Positions 1 through 64,000 of a stretch of 64,000 nucleotides of DNA are shown piece by piece; position 1 is the first letter of the stretch; each line of letters begins with the position of its first letter. Position numbers and translations under genes: made by a program. Source of the DNA: Fusobacterium perfoetens ATCC 29250 (lineage in GTDB: Bacteria; Fusobacteriota; Fusobacteriia; Fusobacteriales; Fusobacteriaceae); assembly GCF_000622245.1 (NCBI RefSeq), contig NZ_KK211416.1:62001-126000 (forward strand), given 5' to 3'. Below the pieces are notes generated by a model. That model did no database searches. It saw only the letters and a program-made list of their open reading frames with translations, and was not told where the DNA came from.

Positions 1-486
1 TAAAACTTTTTCTGTATTTTTTCCATATTCTTCAAAAATTTTTTCACAGAACCATTTAGGATATGAATAAAGAATATCATAAGCTTTTTCATTTTTTAAT
101 TTTTCTAAAATTTCATCTTTTTCTCTGTCATAATTTCTTAAAACGCCATTTATAAATCTTCCTACAGGAACACTAAATTTTTTCTTTGTAAGCTCTGTAG
201 CTTCCCAAATAACACCTTTTGTATCACTATTCATAAAAGTCATTTGATATATAGAAATTCTAAAAAGTTGTCTTTGCCACTCTTTTTTTATCTCTTTTAC
301 CTTTTGATTTATAACATAATCTAAAAATATTTTATTTCTAATAACCCCATAAAAAACTTCAGTTATAAAACCTCTTTCTTTTGGACTTAAAGTATTTTCT
401 TTAAAATATTCATTTAAAGCTATATTAGAAAACTTTCCTTGTTCTACTTCTGACAATAAAACTATTATCCTTTGTTTTATATTCAA
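1..486 (-). CDS. rsmB: RsmB-like 16S rRNA (cytosine-C5) methyltransferase, N-terminal part (runs off window)
   Basis: The first 162 residues of a protein whose C-terminus lies outside the window. The visible part is an all-helical NusB-like RNA-binding domain: it opens with a NusB-like segment (QRIIVLLSEVEQG), then LSPKERGFITEVFYGVIR, which matches the LxxxDRxFxxxLVYGVLR signature at the front of RsmB/Sun methyltransferases. The family methylates C967 of 16S rRNA; the catalytic domain is not visible here. I chose the TTG at 486-484 because a full AGGAGGG ribosome site sits five bases upstream; no ATG competes. It lies 13 bases downstream of eutH on the same strand, so it is probably co-transcribed. 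A free-standing NusB-like protein is the alternative, but the ORF continues past NusB length. Confidence 0.82.
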   Translation of the reverse strand, partial: MNIKQRIIVLLSEVEQGKFSNIALNEYFKENTLSPKERGFITEVFYGVIRNKIFLDYVINQKVKEIKKEWQRQLFRISIYQMTFMNSDTKGVIWEATELTKKKFSVPVGRFINGVLRNYDREKDEILEKLKNEKAYDILYSYPKWFCEKIFEEYGKNTEKVL

Positions 487-499
487 GATACCCTCCTGA

Positions 500-1582
500 T
501 TAATTATTTTTTTCTAATTTATATAATAAATTTCCTACAAACATTGCTAAGATTCCTCCTGAAAGTTTTGCAACAATTACAGGAACAACCATAGACTTTT
601 CAATTCCAGCTGTAAATCCCAAATGACTTCCGAATACAAAAGCGCCACTTACAGAAAAAGCAATATTCATTATTTTTCCTTTAGGGTCCATATCTTTTAC
701 TAAAGCAAGCATTGGAATATTGTGAGCAAGACAAGCTATAAATCCAGCTACAGAATTTTCATTTACATCTAAAATTTTTCCAATTTTTATTAAAAATTTT
801 TTGAATATATTTGTTATAAAATATACAAGAGGAAAAGCTCCTGATAAAACCATAGCAATTTTACAAACTGTTTCACCAGCTTCTAAAGCTGAAATCATAT
901 TTTTTACTATAACTACACCTGTCAAGATTCTAATGCTTTCTAAAGCAAATCCTATTGTTATTAATATTGTAATAATTTTTCCAAAAATTAAGAAACCACT
1001 AGCTATTTTTTTAGGATATTTAAAAAGTAAAAGTCCTAAAATTATAGTTAATATGAAAGTAGGGATTAAGTTTAAAATTAAAAATTTTATATTAAATCCT
1101 GCTACTAATCCACCTAAGAAACAACCGAAAGGAACTGTAATTATTCCAGCTAAAATTCCTTTTGAAAGATATTTTTCATCTTCTTTTTTTATCATTCCCA
1201 TTGATACAGGAATAGAAAAAGAAAGAGTTGCCCCTAAAGTAGCACTTAATATTAAACCTCCTAAATATCCACCCTCTTTAGTATGAGCTAATTCCATTCC
1301 TAAAGAATAACCTCCCATATCATTGGCAAGAATTGTTCCAGGAAAAAGTCCAGGGTCGATACCAAAAAAGTTATATAAAGGAGAGATAATTGGATTTAAA
1401 AAATTGGCAATTACAGGAGAAAGACAAATTATTCCTATCATAGAAAGTCCTAAAGAACCCATTGCCATTATTCCCTCTTCAAATTTTTTTCCATAACCTA
1501 GTTTATTTCCAAAAATTCTATCAATAGCTCCAACTATCATAAATAATATCATAATATATATAATTAAATCATTTATTTGCAT
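500..1582 (-). CDS. eutH: EutH-family ethanolamine permease
   Basis: A 360-residue, strongly hydrophobic protein with about ten membrane segments. It carries family stretches such as FPGTILANDMGGYSLGMELA near residue 85 and a glycine-rich C-terminal FGSHLGFTAGIE. The length matches EutH, which moves ethanolamine across the inner membrane. No ethanolamine lyase, microcompartment or regulator genes are nearby, so this copy is an orphan paired with rsmB. The start ATG is preceded by GGGGAA. A good sigma-70 promoter lies about 30 bases upstream. Substrate is inferred from the family only. Confidence 0.88.
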   Translation of the reverse strand: MQINDLIIYIMILFMIVGAIDRIFGNKLGYGKKFEEGIMAMGSLGLSMIGIICLSPVIANFLNPIISPLYNFFGIDPGLFPGTILANDMGGYSLGMELAHTKEGGYLGGLILSATLGATLSFSIPVSMGMIKKEDEKYLSKGILAGIITVPFGCFLGGLVAGFNIKFLILNLIPTFILTIILGLLLFKYPKKIASGFLIFGKIITILITIGFALESIRILTGVVIVKNMISALEAGETVCKIAMVLSGAFPLVYFITNIFKKFLIKIGKILDVNENSVAGFIACLAHNIPMLALVKDMDPKGKIMNIAFSVSGAFVFGSHLGFTAGIEKSMVVPVIVAKLSGGILAMFVGNLLYKLEKNN

Positions 1583-1612
1583 TTTTTCCCCTACTTAAAA
1601 TATTCTTTATAT

Positions 1613-1641
1613 ATGATACCGTAATTTTAAATGAATGTCAA
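1613..1641 (-). promoter_or_regulatory. Promoter of eutH (-35 TTGACA, 17 bp, -10 TATCAT)
   Basis: Reading the minus strand, TTGACA (1641-1636) is followed by a 17-base spacer and TATCAT (1618-1613). It faces away from the MORN-gene promoter about 50 bases away, so the two genes share a divergent control region. Confidence 0.75.
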
Positions 1642-1686
1642 ACTATCTAAAAATTTTATTTTATTAAAAATAAATGTTTTTATATG

Positions 1687-1715
1687 TTGACTTTTTTATG
1701 AATGCAAGGTATACT
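1687..1715 (+). promoter_or_regulatory. Promoter of the MORN-repeat gene (-35 TTGACT, 17 bp, -10 TATACT)
   Basis: TTGACT at 1687-1692, a 17-base spacer and TATACT at 1710-1715, about 62 bases before the start codon. The match to the vegetative consensus is close. Confidence 0.78.
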
Positions 1716-1777
1716 ATTAATATCAAAATGTTAAAATAAAATACATTTCTAATTCACTTTTTTTCAAGGAGGCGGTT

Positions 1778-2326
1778 ATGATGGTTAATCAATACAATGG
1801 TGAAGGAAAAAAAGAAGGTTTATGGGTAAAATACTTTGAAAATGGTAAAGTAAAAGAGGAAAAAAACTATGTAAATGGAGTTAGAGAAGGTGAATATAAA
1901 TGCTACTATTCTAATGGACAAGTAGAGACTAGAAAACATTACAAAAATGGAAATTTAGATGGAGTTTATGAAACTTTCCTATCTAATGGAGCTAGAGATA
2001 CTGTTTATCATTTAGTTAATGGAGAAATGGTTGGAAGATACGAATCTTTCTATCCAAATGGACAAACTAAAAAGCTTGTAGAATATGTAGATTCTAAAAA
2101 TACAAAAACAAATTTATCTTTCTATATGGACGGAAAAGTTCAAAAAGATTGTAATATAAAAGATGGAAAACTTTCAGGAGCTTATAAAGAATACTATTCT
2201 AATGGACAGTTATATATATGTGCTTTCTATGAAAATGGTGAATTAAATGGTGAATATAAAGAATATGATGAAAGTGGAGCTTTAGTAAAAGATTGCGTTT
2301 ACAAAAATAATAAAATAGAAAAATAA
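1778..2326 (+). CDS. MORN-variant repeat protein (YwqK-like)
   Basis: A 182-residue protein built from about seven tandem repeats of the MORN_2 type (core E/K-G-x-x-K/E-x-Y-Y-x-N-G-Q), for example GEYKCYYSNGQVETRKHYKNG and GAYKEYYSNGQLY. No signal peptide, so probably cytoplasmic. Similar proteins are often named toxin-antitoxin YwqK-family antitoxins, but no toxin partner is adjacent and I do not assign that role. The gene is a single transcription unit: its own promoter upstream, an AAGGAGG ribosome site, and a terminator just after the stop. Two consecutive ATGs (1778, 1781) are both usable starts. Function unknown. Confidence 0.8.
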   Translation: MMVNQYNGEGKKEGLWVKYFENGKVKEEKNYVNGVREGEYKCYYSNGQVETRKHYKNGNLDGVYETFLSNGARDTVYHLVNGEMVGRYESFYPNGQTKKLVEYVDSKNTKTNLSFYMDGKVQKDCNIKDGKLSGAYKEYYSNGQLYICAFYENGELNGEYKEYDESGALVKDCVYKNNKIEK

Positions 2327-2334
2327 TTATTAAT

Positions 2335-2369
2335 AAAAGAGGTTTTGTGGATACAATACCTCTTTTTTA
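2335..2369 (+). terminator. Intrinsic terminator after the MORN-repeat gene
   Basis: A nine-base stem AAAAGAGGT / ACCTCTTTT, with a second inner TTGT/ACAA helix, is followed by a T-run. Confidence 0.85.
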
Positions 2370-2448
2370 TTGTATATAAAAAAATTATAGAAAAACATAC
2401 TTATCTTTCTATAATTTTATGATATATTATTATTGAGGTGATATTTTT

Positions 2449-3423
2449 ATGATAATCAAAAAATTAAAATCTCTCAATAATAAGATTGATGATTTTCTTT
2501 GTGAAGATACAAAGTCTATATTAGAAAAAATACATCTTATTTTTAAAGAGAAGAATTTTCAAGGATATTTAGTTGGAGGAATTATAAGAGATATTTTTCT
2601 TTCAAAAAATACTTTAGACATAGATATAGTATCTCCAAATTTTTTAGAAATTGGAAATTATATAATAAATAATTTTTCTGTGGAAAAATATAGAATAAAT
2701 GAAAACTTCTTAACTTTTAATATAAAACTTACAAATGGAATTAATATAGATATAGCTTCTCCTAGAAATGAAGTTTATCCTTTTTCTGGAAGTTTACCAA
2801 TAGTTTCATTTTGTGATATAGAAGATGATGTTGCTAGGAGAGATTTTTCTATAAATTCTATTTATTTAAATTTACAAGATTTTAAAATTTTTGATAAATT
2901 TAATGGAATTGAAGATATAAAAAATAAAAAAGTAAAGATTTTACATAATAAAAGTTTTTATGATGACCCTACCCGTATTTTACGAGGAATTAAATTTGCT
3001 AGTAGATATAATTTTTCTTTTGATAAAGGAACAGATTTATTAATAAAAAAAGCAGTAGATGAAAATTATTTAGAAAATATTTCAAGTGATAGACTTAGAA
3101 ATGAACTTTTACTTTTATTTAAAGAAAAAAATATAGAATCAATTTTATATTTTTTAAAAGATTATAATATTTTAAATTTTTTAAATATTAATATAGATAT
3201 AAAAAAAATTAAAGAATATATAGACTTTTATAACTCACTTAATGAAAAGATAAAAGAAAAGTTTTTTATTGATTATTTTGAAAATTTTCTTTTTATAATT
3301 CTATTTTTTTCTTTAAATAATCAAAATAGGGAGAATTTATTTAAAAAATTTAATATTTCTAAGAAAAAAATTAGAAAAATAAACGAATTTTTCTTTTATT
3401 ACCTTGATATTTCTACCTTTTAA
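2449..3423 (+). CDS. cca: CCA tRNA nucleotidyltransferase / poly(A) polymerase family protein
   Basis: A 324-residue class II nucleotidyltransferase. The head domain shows LVGGIIRD (about residue 41), the metal-binding pair in LDIDIVSP, then RRDFSINSIYL and DPTRILRGIKFASR, the conserved block order of CCA-adding enzymes, which add or repair the 3' CCA of tRNAs. It is shorter than the usual 400-450 residues, and the C-terminal body is reduced. Sequence alone does not separate CCA-adding from poly(A) activity. The tRNA-Arg in this window already encodes its CCA, so the enzyme would be for repair there. The start ATG follows TGAGGTGAT. aroA-like starts 48 bases downstream. Confidence 0.83.
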   Translation: MIIKKLKSLNNKIDDFLCEDTKSILEKIHLIFKEKNFQGYLVGGIIRDIFLSKNTLDIDIVSPNFLEIGNYIINNFSVEKYRINENFLTFNIKLTNGINIDIASPRNEVYPFSGSLPIVSFCDIEDDVARRDFSINSIYLNLQDFKIFDKFNGIEDIKNKKVKILHNKSFYDDPTRILRGIKFASRYNFSFDKGTDLLIKKAVDENYLENISSDRLRNELLLLFKEKNIESILYFLKDYNILNFLNINIDIKKIKEYIDFYNSLNEKIKEKFFIDYFENFLFIILFFSLNNQNRENLFKKFNISKKKIRKINEFFFYYLDISTF

Positions 3424-3471
3424 ATGATATAATAAAATTAGGTGTGGTTTATTTAGGAGAGGTGAGATGTA

Positions 3472-4755
3472 ATGAAAGAAGAATATTCGATTAAAACTAG
3501 AGAGAATTTTTGTACAGAAATTAGTATACCGGGATCTAAATCTATGACTACAAGAGCTTTGATTCTTGCTTCTTTATCAGAAAATCCTGTTATACTTAAA
3601 AATCCACTTTTTAGTGAAGATATAGTTCAAATGATAGAGTGTCTTACTAAATTAGGAAATAAAATTTTAGTTTCTGATGACAAAAAATATATTAAAATAT
3701 CTGGAAATAAAAAAAGAGAATTTGGAAAAAAAACTTTACATGTAGGTAATTCAGGTTCTGTTATGAAATTCTTAATTTCCTATATTGCAACAGGAAAAGG
3801 AGAAATAACTATAGATGCTTCATCTAGAGTTACAAGTAGACCTATTCGTGAATTTGTAGACAGTATGAGAGAATTAGGACTTGAAATAGAGTATTTAAAA
3901 AAATCAGGCTTTTTACCTATAAAAATATATTCTCAAGGAACAAAATCTAATATTATAAAAGTTCCAGGAAAAAATAGTAGTCAGTATCTATCTTCTGTGT
4001 TACTTTCTGCTTCACATTTTAATAGTGATATAGAGGTATTAACATCTCATAAAATTAGTTCAAAATCATATATAGATATAACTCTAAAAATGTTACATGA
4101 TTTTGGAGCAAAAATAGAAAAAACAGAAAATGGATATTTAGTTAAAAAAACTAATTTTGACACAGTAAAAGGCTACCTTATAGAAGGTGATATGGCTTCT
4201 GCTTCGTATTTTTTAGCAGCAGCCCTTATAACTAATAGTACAATAAAAATAAATAATTTTTCATATAATAGTATTCAAGGAGATTATAAATTCCTTGAAA
4301 TTATGGAAGAACTAGGACTTAAAATTATTGAAAGAACTAAAACTTCTATTACAGTTCAAGGTGTTGAATCTTATGAGGGATTCTCTCTTGACCTTAATAG
4401 AACTCCAGACCTTGTTCCTACTCTTTCAATAGTGGCATTATTTGCAAATTCTCCTTCAGAGATACATAATGTTGCAAATTTAAGAACAAAAGGAAATGAT
4501 AGATTAAATTCTATTCGTACAGAACTTAAGAAAATATATGGAAGTGTTACAGACCTTCCAGATGGAATAAAAATTATTCCTAAAAAAGCAGGAACTTATA
4601 AAGGTGGAGTTATGGAAACATATAATGACCACAGATTAGCAATGAGTTTTTCATTAATAGGGCTTAAAGTAAGTGGAATATCACTTGCTAATAGTCATTG
4701 TGTGTCTAAAGTTTTCCCTAACTTTTTTGAAGAATTTGAAAATATATATAAATAA
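3472..4755 (+). CDS. EPSP synthase paralogue with altered catalytic residues
   Basis: A 427-residue enolpyruvyl-transferase fold protein. It keeps PGSKSMTTRALILASL, SRPIREF, NSSQYLSS, the Asp of the TPDLVP block, YNDHRLAMSF and CVSKVFPNFF, so most phosphate- and PEP-contacting residues are present. Two positions normally invariant in EPSP synthase differ. The LRxKExDRL block reads LRTKGNDRL, so the catalytic Glu (E341 in E. coli numbering) is Gly. In GNxGTxMR the sequence is GNSGSVMK, with Lys for Arg. A second, canonical AroA is encoded at 18539-19840 beside aroB. This copy is outside any aromatic operon, between cca and a coiled-coil gene. The fold is clear; activity as an EPSP synthase is doubtful, and another enolpyruvyl acceptor is possible. 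Confidence 0.8.
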   Translation: MKEEYSIKTRENFCTEISIPGSKSMTTRALILASLSENPVILKNPLFSEDIVQMIECLTKLGNKILVSDDKKYIKISGNKKREFGKKTLHVGNSGSVMKFLISYIATGKGEITIDASSRVTSRPIREFVDSMRELGLEIEYLKKSGFLPIKIYSQGTKSNIIKVPGKNSSQYLSSVLLSASHFNSDIEVLTSHKISSKSYIDITLKMLHDFGAKIEKTENGYLVKKTNFDTVKGYLIEGDMASASYFLAAALITNSTIKINNFSYNSIQGDYKFLEIMEELGLKIIERTKTSITVQGVESYEGFSLDLNRTPDLVPTLSIVALFANSPSEIHNVANLRTKGNDRLNSIRTELKKIYGSVTDLPDGIKIIPKKAGTYKGGVMETYNDHRLAMSFSLIGLKVSGISLANSHCVSKVFPNFFEEFENIYK

Positions 4756-4772
4756 TTATTTATGGAGGAAAT

Positions 4773-5780
4773 ATGGGATTATTCTTTAACAAGAATCTTG
4801 AAGTTAAAATAGAGGAATTAAGTAATAAAATAGAAGAGTTAAATAATAAGATAAGAACCTTAAATAATATTATTGCAGAAAAAGATCAAGAGGTAGATAT
4901 ATTAAAATTAAAGTTAAAACATAGTGAAGAAAGTTCACTTTCTGTAGAGTCTTTTGAATACTTACAAGAACAAATAAGAGTTTTAACTTCAGAAAAACAA
5001 ACTCTTACTAATAAAATTCAAGTCCTTGAAAAAAGTTTAGGTGATTCTAAAAATTCTATTCTTTCTATGGGTCAACTTGAAATTATGGAAAAAAATCTAA
5101 AAAAGACTAAAGAAGAAAATAAAATTCTTAGTGAAAAAGTAAATATTTTAGAGATGAAAGTTAAAGAAGTAGAAAATTCTTCTGTTTCTCCTAAACAAAT
5201 GGAAATTATGGAAAAAAATCTAAAAAAAGCTAGAGCAGAAAATTTAGAATTACAAGAAAAACTTTCTTATTATCAAGAAACAGCTAAAGAGGTTGTTAAA
5301 ATTCAAGTTGAGCAAAGACCTATGGAATTTTCTGAAAATGCTATTTTCCTAGATAAGTTTAAATATAAAATTTTAATTGAAGATTTCTTTGAAGGAACAA
5401 AATTTAAAGAAATACGTGAGTTTCTTCTAAAAAAAGATTATGTATTTTTAAATGATATTAAAAATTTTAAAGAAATTGAAGGGCTTGATAAAAAGAAAAA
5501 TTTCAAAGCTGCTTGTTTAAAAGTTCAAAACTTTGAAAAAGGTATTGTTCCTTTAGAAGATAGAGTTTTACTTTGTAAGGGAGCAAAGGTTCAAAAAATA
5601 TTTAAGTCATTTAGAAAGTTTACTAATTATCTTGTTGAAAATAATTTAGAATATATGGATAATCTTGATGGAGCTGATTTTAAAGCTCTTTCTGTAAAAG
5701 CTAGTATTATGAGTAAATCTGTAAGAGATATTATGAATACTGCTGAAGAATATTTTAATACTTATAAGATAAAAGAATAG
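4773..5780 (+). CDS. Coiled-coil protein of unknown function
   Basis: 335 residues. Residues about 5-175 form a continuous heptad-rich coiled coil containing an internal duplication (EIMEKNLKKTKEEN then EIMEKNLKKARAEN, about 42 residues apart). Residues about 190-335 form a separate Lys/Phe-rich globular domain. No signal peptide or membrane segment, so a cytoplasmic rod-like protein is likely. GGAGGAAAT precedes the ATG. It sits 17 bases after the aroA-like gene and 12 bases before coaBC, consistent with an operon. I do not recognise a named family. Confidence 0.72.
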   Translation: MGLFFNKNLEVKIEELSNKIEELNNKIRTLNNIIAEKDQEVDILKLKLKHSEESSLSVESFEYLQEQIRVLTSEKQTLTNKIQVLEKSLGDSKNSILSMGQLEIMEKNLKKTKEENKILSEKVNILEMKVKEVENSSVSPKQMEIMEKNLKKARAENLELQEKLSYYQETAKEVVKIQVEQRPMEFSENAIFLDKFKYKILIEDFFEGTKFKEIREFLLKKDYVFLNDIKNFKEIEGLDKKKNFKAACLKVQNFEKGIVPLEDRVLLCKGAKVQKIFKSFRKFTNYLVENNLEYMDNLDGADFKALSVKASIMSKSVRDIMNTAEEYFNTYKIKE

Positions 5781-5792
5781 GGGGAGATTCTT

Positions 5793-6968
5793 TTGAAAAA
5801 TATATTAGTTGGTGTTTGTGGAGGTATTGCAGCCTATAAGTCTGCCAACATAATTTCTAAATTTAAGAAAAAAGGTTATAATGTAAAAGTTATAATGACA
5901 AAAAATGCCACAGAAATTATAACACCTCTTACTCTTGAAACTCTTTCAAGAAATAAAGTAGTTATTGATATGTGGGATAAAAATAGAGGATATGAAGTTG
6001 AACATATATCTTTGGCTGAATGGGCTGATATTGTTTTAATAGCTCCAGCTACTTATAATATTATAGGAAAAATAGCTGGTGGTATAGCTGATGATATGCT
6101 TTCAACAGTTGTATCAGCTTGTACAAAACCAAAATATATAGCTCTTGCTATGAATGTAAATATGTATAATAATCCTATTCTCCATGAAAATATACAAAAA
6201 TTAAAAAAATATAATTATAATTTCATTGATGCTGATGAAGGATTTTTAGCTTGTAATGCAAATGCTAAAGGAAGATTAAAAGATGAAGATGAAATTGTTG
6301 AAATTATAGAAAATGCTTTAAATGACGAAAATAAAGATTTATTAAAAGGTAAAAAAATTCTTATTACAGCTGGTCGTACAGAAGAACCTATTGACCCTGT
6401 TAGATATTTAAGTAATAATTCTAGTGGTCAAATGGGATATGCCTTAGCAAATCAAGCTGTAAAAATGGGGGCTTCTGTAACTTTAGTTTCTGGTCCTACA
6501 AATCTTCCAATTCCAAAGGGACTTTGTGAATTTGTACAAACAAGAACAGCTATGGATATGTACAATGCTGTAATGGAAAGATTTGATAGTCAAGATATAG
6601 GAATAGCTTGTGCTGCAGTAGCTGATTATAAACCTAAATTTTATTCAGAGCAAAAAATAAAAAAAGCTGATGATGACTTAGTTATTGTTTTAGATAGAAA
6701 TCCTGATATATTATTTAATATGGGACAAAAGAAAAGTCATCAAATCTTAGTAGGATTTGCTGCAGAAACTGAAAATATAATAGAAAATGCTAATAAAAAA
6801 CTTATTAAGAAAAATCTTGATATGATAGTAGCTAACAATGCTCATAATATGAGAAGTTCTAATAACTCAGCAACTTTTATAAAAAAAGACGGAACTTCAA
6901 TAGATATTCCTGAAAAAACAAAAATTCAATTGGCTGTAGATATTTTAAAGGAAATATCAAAATTATAA
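5793..6968 (+). CDS. coaBC: Bifunctional phosphopantothenoylcysteine decarboxylase / phosphopantothenate-cysteine ligase
   Basis: 391 residues, the usual CoaBC length. The N-terminal flavoprotein half (CoaC) shows GVCGGIAAYKS, a His in VEHISLAEWAD, APATYNIIGKIAGGIADDM and AMNVNMYNNP. The C-terminal CoaB half begins near residue 190 with KKILITAGRTEEPIDPVRYLSNNSSG and includes AAVADYKP and the lysine-rich KIKK. Together they convert 4'-phosphopantothenate plus cysteine to 4'-phosphopantetheine for coenzyme A. The start is a TTG preceded by AGGGGGAGAT; no ATG in frame fits better. It ends its transcription unit with a terminator. Confidence 0.95.
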   Translation: MKNILVGVCGGIAAYKSANIISKFKKKGYNVKVIMTKNATEIITPLTLETLSRNKVVIDMWDKNRGYEVEHISLAEWADIVLIAPATYNIIGKIAGGIADDMLSTVVSACTKPKYIALAMNVNMYNNPILHENIQKLKKYNYNFIDADEGFLACNANAKGRLKDEDEIVEIIENALNDENKDLLKGKKILITAGRTEEPIDPVRYLSNNSSGQMGYALANQAVKMGASVTLVSGPTNLPIPKGLCEFVQTRTAMDMYNAVMERFDSQDIGIACAAVADYKPKFYSEQKIKKADDDLVIVLDRNPDILFNMGQKKSHQILVGFAAETENIIENANKKLIKKNLDMIVANNAHNMRSSNNSATFIKKDGTSIDIPEKTKIQLAVDILKEISKL

Positions 6969-6990
6969 AACTTATAAACACTTATATCTG

Positions 6991-7018
6991 ACACCTAAGA
7001 TATAGGTGTTTTTTTTAT
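6991..7018 (+). terminator. Intrinsic terminator after coaBC
   Basis: A seven-base stem ACACCTA / TAGGTGT with a short loop is followed by eight T residues. A TATAAT box for sbcD lies just beyond (7032-7037). Confidence 0.8.
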
Positions 7019-7058
7019 TACATAAATATAGTATAATAAAGGTGAAAGAGGTGATAAA

Positions 7059-8285
7059 ATGAAAATACTTCATACTTCAGATTGGCATCTTGGAAAAAAA
7101 TTAGAGAGTGTCAAAAGAATAGAAGAACAAAAAAAATTTATAGATACATTAGAAAATATAGTTGAAAATGAAAATCCACAAATTATTTTAGTGGCTGGAG
7201 ATATATTTGATAATCCTAATCCATCATCAGAAGCAGAGGGATTATTTTTTGATGCAATGAAAAAAATATCAAATTTTGGGAAAAGAGCTATAATAATAAT
7301 TCCTGGAAATCATGATGGAGCTGAAAGGTTGGCTGCTTCTAAAAATTTAGCTAGAGAATTTGGAATTATAATATATGAAAAGCCTTTTGAAATTAAAGAG
7401 GTTGGAAAGTATGGAGAATTTCAAGTAGTTAAATCTTTTGAGGGAGGAATTTTATTAAATATTGACAATGAAGAAATATATATTTATTCTCTTCCTTATA
7501 CTAATGAAAGTGTAATTGATGAAGAGTATTTGAATATAGAAACTTTTAAATATAAAAAAAATCCTGATGAAATATCTTTAGAAAATGTAGAGTATTCTAA
7601 AAAAGTTGGAGCTATTTTAAAAAAAGGAGTGGATTTTGTAGAAAATCTAAATATTCCTAAAATAATAATGTCACATTTATTTATAGCTGGAAGTAGTGGT
7701 GATGGAGATGAAAAACCTATTGAATTAGGAGGAAGTAAGGCTGTAAATTTAGGAGATTTACCAGAGGTTGATTATATTGCTTTAGGACATATTCATAAAC
7801 CTATGAAATATACTACAAAGAGAGCTTGTTATTCAGGTTCTCCAATAGAATATAGGGTAACAGAAAATAAATATTTAAAGAAAGTATTTATGGTTGATGT
7901 AAAAGGAAAATTACAAACTGATATTCAAGAAATTCAATTAGAAAATTATAAGCCTATAAAAATTTATGAAGTTTCTAATATTGAAGAGGGGATAAATATT
8001 TCTCAGAAACTTATAGAAAAAAATCAATGGATATATTTAAAAATTCATACTGATAGATATCTTTCAAGTAAAGATATTAGGGAGATTAATAAAAATAAAA
8101 ATGTAGTGGAGATTATTCCTATACTTAAAGGAAAAGAAAATGAAAATTCAGAAAATCTAAGTGTAGATTATAGTGAACTTAATATAAAAGATGCTTTTGT
8201 TGAATTCTATAAATCAGAAGATGGAATTGAACCAAGTAATGAGGTAGTAGATTTATTCTTAAAACTTTTGGAGGAAGATAGATAA
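7059..8285 (+). CDS. sbcD: Exonuclease SbcD (Mre11-type nuclease subunit)
   Basis: A 408-residue metallophosphoesterase with the Mre11/SbcD motifs in order: TSDWHLGK (residue 7), AGDIFDNPNPS (about 46), PGNHDGAER (about 84), MSHLF and ALGHIHKP. With SbcC it forms the ATP-dependent nuclease that opens hairpins and trims blocked DNA ends during repair and replication. The stop codon and the SbcC start overlap as TAATG, indicating translational coupling. The start ATG follows AAAGAGGTGAT; a TATAAT lies 21 bases upstream of the start codon. Confidence 0.95.
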   Translation: MKILHTSDWHLGKKLESVKRIEEQKKFIDTLENIVENENPQIILVAGDIFDNPNPSSEAEGLFFDAMKKISNFGKRAIIIIPGNHDGAERLAASKNLAREFGIIIYEKPFEIKEVGKYGEFQVVKSFEGGILLNIDNEEIYIYSLPYTNESVIDEEYLNIETFKYKKNPDEISLENVEYSKKVGAILKKGVDFVENLNIPKIIMSHLFIAGSSGDGDEKPIELGGSKAVNLGDLPEVDYIALGHIHKPMKYTTKRACYSGSPIEYRVTENKYLKKVFMVDVKGKLQTDIQEIQLENYKPIKIYEVSNIEEGINISQKLIEKNQWIYLKIHTDRYLSSKDIREINKNKNVVEIIPILKGKENENSENLSVDYSELNIKDAFVEFYKSEDGIEPSNEVVDLFLKLLEEDR

Positions 8286-11200
8286 TGAAACCAATATTAT
8301 TAGAAATAGAAGGATTACAAAGTTTTAGAGAAAAACAAGAGATAAATTTTGAGAAACTTGGAGAAGCTGGAATATTTGGAATATTTGGAGAAACAGGAAG
8401 TGGAAAGTCAACTATTCTTGATGGAATTATTTTAGCTCTTTATGGAGAAGTTCCTAAATCTTCAACTTTTGCTAATAATCAAGGAGGAATTAGAAATCTT
8501 TTAAATACTTCTTCTGATAAAATGGAAATTTATTTTAAATTTGCTTTAGGAGAAGATATATTTGAAATTTCTAGAAAATACTATCTTGGAAAAACTAAAG
8601 GGGAGTTAGATTTAAAAACTAAAGAGATAATCTTAAAAAAGAATGGAGAGATTATTGCAGAAAAAGCTAATGCCTTTAAAGAAAAAATAGGAGAAGAATT
8701 TGGTTTAGGATTAGAAGATTTCACAAGAACTGTAGTTTTACCTCAAGGACAATTTAGTGAGTTTTTAAAATTAAAAGGTGAAGGAAAAAGAAAACTTCTT
8801 GAAAGAATTTTTAATATGGAAAAGTATGGAAAAGCTCTGCAAGAAAAAGCTAATGAAGAAAAGAAGTTTTGGGCTAAAGAAATAGAAAAATATGAAAATC
8901 AAAAACTTGGGTTTGGAGAAACTTCAAAAGAGGAGATTGAAAACCTAGAAACTAAACAAAATCAAGAAAAAGAACTGTTAAAAGATAAAGAAAATGAAAA
9001 AGAAAATTTTCTAAAAGATTATAAAGAAAAAGAGGAGTTAAAAAATCTTTTAGAGAAAAGTAAAAATTTAAAAAATGAAAAGGCATTTCTTGATTTAAAA
9101 AAAGATGAAATAGAATTAGATAAAAAATCTTTAAAAAGAAGTCAAGAGGCTTATGAAATACTAGAACATATTGAAATTTTTGAAAATATAAAAAATAAAA
9201 TAGAAATAAATAATAAAAAATTAGAAAAAATTTTAGATGAAAAAGCTCATTTTGAAGATAGAATAAAGAGTATAAATACAGATATAGAAAATGATTCTAT
9301 AAAATTAGATAATATTATAAAAGAGAAAGAAAGTATTGATTATAATAAAGATGAAGAAATAAAACTAGGTAGAATAATATTTTCTAAACAAAATCTTGTT
9401 GAAAAAGAAAATGATAAACTTAATAAGTTAAAAGATTTAGAAATTATTGAAAAAGAGATTAAAAGTATTAATTTAGAGTTAGAAAATAACAAAAATAAAG
9501 CTTTAGAGATAGAGAAAGAAAAATTAGAAATTCCTAAAATAGATGAGAGTATTTTAGAAAAAATTTTAGATGAGAAAAAAGAATTTAAGAATATAATTGA
9601 TAAATATAGAGAAAACTCTAAAAAGAAAGAAAATTACATTAAAGAAAAAGATGAGCTTTTAGAAAAAGAGTATTTAATTTCTACTAAGAAAAATCAAATA
9701 ATTGAAAAAATAGAGAAGTTAGAAAAAATAAAAATAGAAAATATAGCTCTACAACTTGCTATTAATTTAAAAGAGGGAGAACCTTGCCCTGTATGTGGTT
9801 CTACTTCTCACCCACATTTAATTTTTGAAACTGATAATTATAATGGAGATATAAATAAAGACTTAAAAAATTTTAATAAAGAAAGAGAAGAGTATATAAA
9901 TGAAGAGGGAAAAATAAAAGGAAAAATTGACACTATTACAAGAAATATAGAGGAATTAACTATTTATTTTAAAGAGAAATTAGTTGATGAAAATCTTGTA
10001 TTAGAATTAGAAAATAAGATTCAAGAATTAGATAACATCTATTTAAAAGAAAAACAAAAAATTGATGAAATAAATAATAAAAAATTATCTATTGAAAAAG
10101 AGGAAATTTTAATCAATAATACTGTTAAAAATTTAGAAGATAAAAATTTAGAAAAAGAGAAAAATCTAAAAAAAATAAAAAATGAAATCGATAGTTTAGA
10201 GAAGAAAATAGAGGATATTAAAAATTCTATCTTTTTAGAGGGAGAGGTATATATAGATAATTCTATAGAAAATCTTGAGATTAGAAAAAAAATATTAGAA
10301 GAAAATGGAAAGAAAATAGACGATTTATTAAAAATAGAAAAAACTTTTGAAAAAAATATAACTTTTTTAAAAAGTAATCTTGAAAAATTAAAAAAAGAGT
10401 TTGATGAAGTTTTGTTAGATGAAAAGGCTATAACTACAGAAAATTCTATATTTAATAAAGATAAAATAGAGAAAGGAAATATAATAAATTCCCTCTCTGA
10501 TAAATATAACTTTAAAAATAACGAGGAAGTTAAAGAAAGTTTTTTAGGAAAAGCTAAAGAAGAAAGTTTAAAAGAGGAGATTGAGGAGTATTCTAATAAC
10601 TATCAAAGAATTATAACTCTTTTATTAGAAAATGAAACTCTTATAAAAGGAAGAGATTTAAGTGAAGAAGAATGGGAAAAATTAAAATTAAAAGGAAGTG
10701 AAATTGAGGCTACTTTAAATAATTTAATAGTATCTATATCATCACTAGAAAGAGATATAAAAGAAAAAAAATTATTGTTAGAACAATTAGAAAAAATAGG
10801 GAAAGAGATTTTTAAAGCTCAGAAAAATTTTGATATAGCTGAAGATTTATATAAAAAATTAAAATCTGGAGATTTTATAAAATTTTTAACTACAAAGAGA
10901 TTGAAAACAATAGTAGCCAATGCTTCTGAAAGATTAAATAGAATAAGTAATGGAAGATATCAATTAGAGTCTGATAAAGAGTGTGATTTTTTTGTTGTAG
11001 ATATATTTAATAATGGGGACAGAAGAAGGACAGGAACTTTATCAGGTGGTGAAACTTTCATAGTTTCTCTTTGTCTTGCACTTGCTCTTTCAAAACAATT
11101 ACAACTTAAAGGCAGAGTTCCATTGGAATTTTTCTTTCTTGATGAAGGATTTGGAAGTCTTGACTCTAAACTTTTAGATAAAGTTATAGATTCTATTGAA

Positions 11201-11332
11201 AATATAAAAAATGAAGAAAAGCTTACAATAGGGGTTATTAGTCATTTAGAAGATTTGAAAGTAAGAATTATAAAAAGATTAGAGGTTGAAAAAGCAACTT
11301 CTGAAAGAGGTAGTAGAATAAAATTAATTTAA
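8285..11332 (+). CDS. sbcC: Exonuclease SbcC (Rad50-type SMC ATPase)
   Basis: 1015 residues with SMC architecture. The N-terminal Walker A is FGETGSGKSTILDGI (about residues 36-50), followed by the Q-loop LPQGQFSEFL. Two long coiled-coil arms flank a zinc hook CPVC at residues 501-504. The C-terminal signature is LSGGETFIVSLCLALAL and the Walker B is FFLDEGFGSLD. It is the ATPase partner of SbcD. The arms are extremely Lys/Glu/Asn/Ile rich, as expected in an AT-rich genome. The start overlaps the sbcD stop by one base. Confidence 0.95.
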   Translation: MKPILLEIEGLQSFREKQEINFEKLGEAGIFGIFGETGSGKSTILDGIILALYGEVPKSSTFANNQGGIRNLLNTSSDKMEIYFKFALGEDIFEISRKYYLGKTKGELDLKTKEIILKKNGEIIAEKANAFKEKIGEEFGLGLEDFTRTVVLPQGQFSEFLKLKGEGKRKLLERIFNMEKYGKALQEKANEEKKFWAKEIEKYENQKLGFGETSKEEIENLETKQNQEKELLKDKENEKENFLKDYKEKEELKNLLEKSKNLKNEKAFLDLKKDEIELDKKSLKRSQEAYEILEHIEIFENIKNKIEINNKKLEKILDEKAHFEDRIKSINTDIENDSIKLDNIIKEKESIDYNKDEEIKLGRIIFSKQNLVEKENDKLNKLKDLEIIEKEIKSINLELENNKNKALEIEKEKLEIPKIDESILEKILDEKKEFKNIIDKYRENSKKKENYIKEKDELLEKEYLISTKKNQIIEKIEKLEKIKIENIALQLAINLKEGEPCPVCGSTSHPHLIFETDNYNGDINKDLKNFNKEREEYINEEGKIKGKIDTITRNIEELTIYFKEKLVDENLVLELENKIQELDNIYLKEKQKIDEINNKKLSIEKEEILINNTVKNLEDKNLEKEKNLKKIKNEIDSLEKKIEDIKNSIFLEGEVYIDNSIENLEIRKKILEENGKKIDDLLKIEKTFEKNITFLKSNLEKLKKEFDEVLLDEKAITTENSIFNKDKIEKGNIINSLSDKYNFKNNEEVKESFLGKAKEESLKEEIEEYSNNYQRIITLLLENETLIKGRDLSEEEWEKLKLKGSEIEATLNNLIVSISSLERDIKEKKLLLEQLEKIGKEIFKAQKNFDIAEDLYKKLKSGDFIKFLTTKRLKTIVANASERLNRISNGRYQLESDKECDFFVVDIFNNGDRRRTGTLSGGETFIVSLCLALALSKQLQLKGRVPLEFFFLDEGFGSLDSKLLDKVIDSIENIKNEEKLTIGVISHLEDLKVRIIKRLEVEKATSERGSRIKLI

Positions 11333-11427
11333 AAAAATATTACTAGAAAATTGTTTTTATGTTATAATATATCATAAATTAATCAAAAAAATGTAAAAAA
11401 ATTATATTTTTTAGAAAGGTTGGTTTT

Positions 11428-13377
11428 ATGGACGGAGATAAATTAAAATTTTTACAATTATTATCTAAATCTTTTCCAACAATTGCAGCTACTACAAGTG
11501 AGATAATAAATTTAAAAGCTATTTTAAATCTTCCTAAAGGGACAGAACATTTTTTAACAGATATTCATGGAGAATACAGAGCTTTTAATCATGTACTTAG
11601 AAATGGTTCAGGAGTTATAAAAGATAAAATAGATGATATTTATGGAGATACTTTAGAGGAAAATTTAAAAAAACAACTTGCAACAGTTATTTATTATCCA
11701 GAAGAAAAAATAAATCTTATTCAAAAACAAACTGCTGATATGAAAGGGTGGTATAAAATTACTATTCTTAGATTAATTGAAGTTTGTAGAATAGTAAGCT
11801 CAAAATATACTGACTCTAAAGTTAGAAAAGCATTACCAAAAGATTTTGCTTATATTATTCAAGAATTGATTCATGAAAAATATTCTGATGACAAAAAAGA
11901 TTATGTAAGAAATATTATTGATACAATTATAGAACTTGATATTGCCAAGGAATTTATTGTGTCATTGTCTGGACTTATTCAAAGACTTACTATAGATGTT
12001 TTACATATTGTTGGGGATATTTATGACAGAGGACCTAAACCTCATCTTATAGTTGATAAACTTATGCAACATCACAATGTTGATATTCAATGGGGTAATC
12101 ATGATATGCTTTGGATGACAGCAGCAGCGGGACATAAATGTGCTATAGCCAATGTTGTAAGAATTAGTAGTAGATATTCAAATACAGATATTTTAGAAGA
12201 TGTTTATGGTATCAATATGTTACCACTAGCAAGATTTGCTATGTCAACTTATGCTGATGACCCATGTACAAACTTTTTACCAAAAGAATCAAAAGATTCA
12301 GATATTTCTTTAATGGCAAAAATCCATAAGGCTATTTCTATAATTCAATTTAAAATAGAAGGACAAACTATATTAAAAAATCCTAATTTTAATATGAATT
12401 CAAGACTTCTTTTAGATAAAATTGATTATAAACGTGGTATTTTAACAGTAGATGGAAAAGAATATCAATTAACAGATACTAATTTTCCTACAATAAATCC
12501 GAAAGACCCATATACTTTAACAGAAGAGGAAAATGAAATTCTTGAAAAGTTAAAACAAAGTTTTGTCCATAGTGAAAAATTACAAAAGCATACAAAGTTT
12601 CTTTTTTCTAAAGGAAGTATGTTTTTAAAATATAATTCAAATTTATTATTTCATGGTTGTATTCCTGTTGATAAAAATAAAGAATTTACCAAAATGGAGT
12701 TATTTGGAAAAATTTTTTCAGGAAAAGCTTATCTTGAGGAGCTAGATAGAATTTGTAGGGAAGGATATTTTAATAAAACTGACAGTCAAATGAAAGAAGC
12801 TTGTATGGATATGATGTGGTATCTATGGTGTGGTGAAAATTCTCCATTATTTGGAAAAGATGCTATGAAAACTTTTGAAAGATATTTTACAACAGATAAA
12901 GAACTACATAAAGAGAATAAAAATTATTACTATTCATTATATGAAGATAAAGAGTTTATTAATAAAATCTTTTTAGAATTTGGACTTGACCCAGAAAAAT
13001 CTCATATAATAAATGGACATATGCCTGTAAAAGAAAAAAGAGGAGAAAGTCCAATAAAAGCTGATAAAAAATTAATTGTAATAGATGGTGGATTCTCAAA
13101 GGCTTATCAAAAGGAAACAGGACTTGCTGGTTATACTTTAATATATAACTCTTATGGTTTAAAACTTGTATCTCATCAACCTTTTGAAGATGTTAATACT
13201 GCCATTGCAAACTGTATAGATATTCATTCATCTACTAGAATTATTAAGAGAGTATTAGAAAGAAAAAAAGTTAAAGATACAGATATTGGAGAAAATATAC
13301 AAAAACAAATTAATGATTTATATGAGTTATTAAATGCTTATAAAAGAGGTTATATAAAAACTAAGGAAGAAAAATAA
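11428..13377 (+). CDS. fbp: Fructose-1,6-bisphosphatase, class III
   Basis: 649 residues, the typical size of the Firmicutes-type (class III) enzyme, which is unrelated in sequence to E. coli Fbp. Calcineurin-like metal-site motifs are visible: TDIHGEYRAF (about residue 43), VGDIYDRGPKPH (about 196), QWGNHDMLWM (about 224) and INGHMPVK near the C-terminus. It dephosphorylates fructose-1,6-bisphosphate in gluconeogenesis. A TATAAT at 11363-11368 and AGAAAGG before the ATG suggest its own promoter; a very strong terminator follows. Confidence 0.95.
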   Translation: MDGDKLKFLQLLSKSFPTIAATTSEIINLKAILNLPKGTEHFLTDIHGEYRAFNHVLRNGSGVIKDKIDDIYGDTLEENLKKQLATVIYYPEEKINLIQKQTADMKGWYKITILRLIEVCRIVSSKYTDSKVRKALPKDFAYIIQELIHEKYSDDKKDYVRNIIDTIIELDIAKEFIVSLSGLIQRLTIDVLHIVGDIYDRGPKPHLIVDKLMQHHNVDIQWGNHDMLWMTAAAGHKCAIANVVRISSRYSNTDILEDVYGINMLPLARFAMSTYADDPCTNFLPKESKDSDISLMAKIHKAISIIQFKIEGQTILKNPNFNMNSRLLLDKIDYKRGILTVDGKEYQLTDTNFPTINPKDPYTLTEEENEILEKLKQSFVHSEKLQKHTKFLFSKGSMFLKYNSNLLFHGCIPVDKNKEFTKMELFGKIFSGKAYLEELDRICREGYFNKTDSQMKEACMDMMWYLWCGENSPLFGKDAMKTFERYFTTDKELHKENKNYYYSLYEDKEFINKIFLEFGLDPEKSHIINGHMPVKEKRGESPIKADKKLIVIDGGFSKAYQKETGLAGYTLIYNSYGLKLVSHQPFEDVNTAIANCIDIHSSTRIIKRVLERKKVKDTDIGENIQKQINDLYELLNAYKRGYIKTKEEK

Positions 13378-13380
13378 AAT

Positions 13381-13426
13381 AAAAGGAGTTACAAATTAAT
13401 TTTTAATTTGTAACTCCTTTTTTAGC
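13381..13426. terminator. Bidirectional terminator between fbp and abgT
   Basis: A perfect 19-base inverted repeat (13381-13399 and 13403-13421) with a three-base loop, A-rich on the left and T-rich on the right, serves both converging genes. A 16-base perfect palindrome (CTTAAAAGCTTTTAAG, 13427-13442) follows directly. Confidence 0.93.
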
Positions 13427-13455
13427 TCTTAAAAGCTTTTAAGGGTATATTTTGA

Positions 13456-15018
13456 CTAAAAACGTAAATAAACACCTGGACCAATTGGTAAATCTAATAG
13501 ATACCAAATTATCATTGCTATTACCAAAGTTATTAATATAGCTACAGAATATGGAATTGTTAAAGAGAAAACAGTTCCAAAACCTAATTTTTCTCCCTCT
13601 TTTAATTTTAACTTTCCTTCAGCCTCATAGTCAGCTAATAACCCTAAAACTACAGGAATAAGATTTTGTACAGGAGAAACAATATTAGTAGCTGAATCTC
13701 CTATTCTAAAAGCTAACTGAGCATAAGCAGGAGATATATTTAATAAGGCAAATGTTGGAACTACTATTTGAGATAATACTAACCATTTTGTAGAACCAGA
13801 AGTTAAAAATAAATTTAAGAATGAAGTCATTAATGTAACTATTAAAAGTAATATTAAAGGAGAAACATTTAATTCTTTAATAACATTAGAACAAGCAAAA
13901 GCTAAAATTTTTAAAGAATTTGATTTATTTAATAAATGTATAAAAATTGATGCAGGTAATAAAGTTACCATTAAAGGAATAGCTTGAGATAATCCTTTTT
14001 GTAGATATTTTGGAATATCTCTAGAAGATTTTATTTTTTTAGTACCTATTCCATATCCAATTCCTACAAATAAGAAAAGAAAAAATATAATCATTACTAT
14101 TGAGGATAATAGAGGTGATTTTGGTAAAAATCCTCCATTAGAATTTCTAAAAAATGCATTTTGAGGTATTGTTAAAATTCCCATAATTATAACAAATATT
14201 ATAAAACTATAAAAAGAATATTTTAACCCCCTTTCTTCATCTTCAGTTAATTTATATTCATTTAATTGAGAAGTAGAAAGTCCTTCATAATCTCCCTCAA
14301 CTTTCACTATAACTTTTTCTGTAACAAAAGTTATTACAAAAGTTAATAGTAAAGTAGCAGCAGCCATAAAATAATAATTACATAAAGGATTTACTGTAAT
14401 GTTATAACCTACAGAATGAGCTGCTTGTTCTGTGATACCAGCTAACAGAGCATCTGTTCCAGCAACAAAGAAATTTGCTGTAAATCCTCCAGAACAAGCT
14501 GCAAATCCAGCCATAATTCCTATTTTTGGATTTCTACCTAAAGCACTAAATAAAATTCCACCCATAGTTATAGCAAATATAGTTCCAGCATCAGACATAA
14601 TATTTGCATTTACTGCCATAAAAATAAAAACAGCAGTTATTATATTTTTAGGAGTTTTTAATAAATATTTTCTCATTAAAACATTGAAAAAACCTATATT
14701 ATCTACTACACCAATTGCCATCATCATTAAAACAACAATTTTTAATGATGGGAAATTAATAAATATAGTTGGTATACCACTTATCAAATCTCTTAAATTT
14801 TTATATGTTAAAAGATTATTAATATTAATAATATTTTCTGTTTGAGTTTTTATATCAAAATAACTAATACTTACACCAAATTTAGATAATATAAAAGATA
14901 AAAATAATGTTATTATTGAGAAAATCGTAAAAAGAATAAAGGGATGAGGTAATTTATTCCCTAAAGTTTCAACTAATTTTAAAAAATTAATTAAAAAACT
15001 TTTATTGTCTTTTTTCAT
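13456..15018 (-). CDS. abgT: AbgT-family transporter (p-aminobenzoyl-glutamate type)
   Basis: 520 residues, with about a dozen hydrophobic segments. The family core is visible: LPHPFILF near the N-terminus, NANIMSDAGTIFAITMGGILF, CSGGFTANFFVAGTDALLAGITE, and a C-terminal SGSTKWLVLSQIVVPTFALL and RIGDSATNIVSPV block. AbgT members import p-aminobenzoyl-glutamate or export sulfonamides. It is the last gene of an operon containing an M20 carboxypeptidase related to glutamate carboxypeptidases, which supports import of p-aminobenzoyl-glutamate or a similar N-acyl-glutamate. Substrate is inferred. Confidence 0.9.
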   Translation of the reverse strand: MKKDNKSFLINFLKLVETLGNKLPHPFILFTIFSIITLFLSFILSKFGVSISYFDIKTQTENIININNLLTYKNLRDLISGIPTIFINFPSLKIVVLMMMAIGVVDNIGFFNVLMRKYLLKTPKNIITAVFIFMAVNANIMSDAGTIFAITMGGILFSALGRNPKIGIMAGFAACSGGFTANFFVAGTDALLAGITEQAAHSVGYNITVNPLCNYYFMAAATLLLTFVITFVTEKVIVKVEGDYEGLSTSQLNEYKLTEDEERGLKYSFYSFIIFVIIMGILTIPQNAFFRNSNGGFLPKSPLLSSIVMIIFFLFLFVGIGYGIGTKKIKSSRDIPKYLQKGLSQAIPLMVTLLPASIFIHLLNKSNSLKILAFACSNVIKELNVSPLILLLIVTLMTSFLNLFLTSGSTKWLVLSQIVVPTFALLNISPAYAQLAFRIGDSATNIVSPVQNLIPVVLGLLADYEAEGKLKLKEGEKLGFGTVFSLTIPYSVAILITLVIAMIIWYLLDLPIGPGVYLRF

Positions 15019-15041
15019 AAATTTTCCCCTTTCAATAATTT

Positions 15042-15518
15042 TTATTTAAAGAATTCTAAAATAATTTTTGTTATAAACATAGATATAGCAGCATCTATTA
15101 AAGGAACTACTAATAAAATTTTATAATATTTTTTAGCAACTCCTGATACAAGAACTATTCTTGCATAGTGCCCTACTAAAGTTCCCATTAAAATTACAGC
15201 AGGATATAAAATAGTAGCTTGTTCTTGAGTAATAACTCCATTTTGAAATAACATTAATCCTGTAGCTGCCCCAGCTGCTTTAGCAAAGAAAGCGGCAATA
15301 ATAACTAAGGCTGCTTCTCCAGGAAGACCAAAAACTTTCATAATTGGATTTAAACCTATAGCTATAATATCCATTAATCCAGTTGTTTGTAAAAATACTA
15401 TTAAAGCATAAGCCAAAACCATAGCGGGAGCTATTTGTTCTAAAGCTATATTTAATCCCTTTTTAGCTCCTTTCATAAATATTTCTACTGAACTAGGAGA
15501 ATTTTTTATATTATCCAT
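15042..15518 (-). CDS. Nucleoside-recognition (gate) domain membrane protein, YjiG/SpmB-like
   Basis: 158 residues, four to five membrane segments, with PIMKVFGLPGEAALVIIAAFFAKAAGAATG, the hallmark of gate-domain proteins such as YjiG and SpmB. It starts three bases before the stop codon of its partner is passed (gap two bases), so the pair is translationally coupled. In E. coli yjiG and yjiH accompany the isoaspartyl dipeptidase iadA; here the pair follows an M20 peptidase, a similar arrangement. The transported compound is unknown. Confidence 0.82.
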   Translation of the reverse strand: MDNIKNSPSSVEIFMKGAKKGLNIALEQIAPAMVLAYALIVFLQTTGLMDIIAIGLNPIMKVFGLPGEAALVIIAAFFAKAAGAATGLMLFQNGVITQEQATILYPAVILMGTLVGHYARIVLVSGVAKKYYKILLVVPLIDAAISMFITKIILEFFK

Positions 15519-15520
15519 AA

Positions 15521-16144
15521 TTATTTCACCTCTTTATTTCTATTTTTATATATAATAAATCTAACTATATTTGCACCTATTATTTTCATTATAAATTGAA
15601 TTAATATAATACCTCCTAAAGGAAGTAAAGAAATTGATAAAAGTGGACCTCCAGCTGATATACTATTTGTTACAACTCCAGAAGCAGCATATTGATAAGC
15701 AACAAATATGGCTCTTTCTTCATCATTAATATAATTTTGGTCATAAAGTTCTTTTGTCATAACAGCACCTATATCAGAAGATGTAAATGAACTAACAAAT
15801 GCTAATCCAGTTACTCCAGGAATTCCCATTAATGGTTTTAATATAGGTTTAAAGAATTTTGCAGCAGCTTCAAGAGCTCCTAATTCTTGAGCTACAGCAA
15901 TTAATCCAGAAGATAACATTAATGAAGGAACTAAAGTAAGGGCTACTAGAAATCCTTGTCTAGTTCCTCCACCACCTTTTCCTGTAAAATCAACATTTTC
16001 ATAAATTTTTCCAAATTTTCCTAAAAGAAAACTAAAATCTAAAGCTTTTAAAGTTTCATGATTTTTTAATAAACCAGAAAACATAGCCATCAATATAAAT
16101 AAAGATACCCAACCAGTTATTGCTCTTTTTCTTTCTGCAGTCAT
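15521..16144 (-). CDS. Nucleoside-recognition (gate) domain membrane protein, YjiH/SpmA-like
   Basis: 207 residues with several membrane segments. It includes SLMLSSGLIAVAQELGALEAAAKFFKPILKPL and a Pro-Gly-rich GIPGVTGLAFVSSFTSSD gate motif. It is the longer partner of the YjiG-like protein, and the two probably form one complex in the inner membrane. AGGAGG precedes the ATG. It is 16 bases downstream of the M20 peptidase in the same operon. Confidence 0.82.
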   Translation of the reverse strand: MTAERKRAITGWVSLFILMAMFSGLLKNHETLKALDFSFLLGKFGKIYENVDFTGKGGGGTRQGFLVALTLVPSLMLSSGLIAVAQELGALEAAAKFFKPILKPLMGIPGVTGLAFVSSFTSSDIGAVMTKELYDQNYINDEERAIFVAYQYAASGVVTNSISAGGPLLSISLLPLGGIILIQFIMKIIGANIVRFIIYKNRNKEVK

Positions 16145-16160
16145 TTTTAAAACCTCCTAA

Positions 16161-17336
16161 TTAGAAACTTTCAGGTAAAGTTAAAATACTTTTTACAATT
16201 AATTTTGCTCTTTCAACTAAAGAATTTATTACAGCTCTTTCTCTTAAACTATGATTTTCATATCCTTTAACACCCATTCCACAAATTGTAGGAATTCCTA
16301 GAGCAACACTATAAGCTGCATCAGAACCTCCACCTAAGTAGCAAGAATAAGGAGTTCCAAATCCTAATTCTTCAGAGATATTTTTTACATGTTCAAATAA
16401 TTTATGATTTTTTTCATTTTCTTCCATTGGGTCAGAAAGAGAAAGTTGTTCAATAGTAGCTGTTGTTCCTGGTACAAAAGATGTTTCTGTCATTTCTTTT
16501 AAGAAAGCTTCTATTTTTTCTAAATCTTTTAATTTTCTAAATCTAACATTAACTGTTAATGTACACATTTCTGGAATAGTATTTCTACTAGTTCCACCTT
16601 CTACAACTCCTACATTATAGTGAATTCCATTATAATCATTTTCTTTTTCAATATTAATAGTTTTATATGCTCCTTCTCTTATAGCACTTATTCCTTTTTG
16701 TGGTTCATTTCCAGAGTGAGCAGCTCTTCCTTTTATTGTAATTTTGTAGTTTGTTGTTCCTTTTCTTCCTACTACTATTCTTCCATCAACAAATCCTGTT
16801 TCACAGTCCATAGCAGCTTTAAATCCTTTTAATTCATCTAGGAAGAATTTTTTTCCTTCTCCATTACTTAAACTATGTCCTACTTCTTCATCTCCAGAAA
16901 AAGCAAGCTTTACAACTTTATCATAACCTATATGATGTAAAGCTCTAGCTACAAGACTAGCTACTACTACTCCACCTTTACAATCTAAAACTCCTGGTCC
17001 ATAAATTATTCCTTCTTTTTCATCAATTTTAACAATTTCTTCTCCAAATAATCCTTTCTTATGAACAGTATCAAGGTGCCCTAAAAGAGCCATTTCTAAT
17101 TCAGTTGATTCTGTTGGATACCAAGCGGTTATACTATTTGCTCCTACTGAAAATTTATGAATTTTAGTAGTCATTCCAAATTTCTTTAAATTTTCATCTA
17201 AGAAAGCTATGGCATTATTTACTCCTTCAATATCTGCCGATTGACTTTCTTTTTTACATAAATCAATCCATAATTGTTTCATTTCACTTTCTTTTTCATC
17301 AATAAAATCAAAAGCCTTTTTTACATCGTATTTCAT
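16161..17336 (-). CDS. M20-family metallopeptidase, glutamate-carboxypeptidase-like
   Basis: A 391-residue M20 peptidase with all di-zinc ligands in order: GHLDTVH (His, Asp), GPGVLDCKGG (Asp), SGDEEVGHS (catalytic Glu pair), MDCETG (Glu) and YENHSLRER (His). The lid-domain segment GRAAHSGNEPQKGISAI is the family dimerisation block. Overall it resembles CPG2-type enzymes that remove C-terminal glutamate from folate-like or p-aminobenzoyl-glutamate substrates. Operon position before AbgT supports that reading, but another dipeptide or N-acyl amino acid is possible. AGGAGGGG precedes the ATG. The upstream regulator gene ends 21 bases away. Confidence 0.88.
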   Translation of the reverse strand: MKYDVKKAFDFIDEKESEMKQLWIDLCKKESQSADIEGVNNAIAFLDENLKKFGMTTKIHKFSVGANSITAWYPTESTELEMALLGHLDTVHKKGLFGEEIVKIDEKEGIIYGPGVLDCKGGVVVASLVARALHHIGYDKVVKLAFSGDEEVGHSLSNGEGKKFFLDELKGFKAAMDCETGFVDGRIVVGRKGTTNYKITIKGRAAHSGNEPQKGISAIREGAYKTINIEKENDYNGIHYNVGVVEGGTSRNTIPEMCTLTVNVRFRKLKDLEKIEAFLKEMTETSFVPGTTATIEQLSLSDPMEENEKNHKLFEHVKNISEELGFGTPYSCYLGGGSDAAYSVALGIPTICGMGVKGYENHSLRERAVINSLVERAKLIVKSILTLPESF

Positions 17337-17357
17337 AAAATACCCCTCCTAAGTTTT

Positions 17358-18329
17358 TTATTTTATATTAATTATTTTAATTAGTATCATTTTTTGTTCA
17401 AAGAATAAATTATCATTTTCAAATTTTAAATTCATTCCTAATTTTATATTATTAATTGCAAAACCTTTCATTATGTTATAAAGAATGTTTTCATCATCAG
17501 AATAATTAGATAAAGATATCCAATCTTTAAAATTACGTTTCTGTTTCCAAAGTTGTATTTCAGGATTGATAAAATTACTATCTTTTAATAATTTTTTTAA
17601 TGAATTTAAAGTAAAAAATTTATTATGAGAAAAATCTCTTATTTTATTAAGACTATCTTGTAATTCTGCTTCTTCTTTATTATCACTTGTTATAATATCT
17701 ATTATTATTAATTCACCAAAATTTTTTAAAACTCTCTTTATTTCCTTTAGAACTACATTTGGATTATTAAAATGGTGCATTGAAAGTCTTGTTACAATAG
17801 TATCAAAAGTATTATCTTCATATTTTAGATTATGAGCATCTCCTACCAAATAATTTATATTATTTATTTCTTTCTTATTACATGTTTTTTTTATTTTTTC
17901 AATCATAAAAGGGCTTATATCTAAAGCATCAACTATTTCAGCATACTTAGATAATTCTAAAGCTATTACCCCTACACCGCAAGCTAAATCTAAAACTCTT
18001 TTATGATTATATGGATAACCAATATTAACAATTTTTCGAATTTCTGTTTTATTATTTATAAATTCAAACTTATTGTAATCTTCGGCTTGTTTATTAAATG
18101 ATGATTTATTTTTTTCTAATGAAGTTTCAACTTTTTCAATATTTACACCTAAAGCATCAAATATTTTTTTCTCTGAGTCAAAACTTATTTTTGTCCCATT
18201 TTCATAACGATTTACAGTCTTAAAACTGACCCCTGATTTCTTAGCTAATTCAGTCTGAGTAAGTTTTTGTTCTTCTCTAATCTTTTTTATTATCTTATAA
18301 TATGGAATATCCTTAAAAACTTCATTCAT
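17358..18329 (-). CDS. XRE-type HTH domain fused to a class I SAM methyltransferase
   Basis: 323 residues. Residues about 12-65 are a lambda-repressor-like HTH (REEQKLTQTELAKKSGVS then TVNRYENG). Residues about 85-250 are a class I methyltransferase with motif I VLDLACGVGVIALELS, an acidic end of strand 2 (VDALDIS), GDAHNLKYEDNTFDTIVTRLSMHHF (motifs II-IV) and LIIIDI. It is the first gene of the operon containing the M20 peptidase, YjiH/YjiG-like pair and AbgT, and has a TTGACA promoter. It could be a regulator that senses SAM or a small methylatable ligand; this is inference. AGGAGAT precedes the ATG. Confidence 0.85.
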   Translation of the reverse strand: MNEVFKDIPYYKIIKKIREEQKLTQTELAKKSGVSFKTVNRYENGTKISFDSEKKIFDALGVNIEKVETSLEKNKSSFNKQAEDYNKFEFINNKTEIRKIVNIGYPYNHKRVLDLACGVGVIALELSKYAEIVDALDISPFMIEKIKKTCNKKEINNINYLVGDAHNLKYEDNTFDTIVTRLSMHHFNNPNVVLKEIKRVLKNFGELIIIDIITSDNKEEAELQDSLNKIRDFSHNKFFTLNSLKKLLKDSNFINPEIQLWKQKRNFKDWISLSNYSDDENILYNIMKGFAINNIKLGMNLKFENDNLFFEQKMILIKIINIK

Positions 18330-18357
18330 ATTTTATCTCCTGTTTTTATTAGTTATA

Positions 18358-18387
18358 ATGTTAAATTACTGTCATAAATTTTGTCAA
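18358..18387 (-). promoter_or_regulatory. Promoter of the HTH-methyltransferase operon
   Basis: On the minus strand TTGACA (18387-18382), an 18-base spacer and TAACAT (18363-18358). The -35 is embedded in a near-palindrome TTGTTGACAA, a possible autoregulatory site. Confidence 0.62.
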
Positions 18388-18483
18388 CAATATTTTTTAA
18401 AATAAGTTATTATAATATTTTATGATAATCTTAAGCAAATATAGTCCTATAACTGTCCTAATATTTTTTTACTAAAAATATAT

Positions 18484-18533
18484 AAAAAATGAACCTTTTT
18501 ATTGGAATTTATCCAAAAAATGGTTCATTTTTA
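18484..18533 (-). terminator. Intrinsic terminator after aroA
   Basis: An eleven-base stem AAAAATGAACC / GGTTCATTTTT, extended by an inner TTGGA/TCCAA helix, with a T-run on the minus strand. Confidence 0.88.
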
Positions 18534-18538
18534 TATTT

Positions 18539-19840
18539 TTATTTTATTTCTTCTATTTTTCCCTCAAGATTTATAAAATCATTCCAAAAGTTTGGATAAG
18601 ATTTATCTACACAGTTAGCTCCAGATAAAATAAGTTTTTCTTTACATTTTATAGAGGCGATTCCCAAGCTCATAGCTATTCTATGGTCATTCCAACATTC
18701 TACTTTTCCACCATTTAAAGATTTTTTTCCTCTTATAATAAGACCATCAGAAAGTTCTATAACTTCCCCACCGATTTTATTTAATTCTGTAGCAATAGCA
18801 TTTAATCTATCACACTCTTTTATACGAAGCCTACCAGCATTTATTATTTTTGTTTCTCCTTCACTAAGAGCTGCTAAAACTGTAAGAATAGGAATAATAT
18901 CAGGACAGTCATTGGCATCAATAATAGTCCCTTTTGTATTAGAAGAACTTGAAATAATTTTATTTTTTTCTATTTTTAAATTTACTCCCATTCTTTTTAA
19001 AATTTCTAAAATCTTTTTATCACCTTGAAGAGAATCTATATTTAAACCTTTAGAAATGACTTCTCTATCTGTCAAAGCTCCAGCAACTAACCAAAAAGCT
19101 CCTTGAGAAAAATCTCCCTCAACATCAGAATCTATATTTTTATATTTTTGATTTCCTTTTATAATATATCTTTTATGATTTTGATTTTCTATAGAAATTC
19201 CATATTTTTTTAATGAATCTAAAGTTAAATCTACATAACTTGCTGATTCTAAAGAAGAAGTAATCTCTATAACAGAATCATTTTCTATTAGGGGCAGAGC
19301 AAATAAAAGTCCTGAAACAAATTGAGAACTTACATTTCCAGGTAAAAAATATTTTCCACCTTTTAATTTTCCGTTTATTTTTAAAGGAAGATTTATTTTA
19401 TCATTACAAGTTTCAAAATTTATATTGTCTTGTTTAAAAATTTCAAAATAAGGGTCTAATGGTCTTTCTTTTAATTTTCCTTCTCCATTAAAAATAATTT
19501 CTTCACTAGATAAAGCTCCTAAAGGAATTAGAAATCTTAAAGTTGAACCTGATTCATTACAATAAATATTTTTATTTTGAAGTTTAATTTTTCCATTTAC
19601 ACCCTCTATAAGAAAAGCTCTTCTATCTTTTATTTTTGAGGGAATCTCTTTTATAGTAGCTCCTAAATTTTTAAGTCCATTACAAGTAGCTTCAATATCT
19701 TTTGACATACTTATATTATCAACTATACTTTCTCCATCTCCTAAAGAAGCACAAATAATTTCTCTATGTCCTATACTTTTAGAAGAAGGGATAATAACCT
19801 CTCCACTTAAAGAGTTAGGAGTTATAATTATATCTTTCAT
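18539..19840 (-). CDS. aroA: 3-phosphoshikimate 1-carboxyvinyltransferase (EPSP synthase), canonical copy
   Basis: 433 residues. The EPSP-synthase motifs are intact: SSKSIGHREIICASL, NESGSTLRFL, ERPLDPY, VSSQFVSG, CPDIIPI, LRIKECDRL with the catalytic Glu, WNDHRIAMS and CVDKSYPNFW. It transfers enolpyruvate from PEP to shikimate-3-phosphate in chorismate synthesis. It is the last gene of a co-directional series behind aroB (ten bases). TGGAGAG precedes the ATG. This is the copy that should supply the pathway; the copy at 3472 is aberrant. Confidence 0.95.
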   Translation of the reverse strand: MKDIIITPNSLSGEVIIPSSKSIGHREIICASLGDGESIVDNISMSKDIEATCNGLKNLGATIKEIPSKIKDRRAFLIEGVNGKIKLQNKNIYCNESGSTLRFLIPLGALSSEEIIFNGEGKLKERPLDPYFEIFKQDNINFETCNDKINLPLKINGKLKGGKYFLPGNVSSQFVSGLLFALPLIENDSVIEITSSLESASYVDLTLDSLKKYGISIENQNHKRYIIKGNQKYKNIDSDVEGDFSQGAFWLVAGALTDREVISKGLNIDSLQGDKKILEILKRMGVNLKIEKNKIISSSSNTKGTIIDANDCPDIIPILTVLAALSEGETKIINAGRLRIKECDRLNAIATELNKIGGEVIELSDGLIIRGKKSLNGGKVECWNDHRIAMSLGIASIKCKEKLILSGANCVDKSYPNFWNDFINLEGKIEEIK

Positions 19841-19850
19841 AAACTCTCCA

Positions 19851-20909
19851 TTAAATATATTTTTCTATATCATTAAAATCTATTTTCATTATTTTTCCAT
19901 TTCCTATTTCAGAAAGGACTATAAGATTTATAGATTTTCCAAAATTCTTTTTATCTCTACCAATTGTATTTAAAGTTTTTTCTCTATTAATTTCACAATC
20001 TGTAGGTAATGAAAATTTTTCTAAAACTCTTTTTATTTTTTCAAAAGTTCCTTTTTCACTAATCCCTAAATTTTCCATAATTTCAGTAATTTTACACATA
20101 CCAATAGACACAGCTTCTCCATGAGTAAAAGTTTCAAAATTATAGTTTTTTTCTATTGCATGACCTATTGTATGTCCAAAGTTAAGAATCATTCTTTCTC
20201 CTTTGTCAAATTCATCATTTTCCACGACTTTTTTCTTAACCATACAACAAGCTTCAATTATATTTTGAGATTTTTCTAAAGCCTCTTTTTCATCTTTCAT
20301 ATTTTTAAAAAGTGAGAATAAATTTTTATCTCTTATACAGCTACATTTTATGGCTTCTCCTAATCCATCACGAAAATATCTAAGTGGTAATGTTTTTAAA
20401 AGTTCTGTATCTATAAATACAGCTTTAGGTTGATAAAAACTTCCAACTAGATTTTTTCCCTCTTCTAAGTCTACAGCTACTTTTCCACCAATACTACTAT
20501 CTATTTGAGCAAGCAGAGAGGTTGGAACTTGTATAAAATCAATTCCTCTTAAAAATGTAGCAGCTACAAAACCTCCTAAATCTCCTACAACTCCACCACC
20601 TAAAGTTATTATTAAATCTCCTCTAGTGATTTTTTCTTCTACAAGTTTTTTATAAATCTCACTAGCCATATTGAGATTTTTACTTTTTTCTCCTGGAGGA
20701 ATAATAAAATAACTAACTAAAAAATTTTCTTTTTCCAAAACTTTTACTAATCTTTCAAGATAAAAAGAGGCTACATTTTCATCTGTTATTATAAAAATCT
20801 TGTTATATGAAAAATTCTCTTTTATTTTTTCTCCAATTTTTTCTAAAAGATTTTTATCTATTTCTATTTTATATGATTTTATTCCTAAATTTATATCTAT
20901 AGTTTTCAT
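19851..20909 (-). CDS. aroB: 3-dehydroquinate synthase
   Basis: 352 residues, standard AroB length. NAD- and metal-site motifs: GGGVVGDLGGFVAATFLRG (about residue 105), PTSLLAQIDSSIGGK, Lys in GLGEAIKC, NFGHTIGHAIE and THGEAVSIGM. It converts DAHP to 3-dehydroquinate, the second step of the shikimate pathway. It lies between hydG (14 bases) and aroA (10 bases). AAAGAGG precedes the ATG. Confidence 0.96.
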   Translation of the reverse strand: MKTIDINLGIKSYKIEIDKNLLEKIGEKIKENFSYNKIFIITDENVASFYLERLVKVLEKENFLVSYFIIPPGEKSKNLNMASEIYKKLVEEKITRGDLIITLGGGVVGDLGGFVAATFLRGIDFIQVPTSLLAQIDSSIGGKVAVDLEEGKNLVGSFYQPKAVFIDTELLKTLPLRYFRDGLGEAIKCSCIRDKNLFSLFKNMKDEKEALEKSQNIIEACCMVKKKVVENDEFDKGERMILNFGHTIGHAIEKNYNFETFTHGEAVSIGMCKITEIMENLGISEKGTFEKIKRVLEKFSLPTDCEINREKTLNTIGRDKKNFGKSINLIVLSEIGNGKIMKIDFNDIEKYI

Positions 20910-20923
20910 ACATACCTCTTTAA

Positions 20924-22327
20924 TTAAACTGATATATCTCTAGCACCATTTTCTATATCTTTTAAGTAACCTTTTATTTTTTCTTTAAATTTTTCATCTT
21001 TAACTTTTTCAAGTTCTTTTAAAATAGTTTCATCTCCTATCTTTCTTAAATTTTCATCAGCATAATCTAATAAAAATTCTTTTAAAGTCATCATTGCATT
21101 GGCTTCACACATAACATTAATTTTTCCACTTTTTGCAATTTCCATAAATCTATCCCCTGTTCTTCCAGAACGATAACAAGCTGTACAATAACTTGGGATA
21201 TATCCACTTTTCATTAAACTTTCTAACATTTCCATTGGAGACCTATGGTCACCAACTTCAAATTGTGCTGTGTTTTCATTATTTTCTAAATATCCTCCAA
21301 CTCCTGTACAAGAACCAGCACTTACTTGTGAAATTCCTAATTCTATAACACTATCTCTAAATTTACTTTCTTCTCTTGTAGATAATATCATTCCTGTGTA
21401 AGGAACGGCTAATCTTAAAACAGCCACAATCTTTTTAAATTCATAGTCATTTACAAGATATGGATATTCTTCTAAAGTTACATTACTTGCTTCTCTAAGT
21501 CTTGGAACTGAAATTGTATGAGGACCAACTCCTGTAACTTTTTCTAATTCATTAGCATACATAATCATAGCTACAGTTTCATATTTATGGTCATAAAGTC
21601 CATAAAGAACTCCAATTCCTACATCATCTATTCCAGCTTTTCTAGCTCTAAACATAGCTGTAGTGTGGTAATAATAATTTTTCTTTGGTCCACTTAAATG
21701 CATTCTATCATAAGTTTTTTCATGGAAAGATTCTTGGAAAAGAGTATAAGTTCCAATTTCAGCTTCTTTTAATTTTTTATAATTTTCTATAGTTGTTGCT
21801 GCAATATTTATATTTATTCTTCTTATATTTCCATTTTCAAATTTTATAGAATAAATATCTTTTATACAATCTAAAATATAATCTATAGAACAATTAATTG
21901 GGTCTTCTCCAGCTTCTAAAACTATTCTTTTGTGTCCTAATTTTTCTAAAGCTTTTACCTCTTCAACTAATTCTTCTCTAGTAAGTTTTTTTCTTGTTAA
22001 ATCTTCATTACAATGTTGGTATCCACAATATTTACAATTATTTACACAGTAGTTACTTACATAAAGAGGAGCAAACATAACTATTCTTTTTCCATAAATT
22101 CTTTCTTTAACCTCTTTGGCTATTTTAAACATTTTATTTAAAATTTCTTCATCATTTACAGATAGTAGAATAGCTGCTTCTTCTGGAGTAATCCCTTCAC
22201 ATAATCTAGCTTTTTCTAAAATTCTATTTATTTCTTCTTCATTGTTAGATTTTAATTTAGCATTTTCTAAAATTTTATTAATATTTTCCTCATTTAAAAA
22301 ACTTATATCATATTTTTTTTCTATCAT
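20924..22327 (-). CDS. hydG: [FeFe]-hydrogenase maturase HydG (radical-SAM tyrosine lyase)
   Basis: 467 residues, HydG length. The radical-SAM cluster motif is C94-x3-C98-x2-C101 (YCVNNCKYCGY). The C-terminal C381-x2-C384-x22-C407 motif matches the CX2CX22C signature that binds the second cluster in HydG and is lacking in the related tyrosine lyase ThiH. HydG cleaves tyrosine to supply CO and cyanide for the H-cluster. HydE, HydF and hydrogenase genes are not in this window. It is embedded between an endonuclease gene and aroB. AGGAAGG precedes the ATG. Confidence 0.93.
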   Translation of the reverse strand: MIEKKYDISFLNEENINKILENAKLKSNNEEEINRILEKARLCEGITPEEAAILLSVNDEEILNKMFKIAKEVKERIYGKRIVMFAPLYVSNYCVNNCKYCGYQHCNEDLTRKKLTREELVEEVKALEKLGHKRIVLEAGEDPINCSIDYILDCIKDIYSIKFENGNIRRININIAATTIENYKKLKEAEIGTYTLFQESFHEKTYDRMHLSGPKKNYYYHTTAMFRARKAGIDDVGIGVLYGLYDHKYETVAMIMYANELEKVTGVGPHTISVPRLREASNVTLEEYPYLVNDYEFKKIVAVLRLAVPYTGMILSTREESKFRDSVIELGISQVSAGSCTGVGGYLENNENTAQFEVGDHRSPMEMLESLMKSGYIPSYCTACYRSGRTGDRFMEIAKSGKINVMCEANAMMTLKEFLLDYADENLRKIGDETILKELEKVKDEKFKEKIKGYLKDIENGARDISV

Positions 22328-22358
22328 TTTTCTTCCTTCCTGTACCCTACTTTTAGTA

Positions 22359-23456
22359 TTATTTTTTATATTTTTCTTTTAATTCTTCTAAAGTAATTTC
22401 TATTCCAAATTTTTCTAATAATTTTTTTCTTTCGAAATATAATTTTTCTAACATCTTTTCTTTTTCTCTAAAAATACCATAATGAATTTTTTTATGACAA
22501 GTAGGACAAAGACTTACAATATTTCCTATTACATCTAAACTATTTTCAAATTCATCTTGATAATTTAAAGGAATTAAATGGTGAGCTTCCATATATTGTT
22601 TTTTAGTAGTATCTGAAATAAAAGATTGATGATTATTATCAAATTCACAAAGAAAATTAGCCTTTTCTATTGCTCCTTTAGAAATGCTTGGGTCTCTAGG
22701 CCAAATTTTTTCATTTTCGGAAATTCTAGGAGTTAATTTTTTCTTTGGGGATATTTCCATTTCTTCTGAACTTGATTCTTGTACTTGAAAATTTAACTCA
22801 TCTTCATTGGTTATAAAAAGTTTATCATCTAAAATATAACTTTCTATTATCTTTGAAAAATCATTTATATATAGCAAATGTTTTAATTCTAAATAGATAT
22901 TTAGCATATTTATTAAATCATTTATTAAAACATTTTCATTGGGTAGAGTTTTTAAATCATATTCTACACCACAAATATGTCCAAGTTCATATCCTTTAGC
23001 TAGATTTCCTTCTCCTAAAGATATTTCTTCTAAATCTTTATAACTTCTATCTTTTAATATTAATAATTTTCTTTTTAATTTATCTGAAACTTTTTTTATA
23101 TTTTCACTACCTTTTTTCTTACCAAATTCTTTTTTATAAAAAGTCCAACCTTGATTAAGAGAAAGATAGACCTTATTTATTTTTTCATCAAAAAGATAAA
23201 CTAAATAATATCCTTCTTGAGCTGATTGAGTTATATCTTTATCAAAAATGGCTATCCAAGGAACTGCTGCCCAACCACCTTGACCACAAGAACCATCTAC
23301 TTTATATTTTTTTATATCTAAATTAATTTTATTTTTTATTAATTCAGGAATATCTTTTCTTATAAAATATCCTAAAGAATTTTTAGCAAAATTTTTTTCT
23401 TTTTCATTAAGATATTCATTAGAAATTTTTATAAAACATTCTCTTAAATTCTCCAT
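22359..23456 (-). CDS. McrB-N-like (DUF3578) / HNH endonuclease, modification-dependent restriction type
   Basis: 365 residues with two domains. The N-terminal 190 residues carry VDGSCGQGGWAAVPWIAIFD, GYYLVYLFDE and LSLNQGWTFY, the pattern of the DUF3578 domain found at the N-terminus of McrB-like proteins. The C-terminal 100 residues are an HNH nuclease: CEFDNNHQSF, MEAHHLIPL, NIVSLCPTCHKKIHYG, with the His pair, Asn and zinc Cys residues present. Such fusions are type IV, cutting modified DNA. The gene sits inside a metabolic operon, 20 bases after hemL and 31 before hydG, with its own AGAGG site. The substrate modification cannot be read from sequence. Confidence 0.82.
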   Translation of the reverse strand: MENLRECFIKISNEYLNEKEKNFAKNSLGYFIRKDIPELIKNKINLDIKKYKVDGSCGQGGWAAVPWIAIFDKDITQSAQEGYYLVYLFDEKINKVYLSLNQGWTFYKKEFGKKKGSENIKKVSDKLKRKLLILKDRSYKDLEEISLGEGNLAKGYELGHICGVEYDLKTLPNENVLINDLINMLNIYLELKHLLYINDFSKIIESYILDDKLFITNEDELNFQVQESSSEEMEISPKKKLTPRISENEKIWPRDPSISKGAIEKANFLCEFDNNHQSFISDTTKKQYMEAHHLIPLNYQDEFENSLDVIGNIVSLCPTCHKKIHYGIFREKEKMLEKLYFERKKLLEKFGIEITLEELKEKYKK

Positions 23457-23476
23457 AATTTTTCCTCTAAAATTAA

Positions 23477-24775
23477 TTATTTTTTACTGATTTTTTCAAA
23501 AGCCTTTCTTGCAACTTTTAAAGTTTTTTCTATATCTTCCTCAGTTAAAGCTAAAGAAATAAAATGTGCTTCAAATTGAGATGGAGGAATAACAATTCCA
23601 TTGTCTAACATCTCATTAAAGTATATAGCAAAATTTTCTGTATTTGATGAAAGAGCATCTTCTAAATTATTAACTTCTTTCCTATCTGTGAAGAATATTG
23701 TATAAAGAGAACCTAATCTATTAATACAAACAGGCACATTATATTCCATAGCAATTTTTTCTAATTCAGTTGTAATATATTTTGTTTTTTCTTCTAAAGT
23801 TTTATAAATAGTTTCTCTATTTTCATATAAATATCCTATTGTTTCAAGTCCAGCCCTTACAGATATAGGATTTCCTGATAAAGTTCCAGCATGATAAACT
23901 CTACCAATAGGAGCAACTAAATCCATTATCTTTTTTTTTCCACCAAAAGCTCCCACAGGATATCCACCACCAATTATTTTTCCAAGAGTTGTCATATCAG
24001 GAGTTATTCCAAAATATTCTTGGGCTCCTCCAAGAGATAATCTAAAACCAGAAATAACTTCATCAAAAATTAAAACTGTTTTAGTCTTTGTACAAATCTC
24101 TCTTACAAATTTTAAAAATTCTACATCAGGAGTTATTACGCCCATATTAGCTGGAACAGGTTCCATTATTAAACAAGCTACATCTTCTTTTTCTAATATC
24201 TCTTGAATTTTTTCTCTATTACCAAAAGGAACTGTTAAAGTATCTTGTAAAACTCCAGCAGTAATTCCATTACTATCCTGATAACCATCTGTTAAAAGTC
24301 CAGACCCAGATTTTACTAAAAGAGCATCAGAATGTCCATGATAACAACCTTCAAATTTTAAAATTTTGTTTCTCATTGTATAGGCTCTAGCAAGTCTAAC
24401 AGCTGACATTGTAGCCTCTGTTCCAGAAGTTGTAAGTCTAACTTTTTCTATTGATGGACAAGATTTTGTTATTAATTTTGCAAGTTCTACTTCTAATTTT
24501 GTAGGTAATCCATAAGAACTTCCATTTTCAATCTCATCTCTCACACCAGCAATAACTCTTTCAAAATTATGTCCAAGTATCATTGGACCCCAAGAACAAA
24601 TATAGTCTATATATTTATTTCCATCTTCATCCCAAAGTTTTGAACCTTTAGCTTTTTTTACAAAGATAGGAGCCTCTCTATTTACAGATTTAAAAGCTCT
24701 AACAGGACTGTTAACTCCTCCAGGAATAAATTTTATTGCTTCATCATATATATTTTTAGAATTTTGATAACTCAT
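23477..24775 (-). CDS. hemL: Glutamate-1-semialdehyde 2,1-aminomutase
   Basis: About 432 residues. PLP-enzyme motifs: GGVNSPVRAFKSVN, SGTEATMSAVRLARAYT, EGCYHGHSDALLV, DEVISGFR, the PLP lysine in TTLGKIIGGGYPVGAFGG, and AGTLSGNP. It forms 5-aminolevulinate in the C5 tetrapyrrole pathway. I start at the ATG at 24775: an upstream in-frame ATG at 24793 would place the ribosome site AAAGGAGAT inside the gene, whereas it is correctly spaced for 24775. A TATAAT lies about 35 bases upstream. First gene of the series with the HNH nuclease, hydG, aroB and aroA. Confidence 0.95.
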   Translation of the reverse strand: MSYQNSKNIYDEAIKFIPGGVNSPVRAFKSVNREAPIFVKKAKGSKLWDEDGNKYIDYICSWGPMILGHNFERVIAGVRDEIENGSSYGLPTKLEVELAKLITKSCPSIEKVRLTTSGTEATMSAVRLARAYTMRNKILKFEGCYHGHSDALLVKSGSGLLTDGYQDSNGITAGVLQDTLTVPFGNREKIQEILEKEDVACLIMEPVPANMGVITPDVEFLKFVREICTKTKTVLIFDEVISGFRLSLGGAQEYFGITPDMTTLGKIIGGGYPVGAFGGKKKIMDLVAPIGRVYHAGTLSGNPISVRAGLETIGYLYENRETIYKTLEEKTKYITTELEKIAMEYNVPVCINRLGSLYTIFFTDRKEVNNLEDALSSNTENFAIYFNEMLDNGIVIPPSQFEAHFISLALTEEDIEKTLKVARKAFEKISKK

Positions 24776-24924
24776 TTTTATATCTCCTTTCATACTTTAC
24801 AAAGATATTATATCACAATTGGATTAATTATTTTCATATTTCTAAATTTTTTATAATTTTATTTAACAATTTTTACTTTTTTATCAGTCTAAAAAATCGA
24901 ATTAAAATTTTATGGAGGTATATT

Positions 24925-25335
24925 ATGTTTTCAATAGATTACAAAGTTATTGTATCAGATATAAATTACGGAGGTCATATGGGAAATGAAAGAGCTTTAA
25001 TTATTTTCCAACAGGCTAGAATGGAATTTTTAAATTCTCTAGGATATGATGAAGTAAATATTGGAGAAGATAAAGGAATTATTCAATTAGAATCTCATGT
25101 ATATTATTTAAAAGAGGTAAAACTTGGAGAAAATTTAAAATGTTTTATAAAAGATATAGAATGTACCAGAGCTTCTTTTGATACTTTTTATGAAGTTGTA
25201 AATGAAAAAAATGAAATTGTTTTAAAAGGTTCTACTAAAAATATGGCTTTTGATTATAATAAACAAAAACCTGGAAGAATGCCAAAAGAATTTGTAGAAG
25301 CACTAGATAATTATAAAAAATCAGTGACTTTATAA
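24925..25335 (+). CDS. Hotdog-fold (4HBT) acyl-CoA thioesterase-like protein
   Basis: 136 residues, typical of single-domain YbgC/4HBT thioesterases. The active-site region reads VSDINYGGHMGNERALIIFQQAR on the central helix, followed by the strand pattern of the hotdog fold (LGENLKCFIKD, FDTFYEVVN). It probably hydrolyses a small acyl-CoA; the substrate is unknown. ATGGAGG precedes the ATG. It begins the + strand block, 49 bases ahead of moxR, and may be co-transcribed with the bat genes. Confidence 0.8.
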   Translation: MFSIDYKVIVSDINYGGHMGNERALIIFQQARMEFLNSLGYDEVNIGEDKGIIQLESHVYYLKEVKLGENLKCFIKDIECTRASFDTFYEVVNEKNEIVLKGSTKNMAFDYNKQKPGRMPKEFVEALDNYKKSVTL

Positions 25336-25384
25336 TGCCATATGAGAGGTATAGAATTTTTTTAAAAATGAGAGGTGAATTAAC

Positions 25385-26323
25385 TTGGAAACTAATGCTA
25401 TTATTTCAATTTTAAAATCAGAAATTAGAAAAAAAGTTATTGGTCAAGAAAATATGATAGATAAAATTCTTATTGGAATTTTAACAGAAAGTCATATTTT
25501 ATTAGAGGGATTTCCTGGACTTGCAAAATCTTTAACAGTAAATACTATTGCAGAAACTTTAGGATTAAAATTTTCTAGAATACAATTTACACCAGATTTA
25601 TTACCAAGTGATATAATTGGTACTGAAATTTATAATGAGAAAACTGGAGAATTTTATACTAAAAAAGGTCCACTTTTTGCAAATATTGTGTTAGCTGATG
25701 AAATAAATAGAGCTCCAGCTAAAGTACAAGCTGCCCTTTTAGAGGCTATGCAAGAAAAACAAGTAACTATAGCCAATGAAACTTTTTTACTTGAAAAACC
25801 TTTTATAGTTCTAGCTACTCAAAACCCGATAGAACAAAATGGAACTTATCCATTGCCAGAGGCTCAACAAGACAGATTTTTAATGAAAGTAAAAGTTGAA
25901 TATCCTACAAAAGCTGAAGAAATGGAATTTTTAAATCTTATCACTGGTGAAAATGATTTTGATGAGATTGAAATTAAAAAAATTCTTGATAAAGATGGTT
26001 TAACTTCTTTAAAAAATCAAGTTAAAAAAGTTTATATTGATGATAAATTAAAAGAGTATATTTTAAACATTGTATTTAAAACAAGAGAAAAATCTCAATT
26101 TATATCTTGTGGAGCTTCTCCAAGAGCAAGTATAGCTTTAGTAAAAGCTTCAAAAGCTAATGCTTTCTTAGAGGGAAGAGATTTTGTAATGCCAGAAGAT
26201 ATTAAAAAAGTTATATATGATGTGCTACGTCATAGAATAATTTTATCTTATGAAGCTCTTGCTTCTGAAAAAAATGTTGATGAAATAATTATGGAAATTA
26301 TAGAATCTGTAGAATTACCATAG
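25385..26323 (+). CDS. MoxR-family AAA+ ATPase
   Basis: 312 residues. Walker A GFPGLAKSL (about residue 42), Walker B with the MoxR signature LADEINRAPAKVQAALLEAMQE, sensor ATQNPIEQNGTYPLPEAQQDRF and a C-terminal lid with GASPRASIALVKASKA. MoxR ATPases work as chaperones with the VWA proteins encoded next to them. I use the TTG at 25385, with GAGAGGTGAATT upstream; no ATG fits as well. It opens the moxR-DUF58-bat operon. Confidence 0.93.
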   Translation: METNAIISILKSEIRKKVIGQENMIDKILIGILTESHILLEGFPGLAKSLTVNTIAETLGLKFSRIQFTPDLLPSDIIGTEIYNEKTGEFYTKKGPLFANIVLADEINRAPAKVQAALLEAMQEKQVTIANETFLLEKPFIVLATQNPIEQNGTYPLPEAQQDRFLMKVKVEYPTKAEEMEFLNLITGENDFDEIEIKKILDKDGLTSLKNQVKKVYIDDKLKEYILNIVFKTREKSQFISCGASPRASIALVKASKANAFLEGRDFVMPEDIKKVIYDVLRHRIILSYEALASEKNVDEIIMEIIESVELP

Positions 26324-26335
26324 AAAGAGGTAATT

Positions 26336-27145
26336 ATGACAAAAGAAGAGTTATTAAAAAAAATTAAAAAAATAGATTTGAATATATCTTCAAAGGCTGA
26401 TGAATTTTTTGTAGGAAATTATCGTTCTATATTTAAAGGAAATGGAATGGAATTTTCTGATATAAGAAAATATGAAATCGGTGATGACGTCAAAAGAATT
26501 GACTGGAAAACAAGTGCTAGACAGAGAAAAACATATATAAAAGAATATGAGGAAGAGAGAGAACTTTCCATATTTCTTTTGGTAGATGTATCTCTTTCAA
26601 ATAATTTTAAAATGAAAGAGGATTTAATAACACAGATTGCTGGAAGTATAAGTTATAGTGCCACTAAAAATAGTGATAATGTAAGTTTAATATTATTTAC
26701 TGATAAAATAGAAAAATTTATTTCTCCACAAAAGGGAAAAAATCACTCTCTTAAAATTATAGAAGCTCTGCTAGATACAAAACCTTTAGGAAGGGGAACA
26801 GATATAAAAAATGTTTTAAACTTTTTTAATAAAATCCAGAAAAGACATTCTGTTGTATTTTTAATATCAGACTTTTTAGATAGTGGTTATGAAGAAACTT
26901 TAAAGCTTATACAACAAAAACATACAGTTATTCCTATAAGGATAATTGATAGAAAATTCCAATCTCTTCCAAAGGGATTTTTATTTAATTTACTAGATTC
27001 TGAAAGTGGAGAAACTGTTGTTGTAGGAAATTTAAAAGAGGATATAAATTTTCAAGAGGAAAAAATTTCAAATGTATTAGATATTTATACTGATGAAGAT
27101 TATGTAAAATCTCTTATGAAATTTTTTAGAAGGAGGAGTTTATGA
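26336..27145 (+). CDS. DUF58 domain protein of the bat operon
   Basis: 269 residues. The DUF58 signature is clear: GNYRSIFKGNGMEFSDIRKYEIGDDVKRIDWKTSAR, then a VWA-like FLLVDVSLS and VVFLISDF. Members accompany MoxR ATPases and are thought to take part in assembly of the Bat complex. No membrane segment. It follows moxR by 12 bases, and its stop overlaps the next start by four bases (ATGA). Confidence 0.9.
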   Translation: MTKEELLKKIKKIDLNISSKADEFFVGNYRSIFKGNGMEFSDIRKYEIGDDVKRIDWKTSARQRKTYIKEYEEERELSIFLLVDVSLSNNFKMKEDLITQIAGSISYSATKNSDNVSLILFTDKIEKFISPQKGKNHSLKIIEALLDTKPLGRGTDIKNVLNFFNKIQKRHSVVFLISDFLDSGYEETLKLIQQKHTVIPIRIIDRKFQSLPKGFLFNLLDSESGETVVVGNLKEDINFQEEKISNVLDIYTDEDYVKSLMKFFRRRSL

Positions 27146-27795
27146 GTGATATTTATATAGGTGATAAAGTTAACCTAAATATACAAGGTACTTCTAAAGA
27201 AAATATTCTTTCCTCATTTAAAGATTATCATATTGATGGAATTGATAAAAATAATACGATAACTTTCAGAAGTTTTAAAGTTGGAGATAATGTAATTGAT
27301 ATTGGAAATAATCAAATAAATTTGAAAGTTGCTTCATCAATTACAAAAGAAGATAAAAATATCTATATGAATTTAACAGATGAAAGTAATAAAATTGTAA
27401 ATTCTGGAGAATTTCCTTTTATAACTCTTTTGGGAGTTATAATGTTTCTTACAAGTATAAGTTATTTTATTATAAATTTTAGTAAAAAGAAAAAAATTGA
27501 AAAGATTATTCCTATTGATGAAAAATGTAAAAATATTTTAGAAAATCTTTCTGATGAAAATTTTCATTTTGAAATCAGTATGGCCTTGAGAGAATATATA
27601 GATTATGTATGTAAAAGTAATTTTTTAGCAGGAGTTTATAAAGAAAATTCTATAATTACAAAAGATGATATTGATTTTTTAAAAAATCTTGACTATTATA
27701 AATTTTCTCAAAATAAAATAAATGATAAAAATAATTATAAAATAAAAGCTTTTAAAATTTTTAATAAGTTAAAAGGAGGGGAAAATAATGTTTAA
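27142..27795 (+). CDS. Single-pass membrane protein of the bat operon (DUF4381-like position)
   Basis: 217 residues: an N-terminal beta-rich extracytoplasmic part (about 1-90), one membrane helix (FITLLGVIMFLTSISYFII, about 94-112), then a cytoplasmic helical domain with SMALREYIDYVC. In other bacteria a DUF4381-type gene occupies this slot between DUF58 and BatA, and topology and the REY segment fit, but I cannot confirm the family from sequence alone. Starts overlap on both sides, indicating tight translational coupling. AAGGAGG precedes the ATG. Confidence 0.7.
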   Translation: MSDIYIGDKVNLNIQGTSKENILSSFKDYHIDGIDKNNTITFRSFKVGDNVIDIGNNQINLKVASSITKEDKNIYMNLTDESNKIVNSGEFPFITLLGVIMFLTSISYFIINFSKKKKIEKIIPIDEKCKNILENLSDENFHFEISMALREYIDYVCKSNFLAGVYKENSIITKDDIDFLKNLDYYKFSQNKINDKNNYKIKAFKIFNKLKGGENNV

Positions 27796-28744
27796 GTTTC
27801 AAGACCCTTATTTCTTTCTCCTTATTCCTATAATATTATTTTTATTTTTTAAAAAAGAGAGAAAAAAATCTATAACTGTTCCTAGTATTTCAAAAATAAA
27901 AAAATATTCATTAAAAAATAAAAGATACTTTATAGGAAAATATTTTATTTTAATTTCAGCTATCCTTATGACAATAGGACTTGCAAGACCTCAAAGAGTA
28001 ACTGACCATAAAATAAAAAAAGATGGAATAGATATTGTAGTTGCTCTTGATTTATCTAGGTCAATGTTACAAGAGGATTTTTCTCCTAACAGACTTGAAA
28101 AGTCAAAGGAACTTTTATCAAAATTTATTGGAAAAAGAACAAATGATAGGATAGGACTTATTATTTTTGGTGGAGATGCTTACACAAAAATTCCTCTTAC
28201 TTTTGATAATTCAATGGTAAGAGAAACTGTTGAAAAAATAAAAGTTAGTGATATTACAAGTAATAGTCAAACAGCCATTGGAATGGGAATTGGTGTATCT
28301 TTAAATAGACTTAAAGATTCTACTTCAAAATCAAAAGTTGTAATTCTTATGACTGATGGAGAAAATAACTCTGGAGAATTATCTCCTATTGAGGCTACAA
28401 AACTTGCAAAAAAACTTGGAATCAAAATATATACTATTGGTATAGGAGCTTACGAAAGGGAAGTTCCTTGGTTTGGTGGAATGACAAAAGTTAGAAATAG
28501 AGAGCTTGATGAAAATCTTTTGAAAACTATAGCTAAAGAAACTGGTGGAGAATATTTTAGAGCCAGTGATGAAAAATCTTTTAATGAGATTTTTGAAAAA
28601 ATAAATTCTTTGGAAAAAACAGAGCTTGAAAAAGATGAGTTTTTCCAAAAAGAAGAATTATATATGGGATTTGTAAAAGCAAGCTTACTATTTTTAATTA
28701 TTGGAATTTTCTTTGAATTTCTATTATTTATAAGATTACCATAG
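27788..28744 (+). CDS. batA: BatA-like VWA-domain membrane protein
   Basis: 318 residues: N-terminal membrane helices (FFLLIPIILFLFF and a second near residue 55), a von Willebrand A domain with an intact MIDAS site (ALDLSRSMLQED, then TAIGMGIGVS and LMTDGENNSG), and a C-terminal membrane helix. Belongs to the Bat (Bacteroides aerotolerance) family; works with MoxR and BatB. Overlaps the preceding gene by eight bases. Confidence 0.9.
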   Translation: MFKFQDPYFFLLIPIILFLFFKKERKKSITVPSISKIKKYSLKNKRYFIGKYFILISAILMTIGLARPQRVTDHKIKKDGIDIVVALDLSRSMLQEDFSPNRLEKSKELLSKFIGKRTNDRIGLIIFGGDAYTKIPLTFDNSMVRETVEKIKVSDITSNSQTAIGMGIGVSLNRLKDSTSKSKVVILMTDGENNSGELSPIEATKLAKKLGIKIYTIGIGAYEREVPWFGGMTKVRNRELDENLLKTIAKETGGEYFRASDEKSFNEIFEKINSLEKTELEKDEFFQKEELYMGFVKASLLFLIIGIFFEFLLFIRLP

Positions 28745-28756
28745 GGGAAGGATACA

Positions 28757-29716
28757 ATGAAATTTGGAAATTTAGAAAACTTAATTTATTTTATTTTTCC
28801 CATTTTTATGATGGTTATCTTAATAATGGGATTGAAAAAGAAAAATAGAGGTTTAAAACTTTTAAATCTCTCAAATAATAAAAAAATTTCTTATTTAAAA
28901 ATATTTTTTATAAGTATTGGGACTGTTCTTGTTTGTATCTCTCTACTTTCTCCTGAAAAATTTTTAGAAGAGCAAAATGTAGAGAGAAAGGGAAATAGTA
29001 TCTATGTACTTATTGATACTTCGCGTTCTATGCTTACAAAAGATGTTTATCCAAATAGAATTGAGGGAGCTAAAAGAGTTACTAAGGAGATTATAAAAAA
29101 TCTTAAAGGAGATAAGATAGGAATTATTCCTTTTTCTGATAGTGCTTATATTCAAATGCCTCTAACTGATGACTATACAATAGCAGAAAATTATATAAAT
29201 GTTATTGATACAAATCTTATTACAGGTGGTGGAACAAATATTTATGAGGGACTTGTTATAGCTAATAATTCTTTTAATGAGATAGAAAGCGATAATAAAA
29301 TTGTTCTTGTAATTTCTGATGGTGGAGATTATGATAAAAAAGTTTTAGATTTTATAAAAGATAATAAAATTGTAGTCTATACTGTTGGGATTGGAACTTC
29401 TAAAGGAGCTGTTATTCCTGATAATCAAACTACTGGTTTTATAAAAGATGAAAAAGGAAATGTGGTTGTAAGTCAATTAAATTCTGATTTTTTAAAAGAG
29501 ATGTCTAATAGTTCTAAAGGAAAATATTATGAGGTAAACAATCTTCAAAATAATACTTTAGAGTTTTTAACAGAGATAAATTCTTTAGAAAAGAATAATA
29601 TAAAAAATGAAAAATTAGCAATTTATAAAAAATATTATCAAATTTTCTTGGGATTTGGATTGATTTTTATTTTGTTAGGTTATTTTTTAAAGGGGAGGGT
29701 AAGTTATGAAAAATAA
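28757..29716 (+). CDS. batB: BatB-like VWA-domain membrane protein
   Basis: 319 residues with the same plan as BatA: two N-terminal helices, a VWA domain with MIDAS residues (VLIDTSRSMLTKD, GGGTNIYEGL, VISDGGDY) and a C-terminal helix (FLGFGLIFILLGYFL). The duplicated VWA pair is typical of bat operons. It starts 12 bases after batA and overlaps the TPR gene by eleven bases. Confidence 0.9.
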   Translation: MKFGNLENLIYFIFPIFMMVILIMGLKKKNRGLKLLNLSNNKKISYLKIFFISIGTVLVCISLLSPEKFLEEQNVERKGNSIYVLIDTSRSMLTKDVYPNRIEGAKRVTKEIIKNLKGDKIGIIPFSDSAYIQMPLTDDYTIAENYINVIDTNLITGGGTNIYEGLVIANNSFNEIESDNKIVLVISDGGDYDKKVLDFIKDNKIVVYTVGIGTSKGAVIPDNQTTGFIKDEKGNVVVSQLNSDFLKEMSNSSKGKYYEVNNLQNNTLEFLTEINSLEKNNIKNEKLAIYKKYYQIFLGFGLIFILLGYFLKGRVSYEK

Positions 29717-30662
29717 AAAATATTTATTTATAGCAATTTTTATAACCTCTCTTCTTTTTATAATATTTTCATATAAAGATATGATGATTTATTATTATGT
29801 AAAAATGGGAAATAAAAATTACTATTCTAAAAATTATGATAAGGCTAGAGAGTATTACGAAAAAGCTCTTAATATAAAAGATGATTATGGGATAAGAATA
29901 AACCTTATAATCAATGATTATGAAGCTAAAGAGTATGAAAAAGTTTTGAAAAATCCTGTAAACGCTGGATTTCTAAAAGGAAATTCAATAGTAAAGCTTT
30001 CTGAAAATAAAGAAAAAAATAATTCTAATGAAACTTCAAAAGAAAATAATTTAGAAAAATCTTTAGAATATTATAAGTCAGCTATGATTGAAAATAGTGA
30101 TATGAATATTAAAAAGAATTATGAAATAGTTTTAAAAAAATTAGAAAATAATCAACAAAATCAAAATAACCAAGATAAAAATCAGGATAAACAAGATAAA
30201 CAAAATAATAAACAAGATGATAAGAATAAAAAAGATAATCAACAACAAAATAATCAGGATAAAAACAATCAAAATAATAGTCAGCAAAATCAATCTAATA
30301 ATAATGACAAACAAAATCAGAATAATAACCAAGATAAACAAGAGCAAGATCAAAATAATAATCAACAAAATCAAGAGAATAATCAGCAACAAGATAAAAA
30401 TCAAAATAATGATAATCAACAAAATAATCAAGATAGTCAAAATTCTCAAAATCAAGATAAACAAAATGATAATCAAAATAATAAACAACAGCAAAATACA
30501 ACTAATTCACAGACACAATCTTTTACAGATATAGAAAAAGCAAGAGATAAAAAAGAATTAGAAATGGTATTAAAGAAATTAGAGGGAAATGAAAAACAAT
30601 CTTTTAAAAATAATGAAAGACTAATAGGAGTTGGTAAAAATGATACTAAAAATAGATGGTAA
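29706..30662 (+). CDS. batC: BatC-like TPR protein with long Asn/Gln/Asp/Lys tail
   Basis: 318 residues: an N-terminal membrane anchor (LFIAIFITSLLFIIFSY), a TPR segment (NKNYYSKNYDKAREYYEKALNIKDD and LEKSLEYYKSAMIENS), then about 120 residues made almost only of N, Q, D and K (roughly 148-270), and a short C-terminal domain. BatC proteins in other bacteria have TPRs followed by a low-complexity linker; here the linker is extreme. It probably scaffolds the VWA proteins on the periplasmic side. GGGGAGGGT precedes the ATG. Confidence 0.83.
   Translation: MKNKKYLFIAIFITSLLFIIFSYKDMMIYYYVKMGNKNYYSKNYDKAREYYEKALNIKDDYGIRINLIINDYEAKEYEKVLKNPVNAGFLKGNSIVKLSENKEKNNSNETSKENNLEKSLEYYKSAMIENSDMNIKKNYEIVLKKLENNQQNQNNQDKNQDKQDKQNNKQDDKNKKDNQQQNNQDKNNQNNSQQNQSNNNDKQNQNNNQDKQEQDQNNNQQNQENNQQQDKNQNNDNQQNNQDSQNSQNQDKQNDNQNNKQQQNTTNSQTQSFTDIEKARDKKELEMVLKKLEGNEKQSFKNNERLIGVGKNDTKNRW
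30147..30510 (+). repeat. Low-complexity coding tract (Asn/Gln/Asp/Lys codons) in batC
   Basis: About 360 bases composed of AAT, CAA, GAT and AAA codons. The simple composition leaves long stop-free frames on both strands; those are artefacts of the tract, not genes. A tract like this is prone to slippage and length variation. Confidence 0.9.
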
Positions 30663-32274
30663 ATTTTTTAAAATGTTTTCATTTTTTTTCTTATTGACAA
30701 TTATAAATATTATAACTTTTGGAGCTACACTTACAGTGGACAATCCAAATGCTAGAGTTGGAGTTCCTATAAAAATAACAGTAGAATTTACAGATGAAAA
30801 AAGAGATGATTATAAAATAGAGGGAATTGAAAACTTCCAAAGTATGGGAAAAAGCAGTCGTAGTCAATCTAGTTGGATAAATGGAAAATCTAGTAAATCT
30901 TATTCAGAAATTTATACTGTATTACCTTTAAATGAGGGAGTTTTTGATTTAGCTCTTAATATTAATGGAAAAAAAGTATCTGATAAAGTAACTGTCAATG
31001 TTTCTAAAAATAATAAAATAAATACAGAAAATAGTTATGTTACTACAGATAATTCTCAATATAAAAGAGAATATTATATGGGAGAAAAAATTCCTTATTT
31101 TGAAAAATTAATTGTTAGAACTTCATTAAATAATTATGGGTATACAGGACAACCTGTATTTACAGATTTTAATTTTAAAGATTTAACACCTCGAAACAAT
31201 CAAGGAAGTCCAATAGTAAAGAGAATAAATACTCCTTCTGGGGAAGCTTTAGAAGTCCTTATTAAAGAGGGAGTTTTAGAAGCAAACTTTTCAGGAGAAA
31301 AAAATATTGTTTCAGGACTTATCTCTTATACAGAAGCAAAAGAGAGTGATTTCTTTAATATTTCTACATCTGAACCAAAATATGTTGGAGGAAAAGATAT
31401 ATCTATAAAGATAAACTCTTTACCAGAAGAGGGAAAACCTAATAATTTTCAAAATATTGTTGGAAGCAGTTTAAAAGGTGAAGCTAATTGGGATAATAAA
31501 ACTTCTATTGATGTGGGACAATCATTTGTATTAAGATTAAGACTTTATGGAGATGTAAACTTAGAATCTTTAAATACTATTTCATTTGATAATCAAGATT
31601 TTAATATTTATCAATCTATTACAAATTATAGTGAAAAAATTATAAATGGAAAGTATGAAGCTAGTAAAGATTTTGAAATAGCATTTATTCCTAGAAAAAA
31701 TGGAAAACTTAAAATACCAGATATAAAAATCTCATATTTTGACGTAAATGAAAAAAAATATAAAGATTTAGTTATAGAGGGAAAAAATATAGAAGTTTTA
31801 GGAGAACCTGTTTCTACTGTTTCCTCTCCAAAAACTCCAGTAGTTGATAATACTAATTTTACACCTACACCAGTAGAAAAAAATATAATAGAAATTACAA
31901 CAGTTCCTACAAATGATACAAAAGCTAATAATAATCTATTAGTTATCATTGGAGTTTTAGGAGTTATAGTTATTATTGAAAGTGGAATAATTATAAAACT
32001 TTTATATGATAAAAAAAGAAAAGATAAAAACTATAAAAGTTTCTTTAAAAATATGAAAAATTCTAAAGATGATAAAGAATTTTATGAAAATTATTGTGCT
32101 TATATGAAAGAAAAATATAATTTTAGTCCTAAAGCTCATTTTGAAGATATACTTTTAAAGAATGGAGCTAACGAAGAAATTTTAGAGATAAATAGATATA
32201 TTAGCAAATCTTTATTTAAAAATGAAAAACTAGATTATAATAAAATTATTAACGTTTTAAGAAAAAATGGTTAA
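30640..32274 (+). CDS. batD: BatD-like membrane protein
   Basis: About 544 residues. An N-terminal signal helix (MFSFFFLLTIINIITFGATLTVD) precedes repeated beta-sandwich domains typical of BatD (VRVGVPIKITVEF-like segments, GQSFVLRLRLYG, PRKNGKLKIPDIKISYFD), then a membrane helix (LLVIIGVLGVIVIIESGIIIKLL, about residues 430-455) and a cytoplasmic tail. I start at the ATG at 30640 because AGGAG at 30626-30630 is nine bases away; an in-frame TTG at 30631 would touch the ribosome site. Overlaps batC by 23 bases. Last gene of the moxR-bat operon. Confidence 0.85.
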   Translation: MILKIDGKFFKMFSFFFLLTIINIITFGATLTVDNPNARVGVPIKITVEFTDEKRDDYKIEGIENFQSMGKSSRSQSSWINGKSSKSYSEIYTVLPLNEGVFDLALNINGKKVSDKVTVNVSKNNKINTENSYVTTDNSQYKREYYMGEKIPYFEKLIVRTSLNNYGYTGQPVFTDFNFKDLTPRNNQGSPIVKRINTPSGEALEVLIKEGVLEANFSGEKNIVSGLISYTEAKESDFFNISTSEPKYVGGKDISIKINSLPEEGKPNNFQNIVGSSLKGEANWDNKTSIDVGQSFVLRLRLYGDVNLESLNTISFDNQDFNIYQSITNYSEKIINGKYEASKDFEIAFIPRKNGKLKIPDIKISYFDVNEKKYKDLVIEGKNIEVLGEPVSTVSSPKTPVVDNTNFTPTPVEKNIIEITTVPTNDTKANNNLLVIIGVLGVIVIIESGIIIKLLYDKKRKDKNYKSFFKNMKNSKDDKEFYENYCAYMKEKYNFSPKAHFEDILLKNGANEEILEINRYISKSLFKNEKLDYNKIINVLRKNG

Positions 32275-32290
32275 GAGTTATTTTTAACTA

Positions 32291-32319
32291 TTGTATTAAT
32301 ATTTAAAATATGTTAAAAT
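32291..32319 (+). promoter_or_regulatory. Probable promoter of tRNA-Arg
   Basis: TTGTAT (32291-32296), a 17-base spacer, TAAAAT (32314-32319), ending 11 bases before the mature tRNA 5' end. Confidence 0.5.
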
Positions 32320-32330
32320 TTATAAGGTTA

Positions 32331-32407
32331 GCTTCTATAGCTCAATTGGATAGAGCATCTGACTTCGGATCAGAGGGTTGAGGGTTCGAACCCTTCTAGG
32401 AGCGCCA
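32331..32407 (+). tRNA. tRNA-Arg (anticodon UCG), CCA encoded
   Basis: A complete cloverleaf: acceptor GCTTCTA pairs with TAGGAGC (one G-T pair), D-arm with AGCTCAATTGGATAGAGCA, anticodon loop CTTCGGA flanked by TCTGA/TCAGA giving anticodon TCG, T-arm GAGGGTTCGAACCCTTC, discriminator G and encoded CCA at 32405-32407. It reads CGN arginine codons, which are rare in this AT-rich genome. It contains one of the very few GATC sites in the window. Confidence 0.96.
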
Positions 32408-32421
32408 TTTTCTAAAAAATT

Positions 32422-32449
32422 AAGGAGCATAAAACTTATGCTCCTTTTT
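32422..32449. terminator. Intrinsic terminator after tRNA-Arg
   Basis: An eleven-base perfect stem AAGGAGCATAA / TTATGCTCCTT with a three-base loop and a T-run. It could also serve the converging GNAT gene. Confidence 0.9.
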
Positions 32450-32497
32450 ATAGATTTATATTTGATTTGGATTTTTGTATAAAAGAATAAAAATAAC

Positions 32498-33418
32498 TTA
32501 AAATTCTAATATCATTATATATTCTTCATCAGTTTCAGTTATAACTTTAAATCCTACTTTTTTGTATAATCTTACTGCATAATTTTCTTTTTGAACAGAA
32601 AGAGAAACTTTTTTATAATTATTTTCTTTCAAAAATTCTATCATATTTTTTAGAAGAGATGTACCAATTCCTCTTTTTTGATATTCTTTGTCAACAGACA
32701 TAGCAAGAGATGGAGTTTTATCATCTATATGTCCATAATCATTCATTATTCTTGTCCAAATAATACCAACTATTTTATTATTTAATTCAGCTACTAAAGC
32801 TATATCATCTTTAAACTTTCCAAAATCTTTAATATATATTTGTAGTTCAGGTAATTTAGTTATTTCTTTTGGAGGAGGAGTTATATTTTTAGGAATGTAA
32901 ATAGCTTTATATAAAAAATCATCAAGTAAAAAATATTCATTCTCTCTTATATTTCTTATTTTGTAATTTATTTTATTTTTTAAGGTAAAAATTTGTACAG
33001 GATAGTTAAATTCTTCTGTTAATTCTCCCTCAATAAATCCTAATTTTTTATAAAATAATCTTGCAGCGATTCCCTCAGAAACTCCCTCTCTATAAGTTGA
33101 AACCTTTATCTCATCATCTAAATTAAAATTTTCTAACATCTTATTTAACATTACTTCACCTAGATGTTGTCTACGATAATTTTTATCAACAGCTAAAAAG
33201 CACAATATTTTTTCCTTCTTAGAAAATAATAAAACTCCAACTATAGTATTATTTTCTTTTACACAGATAGCTCCTTTATTTTTTATAAATTTTTCAACTA
33301 TTTTTTTATGTTCTTCTAAATCTGCTTCAGTTTCTAGTCCAGGAAAGTTATTTTTTACTTTTTTTACCAAATCCATCCAATTATTAATATCTTCTAATTT
33401 TCCATATTTAATTTCCAT
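32498..33418 (-). CDS. Tandem GNAT-family N-acetyltransferase
   Basis: 306 residues containing two acetyltransferase domains. The first (1-150) has the acetyl-CoA motif VDKNYRRQHLGEVMLNKML; the second (about 155-306) has VDKEYQKRGIGTSLLKNMIEF with R/Q-x-x-G-x-G/A intact, and ends with the NYAVRLYKKVGFK block. Both sites look competent. Tandem GNATs act on amines of small molecules or proteins; the acceptor is unknown. A TATAAT and AGGAGGGG lie upstream. Confidence 0.87.
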   Translation of the reverse strand: MEIKYGKLEDINNWMDLVKKVKNNFPGLETEADLEEHKKIVEKFIKNKGAICVKENNTIVGVLLFSKKEKILCFLAVDKNYRRQHLGEVMLNKMLENFNLDDEIKVSTYREGVSEGIAARLFYKKLGFIEGELTEEFNYPVQIFTLKNKINYKIRNIRENEYFLLDDFLYKAIYIPKNITPPPKEITKLPELQIYIKDFGKFKDDIALVAELNNKIVGIIWTRIMNDYGHIDDKTPSLAMSVDKEYQKRGIGTSLLKNMIEFLKENNYKKVSLSVQKENYAVRLYKKVGFKVITETDEEYIMILEF

Positions 33419-33464
33419 GTAACTTCCCCTCCTTTTTTAGCATTATATCATATTTTTTCAAAAA

Positions 33465-33530
33465 ATAAAAAAAGAGCTATTATAAATTTTTTATAGTAAC
33501 AATTTTATAAAATATAATAGCTCTTTTATT
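33465..33530 (-). terminator. Intrinsic terminator after pcp
   Basis: A 14-base perfect inverted repeat AAAGAGCTATTATA / TATAATAGCTCTTT (33471-33484 and 33513-33526) with an A/T-rich loop and a minus-strand T-run. Confidence 0.8.
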
Positions 33531-33534
33531 TTAA

Positions 33535-34176
33535 TTAGAATTCTTTTCCACCAGAAACTTTTATATCTGTTTCATTATTTTTTATTGCTTTTATAGAAGC
33601 CTCTAAACCTTTTGTAATAGTTTTTAAATCCATATATGGAGTATTTTTCTTATCTAAAACTTGTTCTGTAATATAAGGTACATGGATAAATCCACCTCTT
33701 ATATTAAGATTATTTTTATTAATATAGTAAAGTAAAGAATACATAATATGATTACATACATAAGTTCCAGCAGTATTTGATACAGCAGCAGGGACTCCAT
33801 ATTTTTTTATCTCTTCAACCATAGCTTTAATTGGTAAACTTGAGAAATAAGCATTTTCTCCATCTTCAAAAACTTTTACATCAACAGGTTGATACCCTTC
33901 ATTGTCAGGAATTCTTCCATCATCTAAATTGATAGCAACTCTCTCAACACTAAGTTCATATCTTCCACCAGCTTGTCCTACACAAATAACTACATCTGGT
34001 TTTACAGAATCGATATTTTCAAATAATTTTTTAGCTGACTTTTTAAATACTGTAGGAATTTGTAATTTTACTATTTCTACTCCATCAATATTATCTGGTA
34101 ATCCTTTTACAGCTTCCCAAGCTGGATTTATTTTTTCTCCTCCAAAAGGGTCAAACCCTGTTATTAATAATTTCAT
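33535..34176 (-). CDS. pcp: Pyroglutamyl-peptidase I
   Basis: 213 residues, standard Pcp size. N-terminal [17 protein letters not shown] is the family signature. The catalytic triad residues sit in [10 protein letters not shown] (Glu), [13 protein letters not shown] (Cys) and FIHVPY (His). It removes N-terminal pyroglutamate from peptides in the cytoplasm. It lies 22 bases after the DUF979/DUF969 pair, an association seen in other bacteria and consistent with 5-oxoproline or pyroglutamyl-peptide use. Confidence 0.95.
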
Positions 34177-34198
34177 TTTAATTCCTCCTTATATTGTG

Positions 34199-35113
34199 TT
34201 AAAAAGCTAATAAATACATTAAAATTATATGGATAATAAGTAAAGCTATTGCTATAGGAGCTTGTGATAATATTATACCATTTTTATTTTCCATTTCCAA
34301 AATAGAAGCTGGAACTATATTGAAGTTTGCCGCCATTGGAGTAAGAAGTGTACCACAATATCCAGCTGTTAGACCTAAAGCTCCTACTATTGCTGGATTT
34401 CCTCCAATATTTATTACAAATGGAACTCCGATTCCAGCTGTAATTACAGCAAAGGCAGCGAAAGCATTTCCCATTATCATTGTAAATACTGCCATAGCTA
34501 CACAATATCCTATTACTCCAAAAATTTTGCTTCCATCTGGAATAATTCCTCCCATTATTCCAGCTACAACTTCTCCAACTCCAGCTTTAGCAAATAAAGC
34601 TCCTAAGGCTCCTAAAAGTTGTGGTAAAATTACACTTGGACCCATTTGTTGTAACATTCTTGAAGAATCATAAGGAATATTTTTTATATTTTCTTTTGTT
34701 ACCAACATAGTTAAAAGTAAAGAAACTAAAGCTCCTATTCCCAACCCAATAAGTCCACCTAATTTTGTAAATTGGGCTATTGAAAAGGCAACAACTCCAA
34801 TAGAAAGTGCTGGAATAAATATTTTATTTCCTATTTTTTCCTCTTGTGCTTCTCTATATTTGTCATCACTATTTTTTAAACTTCCAAGTTTTACATTTTT
34901 AGTAGCTGTTAAAATTCCCATTATTAAAAGTAAAACTCCAACAATCACAGGATTTATATATGGACCAGCCATAAAAATAAATCCAAATATTATCCAGAAA
35001 CAAGCTGTTCCTAATTTTTTAGAATTTTCCTTATCAAATAAAGCATATACTCCACAAACTATTAAAATTATTCCACAGATTATATACATTATCTCAAGAA
35101 GTGTGTTAATCAT
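34199..35113 (-). CDS. DUF979 family membrane protein (transporter half)
   Basis: 304 residues with about nine hydrophobic segments and the glycine/proline-rich permease-like stretches NAFAAFAVITAGIGVPFVI and GLTAGYCGTLLTPMAANFN. It pairs with the DUF969 protein, whose stop overlaps this start as TAATG. The two probably form a carrier; the pcp neighbour suggests pyroglutamate or its peptides. Function inferred from context only. Confidence 0.85.
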   Translation of the reverse strand: MINTLLEIMYIICGIILIVCGVYALFDKENSKKLGTACFWIIFGFIFMAGPYINPVIVGVLLLIMGILTATKNVKLGSLKNSDDKYREAQEEKIGNKIFIPALSIGVVAFSIAQFTKLGGLIGLGIGALVSLLLTMLVTKENIKNIPYDSSRMLQQMGPSVILPQLLGALGALFAKAGVGEVVAGIMGGIIPDGSKIFGVIGYCVAMAVFTMIMGNAFAAFAVITAGIGVPFVINIGGNPAIVGALGLTAGYCGTLLTPMAANFNIVPASILEMENKNGIILSQAPIAIALLIIHIILMYLLAF

Positions 35114-35775
35114 TAAATATCACCTCTTTTTATTTTTTTATCAAACATATAATTTTTTATTCCGGCCAAAATAATGGCTATAATAGCCATAGGAATACTT
35201 GCTTTGGCTATATCATAAGCTTCTACTCCTTGTATTCCTGCCTCTTGTAAAGTTCCAAGAATTAATAAAACTCCAGAAGAAGCTACGAAAACATTTTGTC
35301 CATAAAAATTTCCATAGTTTTCCATACTATTAGCTAGTCCTTTTAATTCTTCATCTAATTCTTTTGTTATTTTTTTCTCTTTCTCAGCTGCTCCCTTAGC
35401 CATAGGATATACAAGTGGTCTAATAAATTGTACATGTCCTCCTAATCTTAAAGACATTGCACTTGCTATTGTCCTAATGATTACATAAAGAGTTAATACT
35501 TTTCCACAAGTAGCTCCTTGAAGAGAAGATATGCATTTAGCTGCTCTTTCTCTTAAACCATTTCTTTCTAATATCCCTACGGTAGCTAGAGTTAATAACA
35601 ATAATGTCATATATCTAGTAGCAACAAAGGCACTTCCCAGTACGCCTAAAATTTCTGTAAGATTCATAGAAGATACAAGTCCAGTAGTAAGACCAGCTAT
35701 TAGAACTACTGCAATAGTATCTAATTTTAATGTAAATCCTACTAAAATTAATAAAACACCTATTAATTTTATCAT
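35113..35775 (-). CDS. DUF969 family membrane protein (transporter half)
   Basis: 220 residues, membrane protein with LGGHVQFIRPLVYPMAKGAAEK and NYGNFYGQNVFVASSGVLLI, typical of DUF969. First gene of the three-gene pcp operon. GGAGGAGGAAAC precedes the ATG, and a consensus promoter with a palindrome over the -10 lies upstream. Confidence 0.85.
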   Translation of the reverse strand: MIKLIGVLLILVGFTLKLDTIAVVLIAGLTTGLVSSMNLTEILGVLGSAFVATRYMTLLLLTLATVGILERNGLRERAAKCISSLQGATCGKVLTLYVIIRTIASAMSLRLGGHVQFIRPLVYPMAKGAAEKEKKITKELDEELKGLANSMENYGNFYGQNVFVASSGVLLILGTLQEAGIQGVEAYDIAKASIPMAIIAIILAGIKNYMFDKKIKRGDI

Positions 35776-35815
35776 TTTTGTTTCCTCCTCCTATTTATAT
35801 TTTTAATACACACAA

Positions 35816-35849
35816 TGTATATTATACAATAAAATTTATAATTAGTAAA
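35816..35849 (-). promoter_or_regulatory. Promoter of the DUF969-DUF979-pcp operon with palindrome over the -10
   Basis: Minus strand: TTTACT (35849-35844), 17-base spacer, TATAAT (35826-35821). The -10 lies inside a 13-base perfect palindrome TGTATAATATACA (35816-35828), a plausible repressor site. Confidence 0.7.
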
Positions 35850-35933
35850 TTATTATTTATAAAATAAAAGAAAAAATAATAAATTGTCTTTAAAATTTAA
35901 TAATATTGTATTAAATTTTTAATAGAATTGACA

Positions 35934-35970
35934 TAAAAAAAGAACTATTACAAATTATTTGTAATAGTTC
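35934..35970 (-). terminator. Intrinsic terminator after pncA
   Basis: A 14-base perfect inverted repeat GAACTATTACAAAT / ATTTGTAATAGTTC with seven T residues on the minus strand. Confidence 0.88.
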
Positions 35971-35989
35971 CTATAAAAATTTATATTTT

Positions 35990-36613
35990 TTATAAAATCT
36001 CAGAGCTATTAATAATAATAGCACCTTTTTCTTTCATTTCATTGATAGCATCTAATGAAGAATTAGGAGTTAAATTTACTCCTCTACAACCATCTTCAAC
36101 TAGATATACTTTATAACCTAACTGAAGGGCATCTAATACTGTAAATTTTACACAGAAATCTGTAGCTAATCCCATAATATATAGAGTGTCTATATTATTT
36201 TTCTTTAAAATAGAGTCTAATTCAGTTTTATTTAATTTTCCATTATCGAAAAATCCACTATAAGAATCAATTTCTTTATTTGTTCCTTTAAAAATAATTT
36301 TATCTATATATTTAGAATTTAAATTAGGATGAAATTCACTTCCCTTTGTATTTTCAACACAATGGTTTGGCCACCAAACTTGAGGTAAACCGTTTAATAT
36401 TCCAAGCTCTCCGATTTTTCCATCAGAATTACTAGCAAAACTTTTATGAGTTATTGGATGCCAATCTTTAGTTGCTAGTATCATATTATTAGAATTTTTA
36501 AATTTTTCCATAAGAAGATTTCCAACAGAGATAACTTTATCTCCATCTTTAACTTCTAAAGCACCATTTTTACAAAAATCATTTTGTAAGTCTATTAATA
36601 ACAAAGCTTTCAT
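35990..36613 (-). CDS. pncA: Nicotinamidase / isochorismatase-family hydrolase
   Basis: 207 residues. Catalytic triad: Asp in LIDLQNDF, Lys in IIFKGT and Cys in GLATDFCVKFT. Metal site: DWHP and the following His. It deaminates nicotinamide to nicotinate for NAD salvage. I start at the ATG at 36613; an in-frame GTG at 36622 overlaps the AGGTGAT ribosome site. It has its own promoter just beyond the mgtE stop and its own terminator. Confidence 0.92.
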   Translation of the reverse strand: MKALLLIDLQNDFCKNGALEVKDGDKVISVGNLLMEKFKNSNNMILATKDWHPITHKSFASNSDGKIGELGILNGLPQVWWPNHCVENTKGSEFHPNLNSKYIDKIIFKGTNKEIDSYSGFFDNGKLNKTELDSILKKNNIDTLYIMGLATDFCVKFTVLDALQLGYKVYLVEDGCRGVNLTPNSSLDAINEMKEKGAIIINSSEIL

Positions 36614-36649
36614 TATCATCACCTAAAATATTTTATAAATCTTAAAGGA

Positions 36650-36678
36650 ATTATAGCATATCTAGTATAATTATTCAA
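36650..36678 (-). promoter_or_regulatory. Promoter of pncA (-35 TTGAAT, 17 bp, -10 TATAAT)
   Basis: On the minus strand TTGAAT (36678-36673), 17 bases, TATAAT (36655-36650). It begins three bases after the mgtE stop. Confidence 0.8.
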
Positions 36679-36680
36679 TG

Positions 36681-38033
36681 TTATATGTTTAAAACGTCTT
36701 TATAAAGCAGCATAGCCATATAGAAATATATTACTAGAGCTAAAGCATCTACTATTGTTGTAACTAATGGTCCAGCCATTATAGCTGGGTCAAGTTTTAA
36801 TTTTTTAGCTCCAATTGGAAGTAATCCACCAACAAGTTTTGCTATTACAACTACAACTCCCAATGTTAAAGAAACTAAAAGGGAGATTTTTAAATCATTT
36901 TTTAAAATAAGTTTCATACGTAAAAAATTAACAAGTCCTAAACCTATACCAACAATCATACTAACTCTTAATTCTTTCCATAAAACTTTTAAGCAATCAC
37001 TATCTTTTATTTCTCCTAAAGCCATTCCTCTAATAACAAGTGTAGAAGATTGAGAACCAGCATTTCCCCCTGTATCCATAAGCATTGGGATAGCTGCAGC
37101 AAGGACTACCATTTGTTCAATAATATTTTCATATTTACTAATAATTGTTCCTGTAAAAGTAGCTGAAACCATTAAAACCAAAAGCCAAGTTAGACGATTT
37201 TTAGCTAGTTGAAATACAGATGAATCTAAATATTCCTCTTTACTTGGAGCCATAGCAGCCATTTTTTGGAAGTCTTCTGTATTTTCTTCTTCAATGGCAT
37301 CCACAACATCATCTATTGTGATAATTCCAACTAATATATTTTCTTTGTCAATAACAGGTAATACTGTTAAATCATATTTTTTAAATAAATCTATTGCTTC
37401 TTCTTGATTTGTAGAAGTTGTAACATATAAAATATTTTTATTCATGACATTTTCTATTAAATCATTATCATTTGAAATTAATAAATTTTTTAAAGAAATT
37501 TCACCAATAAGTTTTTTGTTTTCTGTTACATAAGCAACATCTATAGTCTCTAATTCTTCAACTTTTTTTCTTATAAATAAAAGACTATCTTTTACAGTCC
37601 AGTTACTTTTTAGAGAAAGATATTCTATTGTCATTAAACTTCCAGCAGAATCTTCCTCATAAGATAAAAATTGATTTATCAAAGAACGATTTTCATTTTT
37701 ATAGTTTTCTAAAACTCTTTTTACAACATTTGAAGGCATCTCTTCAATAAAATCTATCATATCATCAAAGTAAAGTTCTTCTAAAAGTCCTTGTAACTTT
37801 TCGTCATTGATAGAGCTTATTAATTTCATTTGCATATCAGGGTCTAATTCAGCAAATACTTCAGCTGCCCTTTCTTTATTAAGAAGTCTAAATAAAATTA
37901 TTAAATCTTTTTCATTTTCTTCGTTGTTTTCAAAAAATTCAATAATTTTTACAGGAGTTTCAGAGTTTAAAACTCCTTGTAATCTTTTTAAGTCTTTTTT
38001 TTCAAGAAGTTCTCTTACTATTTTTTCAAACAT
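36681..38033 (-). CDS. mgtE: Magnesium transporter MgtE
   Basis: 450 residues, standard MgtE length. The N-terminal helical domain (about 1-125) has MGTE_N repeats such as RAAEVFAELDPDMQMKLI; a CBS pair follows (about 130-250, with VLPVIDKENILVGIITIDDVVD); the membrane part (about 285-450) carries MLMDTGGNAGSQSSTLVIRGMALGEI and DPAIMAGPLVTTIVDALALVIYF, the pore region. It conducts Mg2+ inward, gated by the N and CBS domains. AGGAGG precedes the ATG. The 5' leader contains a small ORF and a hairpin and shows no M-box-sized structure. Confidence 0.96.
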   Translation of the reverse strand: MFEKIVRELLEKKDLKRLQGVLNSETPVKIIEFFENNEENEKDLIILFRLLNKERAAEVFAELDPDMQMKLISSINDEKLQGLLEELYFDDMIDFIEEMPSNVVKRVLENYKNENRSLINQFLSYEEDSAGSLMTIEYLSLKSNWTVKDSLLFIRKKVEELETIDVAYVTENKKLIGEISLKNLLISNDNDLIENVMNKNILYVTTSTNQEEAIDLFKKYDLTVLPVIDKENILVGIITIDDVVDAIEEENTEDFQKMAAMAPSKEEYLDSSVFQLAKNRLTWLLVLMVSATFTGTIISKYENIIEQMVVLAAAIPMLMDTGGNAGSQSSTLVIRGMALGEIKDSDCLKVLWKELRVSMIVGIGLGLVNFLRMKLILKNDLKISLLVSLTLGVVVVIAKLVGGLLPIGAKKLKLDPAIMAGPLVTTIVDALALVIYFYMAMLLYKDVLNI

Positions 38034-38044
38034 TTTTCCTCCTT

Positions 38045-38075
38045 TTACAGAGGAAAAAACATTATCCCTCTGTAA
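38045..38075 (-). promoter_or_regulatory. Hairpin between leader ORF and mgtE ribosome site
   Basis: A perfect nine-base stem TTACAGAGG / CCTCTGTAA with a 13-base loop. Its 5' arm starts one base after the leader stop codon and its 3' arm ends one base before the AGGAGG of mgtE. A five-codon frame (MFFPL, ATG at 38062) with a weak GAGG site lies within the hairpin. Confidence 0.72.
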
Positions 38076-38076
38076 T

Positions 38077-38124
38077 TCATATTAAATTTTTAATTGTTAT
38101 TTTACATTGGGGATAAGTATCCAT
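38077..38124 (-). CDS. Leader peptide ORF upstream of mgtE (15 codons)
   Basis: Predicted peptide MDTYPQCKITIKNLI. The ATG at 38124 has an ideal AAGGAG six bases upstream, stronger and better spaced than many genes here. It lies inside the transcript that starts near 38157, 33 bases before its ATG, and stops directly before the mgtE hairpin. The early acidic residue and proline recall the MgtL leader of Salmonella mgtA, which senses Mg2+ through ribosome destabilisation, but there is no sequence identity to rely on. Translation is inferred from the ribosome site only. Confidence 0.55.
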   Translation of the reverse strand: MDTYPQCKITIKNLI

Positions 38125-38163
38125 AATTTTCTCCTTATTTATAAATTTCTATTTAACTTAAGT

Positions 38164-38192
38164 ATTATATCATTTTTTATATTAAAAGTAAA
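38164..38192 (-). promoter_or_regulatory. Promoter of the mgtE leader (-35 TTTACT, 17 bp, -10 TATAAT)
   Basis: Minus strand TTTACT (38192-38187), 17 bases, TATAAT (38169-38164). Predicted transcription start near 38157, giving a leader of about 124 bases. Confidence 0.78.
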
Positions 38193-38249
38193 TATTTTTA
38201 TTTTTTGAGAATTTATTTTAGCAAAAAATGTAATATTATAAAAATATGA

Positions 38250-38280
38250 TATAAAAAAAGAGGATATAAAATCCTCTTTT
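38250..38280. terminator. Intrinsic terminator after the U32 peptidase gene
   Basis: A ten-base stem AAAAGAGGAT / ATCCTCTTTT with a five-base loop and T-runs on both sides, closing the long minus-strand operon. Confidence 0.87.
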
Positions 38281-38332
38281 AATGTAATTATTTATTTTTA
38301 TTAATATGGATATATATTTAAGATAAAAACTT

Positions 38333-39562
38333 TTAACTTTCCTCTTTATATCTTCTAATCATATCTAAAACTTCCATATTTTCATCAAGAGTAATTCTTA
38401 CAGTAGAATTTGGATTAGCCACTGTAGTTTCCTCTTCATGTCCATTTTTACCGATTAAAGTCATTACAGGAAGTTTAATTTTTCTAGGGTCGTATTTAGG
38501 AGTAACAACTTCTAATTCTTCCCCAGTTTCTAATCTATTTCTTATAGCAAGTACATATTGATTATCTCCAATTTTATCAATTACTTTTGCAACTAGTTGG
38601 TGAGTTTGACTATAAGAATTTCTATCATTATAGTTTTGAGCTTCTGCTCCAGGTCTTCCATGATAGAATCCTTCTGTATATAATCTATGAGAAGTTGATT
38701 CTAATTCTTTTATCCATTTTTCTTCAAAAGAATAATTTCCAGCATAGTATTTATCAATAGCTTCTCTATATGTTTTAACAACATTAGCTACATAATAAAT
38801 CCCTTTCATTCTTCCCTCAATTTTTAAAGAATCTACACCAGCTTCTAATATGTCATCAATCATTCTTATTGTACATAAATCTTTTGAACTAAAGATGAAT
38901 GTTCCATGGTCATCTTCAAATACTGGCATATATTCTCCAGGTCTTTTTTCTTCAACTACAGAATATCTCCATCTACAAGATTGAGCACAATCTCCACGGT
39001 TAGCATCTCTTCCTGTCATATAGTTACTTAATAAACATCTTCCAGAAATAGACATACACATAGCTCCATGAATAAATACTTCAATTTCAATATCAGGAAC
39101 TTTAGCTCTGATTTCTTTTATATTTTCTAAAGATATTTCTCTAGCAAGAACAACTCTTCTAGCTCCCATATCTCTCCAAGCTTTTACAGACACCCAGTTT
39201 GTATTACTTGCTTGTGTACTTACACTAATTGATAAGTTTGAATTTTCTTTTACTATTTGGAAAACTCCTAAGTCAGCAACTATAACTCCATCAACATGAA
39301 TACTTTCTAAGAATTTTACATATTCTGGTAAATCTTCTAATTCTTCATTATGTGGAATTACATTTAAAGTAACATAAACTTTTTTTCCTAAAGAATGAGC
39401 ATACTCAACAGTTTTTGTAAGCTCTTCATCAGAAAAGTTATTACTTCCAGCTCTTAAGTTAAAAGCCTTTCCTCCTAAAAATACTGCGTCAGCTCCATAA
39501 TGGAAAGCCATTTCCATTTTTTCAATATTTCCTGCTGGAGCTAATAATTCAACTTTTTTCAT
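38333..39562 (-). CDS. Peptidase U32 family protein (tRNA hydroxylation / collagenase-like)
   Basis: About 409 residues. N-terminal ELLAPAGNIEKMEMAFHYGADAVFLGG, then HGAMCMSISGRCLLSNYMTGRDANRGDCAQSCRWRY, the Cys-rich U32 signature, and SLKIEGRMKG. Members annotated as proteases include TrhP, needed for 5-hydroxyuridine at tRNA wobble position 34; which role applies here is not decidable. I start at the ATG at 39562, which has AGAGGAGATGTA upstream; an in-frame TTG at 39589 lacks a ribosome site. Forty bases after dnaB, with no terminator between. Confidence 0.88.
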   Translation of the reverse strand: MKKVELLAPAGNIEKMEMAFHYGADAVFLGGKAFNLRAGSNNFSDEELTKTVEYAHSLGKKVYVTLNVIPHNEELEDLPEYVKFLESIHVDGVIVADLGVFQIVKENSNLSISVSTQASNTNWVSVKAWRDMGARRVVLAREISLENIKEIRAKVPDIEIEVFIHGAMCMSISGRCLLSNYMTGRDANRGDCAQSCRWRYSVVEEKRPGEYMPVFEDDHGTFIFSSKDLCTIRMIDDILEAGVDSLKIEGRMKGIYYVANVVKTYREAIDKYYAGNYSFEEKWIKELESTSHRLYTEGFYHGRPGAEAQNYNDRNSYSQTHQLVAKVIDKIGDNQYVLAIRNRLETGEELEVVTPKYDPRKIKLPVMTLIGKNGHEEETTVANPNSTVRITLDENMEVLDMIRRYKEES

Positions 39563-39601
39563 TACATCTCCTCTTTCTTTATATATCAATTAATTTTTAA
39601 A

Positions 39602-40942
39602 TTAATCTATTTTTGTAGTATAATCTCCAAACTTAGTGATTTCGTGGAAGAATCTAAGTTTAACAGTTCCTACAGGTCCATTTCTCTGTTTACCAATGAT
39701 TACTTCAGTTATTCCCTTTTCATCAGTATTTTCATTATAATAATCATCTCTATAAAGGAAAATAACCATGTCGGCATCTTGTTCTATTGCTCCTGATTCT
39801 CTTAAGTCAGAAAGCATAGGTCTTCTATCAGCTCTTTGTTCAGGAGCTCTGGAAAGTTGTGATAAAGCTATAATTGGTACATCTAATTCTCTAGCAATAC
39901 CTTTAAGAGACCTTGAAATATCAGAAATTTCTTGTTGTCTATTATCTCCTTTTCCAGAACCTTTTATAAGTTGTAGATAGTCGATTATTATAGCATCAAG
40001 TCTTCCCATAGCTTTTAATTTTCTAGCTATTGACCTTATTTCCAAAACATTTACACTTGGAGTATCAGCAATATGAATTTTTGCTTCTGAAAGTTGTCCA
40101 CAAGCAATACCGATTTTTCCCCATTCATCATCTGTTAGAAAACCATTTCTAATTTTTTGTAATCCAATTCCTGATTGGATAGATAAAAGTCTTTGTAAAA
40201 GTTGAGCACTAGACATCTCAAGACTGAATAATAAAACTCCTTTTTCTGAACGAGTAGCCATATTAAGTGCAATATTTAAGGCAAAGGCTGTCTTTCCCAT
40301 GGCTGGTCTAGCTGCTAGTACAACTAAATCTGAAGGATGAAACCCACTTGTTTTGTCATCAAACATAGAAAATCCTGAAGAAATTCCTGTAGTAGCTCCT
40401 TTATTTTTAACTATAACTTCTAATCTCTTTAATTCTTCTGTTATAGCTTCTCTTATATTTACAATCTCTTTTGAATCTTTATTCTCCGCAATTTTAAATA
40501 TAAGTCCCTCTGCTTTATCAAGTATTACATCAGCATCTTCATAACCATCATAAGCCATTTCTACAATTTTTGTTCCTGCTGCTCCAAGACTTCTAAGTAA
40601 AGCCTTTTCTTTTACAATTTTAGCATAGGATAAAAGATTAGCTGCTGTAGGAACATCTCTTATGATATCCATAAGAGTTTCTTCTCCACCAGCTTCTTCA
40701 AATTTACTCATTTTTTTTAATTTTTCAGATACTAAGACAGGGTCAATATTTTCTTGATTGCTATAACAAGATGACATTGCTTCAAATATATATTTATGAG
40801 CTACTTTATAAAAATCATCTCTACCTATTATTCCAATAACTTCTCCAAAAGATTCTGGTTTTAAAAATATTCCACCAAGTACAGCTTTTTCAGCTTCCAT
40901 ACTACTTGGTACTGTCTTAAATTTTTCTAATTTTTCTTCCAT
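39602..40942 (-). CDS. dnaB: Replicative DNA helicase DnaB
   Basis: 446 residues. N-terminal SSMEAEKAVLGGIFLKPESF, Walker A AARPAMGKTAFALNIA (about residue 208), Walker B IIIDYLQLI, and LSQLSRAPEQRADRRPMLSDLRESGAIEQDADMV. The ring helicase at the replication fork. Two bases after rplI; its ribosome site AAAAGGAT lies at the rplI end. The rplI-dnaB pairing is common in bacteria. Confidence 0.97.
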   Translation of the reverse strand: MEEKLEKFKTVPSSMEAEKAVLGGIFLKPESFGEVIGIIGRDDFYKVAHKYIFEAMSSCYSNQENIDPVLVSEKLKKMSKFEEAGGEETLMDIIRDVPTAANLLSYAKIVKEKALLRSLGAAGTKIVEMAYDGYEDADVILDKAEGLIFKIAENKDSKEIVNIREAITEELKRLEVIVKNKGATTGISSGFSMFDDKTSGFHPSDLVVLAARPAMGKTAFALNIALNMATRSEKGVLLFSLEMSSAQLLQRLLSIQSGIGLQKIRNGFLTDDEWGKIGIACGQLSEAKIHIADTPSVNVLEIRSIARKLKAMGRLDAIIIDYLQLIKGSGKGDNRQQEISDISRSLKGIARELDVPIIALSQLSRAPEQRADRRPMLSDLRESGAIEQDADMVIFLYRDDYYNENTDEKGITEVIIGKQRNGPVGTVKLRFFHEITKFGDYTTKID

Positions 40943-40944
40943 AA

Positions 40945-41391
40945 TTATCCTTTTGTTACTACTGTGATTTCAGCTTTTACCTCTGGATGTAATTTAATTG
41001 TAACTTTGTGTTCTCCTAAAGCTTTTATACTACATTCAATTTTTTTTCTATCGATTTTTATTCCAAAAACTTTTTCTAATTCAGAAGCAACTTCTTTATT
41101 AGTAATAGCTCCAAATAATTTTCCGTTTTCTCCAACTTTTACTTTAATAACTAATTTTTCTTTTTCTAATCTTTCTTTTAAAGCTATTGATTTTTTCTTT
41201 TCTTCTTCATTTCTTTTTTCATCTTTTTTCTTTTGATTTTCTATTCTTTTTAATTCTTCTGGGGTAGCTATGATTCCTTTATTATTTTTTAATATAAAGT
41301 TTTTTGCATACCCATCAGAAACAGATATTAAATCTCCTTTTCTTCCTTGTCCTGCTACATCTTGTGTTAAAATAACTTGTATTTTTGCCAT
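40945..41391 (-). CDS. rplI: 50S ribosomal protein L9
   Basis: 148 residues, standard L9: N-terminal KIQVILTQDVAGQGRKGDLISVSDGYAKNFILKN, a long connecting helix, and the C-terminal KLFGAITNKEVASEL domain. AACGGAGGG before the ATG; the start overlaps the stop of the upstream membrane-protein gene (TAATG). Confidence 0.97.
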   Translation of the reverse strand: MAKIQVILTQDVAGQGRKGDLISVSDGYAKNFILKNNKGIIATPEELKRIENQKKKDEKRNEEEKKKSIALKERLEKEKLVIKVKVGENGKLFGAITNKEVASELEKVFGIKIDRKKIECSIKALGEHKVTIKLHPEVKAEITVVTKG

Positions 41392-42251
41392 TATTTTTTC
41401 CCTCCGTTGTTAATTTTTATAACCTGTATTTTCAAAAAATCAAAGCATTCTAATGCTCCTAATACAAAAGTAATTCCTGAAAAATAAAAACCTACTATAA
41501 AGGATATTCCTTGACTAATAAGATTCATTTTTGTTTTACTATTTACTAAAGTATATATGAGTTTTATTCCATAAAGTGTATAAGAAATTTTTACAATTTC
41601 TAACACATTCATAGCTAATATTTTTCCATAAGATGAATATCTTTCTATAAAAAATGCTACTATATAAAGAATAAGCCATTCATAAGAAATTTTCCATTGG
41701 TTATATGTATCTTTCATAACAGATAGATACGTCAAATATGTTACTAAACCTGAATACATAAAAATTAAGAAAATTCTGTATTCACTTAAATATTTTAAAA
41801 TTATACTTAAATCTCTTTGACTAAATCCATATTGATTTACATATATATCACTTGCTGTTTTCTTTAAAACTTCAATAGCTTCTCCAGCATATCCTAAAAA
41901 GAATAATATAAGTCCTGTTGAAACTAATGATGTTAAAATTATTCTATCATATATTTTAATTTTTATTTTAGAAATTTCAAATCCATAATAAAAAGCCTCT
42001 ATGACTAAAAAAACAGACACATATAACATCATACTAAATTTACTTAAAATACTTATAAAAAATAGTGTAGCAATGTTAGTAATAAATATTTCTTTAGAAT
42101 TCATAGTTTTATTTGATTTTATTTTATAGACTGGAAATATAAAACTTATTAAGGGAAAAATAGAAGCGATATTGTATACTAAAAAAGATACTATTGTTGT
42201 TTTTAATATACTCATAAAATTTAAGTTTAGTCTGTTATTTTTTAATTCCAT
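41391..42251 (-). CDS. DUF2232 / YybS-like membrane protein
   Basis: 286 residues with about eight membrane helices. Position directly before rplI-dnaB matches YybS in Bacillus, where the order is yybS-gdpP-rplI-dnaB; GdpP (cyclic-di-AMP phosphodiesterase) is missing here. Overlaps both neighbours by one base (TAATG), so it is translationally coupled to dnaX and rplI. Function unknown; family assignment rests on topology, length and context. Confidence 0.7.
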   Translation of the reverse strand: MELKNNRLNLNFMSILKTTIVSFLVYNIASIFPLISFIFPVYKIKSNKTMNSKEIFITNIATLFFISILSKFSMMLYVSVFLVIEAFYYGFEISKIKIKIYDRIILTSLVSTGLILFFLGYAGEAIEVLKKTASDIYVNQYGFSQRDLSIILKYLSEYRIFLIFMYSGLVTYLTYLSVMKDTYNQWKISYEWLILYIVAFFIERYSSYGKILAMNVLEIVKISYTLYGIKLIYTLVNSKTKMNLISQGISFIVGFYFSGITFVLGALECFDFLKIQVIKINNGGKK

Positions 42252-43684
42252 TAATTTAACCCCTCTAAATATGATACAAGATTTTTAGTCATATTATCTT
42301 TTGATTTTTCTTTTATTTCTTTTTTAAATATATAAGCAGTTTTTAATTTTGATTTTGTAATCTGTTGTACAATTTCTTGGAATGGTAAATTATAATAATC
42401 ACTTTCCATTGATTCTTTAGAGAATTCATTTTCTCTAAAAGCTATATAAAGAGTATTATCTTCTATTTTAAGAGGAAAAGCATCAGATAAAAAAGCCTTA
42501 TAAGTTGGTTTTTCATCTTTAGCAGCTTTTAATATATCATTCCACTTATTTTTTACCTCATCAATAGAGATTAAAATTTCTTTTTCAGTTTTAGAATTTT
42601 CATCAATATTTTCTTTAGGTGAAACTACAACTTCTTTATAAACTATTTCAGTTTCTTTAGATTTTTCAGAAAGCTTTATTATATTGTTAAGTACAACATG
42701 CCCTAAAAGTCTTTTATCTTCTTCATACTTAAACTTATTAAGACTATCATAAACTCCACCTATAATTTTTAATCCCTCTTCTACAGAAATCCTTTGACTT
42801 ATAACTTCATCTTTAATATATTTTGCAAAATCCTTAAAATATTTTTCAATATCTATAGAATCTATCCATAATTTTTCTAAAAATTCTACACCATTTTTTA
42901 AAGACTTACTCTTTATTATATCATAAAATTCTCTTAATGTCTCTTTAGAAGTTACACCTAATATTTCACTTGTTTTACTTTCTATAATATCTTGATTTAA
43001 GTTTGCAATTATAACTCTTTCCAAAATAGAGATACTATCTCTCATACTTCCACCAGAAGCTTCATAAATTAATTCCAAGCTACCATTATCAATTTTTATA
43101 TTTTCTTTTTCACAAATATCAGATAATTTTTCACTAACTTCTTTATAACTAAGAGTTTTAAAATCATATCTTTGACATCTTGAAATAATAGTTGGTAATA
43201 TTTTATCTGGTTCTGTTGTAGCAAGTATAAAAATAACATGTTCAGGTGGTTCTTCTAAAGTTTTTAACAAAGCATTAAATGCTTCTTTTGTAAGCATATG
43301 AACTTCGTCAATTATATATATTTTTTTTCTACCTTTTGAAGGTCTATAATTTATTTTATCTTTTAATTCTCTGATTTCATCAATACCTCTATTAGAAGCA
43401 GCATCAATTTCAATTAAATCTATAAAACTTCCTTTGTCTATCTCTTGACAGTTTTCACAATGATTACAAGGAGTACTACTTATTCCATTATTTAAACAAT
43501 TAACTCCTTTTGCTATAAGTCTGGCTGAAGTAGTTTTTCCTACTCCCCTTGGTCCACTAAATAGATAGGCATGAGACAATTTATTATTATCTAAAGAATT
43601 TTTAAGAGTTTTTATTATATCAGACTCACCAGCAACCTCTTCAAAAGTTTTTGGTCTATATTTTCTATATAGTGTTACATGCAT
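42251..43684 (-). CDS. dnaX: DNA polymerase III subunit gamma/tau
   Basis: 477 residues. RKYRPKTFEEVAGE at the start, Walker A GPRGVGKTTSARLIAK (about residue 45), four zinc Cys (CLNNG, CNHCENC), Walker B YIIDEVHMLT, and sensor TTEPDKILPTIISRCQRY. The C-terminal tail is shorter than E. coli tau (643). Clamp-loader ATPase of the replisome. ATTAGGAG precedes the ATG. I see no strong poly-A slippage site, unlike genes that make a separate gamma. Confidence 0.95.
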   Translation of the reverse strand: MHVTLYRKYRPKTFEEVAGESDIIKTLKNSLDNNKLSHAYLFSGPRGVGKTTSARLIAKGVNCLNNGISSTPCNHCENCQEIDKGSFIDLIEIDAASNRGIDEIRELKDKINYRPSKGRKKIYIIDEVHMLTKEAFNALLKTLEEPPEHVIFILATTEPDKILPTIISRCQRYDFKTLSYKEVSEKLSDICEKENIKIDNGSLELIYEASGGSMRDSISILERVIIANLNQDIIESKTSEILGVTSKETLREFYDIIKSKSLKNGVEFLEKLWIDSIDIEKYFKDFAKYIKDEVISQRISVEEGLKIIGGVYDSLNKFKYEEDKRLLGHVVLNNIIKLSEKSKETEIVYKEVVVSPKENIDENSKTEKEILISIDEVKNKWNDILKAAKDEKPTYKAFLSDAFPLKIEDNTLYIAFRENEFSKESMESDYYNLPFQEIVQQITKSKLKTAYIFKKEIKEKSKDNMTKNLVSYLEGLN

Positions 43685-43704
43685 GATTTTCTCCTAATGC
43701 TAAT

Positions 43705-45096
43705 CTATTCTAATTCATAATTACTCATTTTTGTTCTTAAAGTATTTCTTGTTATTCCTAAAATTTCAGCAGTTTCAACTCTTTTTCCACTAGTAATTTC
43801 TAATACTTGTCTTATTAATTCTTTTTCTACTTTAGAAATTATATTTGAATAATATGCTCCTTTTCCAGTAGCTTGAAAAGCTGAAATTTCTCCTTCTATC
43901 CAATCAGCTAATATCCAATCTTGAATATCTCCTTTTCTTTTAACAGGTCTGTTTCCTAAAACATTACTTGGTAAATCTTCTACTAATATAGAATTTCCTC
44001 TACATAAAGCTATGGCAGATTTTATAGCATTTTTTAATTCTGTTACATTTCCTGGCCAATCATATCTCATTATTTTTTTGATAGCTGGTTTACTAACACC
44101 TTTTACAGCTTTATTTAATTCAGCATTACATTCTACCAAATATTTATCGATAATAAAAGGTATATCATCTTTTCTTTCTCTTAAAGGAGGAATATTTATT
44201 TCTAAAACTTTTAATTTGTGATAAAGTTCTTCAATAAAAGTTCCATTTAGGATAGCTTCTTCTAAATTTGCACTTGTAGTGGCAATAACTCTAATATCAG
44301 TTTTTATAGGGTCTGCTCCACCCATTCTAAAAAATTCTTTTTCTTGTAGTAAATAAAGTAATTTTGATTGAATATCAAGGTTTAAAAATTCTATATTTCC
44401 AAGATGAAGAGTTCCACCATTAGCTTTTTCTAAATCTCCAGCTTGAGAAAATATTGCTCCTTCAAAAGCTCCTTTTTCATATCCAAATAATCTTCTTTCT
44501 AGTAGAGAATTTTGGAATGAAGTACAGTTAATACTAATAAATGGTTTTTTAGCAGCATCACTAAATTGATGAATAGAAGTTGCAACACTTTTCTTTCCTG
44601 TTCCTTTTTCTCCAACAATTAGAACAGGAACTCTACTTATAGCAACTTTTCCTATTTTCTTATAAACTTCAACAATTTCTTTAGTTTGTCCTATTAATCT
44701 TTCACCAGTATTTTTATTTTTATCAACTCTTTCTGCCATTAATTTGTGGTCTTTTACAGATTTCTCAATAATTTTTATAATTTCATCTGTTTCCAATGGT
44801 TTTAAAATATAATCATAAGCACCAGCTTTTATACTTCCAGCCACAACTTTTAAGTTAGAACTTTGTCCAAGCACAATTATAACAGCTTTCTTTTGAAATT
44901 CTTCTATTTTTTTAATGATATTTATAAGAGTATCAGCTGGAAGTTGTGCTTCTTCTACTAAAACACATTCATATCTTCTTTCTTTTAATGCTTCTATAAA
45001 TTCTGCCACATTTTCAACTGTTTTTACTTCGTTGTCAATATTATTTTCTAATTTCTCCTTAAGCTCAATATCAATTCTAAATCCTAATATGTTCAT
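43705..45096 (-). CDS. NtrC-like AAA+ regulator with pseudo-receiver and non-canonical GAFTGA loop
   Basis: About 463 residues: receiver-like domain (1-120), AAA+ domain (about 135-370; Walker A GEKGTGKKS near residue 162; GTLHLGNIEFL as the Walker B region), Fis-type HTH (KRVETAEILGITRNTLRTKM). The receiver lacks the acidic pair at its start, and the phospho-Asp position reads Glu (VEEAQLP), so it cannot be phosphorylated normally. The sigma-54 contact loop is GAFEGA, not GAFTGA. It may regulate without sigma-54, like TyrR. I start at the ATG at 45096; the ATG at 45102 lies in the ribosome site AAGGAGATG. Confidence 0.87.
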   Translation of the reverse strand: MNILGFRIDIELKEKLENNIDNEVKTVENVAEFIEALKERRYECVLVEEAQLPADTLINIIKKIEEFQKKAVIIVLGQSSNLKVVAGSIKAGAYDYILKPLETDEIIKIIEKSVKDHKLMAERVDKNKNTGERLIGQTKEIVEVYKKIGKVAISRVPVLIVGEKGTGKKSVATSIHQFSDAAKKPFISINCTSFQNSLLERRLFGYEKGAFEGAIFSQAGDLEKANGGTLHLGNIEFLNLDIQSKLLYLLQEKEFFRMGGADPIKTDIRVIATTSANLEEAILNGTFIEELYHKLKVLEINIPPLRERKDDIPFIIDKYLVECNAELNKAVKGVSKPAIKKIMRYDWPGNVTELKNAIKSAIALCRGNSILVEDLPSNVLGNRPVKRKGDIQDWILADWIEGEISAFQATGKGAYYSNIISKVEKELIRQVLEITSGKRVETAEILGITRNTLRTKMSNYELE

Positions 45097-45123
45097 ATAC
45101 ATCTCCTTAATAATTATAGAATT

Positions 45124-46005
45124 TTAAACACCTTTTAATTTAAATGTATAATCTAGTATTACTCTTCCTTTTATTCTTAAACCGTGCTTACTTAAATAAA
45201 TCTTCCAAGTACGACCTATATTTTCAATAGCTTTATTAATTTCTGGAACTCCACTTCCTTTTATTATAGTAAGATTTAAAACTTCTCCTCTTTCATTTAC
45301 ATCAAGTCTAACTTTTACAGTTCCTTGTAAACCACGAAGTTCAGCTTTTTCAGGATATTCAGGTTCTCTATTAGAAGAATCCCATCTAGCAATAACATCT
45401 CCATCTTCTAATCCTAATTTATATCCGCTAGGGAGTCCCTCGACTTTTCCTTTGTCAACTTTTATATTTTCAAAAGTCATATCTTTATTAGAATTTATTG
45501 TTAAATTTTCATCTTGTACATCAGAAATTATTTTATCAATAATTTTTGCATCACTAAAAATAGACTTTTCTTTTTCTAATCCCACACTTTCTTCTCTTTC
45601 ATATTTCATTTCTTTTTTATAAGCCATAGCTACATTTTCTAATTGACTATTTCTTTTTATACTTTTATCTTTTTTAGAAGAAATAATTTCAAAAGATGGA
45701 GCTTGAATCCCTTTAGATAGTTCTACTAAATTTAAACTCTTTTCTTTTTTTACTTCTTCAGTATTTTCTACAATATTTTCTACAGTTGTATTTTGAGTTT
45801 GTTTTTTTTCAGATTTCTTTTTATTAGGCAAATCTTTATTATTTTCTTTAGAAAAAGTTTTTTCTTTTTCTAATGCCACTAATCCTACTTTTATTTTTTT
45901 ATCTCCAACATCTTCTGTTGTAAAAGTAGGAATTAAATAGATAAGTCCTATATTAAGAGCTGAGGCTATTATAAAAGAAAAGAAATCATTTTTTTTAATT
46001 CCCAT
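45124..46005 (-). CDS. tonB: TonB-like energy transducer
   Basis: 293 residues: one N-terminal membrane helix (FFSFIIASALNIGLIYLIPTF), a long Lys/Glu-rich periplasmic linker, and a C-terminal TonB domain (EPEYPEKAELRGLQGTVKVRLDVNERGEVLNLTIIKGSG then RVILDYTFKL). It carries proton-motive energy from ExbB/ExbD to the outer membrane. Proline is scarcer in the linker than in classical TonB. AGGAGTTGAG precedes the ATG; exbD ends eleven bases upstream. Confidence 0.88.
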   Translation of the reverse strand: MGIKKNDFFSFIIASALNIGLIYLIPTFTTEDVGDKKIKVGLVALEKEKTFSKENNKDLPNKKKSEKKQTQNTTVENIVENTEEVKKEKSLNLVELSKGIQAPSFEIISSKKDKSIKRNSQLENVAMAYKKEMKYEREESVGLEKEKSIFSDAKIIDKIISDVQDENLTINSNKDMTFENIKVDKGKVEGLPSGYKLGLEDGDVIARWDSSNREPEYPEKAELRGLQGTVKVRLDVNERGEVLNLTIIKGSGVPEINKAIENIGRTWKIYLSKHGLRIKGRVILDYTFKLKGV

Positions 46006-46016
46006 AATCTCAACTC

Positions 46017-46454
46017 CTATTTTTCAAATATAGTATCTATATCTAATTGTTCTGCTCCTGCTTCTTTAGAAAGAGTCATTATCTCTACAATATATCCATA
46101 ATCAAGGGTTTTATCACCACTTATTACTACAGCTTTGTTATCTGAATTACTCAATATTTGAGCTAGTTTTCTTTGTAAGTTTGCTTTATTAACAAGAATT
46201 TTTTTAGATTCATTTCCCTCTTGATATTTTATAAATATTTCTTTTGTATTTGTAAGACTAAGTTGTACTTCTTTTACAGTTTTAATCTCTCTTATTGTAG
46301 ATTGAGGTAAATCAATTTTTATTCCTGTATCAACATCTTCAAAAGTTGTAGCTACTAAGAAAAATATTAGTAAAAGGAAAACAACATCTATAAGAGGAGT
46401 CATTTCAAGAATAATATTTTTATTATTTCTTCTTCTGTATCTTTCTATCTTCAT
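46017..46454 (-). CDS. exbD: ExbD/TolR-family proton-channel subunit
   Basis: 145 residues with a single N-terminal helix preceded by the conserved block LEMTPLIDVVFLLLIFFLVATTF, which carries the key membrane Asp. The periplasmic domain ends GYIVEIMTLSKEAGAEQLDIDT. Works with ExbB and TonB. AGGAGATAGG precedes the ATG; exbB ends three bases upstream. Confidence 0.92.
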   Translation of the reverse strand: MKIERYRRRNNKNIILEMTPLIDVVFLLLIFFLVATTFEDVDTGIKIDLPQSTIREIKTVKEVQLSLTNTKEIFIKYQEGNESKKILVNKANLQRKLAQILSNSDNKAVVISGDKTLDYGYIVEIMTLSKEAGAEQLDIDTIFEK

Positions 46455-46457
46455 AAC

Positions 46458-47069
46458 CTATCTCCTAAAATAATTTATTACCTCTGTACTTCCTTTTTCT
46501 ATATCACTTATAATATTATCTATTTTTTTATTATAGTAGTTATAAATTATCATAGCTGGTATAGCTACAAATAATCCTCCAGCAGTAGTGAATAAAGCTT
46601 CTGATATTCCTTCAGCTAGTACAGCAGCATCCCCTGTTCCATGAATAGCTACAGCTTGGAAAGCTTTAATCATTCCTGTAACAGTTCCTAAAAGTCCTAA
46701 AAGTGGTGTAACATGAGCTACCATTGATAATATCCACATATTTTTTTCTAATGTGGCTATTTCAGTTAAAGCTGTTTCTCTTGCTTTTTCTTCAAGAGTA
46801 GTTAAATTAGTTGTTTTTGTTTTAGACCAAAGGCTTAAGATATCTTTGACAACTCTACCAGATGCTGATTTTGATTTTCCTAAAAATTCTATAGCACCTT
46901 TTACATCATTTTTTTCTAAATATTTTTGAAATTCATCTCTTATATCATCAAATCTTCTTCTTTCTGATGAAACAAAATAAAAAAATCTTTCAATTATAAC
47001 TGTAGTTCCAAGAATTGACATACCTGCTATAAAGTACATCAAAATTCCACCTTTTTCAATCCAGTACAT
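46458..47069 (-). CDS. exbB: ExbB/TolQ/MotA-family proton-channel subunit
   Basis: 203 residues, three membrane helices, with the family core AHVTPLLGLLGTVTGMIKAFQAV and EGISEALFTTAGGLFVAIPAMIIYNYY. Forms the pentameric channel with ExbD. AGGAGGAG precedes the ATG. The set DUF116-TPR-small protein-exbB-exbD-tonB is one unit. Confidence 0.92.
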   Translation of the reverse strand: MYWIEKGGILMYFIAGMSILGTTVIIERFFYFVSSERRRFDDIRDEFQKYLEKNDVKGAIEFLGKSKSASGRVVKDILSLWSKTKTTNLTTLEEKARETALTEIATLEKNMWILSMVAHVTPLLGLLGTVTGMIKAFQAVAIHGTGDAAVLAEGISEALFTTAGGLFVAIPAMIIYNYYNKKIDNIISDIEKGSTEVINYFRR

Positions 47070-47084
47070 TCTTCTCCTCCTAAA

Positions 47085-47438
47085 TTATAAAGCTATTGCT
47101 ATTCCTATTACTGCTAAAACACCTAGTATATATTTTAAAGGTGATGATTCTTTTTCAACATCTTGACTAACTTCTTGTTTTAATTTTTCATTTTCTCTAA
47201 GTAATGTATCTTCACTTTCTTCTTTTAATTCTTTGTTAGATACATTTAATCTTGTAGCATCAACTTTTTCTTGCTCTAATTCCAATTTTTCTTCTTTTAT
47301 ATCTCTTAATTCTAAAGTATCTTTATTTATACCTGTAACTTCTTTATCAATAGATACATTATTAACAGGAGCTTTTTGCTCTGCTGAATATACTCCTAAA
47401 CTCATTGATAACATTAATAATATTGCTAATTTTTTCAT
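47085..47438 (-). CDS. Small secreted coiled-coil protein with C-terminal membrane helix
   Basis: 117 residues: an N-terminal signal peptide (KKLAILLMLSMSLGVYSAEQ), an acidic heptad-rich middle and a C-terminal hydrophobic helix (YILGVLAVIGIAIAL) at the very end. It would sit in the periplasm anchored by its tail. It lies between the TPR protein and exbB, 15 bases from exbB, so it may be an accessory part of this Ton-type machine. No family recognised. Confidence 0.7.
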   Translation of the reverse strand: MKKLAILLMLSMSLGVYSAEQKAPVNNVSIDKEVTGINKDTLELRDIKEEKLELEQEKVDATRLNVSNKELKEESEDTLLRENEKLKQEVSQDVEKESSPLKYILGVLAVIGIAIAL

Positions 47439-47459
47439 TTTTTATCCTCCAATTTTTTA

Positions 47460-50450
47460 TTATTTTTCATTTTCTTCTGGGTTTATTACTTCATTAGTAA
47501 CTATTTCTTCTTGTATATCTTCTGTTATTTTATTTTCTACAATCTCATCTACAACAGTTTCAGTAGTATTTGTAGATTTTTCATTTTTTATAGCTTCTTT
47601 TATTTTTTCAACTATATCTTGATATTTAGAAGCACTATCTTTATTTACAGATTTTAATTCTTCATAATATTTTAATATTCCATCAATATTTTCTTTTTGT
47701 AAATTTAGATATAATAGTTTTTCTAAAATAAATTCTGAATATTCTTGAGCATTTGAATTTCCACTAAGTTCTTCATAAGCTTTTATAGCTTTCTCCATGT
47801 CTCCAGAAATTTCATAAACTTCAGCAAGTTTTATTTGAGCAGGTATTACATATTTACTTTGTGGATAAACTACAAATACTTTAGTAAGAGTAACTGTGGC
47901 TTCCTCTATTTTTTTCTCTATTGCATAAATATTTCCCATCATATAAAGAGCATAATCTTTATATGAACTGACTTCTAAATTATAAATTTCTTCATAATGT
48001 TTTAAAGATTCTGTATATTGATTATTTGAAAATTCATCATCAGCTAAAACTTTTAATCCATAATCTTTATAAGTACTTGATTCTAATAAGATTGGTTCAA
48101 CTTTTCTAGCTTCTTCTATCATATCCATATCTCTATAATAAATAGAACTATAATAAGCTTTTTTATATTTATCAGTTAATTTATCAATCCAAGTTTTTGC
48201 TTCTACTTTATTATTATCTAAGAATAAAATATCAACAATTTTTTCTACTGTTAAATCTCTTTCAGTTTTATCATTTTCAGAAGAAAGTTTAAGATATAAT
48301 CTTTGATATTCTTCTAGAGCTGTTTTTAAATTTCCTTCTTCTACTAGGATTTTTCCTCTTATTATCATAAGGTTTTTATTATAAGTAGAATTTTTATAAA
48401 TATCCATAAATTTTTGACTTTCATCTAGGAAAGTTTTCTTGTCATCTAAATTAATATAACATCTAAGTGCCCAATAGTTAGAACTTTCTCTATACTCTAA
48501 TTTATAAAGTTTGTTGTTAGATATCTCTTTAAATAATTCTAAAGCTTTATTGTAATCTTTTTCAGCATAATAAGTATCAGCTATTTGATATTTTGCATAA
48601 GAGAAACGTTCTTTATATTTTAATAAATCTGTAAAATATTTTCTAGCAGTTTTGAAATCTTCTTTTCTATAATAAGTGATTCCTAAAATATCTATTATAT
48701 CATCTACTTTGTAACCAGCTGAGTTTTCTATATATGTTTTTCCTAAAGTAATAACCTCATCATATTTTTCCCATAAAAATTGATTTTTTATAGTAGAATA
48801 TTTTACTTTATTTAATAATTCTTTATCTAAATTTTCACTTTTTTCAAGTCCACCAAAGAATCCAGCTGCTTTAGAATAATTACCTATTCCCATATAAGCT
48901 ATACCTTTTAGATATTGATTTTCATCAGTAACTTCCATAGTATTTAAAGTTTTTATAACATCAGAATATTTTTTTTCATTTACCAATAAATCTACTAATT
49001 TATTGGCAATCTCTGTATCTTGAGTAGTTTTTAAATAATCTTTATATAGATTTTCAGCCTTTAGATATTTTCCTTTTTTGTAATATAAATCTCCAGTTAC
49101 TATATATATATCTTTTTTATATTTAGTATCTTCTGAGAATTTTTCTCTGTACTCTTTTAATAGATTATCAGTTATCTTTTCATCTTCTATTTTTCTAGCA
49201 ATTACCATAGCTCTATAAAGATTTTCTAAAGTAGGATAATCTTTATATATTTCCATATAATAATCATAAGAAGTTTTATAATCTTCAAGTTCATACATAG
49301 AATTAGCTAAAATTATTCTAATATCATTATATTTTTTACTATCAGTTAAATAGTTATCTAAATCTTTTTGAAATTCTATAACTTTTTTATAGTTTCCTAG
49401 ATTATAATAAGATAATGCTTCGTAATATCTTACATCAACCATATATTTTGGTATTTTTATTTTTTCAAATTCTTTTAAGGCTCTTTGGAAATTATTTTCC
49501 TTGAAAAATGAATAAGCATAAGCATATTGGGCATTTACATCTCTATTTGGAATTTTTTCAAAAAAATCTATAGCTCTTCTATATTCTTCTCTAGTTACAA
49601 AATGGTTACCAAAAATTTTAGAAGCTTTTATGATTTCATCATTATCTTTTAATTCTGAATAAAGTTTTAAAGCTTTATTGGTTTCACTTCTATTTAAATA
49701 AATTTCTATAAGAACTAACTTTCCTTTTTGAGTATAAGAATCATTTGGAAAATTTTTTAATCCTGATTCTAAATAAGCAATAGCTTTATTTATATCATTT
49801 AATTTATAATTTAATATTCCATAAAGATAAGTTACTAAAGCCATATCTTTATCTTTTTCATCTAGATTATTATAAACATTTATAGTATTTAGTGAATTTT
49901 GATATTCTCCTAAATTTAAAAGTGCTAAAGATTTATAAAGTAAAGCTTTAGAAGAGTTATTTCCCTTAAGAGCCATAGCTCTATTAAAATGTTCAATAGC
50001 TTCTTCATTTCTTCCTGCATTTAACAAAATAATTCCACTATCATAATTCATCTCTTCATAAATTTTTTTATTTTCACTAACTAAATTTCTATATTCATTA
50101 GCTTTTTCTTGATTTTTTTCAAGAATTGCCATTCTATAAAGATAAGAATAAGCTTCAGCTTTTTCATCTTTTTTTACTTTATATTCTGTTAAATATTTTT
50201 GAAAATATAATTTTGCATCTTGAAAATTATTGGTTAAATAACTTACAAGAGCTATTCTTTTACAAAGGTTTTTATTATATTTTGATTCAGGATAAGTAAT
50301 TAAGAATTTTTTAGATTCTTGTACAGCCATTTGGTAATTACCTTGGTTGTATAATTCATTTAAAAATACAACATCTTCTTTCATTCCACCATAGGCAAGA
50401 GTACTCATTACTACAGAAAAAACCATCATTTTTTCAATTACTTTTTTCAA
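47460..50450 (-). CDS. Large periplasmic TPR-repeat protein
   Basis: About 996 residues. A signal peptide (KKVIEKMMVFSVVMSTLAYG) is followed by more than twenty tetratricopeptide-like repeats (for example GRNEEAIEHFNRAMAL, NDINKAIAYLESGLKNFPND, GDMEKAIKAYEEL) and a Thr/Glu-rich tail. Start chosen as the TTG at 50450: the ribosome site GGGAGGA is nine bases away and Lys-Lys then begins the signal peptide. An ATG at 50459 overlaps the previous stop but touches the ribosome site. Probably a scaffold for envelope machinery run by the ExbBD/TonB genes downstream. Confidence 0.85.
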   Translation of the reverse strand: MKKVIEKMMVFSVVMSTLAYGGMKEDVVFLNELYNQGNYQMAVQESKKFLITYPESKYNKNLCKRIALVSYLTNNFQDAKLYFQKYLTEYKVKKDEKAEAYSYLYRMAILEKNQEKANEYRNLVSENKKIYEEMNYDSGIILLNAGRNEEAIEHFNRAMALKGNNSSKALLYKSLALLNLGEYQNSLNTINVYNNLDEKDKDMALVTYLYGILNYKLNDINKAIAYLESGLKNFPNDSYTQKGKLVLIEIYLNRSETNKALKLYSELKDNDEIIKASKIFGNHFVTREEYRRAIDFFEKIPNRDVNAQYAYAYSFFKENNFQRALKEFEKIKIPKYMVDVRYYEALSYYNLGNYKKVIEFQKDLDNYLTDSKKYNDIRIILANSMYELEDYKTSYDYYMEIYKDYPTLENLYRAMVIARKIEDEKITDNLLKEYREKFSEDTKYKKDIYIVTGDLYYKKGKYLKAENLYKDYLKTTQDTEIANKLVDLLVNEKKYSDVIKTLNTMEVTDENQYLKGIAYMGIGNYSKAAGFFGGLEKSENLDKELLNKVKYSTIKNQFLWEKYDEVITLGKTYIENSAGYKVDDIIDILGITYYRKEDFKTARKYFTDLLKYKERFSYAKYQIADTYYAEKDYNKALELFKEISNNKLYKLEYRESSNYWALRCYINLDDKKTFLDESQKFMDIYKNSTYNKNLMIIRGKILVEEGNLKTALEEYQRLYLKLSSENDKTERDLTVEKIVDILFLDNNKVEAKTWIDKLTDKYKKAYYSSIYYRDMDMIEEARKVEPILLESSTYKDYGLKVLADDEFSNNQYTESLKHYEEIYNLEVSSYKDYALYMMGNIYAIEKKIEEATVTLTKVFVVYPQSKYVIPAQIKLAEVYEISGDMEKAIKAYEELSGNSNAQEYSEFILEKLLYLNLQKENIDGILKYYEELKSVNKDSASKYQDIVEKIKEAIKNEKSTNTTETVVDEIVENKITEDIQEEIVTNEVINPEENEK

Positions 50451-50455
50451 AAGTA

Positions 50456-51007
50456 TCATTCCTCCCTATTTATAACAAAGTCTAGTATTTTTTCTATCTC
50501 CGATATATCAACATCAGTATTTATACAAGGAGAAGTTTTTATTATATTAAAAATTCCATAAACATTCATAGGATACATATCAAATATTCCAGTAACTAAA
50601 TCTCTTTTACAAGCTACAGCTATTATAAAGTCTGGTCTTTCTTTTTTTAAATAAAGTCTTGCTAAAGTTCCACCAGTAGCCACTTTAATATCAATATTGT
50701 ATCTTGATTTAAGATTTAATAAATCTGCTATTTTACATTTTCCACATCTTTTACAATTTTCTATATTAGAAGTTATTTTAAAACAACAATTATAATCTTG
50801 AATACAATGAGGCAGTAAAATAGATATTTTTTTTGGTATAGTATCTTTTATATTTTTTAATACTCTTTTGTTGTTATAAGTTAAAAGTTTCTTAGCGAAC
50901 TTATTAAAAGCTTTTTGGTCTTTTAACATCTTTTCTTCAAAAAAATAACATATAAAGTAATAATTATAAACAAATTTATCTATAATTTTTTTTAAAAATT
51001 TGGTCAT
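50456..51007 (-). CDS. DUF116 family protein
   Basis: About 183 residues. The DUF116 core is visible: ILLPHCIQDYNCCFKI, CKRCGKCKIADLLNL with a four-Cys cluster that could bind metal, VATGGTLARLYLKKERPDFIIAVACKRDL and YGIFNII. Function unknown. The ATG at 51007 is preferred: a TTG at 51040 falls at the predicted transcription start. The ribosome site is weak (GGGG). First gene of the long minus-strand operon. Confidence 0.8.
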   Translation of the reverse strand: MTKFLKKIIDKFVYNYYFICYFFEEKMLKDQKAFNKFAKKLLTYNNKRVLKNIKDTIPKKISILLPHCIQDYNCCFKITSNIENCKRCGKCKIADLLNLKSRYNIDIKVATGGTLARLYLKKERPDFIIAVACKRDLVTGIFDMYPMNVYGIFNIIKTSPCINTDVDISEIEKILDFVINREE

Positions 51008-51043
51008 AAATTTACCCCGTACAGAATTTTTTTTATACAATAA

Positions 51044-51072
51044 ATTATAGCATACTTTTTTATCTATTTCAA
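51044..51072 (-). promoter_or_regulatory. Strong promoter of the DUF116-TPR-ton-dnaX-dnaB operon
   Basis: Minus strand TTGAAA (51072-51067), 17 bases with TG next to the -10, then TATAAT (51049-51044). Predicted start near 51037. No clear terminator is seen until 38280. Confidence 0.83.
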
Positions 51073-51139
51073 ACTTTATAAATGTTTTTTTATATTTTTA
51101 ATATATTTAAAGAATAAAAATATTTTTTATTTTGTTAGA

Positions 51140-51180
51140 ATAAAAAATGACCAATAACTTTTTTCAAAATTATTGGTCAC
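51140..51180 (-). terminator. Intrinsic terminator after the alcohol dehydrogenase gene
   Basis: A ten-base stem TGACCAATAA / TTATTGGTCA with a T-run on the minus strand. Confidence 0.88.
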
Positions 51181-51194
51181 TTATTATTATTTTT

Positions 51195-52361
51195 TTATAA
51201 ACACATTTTATAGATATTTTCTATATCTTTTTGGTTAAGTGGTTTAAATCCTTTTAATATTCCATCATTACAAGCTTTTTTAGCCATTATTTCAAAATGA
51301 GTTTCATCAATTCCTAAATCACTAAGATGTTTTTTAAGTCCTAACTCTTCAAATAGGAATTTTTCTAACATTTCAATACTTTTATTTGCAACTTCCATAG
51401 ACTCTAAGTTTTTATCAATTCCAAATACATTTACTCCGAAATTATAGAAACGTTCTACATTAGTTTCATCTAAAATATATTTCATCCAACGAGGGGTAAG
51501 AATTCCTAAACCAAGTCCATGAGTTATGTCATAATATGCTGAAAGTTGATGTTCTATTGGGTGACAAGTCCAAGTACAAGTTTGACAAGCACTTACAAAT
51601 CCATTGATTGCCCAAGAAGATGTCCACATTAAGTTTGCTCTAGCTTCTTCATTTTTTGGGTCTTTCATAGCAATAGGTGCATATTTTATAACTGTTTTCA
51701 TCATTCCTTCCATAAAAGTATCTAACATGTACATACTTTCTTCTTGATTAAAATATGTTTCAATTATATGAGAAAGGATATCAACAGAACCACAAGCTGT
51801 TTGATAAGGTGAAACTGTAAAAGTATTTTTTGGGTCTAGGAAAGAAACTTTTGGTAAAACTTCTTTTGAAGCAAAACCAACTTTGTCATTACTATCCATA
51901 TTACTAATTACTCCGAAAATATCCATTTCAGAACCTGTTGCTGAAAGAGTAAGAATAGATACAAGAGGTAAGGCTTTTTCAATTTTTGCTTTTCCTATTA
52001 CTAAATCCCAAGGGTCACCATCATAGAAAGTTGCTGCTCCAATGGCTTTTGTACAGTCAATAACACTTCCACCACCAACGGCTAAAAGCACATCTATTTT
52101 TTCTCTTTTACAAATTTCAGCTCCAGCTTTTACAGATGTAACACGAGGGTTTGGTTCTATTCCATTTAATTCAAATAATTCTAATCCAGCTTTTTTTATC
52201 TCTTCTACTACTTCATCATAAAGTCCTATTTTCTTAATACTTCCTCCACCATAACAAAGAAGTACTCTGTTTCCAAATTTTTTTAATTCTTTTCCAAGAT
52301 TAGAAATTTGATTTCCTCCAAAATAAATTTTTGTTGGTATGTTGTAAACGAAATTATACAT
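51195..52361 (-). CDS. Iron-containing alcohol dehydrogenase (butanol-dehydrogenase type)
   Basis: 388 residues, standard for BdhA/YqhD-type enzymes. NAD(P) motif GGGSVIDCTKAIGAA (about residue 95). Metal ligands in CGSVDILSHIIETYF (Asp, His), and His in TCHPIEHQLSA and DITHGLGLGIL. It reduces aldehydes to alcohols in fermentation. It has a 120-base upstream gap without a clear consensus promoter (TATAGT is the best -10) and ends with a terminator. AGGAGG precedes the ATG. Confidence 0.92.
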   Translation of the reverse strand: MYNFVYNIPTKIYFGGNQISNLGKELKKFGNRVLLCYGGGSIKKIGLYDEVVEEIKKAGLELFELNGIEPNPRVTSVKAGAEICKREKIDVLLAVGGGSVIDCTKAIGAATFYDGDPWDLVIGKAKIEKALPLVSILTLSATGSEMDIFGVISNMDSNDKVGFASKEVLPKVSFLDPKNTFTVSPYQTACGSVDILSHIIETYFNQEESMYMLDTFMEGMMKTVIKYAPIAMKDPKNEEARANLMWTSSWAINGFVSACQTCTWTCHPIEHQLSAYYDITHGLGLGILTPRWMKYILDETNVERFYNFGVNVFGIDKNLESMEVANKSIEMLEKFLFEELGLKKHLSDLGIDETHFEIMAKKACNDGILKGFKPLNQKDIENIYKMCL

Positions 52362-52477
52362 TTTTCAAACCTCCTAAAATTTTTATTAAAACTCAAGAAA
52401 TTTTTATAAACCCTAACTATAAGACGTTAAATTTTCTATTTTTGCTTTGATTTTTTTTAATTTTATATTAAAATGTA

Positions 52478-52507
52478 AGAAAAAAAGCTACAATAAAATT
52501 GTAGCTT
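52478..52507 (-). terminator. Intrinsic terminator after dnaN
   Basis: A ten-base stem AAGCTACAAT / ATTGTAGCTT with a T-run on the minus strand. Confidence 0.87.
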
Positions 52508-52520
52508 AAATTATAAATCA

Positions 52521-53639
52521 TTAACTTTTTAGAGCAAGAGGCATAACCACATAGATATAATCTTCTTTTCCTTCTTCTACTATTTTAACAGAACTATTAG
52601 CCTCTTTTAATTCTATGATTATATCTTTTTCATTATCTAAATTTTGCATAAATTCTAATAAGAATTTAACATTTAGAGATATTTTTAAATTGTCTCCCTC
52701 ATAATTAATAGGGAAATCTTCTACTACTTTTGCAATACTACTTGTACCATTTATAAGTAATCTTCCATTTTTAAATTCTAATAAAGCACCATTTTTTGTA
52801 TCTGTATTATTTTTTACAAATATTTGCACTCTTTTTAAAATTTTGCAAAAATCACTATTTTTTATTACAAATTTTTTATTGTATATGGCTCCTTGTAATA
52901 TTCCTTTATAATTAGGATAAGAAAGTTCTATTATTCTAGAAATAATTTCTGTTTCTCCACTTATGAAATAAACATAATTTTTCTTATACATAACTTTTAT
53001 ATCCTCTAAACTTTCTACTCTTAAAAGTTTTGTTATAGCTTCAACAGAATTAAGAGGAATACTTATTTCTAATTCACATTGATTTTCTATTGGTTTTTCT
53101 AAATAAGTCATACGATAAGTATCAGTTGTAACAAATCTAGCAATTTTATCACTTACTTCTAGTCTTATACAATTTATAGCAAGATTTTCACTACCAGTAG
53201 CAGCAGAGAATTTTACTTTTTCAAAAGTTTCTAAAAGTTCTGTACCTTGTATAGTAAACCATTTTTCAGCACCATCATAAGAATAATCTAATTTTGGATA
53301 TTCATCAGCATTCATAATAGAAAACTCTGTAGCAGAATCTTCAGTTTCTATTATAAGATTCCCATTTTGAACTTTTAAAGAAAGTTCTGTATCAGATAAC
53401 TCTTTTATATATTCTTCAATTAATTCAGGATGAAAGGCAACAATACCATTTTCTATAACATTTGCTTCTATGCTAGAAATCATAGTAATTTCTAGATTTG
53501 TTCCATAGAAAGTCATTTTATTATCTTGAGCCTTTATAAATACACAACCTATTATAGGTTTTACTTTATTTTCAGATATAGCTTTTTCTACAATTCTTAA
53601 TTTTTTTAAGAATTGAAGTCTATCTATCTTTACAAACAT
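52521..53639 (-). CDS. dnaN: DNA polymerase III beta subunit (sliding clamp)
   Basis: 372 residues with three clamp domains and the family C-terminus YVVMPLALKS. Internal landmarks: GTNLEITMISSI, FVTTDTYRMTYLEK, LSYPNYKG and NVKFLLEFM. Holds the polymerase on DNA. Context is unusual: not beside dnaA but last of plsY-gpsA-sigma-dnaN. Whether a second dnaN exists elsewhere cannot be seen. AGGAGGAATA precedes the ATG. Confidence 0.93.
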   Translation of the reverse strand: MFVKIDRLQFLKKLRIVEKAISENKVKPIIGCVFIKAQDNKMTFYGTNLEITMISSIEANVIENGIVAFHPELIEEYIKELSDTELSLKVQNGNLIIETEDSATEFSIMNADEYPKLDYSYDGAEKWFTIQGTELLETFEKVKFSAATGSENLAINCIRLEVSDKIARFVTTDTYRMTYLEKPIENQCELEISIPLNSVEAITKLLRVESLEDIKVMYKKNYVYFISGETEIISRIIELSYPNYKGILQGAIYNKKFVIKNSDFCKILKRVQIFVKNNTDTKNGALLEFKNGRLLINGTSSIAKVVEDFPINYEGDNLKISLNVKFLLEFMQNLDNEKDIIIELKEANSSVKIVEEGKEDYIYVVMPLALKS

Positions 53640-53654
53640 TATTCCTCCTACTTT

Positions 53655-54479
53655 TTAAATAAAAAGATTTTTATATGTTTCTTTATTATATTTTTTTCTA
53701 AGTTTTGCTAAAGTTTTTTTCTCTAATTGTCTTACTCTTTCTCTAGTGATACTAAAAGTTTCTCCTATTTCTTCAAGAGTATGGATGTCATAACCATCAA
53801 GACCATATCTTCTTTTTAATATTTCTCTTTCTCGAATATTTAAATCATTTACCATTTTTTTAACTTTTTCTCTACCCATTTTATTTATAAATTCTTTTTC
53901 TATATCTATATCATCTTGGATAGCTAAAGTATCTTCTAAATAGATATTGTCTCCTATTTCTTCATTTAGTGACATTATTTCTTGAAAATCAATATTAGCT
54001 TCTTCTACAGTTTTTAATTTTAAATCTAATTTTTGGGCAATTTCTTCATTTGTAGGGTATTCACCTGTTTTTGAAACTTCTTCTAAAACAAATTTATTTA
54101 TCTTATTATAAATATCATATTTATATGAAGGGATTCTGATTTCTCGCCCTTTATTAATGAGAGCTTTTGTGATAGATTGTTTTATCCACCATACAGCATA
54201 AGTAGAAAAACGATAACCTTTATTCATATCAAATTTTTCAACAGCATGGATAAGTCCAAAGTTTCCCTCACTGATTAAATCTATAAAAGACATTTTTTTA
54301 TTCATATAATTTTTGGCAATACTGACTACAAGACGTAAATTAGAAACTATTAATTGATTTTTAGCTTCTAAATCTCCCTTTTTTATTTTTAAAAGTAATT
54401 CTTCTTCTTCTTCTTTAGATAAAATCTTATATTTTTTTATATCATTTAGATAAATAGCCACTAAATCTTTTTCTTCCAT
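53655..54479 (-). CDS. Sigma-70 family RNA polymerase sigma factor (no region 1.1)
   Basis: About 274 residues covering regions 1.2 to 4.2: DLVAIYLNDIKKYKILSKEEE (1.2), ISEGNFGLIHAVEKFDMNKGYRFSTYAVWWIKQSI (2.2-2.4), and TLEEIGETFSITRERVRQLEKKTLAKLR (4.2). The short length and missing region 1.1 suggest a group 2 factor or a minimal primary factor. I start at the ATG at 54479; the in-frame GTG at 54488 lies inside the AGAGGTGAT ribosome site. Between gpsA and dnaN, 15 bases before dnaN. Confidence 0.9.
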   Translation of the reverse strand: MEEKDLVAIYLNDIKKYKILSKEEEEELLLKIKKGDLEAKNQLIVSNLRLVVSIAKNYMNKKMSFIDLISEGNFGLIHAVEKFDMNKGYRFSTYAVWWIKQSITKALINKGREIRIPSYKYDIYNKINKFVLEEVSKTGEYPTNEEIAQKLDLKLKTVEEANIDFQEIMSLNEEIGDNIYLEDTLAIQDDIDIEKEFINKMGREKVKKMVNDLNIREREILKRRYGLDGYDIHTLEEIGETFSITRERVRQLEKKTLAKLRKKYNKETYKNLFI

Positions 54480-54494
54480 TAGTATCACCTCTAA

Positions 54495-55493
54495 TTAAAA
54501 CTCTTCTTTTAATTCACGAGTCATCAACTCTTCTACCATTTCAGTAGCTTTTTTATCTTCATATATTACTTTATAAATAGCTTCTGTTATAGGCATTGAA
54601 ACTTGTAACTCTTTTGCTTTTTCGTAAACAGCTTTAACTGTTGGTACTCCTTCAGCAACCATCTTCATTCCTTTTAAAATATCAGATAATTTTTCTCCTT
54701 TTCCTAATTTTTCTCCTACATATCTATTTCTACTATGTTTACTAGCACAAGTAACTATTAAATCTCCTATTCCTGCAAGACCATTGAAAGTTTCAGGATT
54801 AGCTCCACATCTTTCTCCAAATCTTATCATCTCTTTTATTCCTCTAGTTATAAGAGCAGCTTTTGTATTATCACCAAATCCCATTCCATCAGCTATACCA
54901 GCCCCTAGAGCAAGACAGTTTTTAACAGCTCCACCTAATTCTACTCCAAGCATATCTTCATTTACATATACTCTAAATGTATTTGTATTAAAAATTTCTT
55001 GAATTTTTTTAGCATTTTCATATTTACCAGCTGCAACAATTGTTGTTGGTAAATTTAGAGCTACCTCTTCAGCATGGGTAGGTCCTGATAATACAACTAT
55101 ATTATTGTGATATTTTCCTAAAATTTCATCTTTTATAACTTCTGATAATCTCATTCCTGTAGATATTTCAAGCCCTTTTCCTGTATTTACTATTAGTAAA
55201 TCACTTCTCATTTGGTCTGAGAATTGAGCTACAACACCTCTTAACGCTTGTGATGGTATTGAAAATACTACAACTTTTGCATCTTTAAGTAAATCATTTT
55301 TCTCATTTGTCACATGTAAATTATCTGGAAATTTTACACCTGGCAAAAGTTCATTTTCTCTATTTTTTTCTAATTCCTCTGCCCTTTCTTTATTATATTC
55401 CCACATATAAACTTCATAAGAATTTTTTTTAGCCAGTGTCAATGCCAGTGCATTACCCCAACTTCCTGCTCCAACAACTACTATTTTTTCCAT
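54495..55493 (-). CDS. gpsA: NAD(P)-dependent glycerol-3-phosphate dehydrogenase
   Basis: 332 residues. VVVGAGSWGNALALTLA (nucleotide site), FSIPSQALRGV, LSGPTHAEEVALNLPT, the Lys in GAVKNCLALGAGIADGMGFGDN and GLAGIGDLIVTC. It makes glycerol-3-phosphate for phospholipids, used by PlsY encoded just upstream. Start is the ATG at 55493 or the TTG at 55499. The only good ribosome site (AGGGAGGA) is 27 bases before the ATG, separated by a hairpin; see the separate entry. Confidence 0.93.
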   Translation of the reverse strand: MEKIVVVGAGSWGNALALTLAKKNSYEVYMWEYNKERAEELEKNRENELLPGVKFPDNLHVTNEKNDLLKDAKVVVFSIPSQALRGVVAQFSDQMRSDLLIVNTGKGLEISTGMRLSEVIKDEILGKYHNNIVVLSGPTHAEEVALNLPTTIVAAGKYENAKKIQEIFNTNTFRVYVNEDMLGVELGGAVKNCLALGAGIADGMGFGDNTKAALITRGIKEMIRFGERCGANPETFNGLAGIGDLIVTCASKHSRNRYVGEKLGKGEKLSDILKGMKMVAEGVPTVKAVYEKAKELQVSMPITEAIYKVIYEDKKATEMVEELMTRELKEEF

Positions 55494-55502
55494 AAGCAAT
55501 GC

Positions 55503-55520
55503 GATAACTAAAAAGTTATC
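55503..55520 (-). promoter_or_regulatory. Hairpin between Shine-Dalgarno and start codon of gpsA
   Basis: GATAACT-TTTT-AGTTATC, a perfect seven-base stem with a T4 loop, lies exactly between AGGGAGGA (55528-55521) and the gpsA start. Folding removes 18 bases, leaving nine bases from the ribosome site to the ATG at 55493. Confidence 0.65.
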
Positions 55521-55529
55521 TCCTCCCTC

Positions 55530-56138
55530 TTATTTTTTAAATACTATTTTTGACTCTGTTCCATTTAATAATCTGGAAATATTTGTTTTATGTTTATAAA
55601 TAACAAACGCTCCTATAAAAATACTTAATATAGAAAGTGTTAGTTTATCTACTCCTTCTTTTACTGGTAATATTAATACCATTATAGGTAATATAACAGA
55701 TGCCACTATAGAAGATAGTGAAACATATCTAGTAGTAAATACAACAATTAAAAATCCTAGAACAGCTATTCCTACAGGTTTTGGTGCTAAAAATAAAAAT
55801 ACTCCTAAACTTGTAGCAACACCTTTTCCACCTTTAAAATTTAGGAAACAAGAAAAAGTATGTCCTAAAATTGCTACTAAACCTACAACAACTATAAATT
55901 TATCAGACACTTCCATTTTTTGAGCTACAACAAGTGGTAAATATCCTTTTAAAGCATCAATTACTAATGTCATTATTCCATAAACTGCCCCTAAATTTCT
56001 ATAGGCATTAGTTGCTCCTGAATTTTTACTTCCAACAGTTCTTATATCTATCCCTTTAAAAGTTTTCCCTATCCAAACTCCACTAGCTATAGAACCTGAA
56101 AAATAAGCAAGTAAAATTAAAAAAATATATTTTATCAT
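55530..56138 (-). CDS. plsY: Glycerol-3-phosphate acyltransferase PlsY
   Basis: 202 residues with five membrane helices. The three family motifs are present: SGSIASGVWIGK, GSKNSGATNAYRNLG and FKGGKGVATSLGV. It acylates glycerol-3-phosphate using acyl-phosphate. First gene of plsY-gpsA-sigma-dnaN. AGAAGGAGAAAC precedes the ATG; a TATAAT at 56188-56183 with a weak -35 is the likely promoter. Confidence 0.95.
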   Translation of the reverse strand: MIKYIFLILLAYFSGSIASGVWIGKTFKGIDIRTVGSKNSGATNAYRNLGAVYGIMTLVIDALKGYLPLVVAQKMEVSDKFIVVVGLVAILGHTFSCFLNFKGGKGVATSLGVFLFLAPKPVGIAVLGFLIVVFTTRYVSLSSIVASVILPIMVLILPVKEGVDKLTLSILSIFIGAFVIYKHKTNISRLLNGTESKIVFKK

Positions 56139-56438
56139 AATGTTTCTCCTTCTAACTTAAACTTTTTTATATTACATCAATTATTATATCATATTTTTTT
56201 CATAAAATCTATTTATTAACATTTTTTAGAACAAAAATACTATCATTTTTAGTTTAAATATATCTGCATTATATCATATTTGAATTTTTTTTTAAATAAT
56301 TAAAAGAATTTAATTGATTTTTATTGATATTTCAATAAAAAATAAAATTTGGTGTAAATGGGTGTAAACTGGCGATTTAATTTTTTTGAAAAAATTTATT
56401 AAAATAATAAGTAAAAAATATATAAAAGGAGAATAAGA
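56139..56438. other. Intergenic control region between plsY and the primase-helicase gene
   Basis: Holds the plsY -10 on the minus strand (56188-56183), a 22-base palindrome with nine-base arms TTTTATTGA/TCAATAAAA (56319-56340), two adjacent ten-base direct repeats (56351-56370), and an AATTTTTT/AAAAAATT palindrome near 56381-56398. No coding frame with a ribosome site is seen. Confidence 0.6.
56351..56370 (+). repeat. Tandem direct repeat GGTGTAAATG / GGTGTAAACT
   Basis: Two copies of GGTGTAAA exactly ten bases apart, one helical turn, relatively G-rich in a very AT-rich stretch, about 70 bases before the primase-helicase start. Probably a protein-binding site. Confidence 0.65.
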
Positions 56439-58793
56439 ATGAGATATAATTTTAAAATCTATGGAAAACATTTAAGATTTGAATACTGCCCTATTTGTCA
56501 AAAAATAAAATTAACAAATCCATGCTTTGATATAAATCTTGAAAATAATACTTATTATTGTTATTCACAGGGAAAAGGGGGAAAAGTAGAAGATTTAAAA
56601 AAATTAGGTTTTGATTTTGATGTAAGAAAATATAAGGAATATAAATTAACTAAAAGAAACAATAAAAGTTTAAAACTAAATGTTGATTTTAATAATTTAA
56701 TATTAGAAAGAAAAAATAAATTTTTAGGGGATGATTGGATTAAATATTTAAAAGGGCGAGGAATAAGTAACAAATATTTAGAAAAATTTGTGAGACTTGG
56801 TAAAAATAATTCTATGATGATACCTATAACTAATGGAAAAGAGGTAGTTGGAATAAAGTATAGGACTATGGATAAAAAAATTTTTTCAGAAAAGGGAAGT
56901 TCATCAGACTATCTTTTAAATTGGAATCATATATTTGATAATTCATATCTTATAATAGTTGAAGGAGAGATTGATTTATTAAGTGTAATAGAAGTAGGAT
57001 ATGAAAATGTTGTAAGTATTCCTTTTGGAATAAAAAATCTTAAAGCTATTGAAAATCAAAAAGAATGGATAAGTAATTTTAAAAAAATTATAATTGCAAC
57101 AGATAACGATAAACAAGGAAAACAGGGAAAAGATAAAATTATAGAACTTTTAAAAAATATAAGAAGTAAATTATATAAAGTTGATTGTGGTAAATATAAA
57201 GATTTTAATGAAATATTAGAAAATGAAGGAAAAGAAAAGCTAAAAAAAGTTATAGAGAAAGCTGAAAAGATAGATATTTCTCTTTCACCATTTTGTAAGG
57301 GAGAGGATGGATATTATCTTTTGAAAAATGGATTTGAAGTAAAAATTACTGATTTTCTCTTAGAAATTATAGGTTATTCAGATAATTATATATCAGGAAT
57401 AGTAAAAAATAATGGAAGAGAAAAAGAATTTTTTTGTAGTAAAGTAGAATTACTTTCAAAAGAGGGGATAGTAAAAAATTTAGGTTATTATTTAGGAACT
57501 ACTTCGTCAATTTCAAATTTTTGGAGTTGGATTATTGACGAGAATATAGAAAAATATATAGAAGAGATTAAATATTATGGAATAATTGATAATAAATTTT
57601 ATGATTCATCTTCTAAAATTATTTGTGATAAAAAAGATTTAGATATAAGAAAAATAGAAGAAATAGAAAATTTCACTAAAGAAGAAAAAGAATGGCTTAA
57701 TAAGAATATTATTTATATGAGAAAGGATACAAATCAAAGTCTTTTAGGGTTATGTTGGGGATTAGGAAGATTTCATATTGATAGTACTTATCCATTATTA
57801 GAAGTATCAGGGACAACAAGTATTGGTAAAACAGAATATATAGAATTTTTAATTCGTATGATGTTTGGAACAAGAGAGAATATAAAATCTTTTTCAACAC
57901 TTACAAATCATCAAATTAGAGCTATTTCTAGTTGCTCAAATATAACACCTTGGGCAATAGATGAGGTAAAGATAAGTGGAAAAAGTCTAAAAGATAAAGC
58001 TACAGATTTATATTCTACAATTCGTTCTATATATGATAATAAAACTATAAATCAAGGAAACCTTACAAATAAATTAACAGAGTTTAAACTTTGTACTCCT
58101 CTTATAATTTCAGGAGAAAGCGAATTATCAGATGTATCTATAAAAAATAGAATGATATCTGTTTATTTAAAGAAAGAAAATAAAAGTGAAGATGAGATAT
58201 TTTTTAAATTAAAAAATAGTGAAATTTTAGAAAAATTAGGAAAATATGCACTTAATAATAGATTAAATAATGGTAAAATAATTATTCCACAAGATGAAGT
58301 AAGAAAAAAACTTATCAGTGTAAATGACGAAAGACAATTATATAATGGAATGTGTATATTAACAGGGCTTAAAGCCTTAAAAGATATAGTAAATATTAAT
58401 GATGAGATAGAAAATAATTTTATAAAATATTTAGATAGATTGCTTTCAGATTATTATAATGTTATTAAGAATTTTTTAGAACTTTTAGAACTTGTAAAAG
58501 AATCAGGAAAAGCGACTAATCACTTTTATCAAATTAAAAATGAAAGACATTTTATAAGATTTAACCTTTTGTATAAGGCAATATCAGAAGAACATTATCT
58601 TACAAATAGTACATTAGAATTATTAGATATGAGAACTTTGAAAAAACAATTAATAGAAGAAAAATTTATAATAAATGACAGAATAGCAATGAGATTTCCT
58701 AAAAGTGAAATATCTAAAGAATTAACTTTAACTAGAGCTTGTGAAATTCAAAAAAATAATATTTTTATAAAAGGTTTTTTAGAAAAAGATTAA
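56439..58793 (+). CDS. Mobile-element primase-helicase (zinc finger, TOPRIM, P-loop ATPase)
   Basis: 784 residues. N-terminal zinc-finger-like Cys set (CPIC at 17-20, NPC, YYC). TOPRIM domain about 170-255 with VEGEIDLLS and ATDNDKQGKQGKD (Glu and DxD). C-terminal ATPase about 450-640 with Walker A SGTTSIGKTEY and Walker B PWAIDEVK, of the DUF927/phage-satellite helicase type. Such proteins start replication of plasmids, satellites and integrated elements. No integrase, relaxase or capsid genes accompany it. AAAGGAG precedes the ATG. It contains no GATC site, unlike the restriction gene downstream. Confidence 0.85.
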   Translation: MRYNFKIYGKHLRFEYCPICQKIKLTNPCFDINLENNTYYCYSQGKGGKVEDLKKLGFDFDVRKYKEYKLTKRNNKSLKLNVDFNNLILERKNKFLGDDWIKYLKGRGISNKYLEKFVRLGKNNSMMIPITNGKEVVGIKYRTMDKKIFSEKGSSSDYLLNWNHIFDNSYLIIVEGEIDLLSVIEVGYENVVSIPFGIKNLKAIENQKEWISNFKKIIIATDNDKQGKQGKDKIIELLKNIRSKLYKVDCGKYKDFNEILENEGKEKLKKVIEKAEKIDISLSPFCKGEDGYYLLKNGFEVKITDFLLEIIGYSDNYISGIVKNNGREKEFFCSKVELLSKEGIVKNLGYYLGTTSSISNFWSWIIDENIEKYIEEIKYYGIIDNKFYDSSSKIICDKKDLDIRKIEEIENFTKEEKEWLNKNIIYMRKDTNQSLLGLCWGLGRFHIDSTYPLLEVSGTTSIGKTEYIEFLIRMMFGTRENIKSFSTLTNHQIRAISSCSNITPWAIDEVKISGKSLKDKATDLYSTIRSIYDNKTINQGNLTNKLTEFKLCTPLIISGESELSDVSIKNRMISVYLKKENKSEDEIFFKLKNSEILEKLGKYALNNRLNNGKIIIPQDEVRKKLISVNDERQLYNGMCILTGLKALKDIVNINDEIENNFIKYLDRLLSDYYNVIKNFLELLELVKESGKATNHFYQIKNERHFIRFNLLYKAISEEHYLTNSTLELLDMRTLKKQLIEEKFIINDRIAMRFPKSEISKELTLTRACEIQKNNIFIKGFLEKD

Positions 58794-58803
58794 ATTATAA
58801 ATA

Positions 58804-59137
58804 TGTGCCACTTGTTGCCAAAAGTGTGCCAGAACTTAAAATTTTTAATTGGATATAAAATAATGAATTATAAAGAATGTGTATAAAAGTGTGCCAAAAA
58901 ATATTTAAAAAAATATAGTTATAAATTATTAAAAATAAATAAGTTAAAAACTATTTGTTGCCAAAATAAAAAATATTTCATCTGTATATAAAAAAATTTC
59001 TGAATCAGTTTTTATAAAAAATAGTTGTATAGGGAAAAGAAATTTTTGGCACAAATATATAAATTTTATTCTAATTTTAACAAATATCAATGATAAAATT
59101 GTTGCCAAAAATATTTTTGAGAGAATTTTTGTTACCA
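58804..59137. repeat. Iteron-like array with TGCCA core (consensus near TTGTTGCCAAAA)
   Basis: Eight copies of a motif around TGCCA: starts of the core at 58806, 58816, 58827, 58892, 58959, 59103 on the plus strand, 59051 on the minus strand, and a TACCA variant at 59133. The first three are ten and eleven bases apart, on one face of the helix. They lie directly downstream of the primase-helicase, as origin iterons often do. Confidence 0.6.
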
Positions 59138-59192
59138 AAAGTTAAAATTTTCATTGAAAAATTAAAAACTTTGAAAGTTGTTAGGAGATTTT

Positions 59193-59336
59193 ATGGATAG
59201 TTATGAAAATTTTGAATTTTTAAGTGAAAAAGAAATTTTAGATAAAGCAAAGCCTCTTAAATATTCTGAAAAGGTTTTGCTTGATAGTGTTTTGAGAAAA
59301 TTAGGGGGATATAACTTATATAAAGGAAATGGGTGA
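59193..59336 (+). CDS. Small protein (47 aa) of unknown function, possibly truncated
   Basis: Predicted MDSYENFEFLSEKEILDKAK and onward to YNLYKGNG. AGGAG sits six bases before the ATG. Acidic and helical at the N-terminus. The frame continues without stops for 31 codons past the TGA at 59334-59336 until a TAA at 59430, so the gene could be a longer one broken by a nonsense change. It begins after the iteron-like array. No family recognised. Confidence 0.5.
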   Translation: MDSYENFEFLSEKEILDKAKPLKYSEKVLLDSVLRKLGGYNLYKGNG

Positions 59337-59836
59337 TTTTTTGGGAATATATTTTTAACTTTTAAAATAGGAACTAGAGTTGTTGTACTAACTAAATCTA
59401 TATTGAATATTGTTAGGGCTAGGGAACACTAAGAGTGGGAATAAAGGGAGTGTGAAAGATTAGGATATTTTAGGATAGAATAGAAACTCTTAATAATTTG
59501 AGAGCTTATATCTGAAATTATTTAAGTTGCTTGTAATTTGTATAAAAAACTAAAGAGAATTAATAGATATTTTAGTATTTTTTATTATTTTCTTTAATTG
59601 TAAAAAATGCTTTTTTAGTGAGTTTAAAAATTTCTCTATATCATTTTCAGAGATAAGATTTAAATTAGAGGATGAATTTTTCATAAAATTAATACATAAA
59701 AATTTATTTTAATTTAAATTATTAGCATAATTTATTTTTATAAATATTTTTCTTTTAATAATAAAACTAAAAATTGGTAGATCATAAAATTTTTAATTTG
59801 AGAATTTAAAGCTCTTTAAATGTTTAACTAAATAAT
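59337..59836. other. Non-coding or decayed stretch before the restriction gene
   Basis: About 500 bases without a convincing gene. It holds the readthrough frame described for the small protein (to 59432) and a 44-codon minus-strand frame (59684-59550) with no ribosome site. One GATC is at 59780. I see no transposase or integrase remnant that I can name. Confidence 0.5.
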
Positions 59837-59878
59837 ATTGATTTTTTTATCAATTATGTTATAATTAATCATTGATAA
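59837..59878 (+). promoter_or_regulatory. Promoter and candidate operator of the restriction-modification gene
   Basis: -35 TTGATT (59838-59843), 16 bases, -10 TATAAT (59860-59865). Three half-sites overlie it: ATTGAT (59837), ATCAAT (59849, inverted) and ATTGAT (59871). The last two form the perfect eight-base inverted repeat TTATCAAT / ATTGATAA around the -10. Confidence 0.65.
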
Positions 59879-59897
59879 GTTAAAAGGAGTTATAAAT

Positions 59898-62261
59898 ATG
59901 TCAAAAGTTAAAGTTTCAAGAGAACGTAATGTAGATACTAAAATTGTGCCTACTCTTTTAAAAAAATTAGGTTATAAAGATGATGATTGGGAAGCAGATT
60001 ATCCTCTTTCTTCGGGAAGAACAACAGTAGCTGCAGATTTTTTAGTTTCATCTAATAGAGAAGATACAGAAAATGCGATTAATTTGATTATTGAATCAAA
60101 GAAAGATACAGAAATATTATCTAATTATATTGATCAAGCTGTTTCTTATGGAAGATTAGTAAAAGCGAGATATTCTATTCTAATAAATACAAATGAATAT
60201 ATTGTTATAAGTAATAACAATAAAAAAGAAATAATGTCTGGGAAAGTTTCAAATTTAAATAAAGTTTTTATCGAAACTTTTAAAAAAGAAAATTATTTTA
60301 AAAGAGAAAATTTGGTTTGTTTTTCCTCTATTCAAATATCAGAAGCTCAAAAAATAGTTAATACAATAGAAAGTGTAAAAGATTTTAATAAAATCCTTAT
60401 AGAATGCCAAGATATTATAAGAAATAATGATGGATTAACTGGTTCAGATGCTTTTGATGAATTGAGTAAAATTCTTTTTATAAAGATCTATTTAGAAAAT
60501 TGTGATAAAAACTTTGTTTTTTCCACAAAAAAAATTTTAGAAAATAATAAGGACGGAATTAATTGGACAAAAAATCAATTTGACAACGTTAAAAAAGAAT
60601 ATTCTTTACTTTTTGAAAAAGATGAATCAATTGCTTTAAAACAAGAAACTGTTTCTAAAATTGTAGAAAAATTAGAAAAATATGATCTTAAACATACAAA
60701 TGTTGATATTAAAGGAAATGCATATGAAATCCTTTTAGGAAAAACATTTATAGGATCTTTAGGACAACATTTTACTCCAAGAACAGTGGTTAATTTTATG
60801 TTAGAAATGTTAAATCCAGTTGCTATGATGAATGATTCATATATACCTACTATTATAGATCCATCTTGTGGAACGGGAGGTTTTTTAGTTCGATGTTTAG
60901 AGTTATATTTAGAAAAAGCAAAACAATTAAAATTTGATTCAGAAAAAATTAAACAAATTAGAGAAAAAAGTATATATGGAATAGATTTAAACCCTAGAGC
61001 AGCTAAAGTAACTAAAATGAATTTATCATTGCATGGTGATGGGCATGGAAGTATTTATACAGGAAATGGACTTGAAGAACAAAAGGGAATTGAAGGAAAA
61101 AAATTTGATATAATTTTAACTAATCCTCCTTTTGGTGTACAAATTAGTGAAGAAAAAATTTTAAAGAAATTTAGTTATTCAAAAACAGAAAAAGGACAAG
61201 TTAAAAAAAGTGCAGATAGTACTTATTTATTTATGGAACATTGCTTAAATCTTTTAAATGAAACAGGAAAAATAGGAATAGTTCTTCCTAATGGAATATT
61301 AAATAACTCAAATGATAAAAAAAGTAGAGAAAATATTTTAAAAAATATTTCTATTGATGCATTAATTTCATTACCTAACAAATCATTTAAATTTGCTAAA
61401 GCTAATGCATGTACTAGTATTTTATTTGGAAATAAGATCTTAAATCATGATAAATATATTTTTATGGCACTTCCTGAAGAAATTGGTTATGAAAGAGTAA
61501 CACAGTATGCTTCAGAGATTAAACAAAATGATTTTTTTCCTATTTTAAAGGAATATAATAATTATTGCATTAATAAAAAAATTTATGAAACTAATGACAA
61601 AGAATATATAATTTTAAGTGAGAAACCTATTACATTTTTAATAAGGCGAGATTTAGTAACTTCAAAAAGATTAGATGCATCATATTACTATTCAGAATAT
61701 ATTTTTCATAAACATATATCCACAAATTGTGTAAGATTATCTATTTATGCTAAAGAGGTAGAAAGAAATTTATTAACAATAAAAGAACCCATAAAATATA
61801 TAGAAATAAAAAATATTGTACCTGCTATTGGAAATATATGTAGTTATAGTATTATAGAAAATGAAAAAGAAAGGCCATCAAGAGCAAAAAGATTGTTGCA
61901 ATCGAATGAAATTATTGCTGCTCGTATGACAGATTGTGAAAAAAATGTTGCTATTGTTTCTGAACAATATCAAAATTCATTAGCAACTAATGGATTTATT
62001 CATTTAATTCCTATTCCACCAATGACAACAGAATGTTTATATTATTTATTAAGAAGTGATTTTAATACACAACAAATTAGATGGAAATCATCAAATACAA
62101 TTATGCCAAGTATATATGAAGAAGAATATTTGAATAATTGGATGCCAAAATTAAGTATAGAACAAATAAAACAAATAACAAAAAGAATAAAAAATAGTAT
62201 TGAAAAGTTACAGAAGTCTATAAATGATTTTGATATTGAAATTAATAATAAATTATATTAA
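59898..62261 (+). CDS. Single-chain restriction-modification protein (nuclease + N6-adenine methylase + specificity domain)
   Basis: 787 residues. Residues 1-110 are an HsdR-N-like PD-(D/E)XK nuclease: D47, E66-S-K68 and the QxxxY motif at Q79. Residues about 170-560 are an HsdM-type N6-adenine methylase: TFIGSLGQHFTPRTVVNFM, SAM motif I DPSCGTGGF (321-329) and catalytic NPPF (409-412). Residues about 590-787 resemble one HsdS target-recognition unit (YIEIKNIVPAIGNI, SSNTIMPSIYEEEYLNNW) plus a helical arm. No helicase. The order R-M-S matches type IIG enzymes, though shorter than most. AAAAGGAG precedes the ATG. It carries six of the window's eleven GATC sites, suggesting recent acquisition. 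Confidence 0.85.
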   Translation: MSKVKVSRERNVDTKIVPTLLKKLGYKDDDWEADYPLSSGRTTVAADFLVSSNREDTENAINLIIESKKDTEILSNYIDQAVSYGRLVKARYSILINTNEYIVISNNNKKEIMSGKVSNLNKVFIETFKKENYFKRENLVCFSSIQISEAQKIVNTIESVKDFNKILIECQDIIRNNDGLTGSDAFDELSKILFIKIYLENCDKNFVFSTKKILENNKDGINWTKNQFDNVKKEYSLLFEKDESIALKQETVSKIVEKLEKYDLKHTNVDIKGNAYEILLGKTFIGSLGQHFTPRTVVNFMLEMLNPVAMMNDSYIPTIIDPSCGTGGFLVRCLELYLEKAKQLKFDSEKIKQIREKSIYGIDLNPRAAKVTKMNLSLHGDGHGSIYTGNGLEEQKGIEGKKFDIILTNPPFGVQISEEKILKKFSYSKTEKGQVKKSADSTYLFMEHCLNLLNETGKIGIVLPNGILNNSNDKKSRENILKNISIDALISLPNKSFKFAKANACTSILFGNKILNHDKYIFMALPEEIGYERVTQYASEIKQNDFFPILKEYNNYCINKKIYETNDKEYIILSEKPITFLIRRDLVTSKRLDASYYYSEYIFHKHISTNCVRLSIYAKEVERNLLTIKEPIKYIEIKNIVPAIGNICSYSIIENEKERPSRAKRLLQSNEIIAARMTDCEKNVAIVSEQYQNSLATNGFIHLIPIPPMTTECLYYLLRSDFNTQQIRWKSSNTIMPSIYEEEYLNNWMPKLSIEQIKQITKRIKNSIEKLQKSINDFDIEINNKLY

Positions 62262-62275
62262 ATAAAAAATAACTT

Positions 62276-62322
62276 AATTATAAAAGATACTTTTATAAAT
62301 TATAAGAGTATCTTTTATAATT
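62276..62322. terminator. Hairpin between the restriction gene and fic
   Basis: A perfect 15-base inverted repeat (arms 62276-62290 and 62308-62322) with a 17-base loop, all A/T-rich, followed by only a poor T-run. A weak terminator or an mRNA-processing structure. Confidence 0.5.
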
Positions 62323-62361
62323 TATAATATATTTAACATAAAAATAAAGAGGTGATTTTCA

Positions 62362-63603
62362 ATGGAAAATTATAAGCCTTTAGAAAAACTTTATTATAAA
62401 AAAATTAATATAGAACAAGAATATTTAAAAAGAATAAATGATAGTTTATGCTATAAGAGTAAATTAGAAATATTTCCTATAAAAAATGGAGAAAGAAATG
62501 TTAAAAAAAGATTTTTACTTTTTTATCTTTTACTTCCTGAAATACAGGCATTACAAGAGAAAATAGAAATGAATAGTCGTGAAATTTCACACATAACTTT
62601 CCATCTTCCAAATTTAATTAAAAGAGCTTGTCTTAATGATATTATGGTAAATGAAATTATTAGAACAAATAGGATAGAGGGAGTTTTTTCAACTAAAGAA
62701 GAAATTTACAATGTTATTAATTCAAAGAAAATAACTCGTTATTCAGGAATAGTAAAACAATATCAAGAGATTATTAATAATAATATAAAAACTATAACTT
62801 CTCCTGAAGAAATAAGAGAACTTTATGATAAAATCTTTTCAGAAGATATTTTAAAAAATTCTGAAAACAAATTAGATGGAAAATTATTTAGAATAAGTGA
62901 AGTATATATTAAAGATTATAAAGAAAAAACTGTCCATAAAGGTGATGTAACGGAAGAAAGAATATTATTACATCTTAATACTTTAATTGAATTTATGAAT
63001 GAACATGATGTTCCACCATTAGTAAAAGCATGTATAACACATTATTATTTTGAATATATACATCCTTTTTATGATGGAAATGGAAGATTTGGAAGGCTTC
63101 TTTTTTCCATGTATTTAGCAAAAAAATTAGATATTTATACAGGGCTATCTCTTTCTTATGCTATATCTAATGAAAAGAATAATTATATTAAAGCATTTTT
63201 AGAAGTAGCAAATGAAAAAAATTATGGAGAACTGACTTTTTTTATAATAGGAATGCTTAATTTTATTATAAAAGGACAAGAAAGTCTTATTAAAATGTTT
63301 AGAAAGAAGTTTCAAAAAGTGCAACGAGCTAGTAATTATATTTATGCTTTAAATGATATTGGAAAAACTGAAAAAGATATTTTATTTCTTTATGTTCAAA
63401 ATTTTATTTTTGCAAGAAATACTCCTTTAGCTGATGATAGAATAAGTTTTTATACTTCGATAAACCCTAAACCATTAAAAATATATTTATTAAATTTGAC
63501 AAGAAAAGGATATATTACTAAACTTTCTAATCATACATTAGAAAATTATCCACATGTTAGAGTTATATCAAGTGGAGTAAAAAAAGTATTTGATTTTCTA
63601 TAA
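62362..63603 (+). CDS. Fic-family protein, class II (auto-inhibited AMP-transferase)
   Basis: 413 residues. The complete active-site motif HPFYDGNGRFGR is at 234-245. An N-terminal inhibitory motif TNRIEG (T102-G107, pattern S/T-x3-E-G/N) marks class II Fic, in which E106 would block ATP until released. The C-terminal 90 residues form a winged-helix domain. Fic enzymes transfer AMP from ATP to protein hydroxyls; the target is unknown. It is about 100 bases after the restriction gene with its own AAAGAGGTGAT; the hairpin between may leave them partly co-transcribed. It contains no GATC site. Confidence 0.9.
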   Translation: MENYKPLEKLYYKKINIEQEYLKRINDSLCYKSKLEIFPIKNGERNVKKRFLLFYLLLPEIQALQEKIEMNSREISHITFHLPNLIKRACLNDIMVNEIIRTNRIEGVFSTKEEIYNVINSKKITRYSGIVKQYQEIINNNIKTITSPEEIRELYDKIFSEDILKNSENKLDGKLFRISEVYIKDYKEKTVHKGDVTEERILLHLNTLIEFMNEHDVPPLVKACITHYYFEYIHPFYDGNGRFGRLLFSMYLAKKLDIYTGLSLSYAISNEKNNYIKAFLEVANEKNYGELTFFIIGMLNFIIKGQESLIKMFRKKFQKVQRASNYIYALNDIGKTEKDILFLYVQNFIFARNTPLADDRISFYTSINPKPLKIYLLNLTRKGYITKLSNHTLENYPHVRVISSGVKKVFDFL

Positions 63604-63737
63604 AATTTTTAAATCTTCTTTCTAATACAAGATTAAAATGTAAATCTATATTACAAACTAATGATGTTAGAAAAGAAAGAGAAAATGAAAAATGGCTAAA
63701 TATAATTTTATATAAATAATAAATTTCATAATCGTAC
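63604..63737 (+). other. Short intergenic stretch with an initiation-less frame
   Basis: A 38-codon stop-free frame without a start codon (near 63603-63719) could be the tail of a lost gene. Nothing else recognisable. Confidence 0.3.
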
Positions 63738-63766
63738 TAGAATTATTTTATAAAATATGATATACT
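63738..63766 (+). promoter_or_regulatory. Promoter of pstS (-35 TAGAAT, 17 bp, -10 TATACT)
   Basis: A TAGAAT box, a 17-base spacer with TGA next to the -10, and TATACT about 46 bases before the start. The poor -35 would fit an activated phosphate-regulon promoter, but I see no clear Pho-box repeat. Confidence 0.5.
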
Positions 63767-63812
63767 AATTTTTGTGTCTAAGGACAAATATTTTTTAATT
63801 TAGGAGGCGATT

Positions 63813-64000
63813 ATGAAAAAATTAGTTAAAATCTTTTGTGGTTCTGTGTTATTTTTAGGAGTTTCTGCTTTTGCTTATACAGCCGAGGAATTCAAGGGCC
63901 AGATTTCTTTTAACGGTTCTTCATCATTAGCTCCTGTTATTTCAAAAATATCTACAAATTTCGTAGAAAAAAATGGAACTTGGGATAAAGTTAATAAAGA
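63813..64000 (+). CDS. pstS: PstS-like phosphate ABC transporter substrate-binding protein, N-terminal part (runs off window)
   Basis: The first 62 residues. A lipoprotein-free signal peptide (KKLVKIFCGSVLFLGVSAFA) is followed by ISFNGSSSLAPVISKISTNFVEKNG, matching the GSxxLAP phosphate-binding loop at the start of PstS. It would bind phosphate in the periplasm for PstCAB, presumably encoded beyond the window. AGGAGGCGATT precedes the ATG. The visible part has somewhat higher G+C than its neighbours. Confidence 0.82.
   Translation, partial: MKKLVKIFCGSVLFLGVSAFAYTAEEFKGQISFNGSSSLAPVISKISTNFVEKNGTWDKVNK

Follow-up and report, generated by a model that had tools for sequence, protein, structure and literature searches.

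We found that mgtE, a Mg2+ transporter gene in the 64,000-nucleotide stretch of Fusobacterium perfoetens DNA analysed here (the window), is preceded by a leader with a short open reading frame (ORF) and two mutually exclusive RNA folds, one of which hides the Shine-Dalgarno (SD) sequence of mgtE. The most probable reading, to which we assign a probability of about 0.72, is that this leader is a translational attenuator: the leader peptide would be the sensor and four RNA segments the switch, and low Mg2+ would turn mgtE on. When the leader is free of ribosomes, or when they run quickly to its stop, the SD would be paired to segment 3 (3:4, aided by 1:2) and mgtE would be off. Where ribosomes linger on, or drop off, the first codons (an acidic residue and Pro), segment 1 would be covered during synthesis of segments 2 and 3; 2:3 would then form before the SD is transcribed, and the SD would be free for translation of mgtE. 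Low cytosolic Mg2+, most likely the signal by analogy with known systems, would weaken ribosomes on such acidic/Pro N-termini (intrinsic ribosome destabilization).

The elements of the switch lie on the minus strand (Table 1). The mgtE start codon is the ATG at 38033 and, by its Pfam domains, the product is an MgtE transporter. The leader ORF, read from the sequence, runs from an ATG at 38124-38122 to a TGA at 38079-38077, one base before a 9-bp hairpin with a 13-nt loop (arms TTACAGAGG, 38075-38067, and CCTCTGTAA, 38053-38045); the hairpin in turn ends one base before the mgtE SD AGGAGG (38043-38038). The ORF with its SD, the hairpin, these spacings and the promoter all read as an earlier note on this DNA had described them. 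The transcript is expected to start near 38157, from a promoter whose boxes and spacing are identical upstream of the leader in relatives, although matches of such quality are no rarer in this AT-rich region than chance would give (13 vs 14.5 expected). Upstream of the leader region are a terminator-like hairpin (38280-38256) and a 418-aa ORF ending at 38333, which we take to be peptidase U32-like; no terminator was seen within the leader. Perfect 9-bp hairpins with at least four G/C give only five matches (three places) in the 64 kb, and ATG micro-ORFs of 8-40 codons after AGGAG also number only five; the combination of the two stands before mgtE.

Table 1. Positions of mgtE, its promoter and the elements of its leader in the window.
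Feature	Position	Strand	Basis
mgtE, Mg2+ transporter gene	36681..38033	-	MgtE_N, CBS and MgtE domains (Pfam)
Sigma-70-like promoter TTTACT-17-TATAAT	38164..38192	-	Consensus scan, 10/12; boxes and spacing shared by relatives
Leader ORF MDTYPQCKITIKNLI, SD AAGGAG upstream	38077..38124	-	Sequence; start, SD and N-terminus kept in relatives; changes mostly synonymous
Segment 1: UUAUCCC (Tyr-Pro codons), CAA, then UGUAA	38102..38116	-	Fold; CCC invariant in alignment A1
Segment 2: UUACAGAGGGAUAA, 5' arm of hairpin; partner is segment 1 (OFF) or 3 (ON)	38062..38075	-	Fold; 2:3 covariation
Segment 3: UUUUCCUCUGUAA, 3' arm of hairpin and anti-SD	38045..38057	-	Fold; covariation
Segment 4: mgtE SD AGGAGGAAAA, paired to segment 3 in the OFF state	38034..38043	-	Fold

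The preferred fold of the leader RNA is 1:2 + 3:4 and not the 2:3 hairpin. In this fold, the codon stretches UUAUCCC and UGUAA of the leader pair with UUACA and GGGAUAA, and a 3:4 helix (38057-38049 with 38042-38034) hides the mgtE SD. With codons 1-8 masked to mimic a ribosome, and with the RNA cut off immediately upstream of the SD to mimic a nascent transcript, 2:3 formed. Since segment 2 is common to 1:2 and 2:3, and segment 3 to 2:3 and 3:4, these elements would make up an attenuator of four segments with the SD as its output. All 11 Fusobacteriaceae leaders analysed have a minimum-energy fold that pairs the SD (3:4) and, with codons 1-8 masked, a nascent 2:3; 15 leaders of the Leptotrichiaceae fold with like topology (1:2 + 3:4, alternative 2:3), and in both families the SD lies in segment 4. 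The switch topology is well supported by computation, and in the folding model the 9-bp hairpin 2:3 is an anti-sequestor, which holds the anti-SD off the mgtE SD, rather than a guard.

To model the ribosome, footprints were placed codon by codon on eight Fusobacteriaceae sequences and the probability that the SD is unpaired was computed at equilibrium. For the window's leader this probability is 0.01 without a ribosome, 0.21-0.28 with one at codons 1-10, and 0.01 with one near the stop. L006, L009, L010 and L054 reach about 0.3-0.9 with a ribosome at codons 2-10, so that five of the eight sequences go from an SD opening of 0.01-0.02 to one of about 0.2-0.9 when the ribosome covers codons 2-10, and fall back to 0.01-0.02 when it is near the stop. 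In the remaining three (L004, L013 and L014) the SD is nearly closed at equilibrium even with a ribosome over the early codons, and the model there needs co-transcriptional trapping, with 2:3 formed before the SD is made. By this modelling, the ribosome position that matters is early, over codons 1-10.

Searches of the family and phylum took in 98 genomes of the phylum. Covariance model R1 had strong matches in 14 Fusobacteriaceae genomes, one per genome and all directly before mgtE: three of the same genus (g1; G000, G031 and G035), eight of Cetobacterium (g3), two of g2 (G001 and G002) and one of g11 (G048). Weak matches in six others (G008, G056, G067, G073, G075 and G077; E 6e-4 to 6e-3) were judged to be chance, and none of those looked at, in G008, G056 and G073, lies before mgtE. 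A search of genome contigs with the leader pattern returned eight stretches, four of them from Cetobacterium; the four in other phyla were taken as chance. The leader start, its SD and the N-terminus of the peptide are kept in relatives, where the N-termini are of the MDxYP (e.g. MDTYP), MEAGP and MGPDP types and the peptides include MDTYPKRTKLRKLQFNMSL, MDSYPKRTKNKNNLIYSL, MDSYPKRNVKNNNLIFVCRGKV, MDSYPQRLLKKLNR, MEAGPNYTKNIIKITL and MGPDPKQFIFLINN. A second covariance model had one match, before mgtE only, in each of 15 genomes of another family (f4), by inference the Leptotrichiaceae, whose leaders begin MNEE[VI]PEE, MNEEVPS or MNEETGRS with a TTG start. Comparison across relatives finds the leader ORF and hairpin of the earlier note conserved before mgtE.

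Shuffling the stretch from leader start to SD with dinucleotide content preserved (1000 shuffles for each of seven Fusobacteriaceae leaders) gave the switch topology by itself in 2.5-7% of cases. Topology together with an energy no higher than the observed one was seen in 0/1000 shuffles for six of the seven leaders and in 7/1000 for L013; for eight Leptotrichiaceae leaders, topology plus energy occurred in 0-0.7% of shuffles. Covariation of 2:3 was scored on seven distinct sequences, with the helix anchors set by hand on GG:CC. In this hand-anchored helix 92% of cells are paired and four of nine pairs have two-sided changes, and the score of 0.487 (vs 0.192 in shuffles) was equalled in 0/500 shuffles, with slid controls reaching at most 0.19. 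RNAalifold on the automatic alignment A1 recovered 3:4 and did not give 2:3 as a consensus, because spacing differences misplace rows, L014 above all; the hand-anchored helices were therefore used. Changes in the codons at the leader start are synonymous in 4/6 and 3/3 cases, against about 20% expected, these being small numbers. The ORF, the alternative helices, the conservation and the covariation are all results of computation.

In enterobacteria, ribosome-based sensing of Mg2+ by leader peptides is known for mgtA, mgtB and corA. It is by analogy with such systems that we infer translation of the leader, the direction of control, the Mg2+ signal and ribosome destabilization as the sensor. 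The tested system nearest in form is the Salmonella mgtQ-mgtB leader, in which an 8-aa ORF, with Asp as its second residue and its Pro codon CCC in segment 1, sets 1:2 + 3:4 against 2:3; disturbing 1:2, even silently, raises mgtB, and replacement of acidic residues lowers it, Asp2 being required and Asp2 and Glu5 together being needed for the effect (PMC8092293). The window's leader is alike in its short ORF before a Mg2+ transporter gene, in hiding the SD in 1:2 + 3:4 and freeing it in 2:3, in its single CCC codon in segment 1 and in Asp at position 2. It differs in belonging to another phylum and in having MgtE as its target and not the P-type ATPase MgtB of the mgtC operon; it heads its own transcript, whereas mgtQ lies inside an operon, its peptide is longer, and no sequence relation is apparent. 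Where mgtQ has two acidic residues, the window's peptide has only Asp2, with one Pro, which is weak for ribosome destabilization. The sensor is thus the weakest step of the proposed mechanism; strongly acidic leaders, with several Glu, are found in the Leptotrichiaceae only.

The MgtL leader of mgtA in E. coli and Salmonella, where ribosomes drop off at the acidic/Pro motif EPDP under low Mg2+ (PMC11282234) and higher Mg2+ restores elongation (PMC11552253), also has an N-terminal acidic/Pro motif and two mutually exclusive folds, and one Fusobacteriaceae leader begins MGPDP, close to EPDP. MgtL acts via Rho-dependent termination, whereas the switch point here would be the SD, and the SD-sequestering helix suggests control of translation rather than such termination. 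Erm/cat-type translational attenuators use the same logic of 1:2 and 3:4 vs 2:3, with a ribosome on the leader; they respond to antibiotics, and the target here is instead a Mg2+ transporter.

In an Rfam scan of the window and leader, the only match to pass the threshold was a tRNA; preQ1-II and lysM-TM7 scored weakly, which was taken as chance. The M-box riboswitch (RF00380), which also controls Mg2+ transport genes, is found in 14 of 61 genomes of the family, but its covariance model had no match in the window, the mgtE leader or the genome to which they belong. Relative G008 has an M-box (202558-202713, minus strand) upstream of a P-type ATPase of 883 aa encoded on that strand, so that Mg2+ transporter leaders of at least two kinds seem to be in use among the Fusobacteriaceae. 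This M-box target (locus L102) is MgtA-like (ORF 150-2801, minus), and no leader-type mgtE was found in G008. The mgtE motif of Thioalkalivibrio is likewise a structured RNA at the mgtE SD, but it is reported only from Thioalkalivibrio, as a riboswitch candidate (PMC11109978).

The same four-segment attenuator might answer to a signal other than Mg2+, such as slow rare codons (CCC Pro), charged tRNA(Pro), the ATP level or the general rate of translation. The Tyr-Pro codons sit exactly in segment 1, CCC makes up 1.6% of the Pro codons in the window's genes, and the single acidic residue of the window's leader fits such a signal, as does the response of Salmonella mgtM and mgtP to ATP and charged tRNA-Pro (PMC8092293). 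In mgtQ, however, CCC acts as RNA and not as Pro, a silent change to CCG having the same effect (PMC8092293). With strongly acidic leaders in the Leptotrichiaceae and mgtE always the target, we consider another signal unlikely. M-box type control is common among Mg2+ transporters, and Mg2+ itself could in principle stabilise 1:2/3:4, the ORF being a mere passenger or a translation standby. That the OFF fold is the more structured state is consistent with such a directly sensing RNA, and direct sensing is still debated for mgtA (PMC11552253); yet the leader has simple helices only, with no M-box-like core and no Rfam family above threshold, and its start, SD and peptide N-terminus are conserved with mostly synonymous change, which makes this explanation very improbable.

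The version of the earlier note would have the SD blocked by hairpin 2:3 and opened by a ribosome standing at the stop codon of the leader. It draws on the one-base spacings on either side of the hairpin, and we find it barely credible. The SD falls outside 2:3, its sequestration being by the 3:4 helix; the position of the stop relative to 2:3 is not conserved, the ORF of several Cetobacterium leaders extending through segment 2; and a ribosome at the stop leaves the SD only 0.01 open in the model. Such a ribosome would disrupt 2:3, and mgtE would thereby be switched off rather than on. A second micro-ORF noted in the hairpin, MFFPL, can be read there, but relatives do not conserve it, and we judge it to be a chance reading. 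The broader proposal of a leader-peptide switch at mgtE is supported by the conserved leader, the lack of a detected M-box and the Salmonella-type logic, although the earlier note had inverted the role of the hairpin and missed half of the device.

A maximum-likelihood tree of MgtE proteins joins the 12 leader-bearing rows of the Fusobacteriaceae in a single clade (100/99) and places them apart from a clade of 18 rows that lack leaders of the four-segment kind. The Leptotrichiaceae genes with leaders fall into a second group, interrupted by one row (G081) without a leader; no such leader was seen at the second MgtE type of this family (33% identical). Judged from these sequences, the leader may have had one old origin followed by losses, or several origins. 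We give roughly even odds to the wider idea that an acidic/Pro leader on which ribosomes are destabilized at low Mg2+, freeing the mgtE SD, is an old sensor of the two Fusobacteriota families that arose independently of enterobacterial mgtL and mgtQ. The literature searched, with most subscription journals outside it, yielded no description of a Fusobacterium mgtE leader peptide or of a leader peptide for a magnesium transporter in Fusobacteria. If the attenuator reading is true, the four-segment logic stands before an unrelated transporter family in a distant phylum, ribosome stability would have been used repeatedly as a Mg2+ gauge, and mgtE regulation in these Fusobacteria without an M-box would be explained. 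MDTYP, MEAGP, MGPDP and MNEEVPEE are natural variants for asking which N-termini make ribosomes sensitive to Mg2+.

Several mgtE loci depart from the common arrangement. In some Leptotrichiaceae (e.g. L104-L108) mgtE occurs as a tandem pair, and at four of these five the leader stands before the first copy; the mgtE that follows a MEAGP leader in G001 (L054) starts near the membrane domain, its N and CBS domains apparently missing. The MgtEs of G052, G039 and G053, which branch near the leader clade, have short ORFs of other kinds in front of their genes (MEGAGRSK..., MNRYIRAIIPSKLNYYFLR and MDDCIRRMDVMKKM). At the G039 locus (L031), the Pro-Ser codons CCC UCC of this different leader, MNRYIRAIIPSKLNYYFLR, are the anti-SD of a long hairpin that closes the SD, and the modelled SD opens with a ribosome at codons 6-16; this would be a simpler, two-segment variant, seen in one genome only. 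A conserved short ORF, MDDCIRR[LM]DVMK[KQ]M, precedes mgtE in G054, G053 and G058 (L051, L052 and L053), with no clear sequestration of the SD, which is unpaired at 0.58 and 0.88 in the two that were folded. In G052 (L048/L103), a short ORF, MEGAGRSKDKVPIEKNTHLRSRGPIPCFS, stands before mgtE with a GAGAAGC/GCUUCUC hairpin, and in the model the SD opens with a ribosome at codons 1-6.
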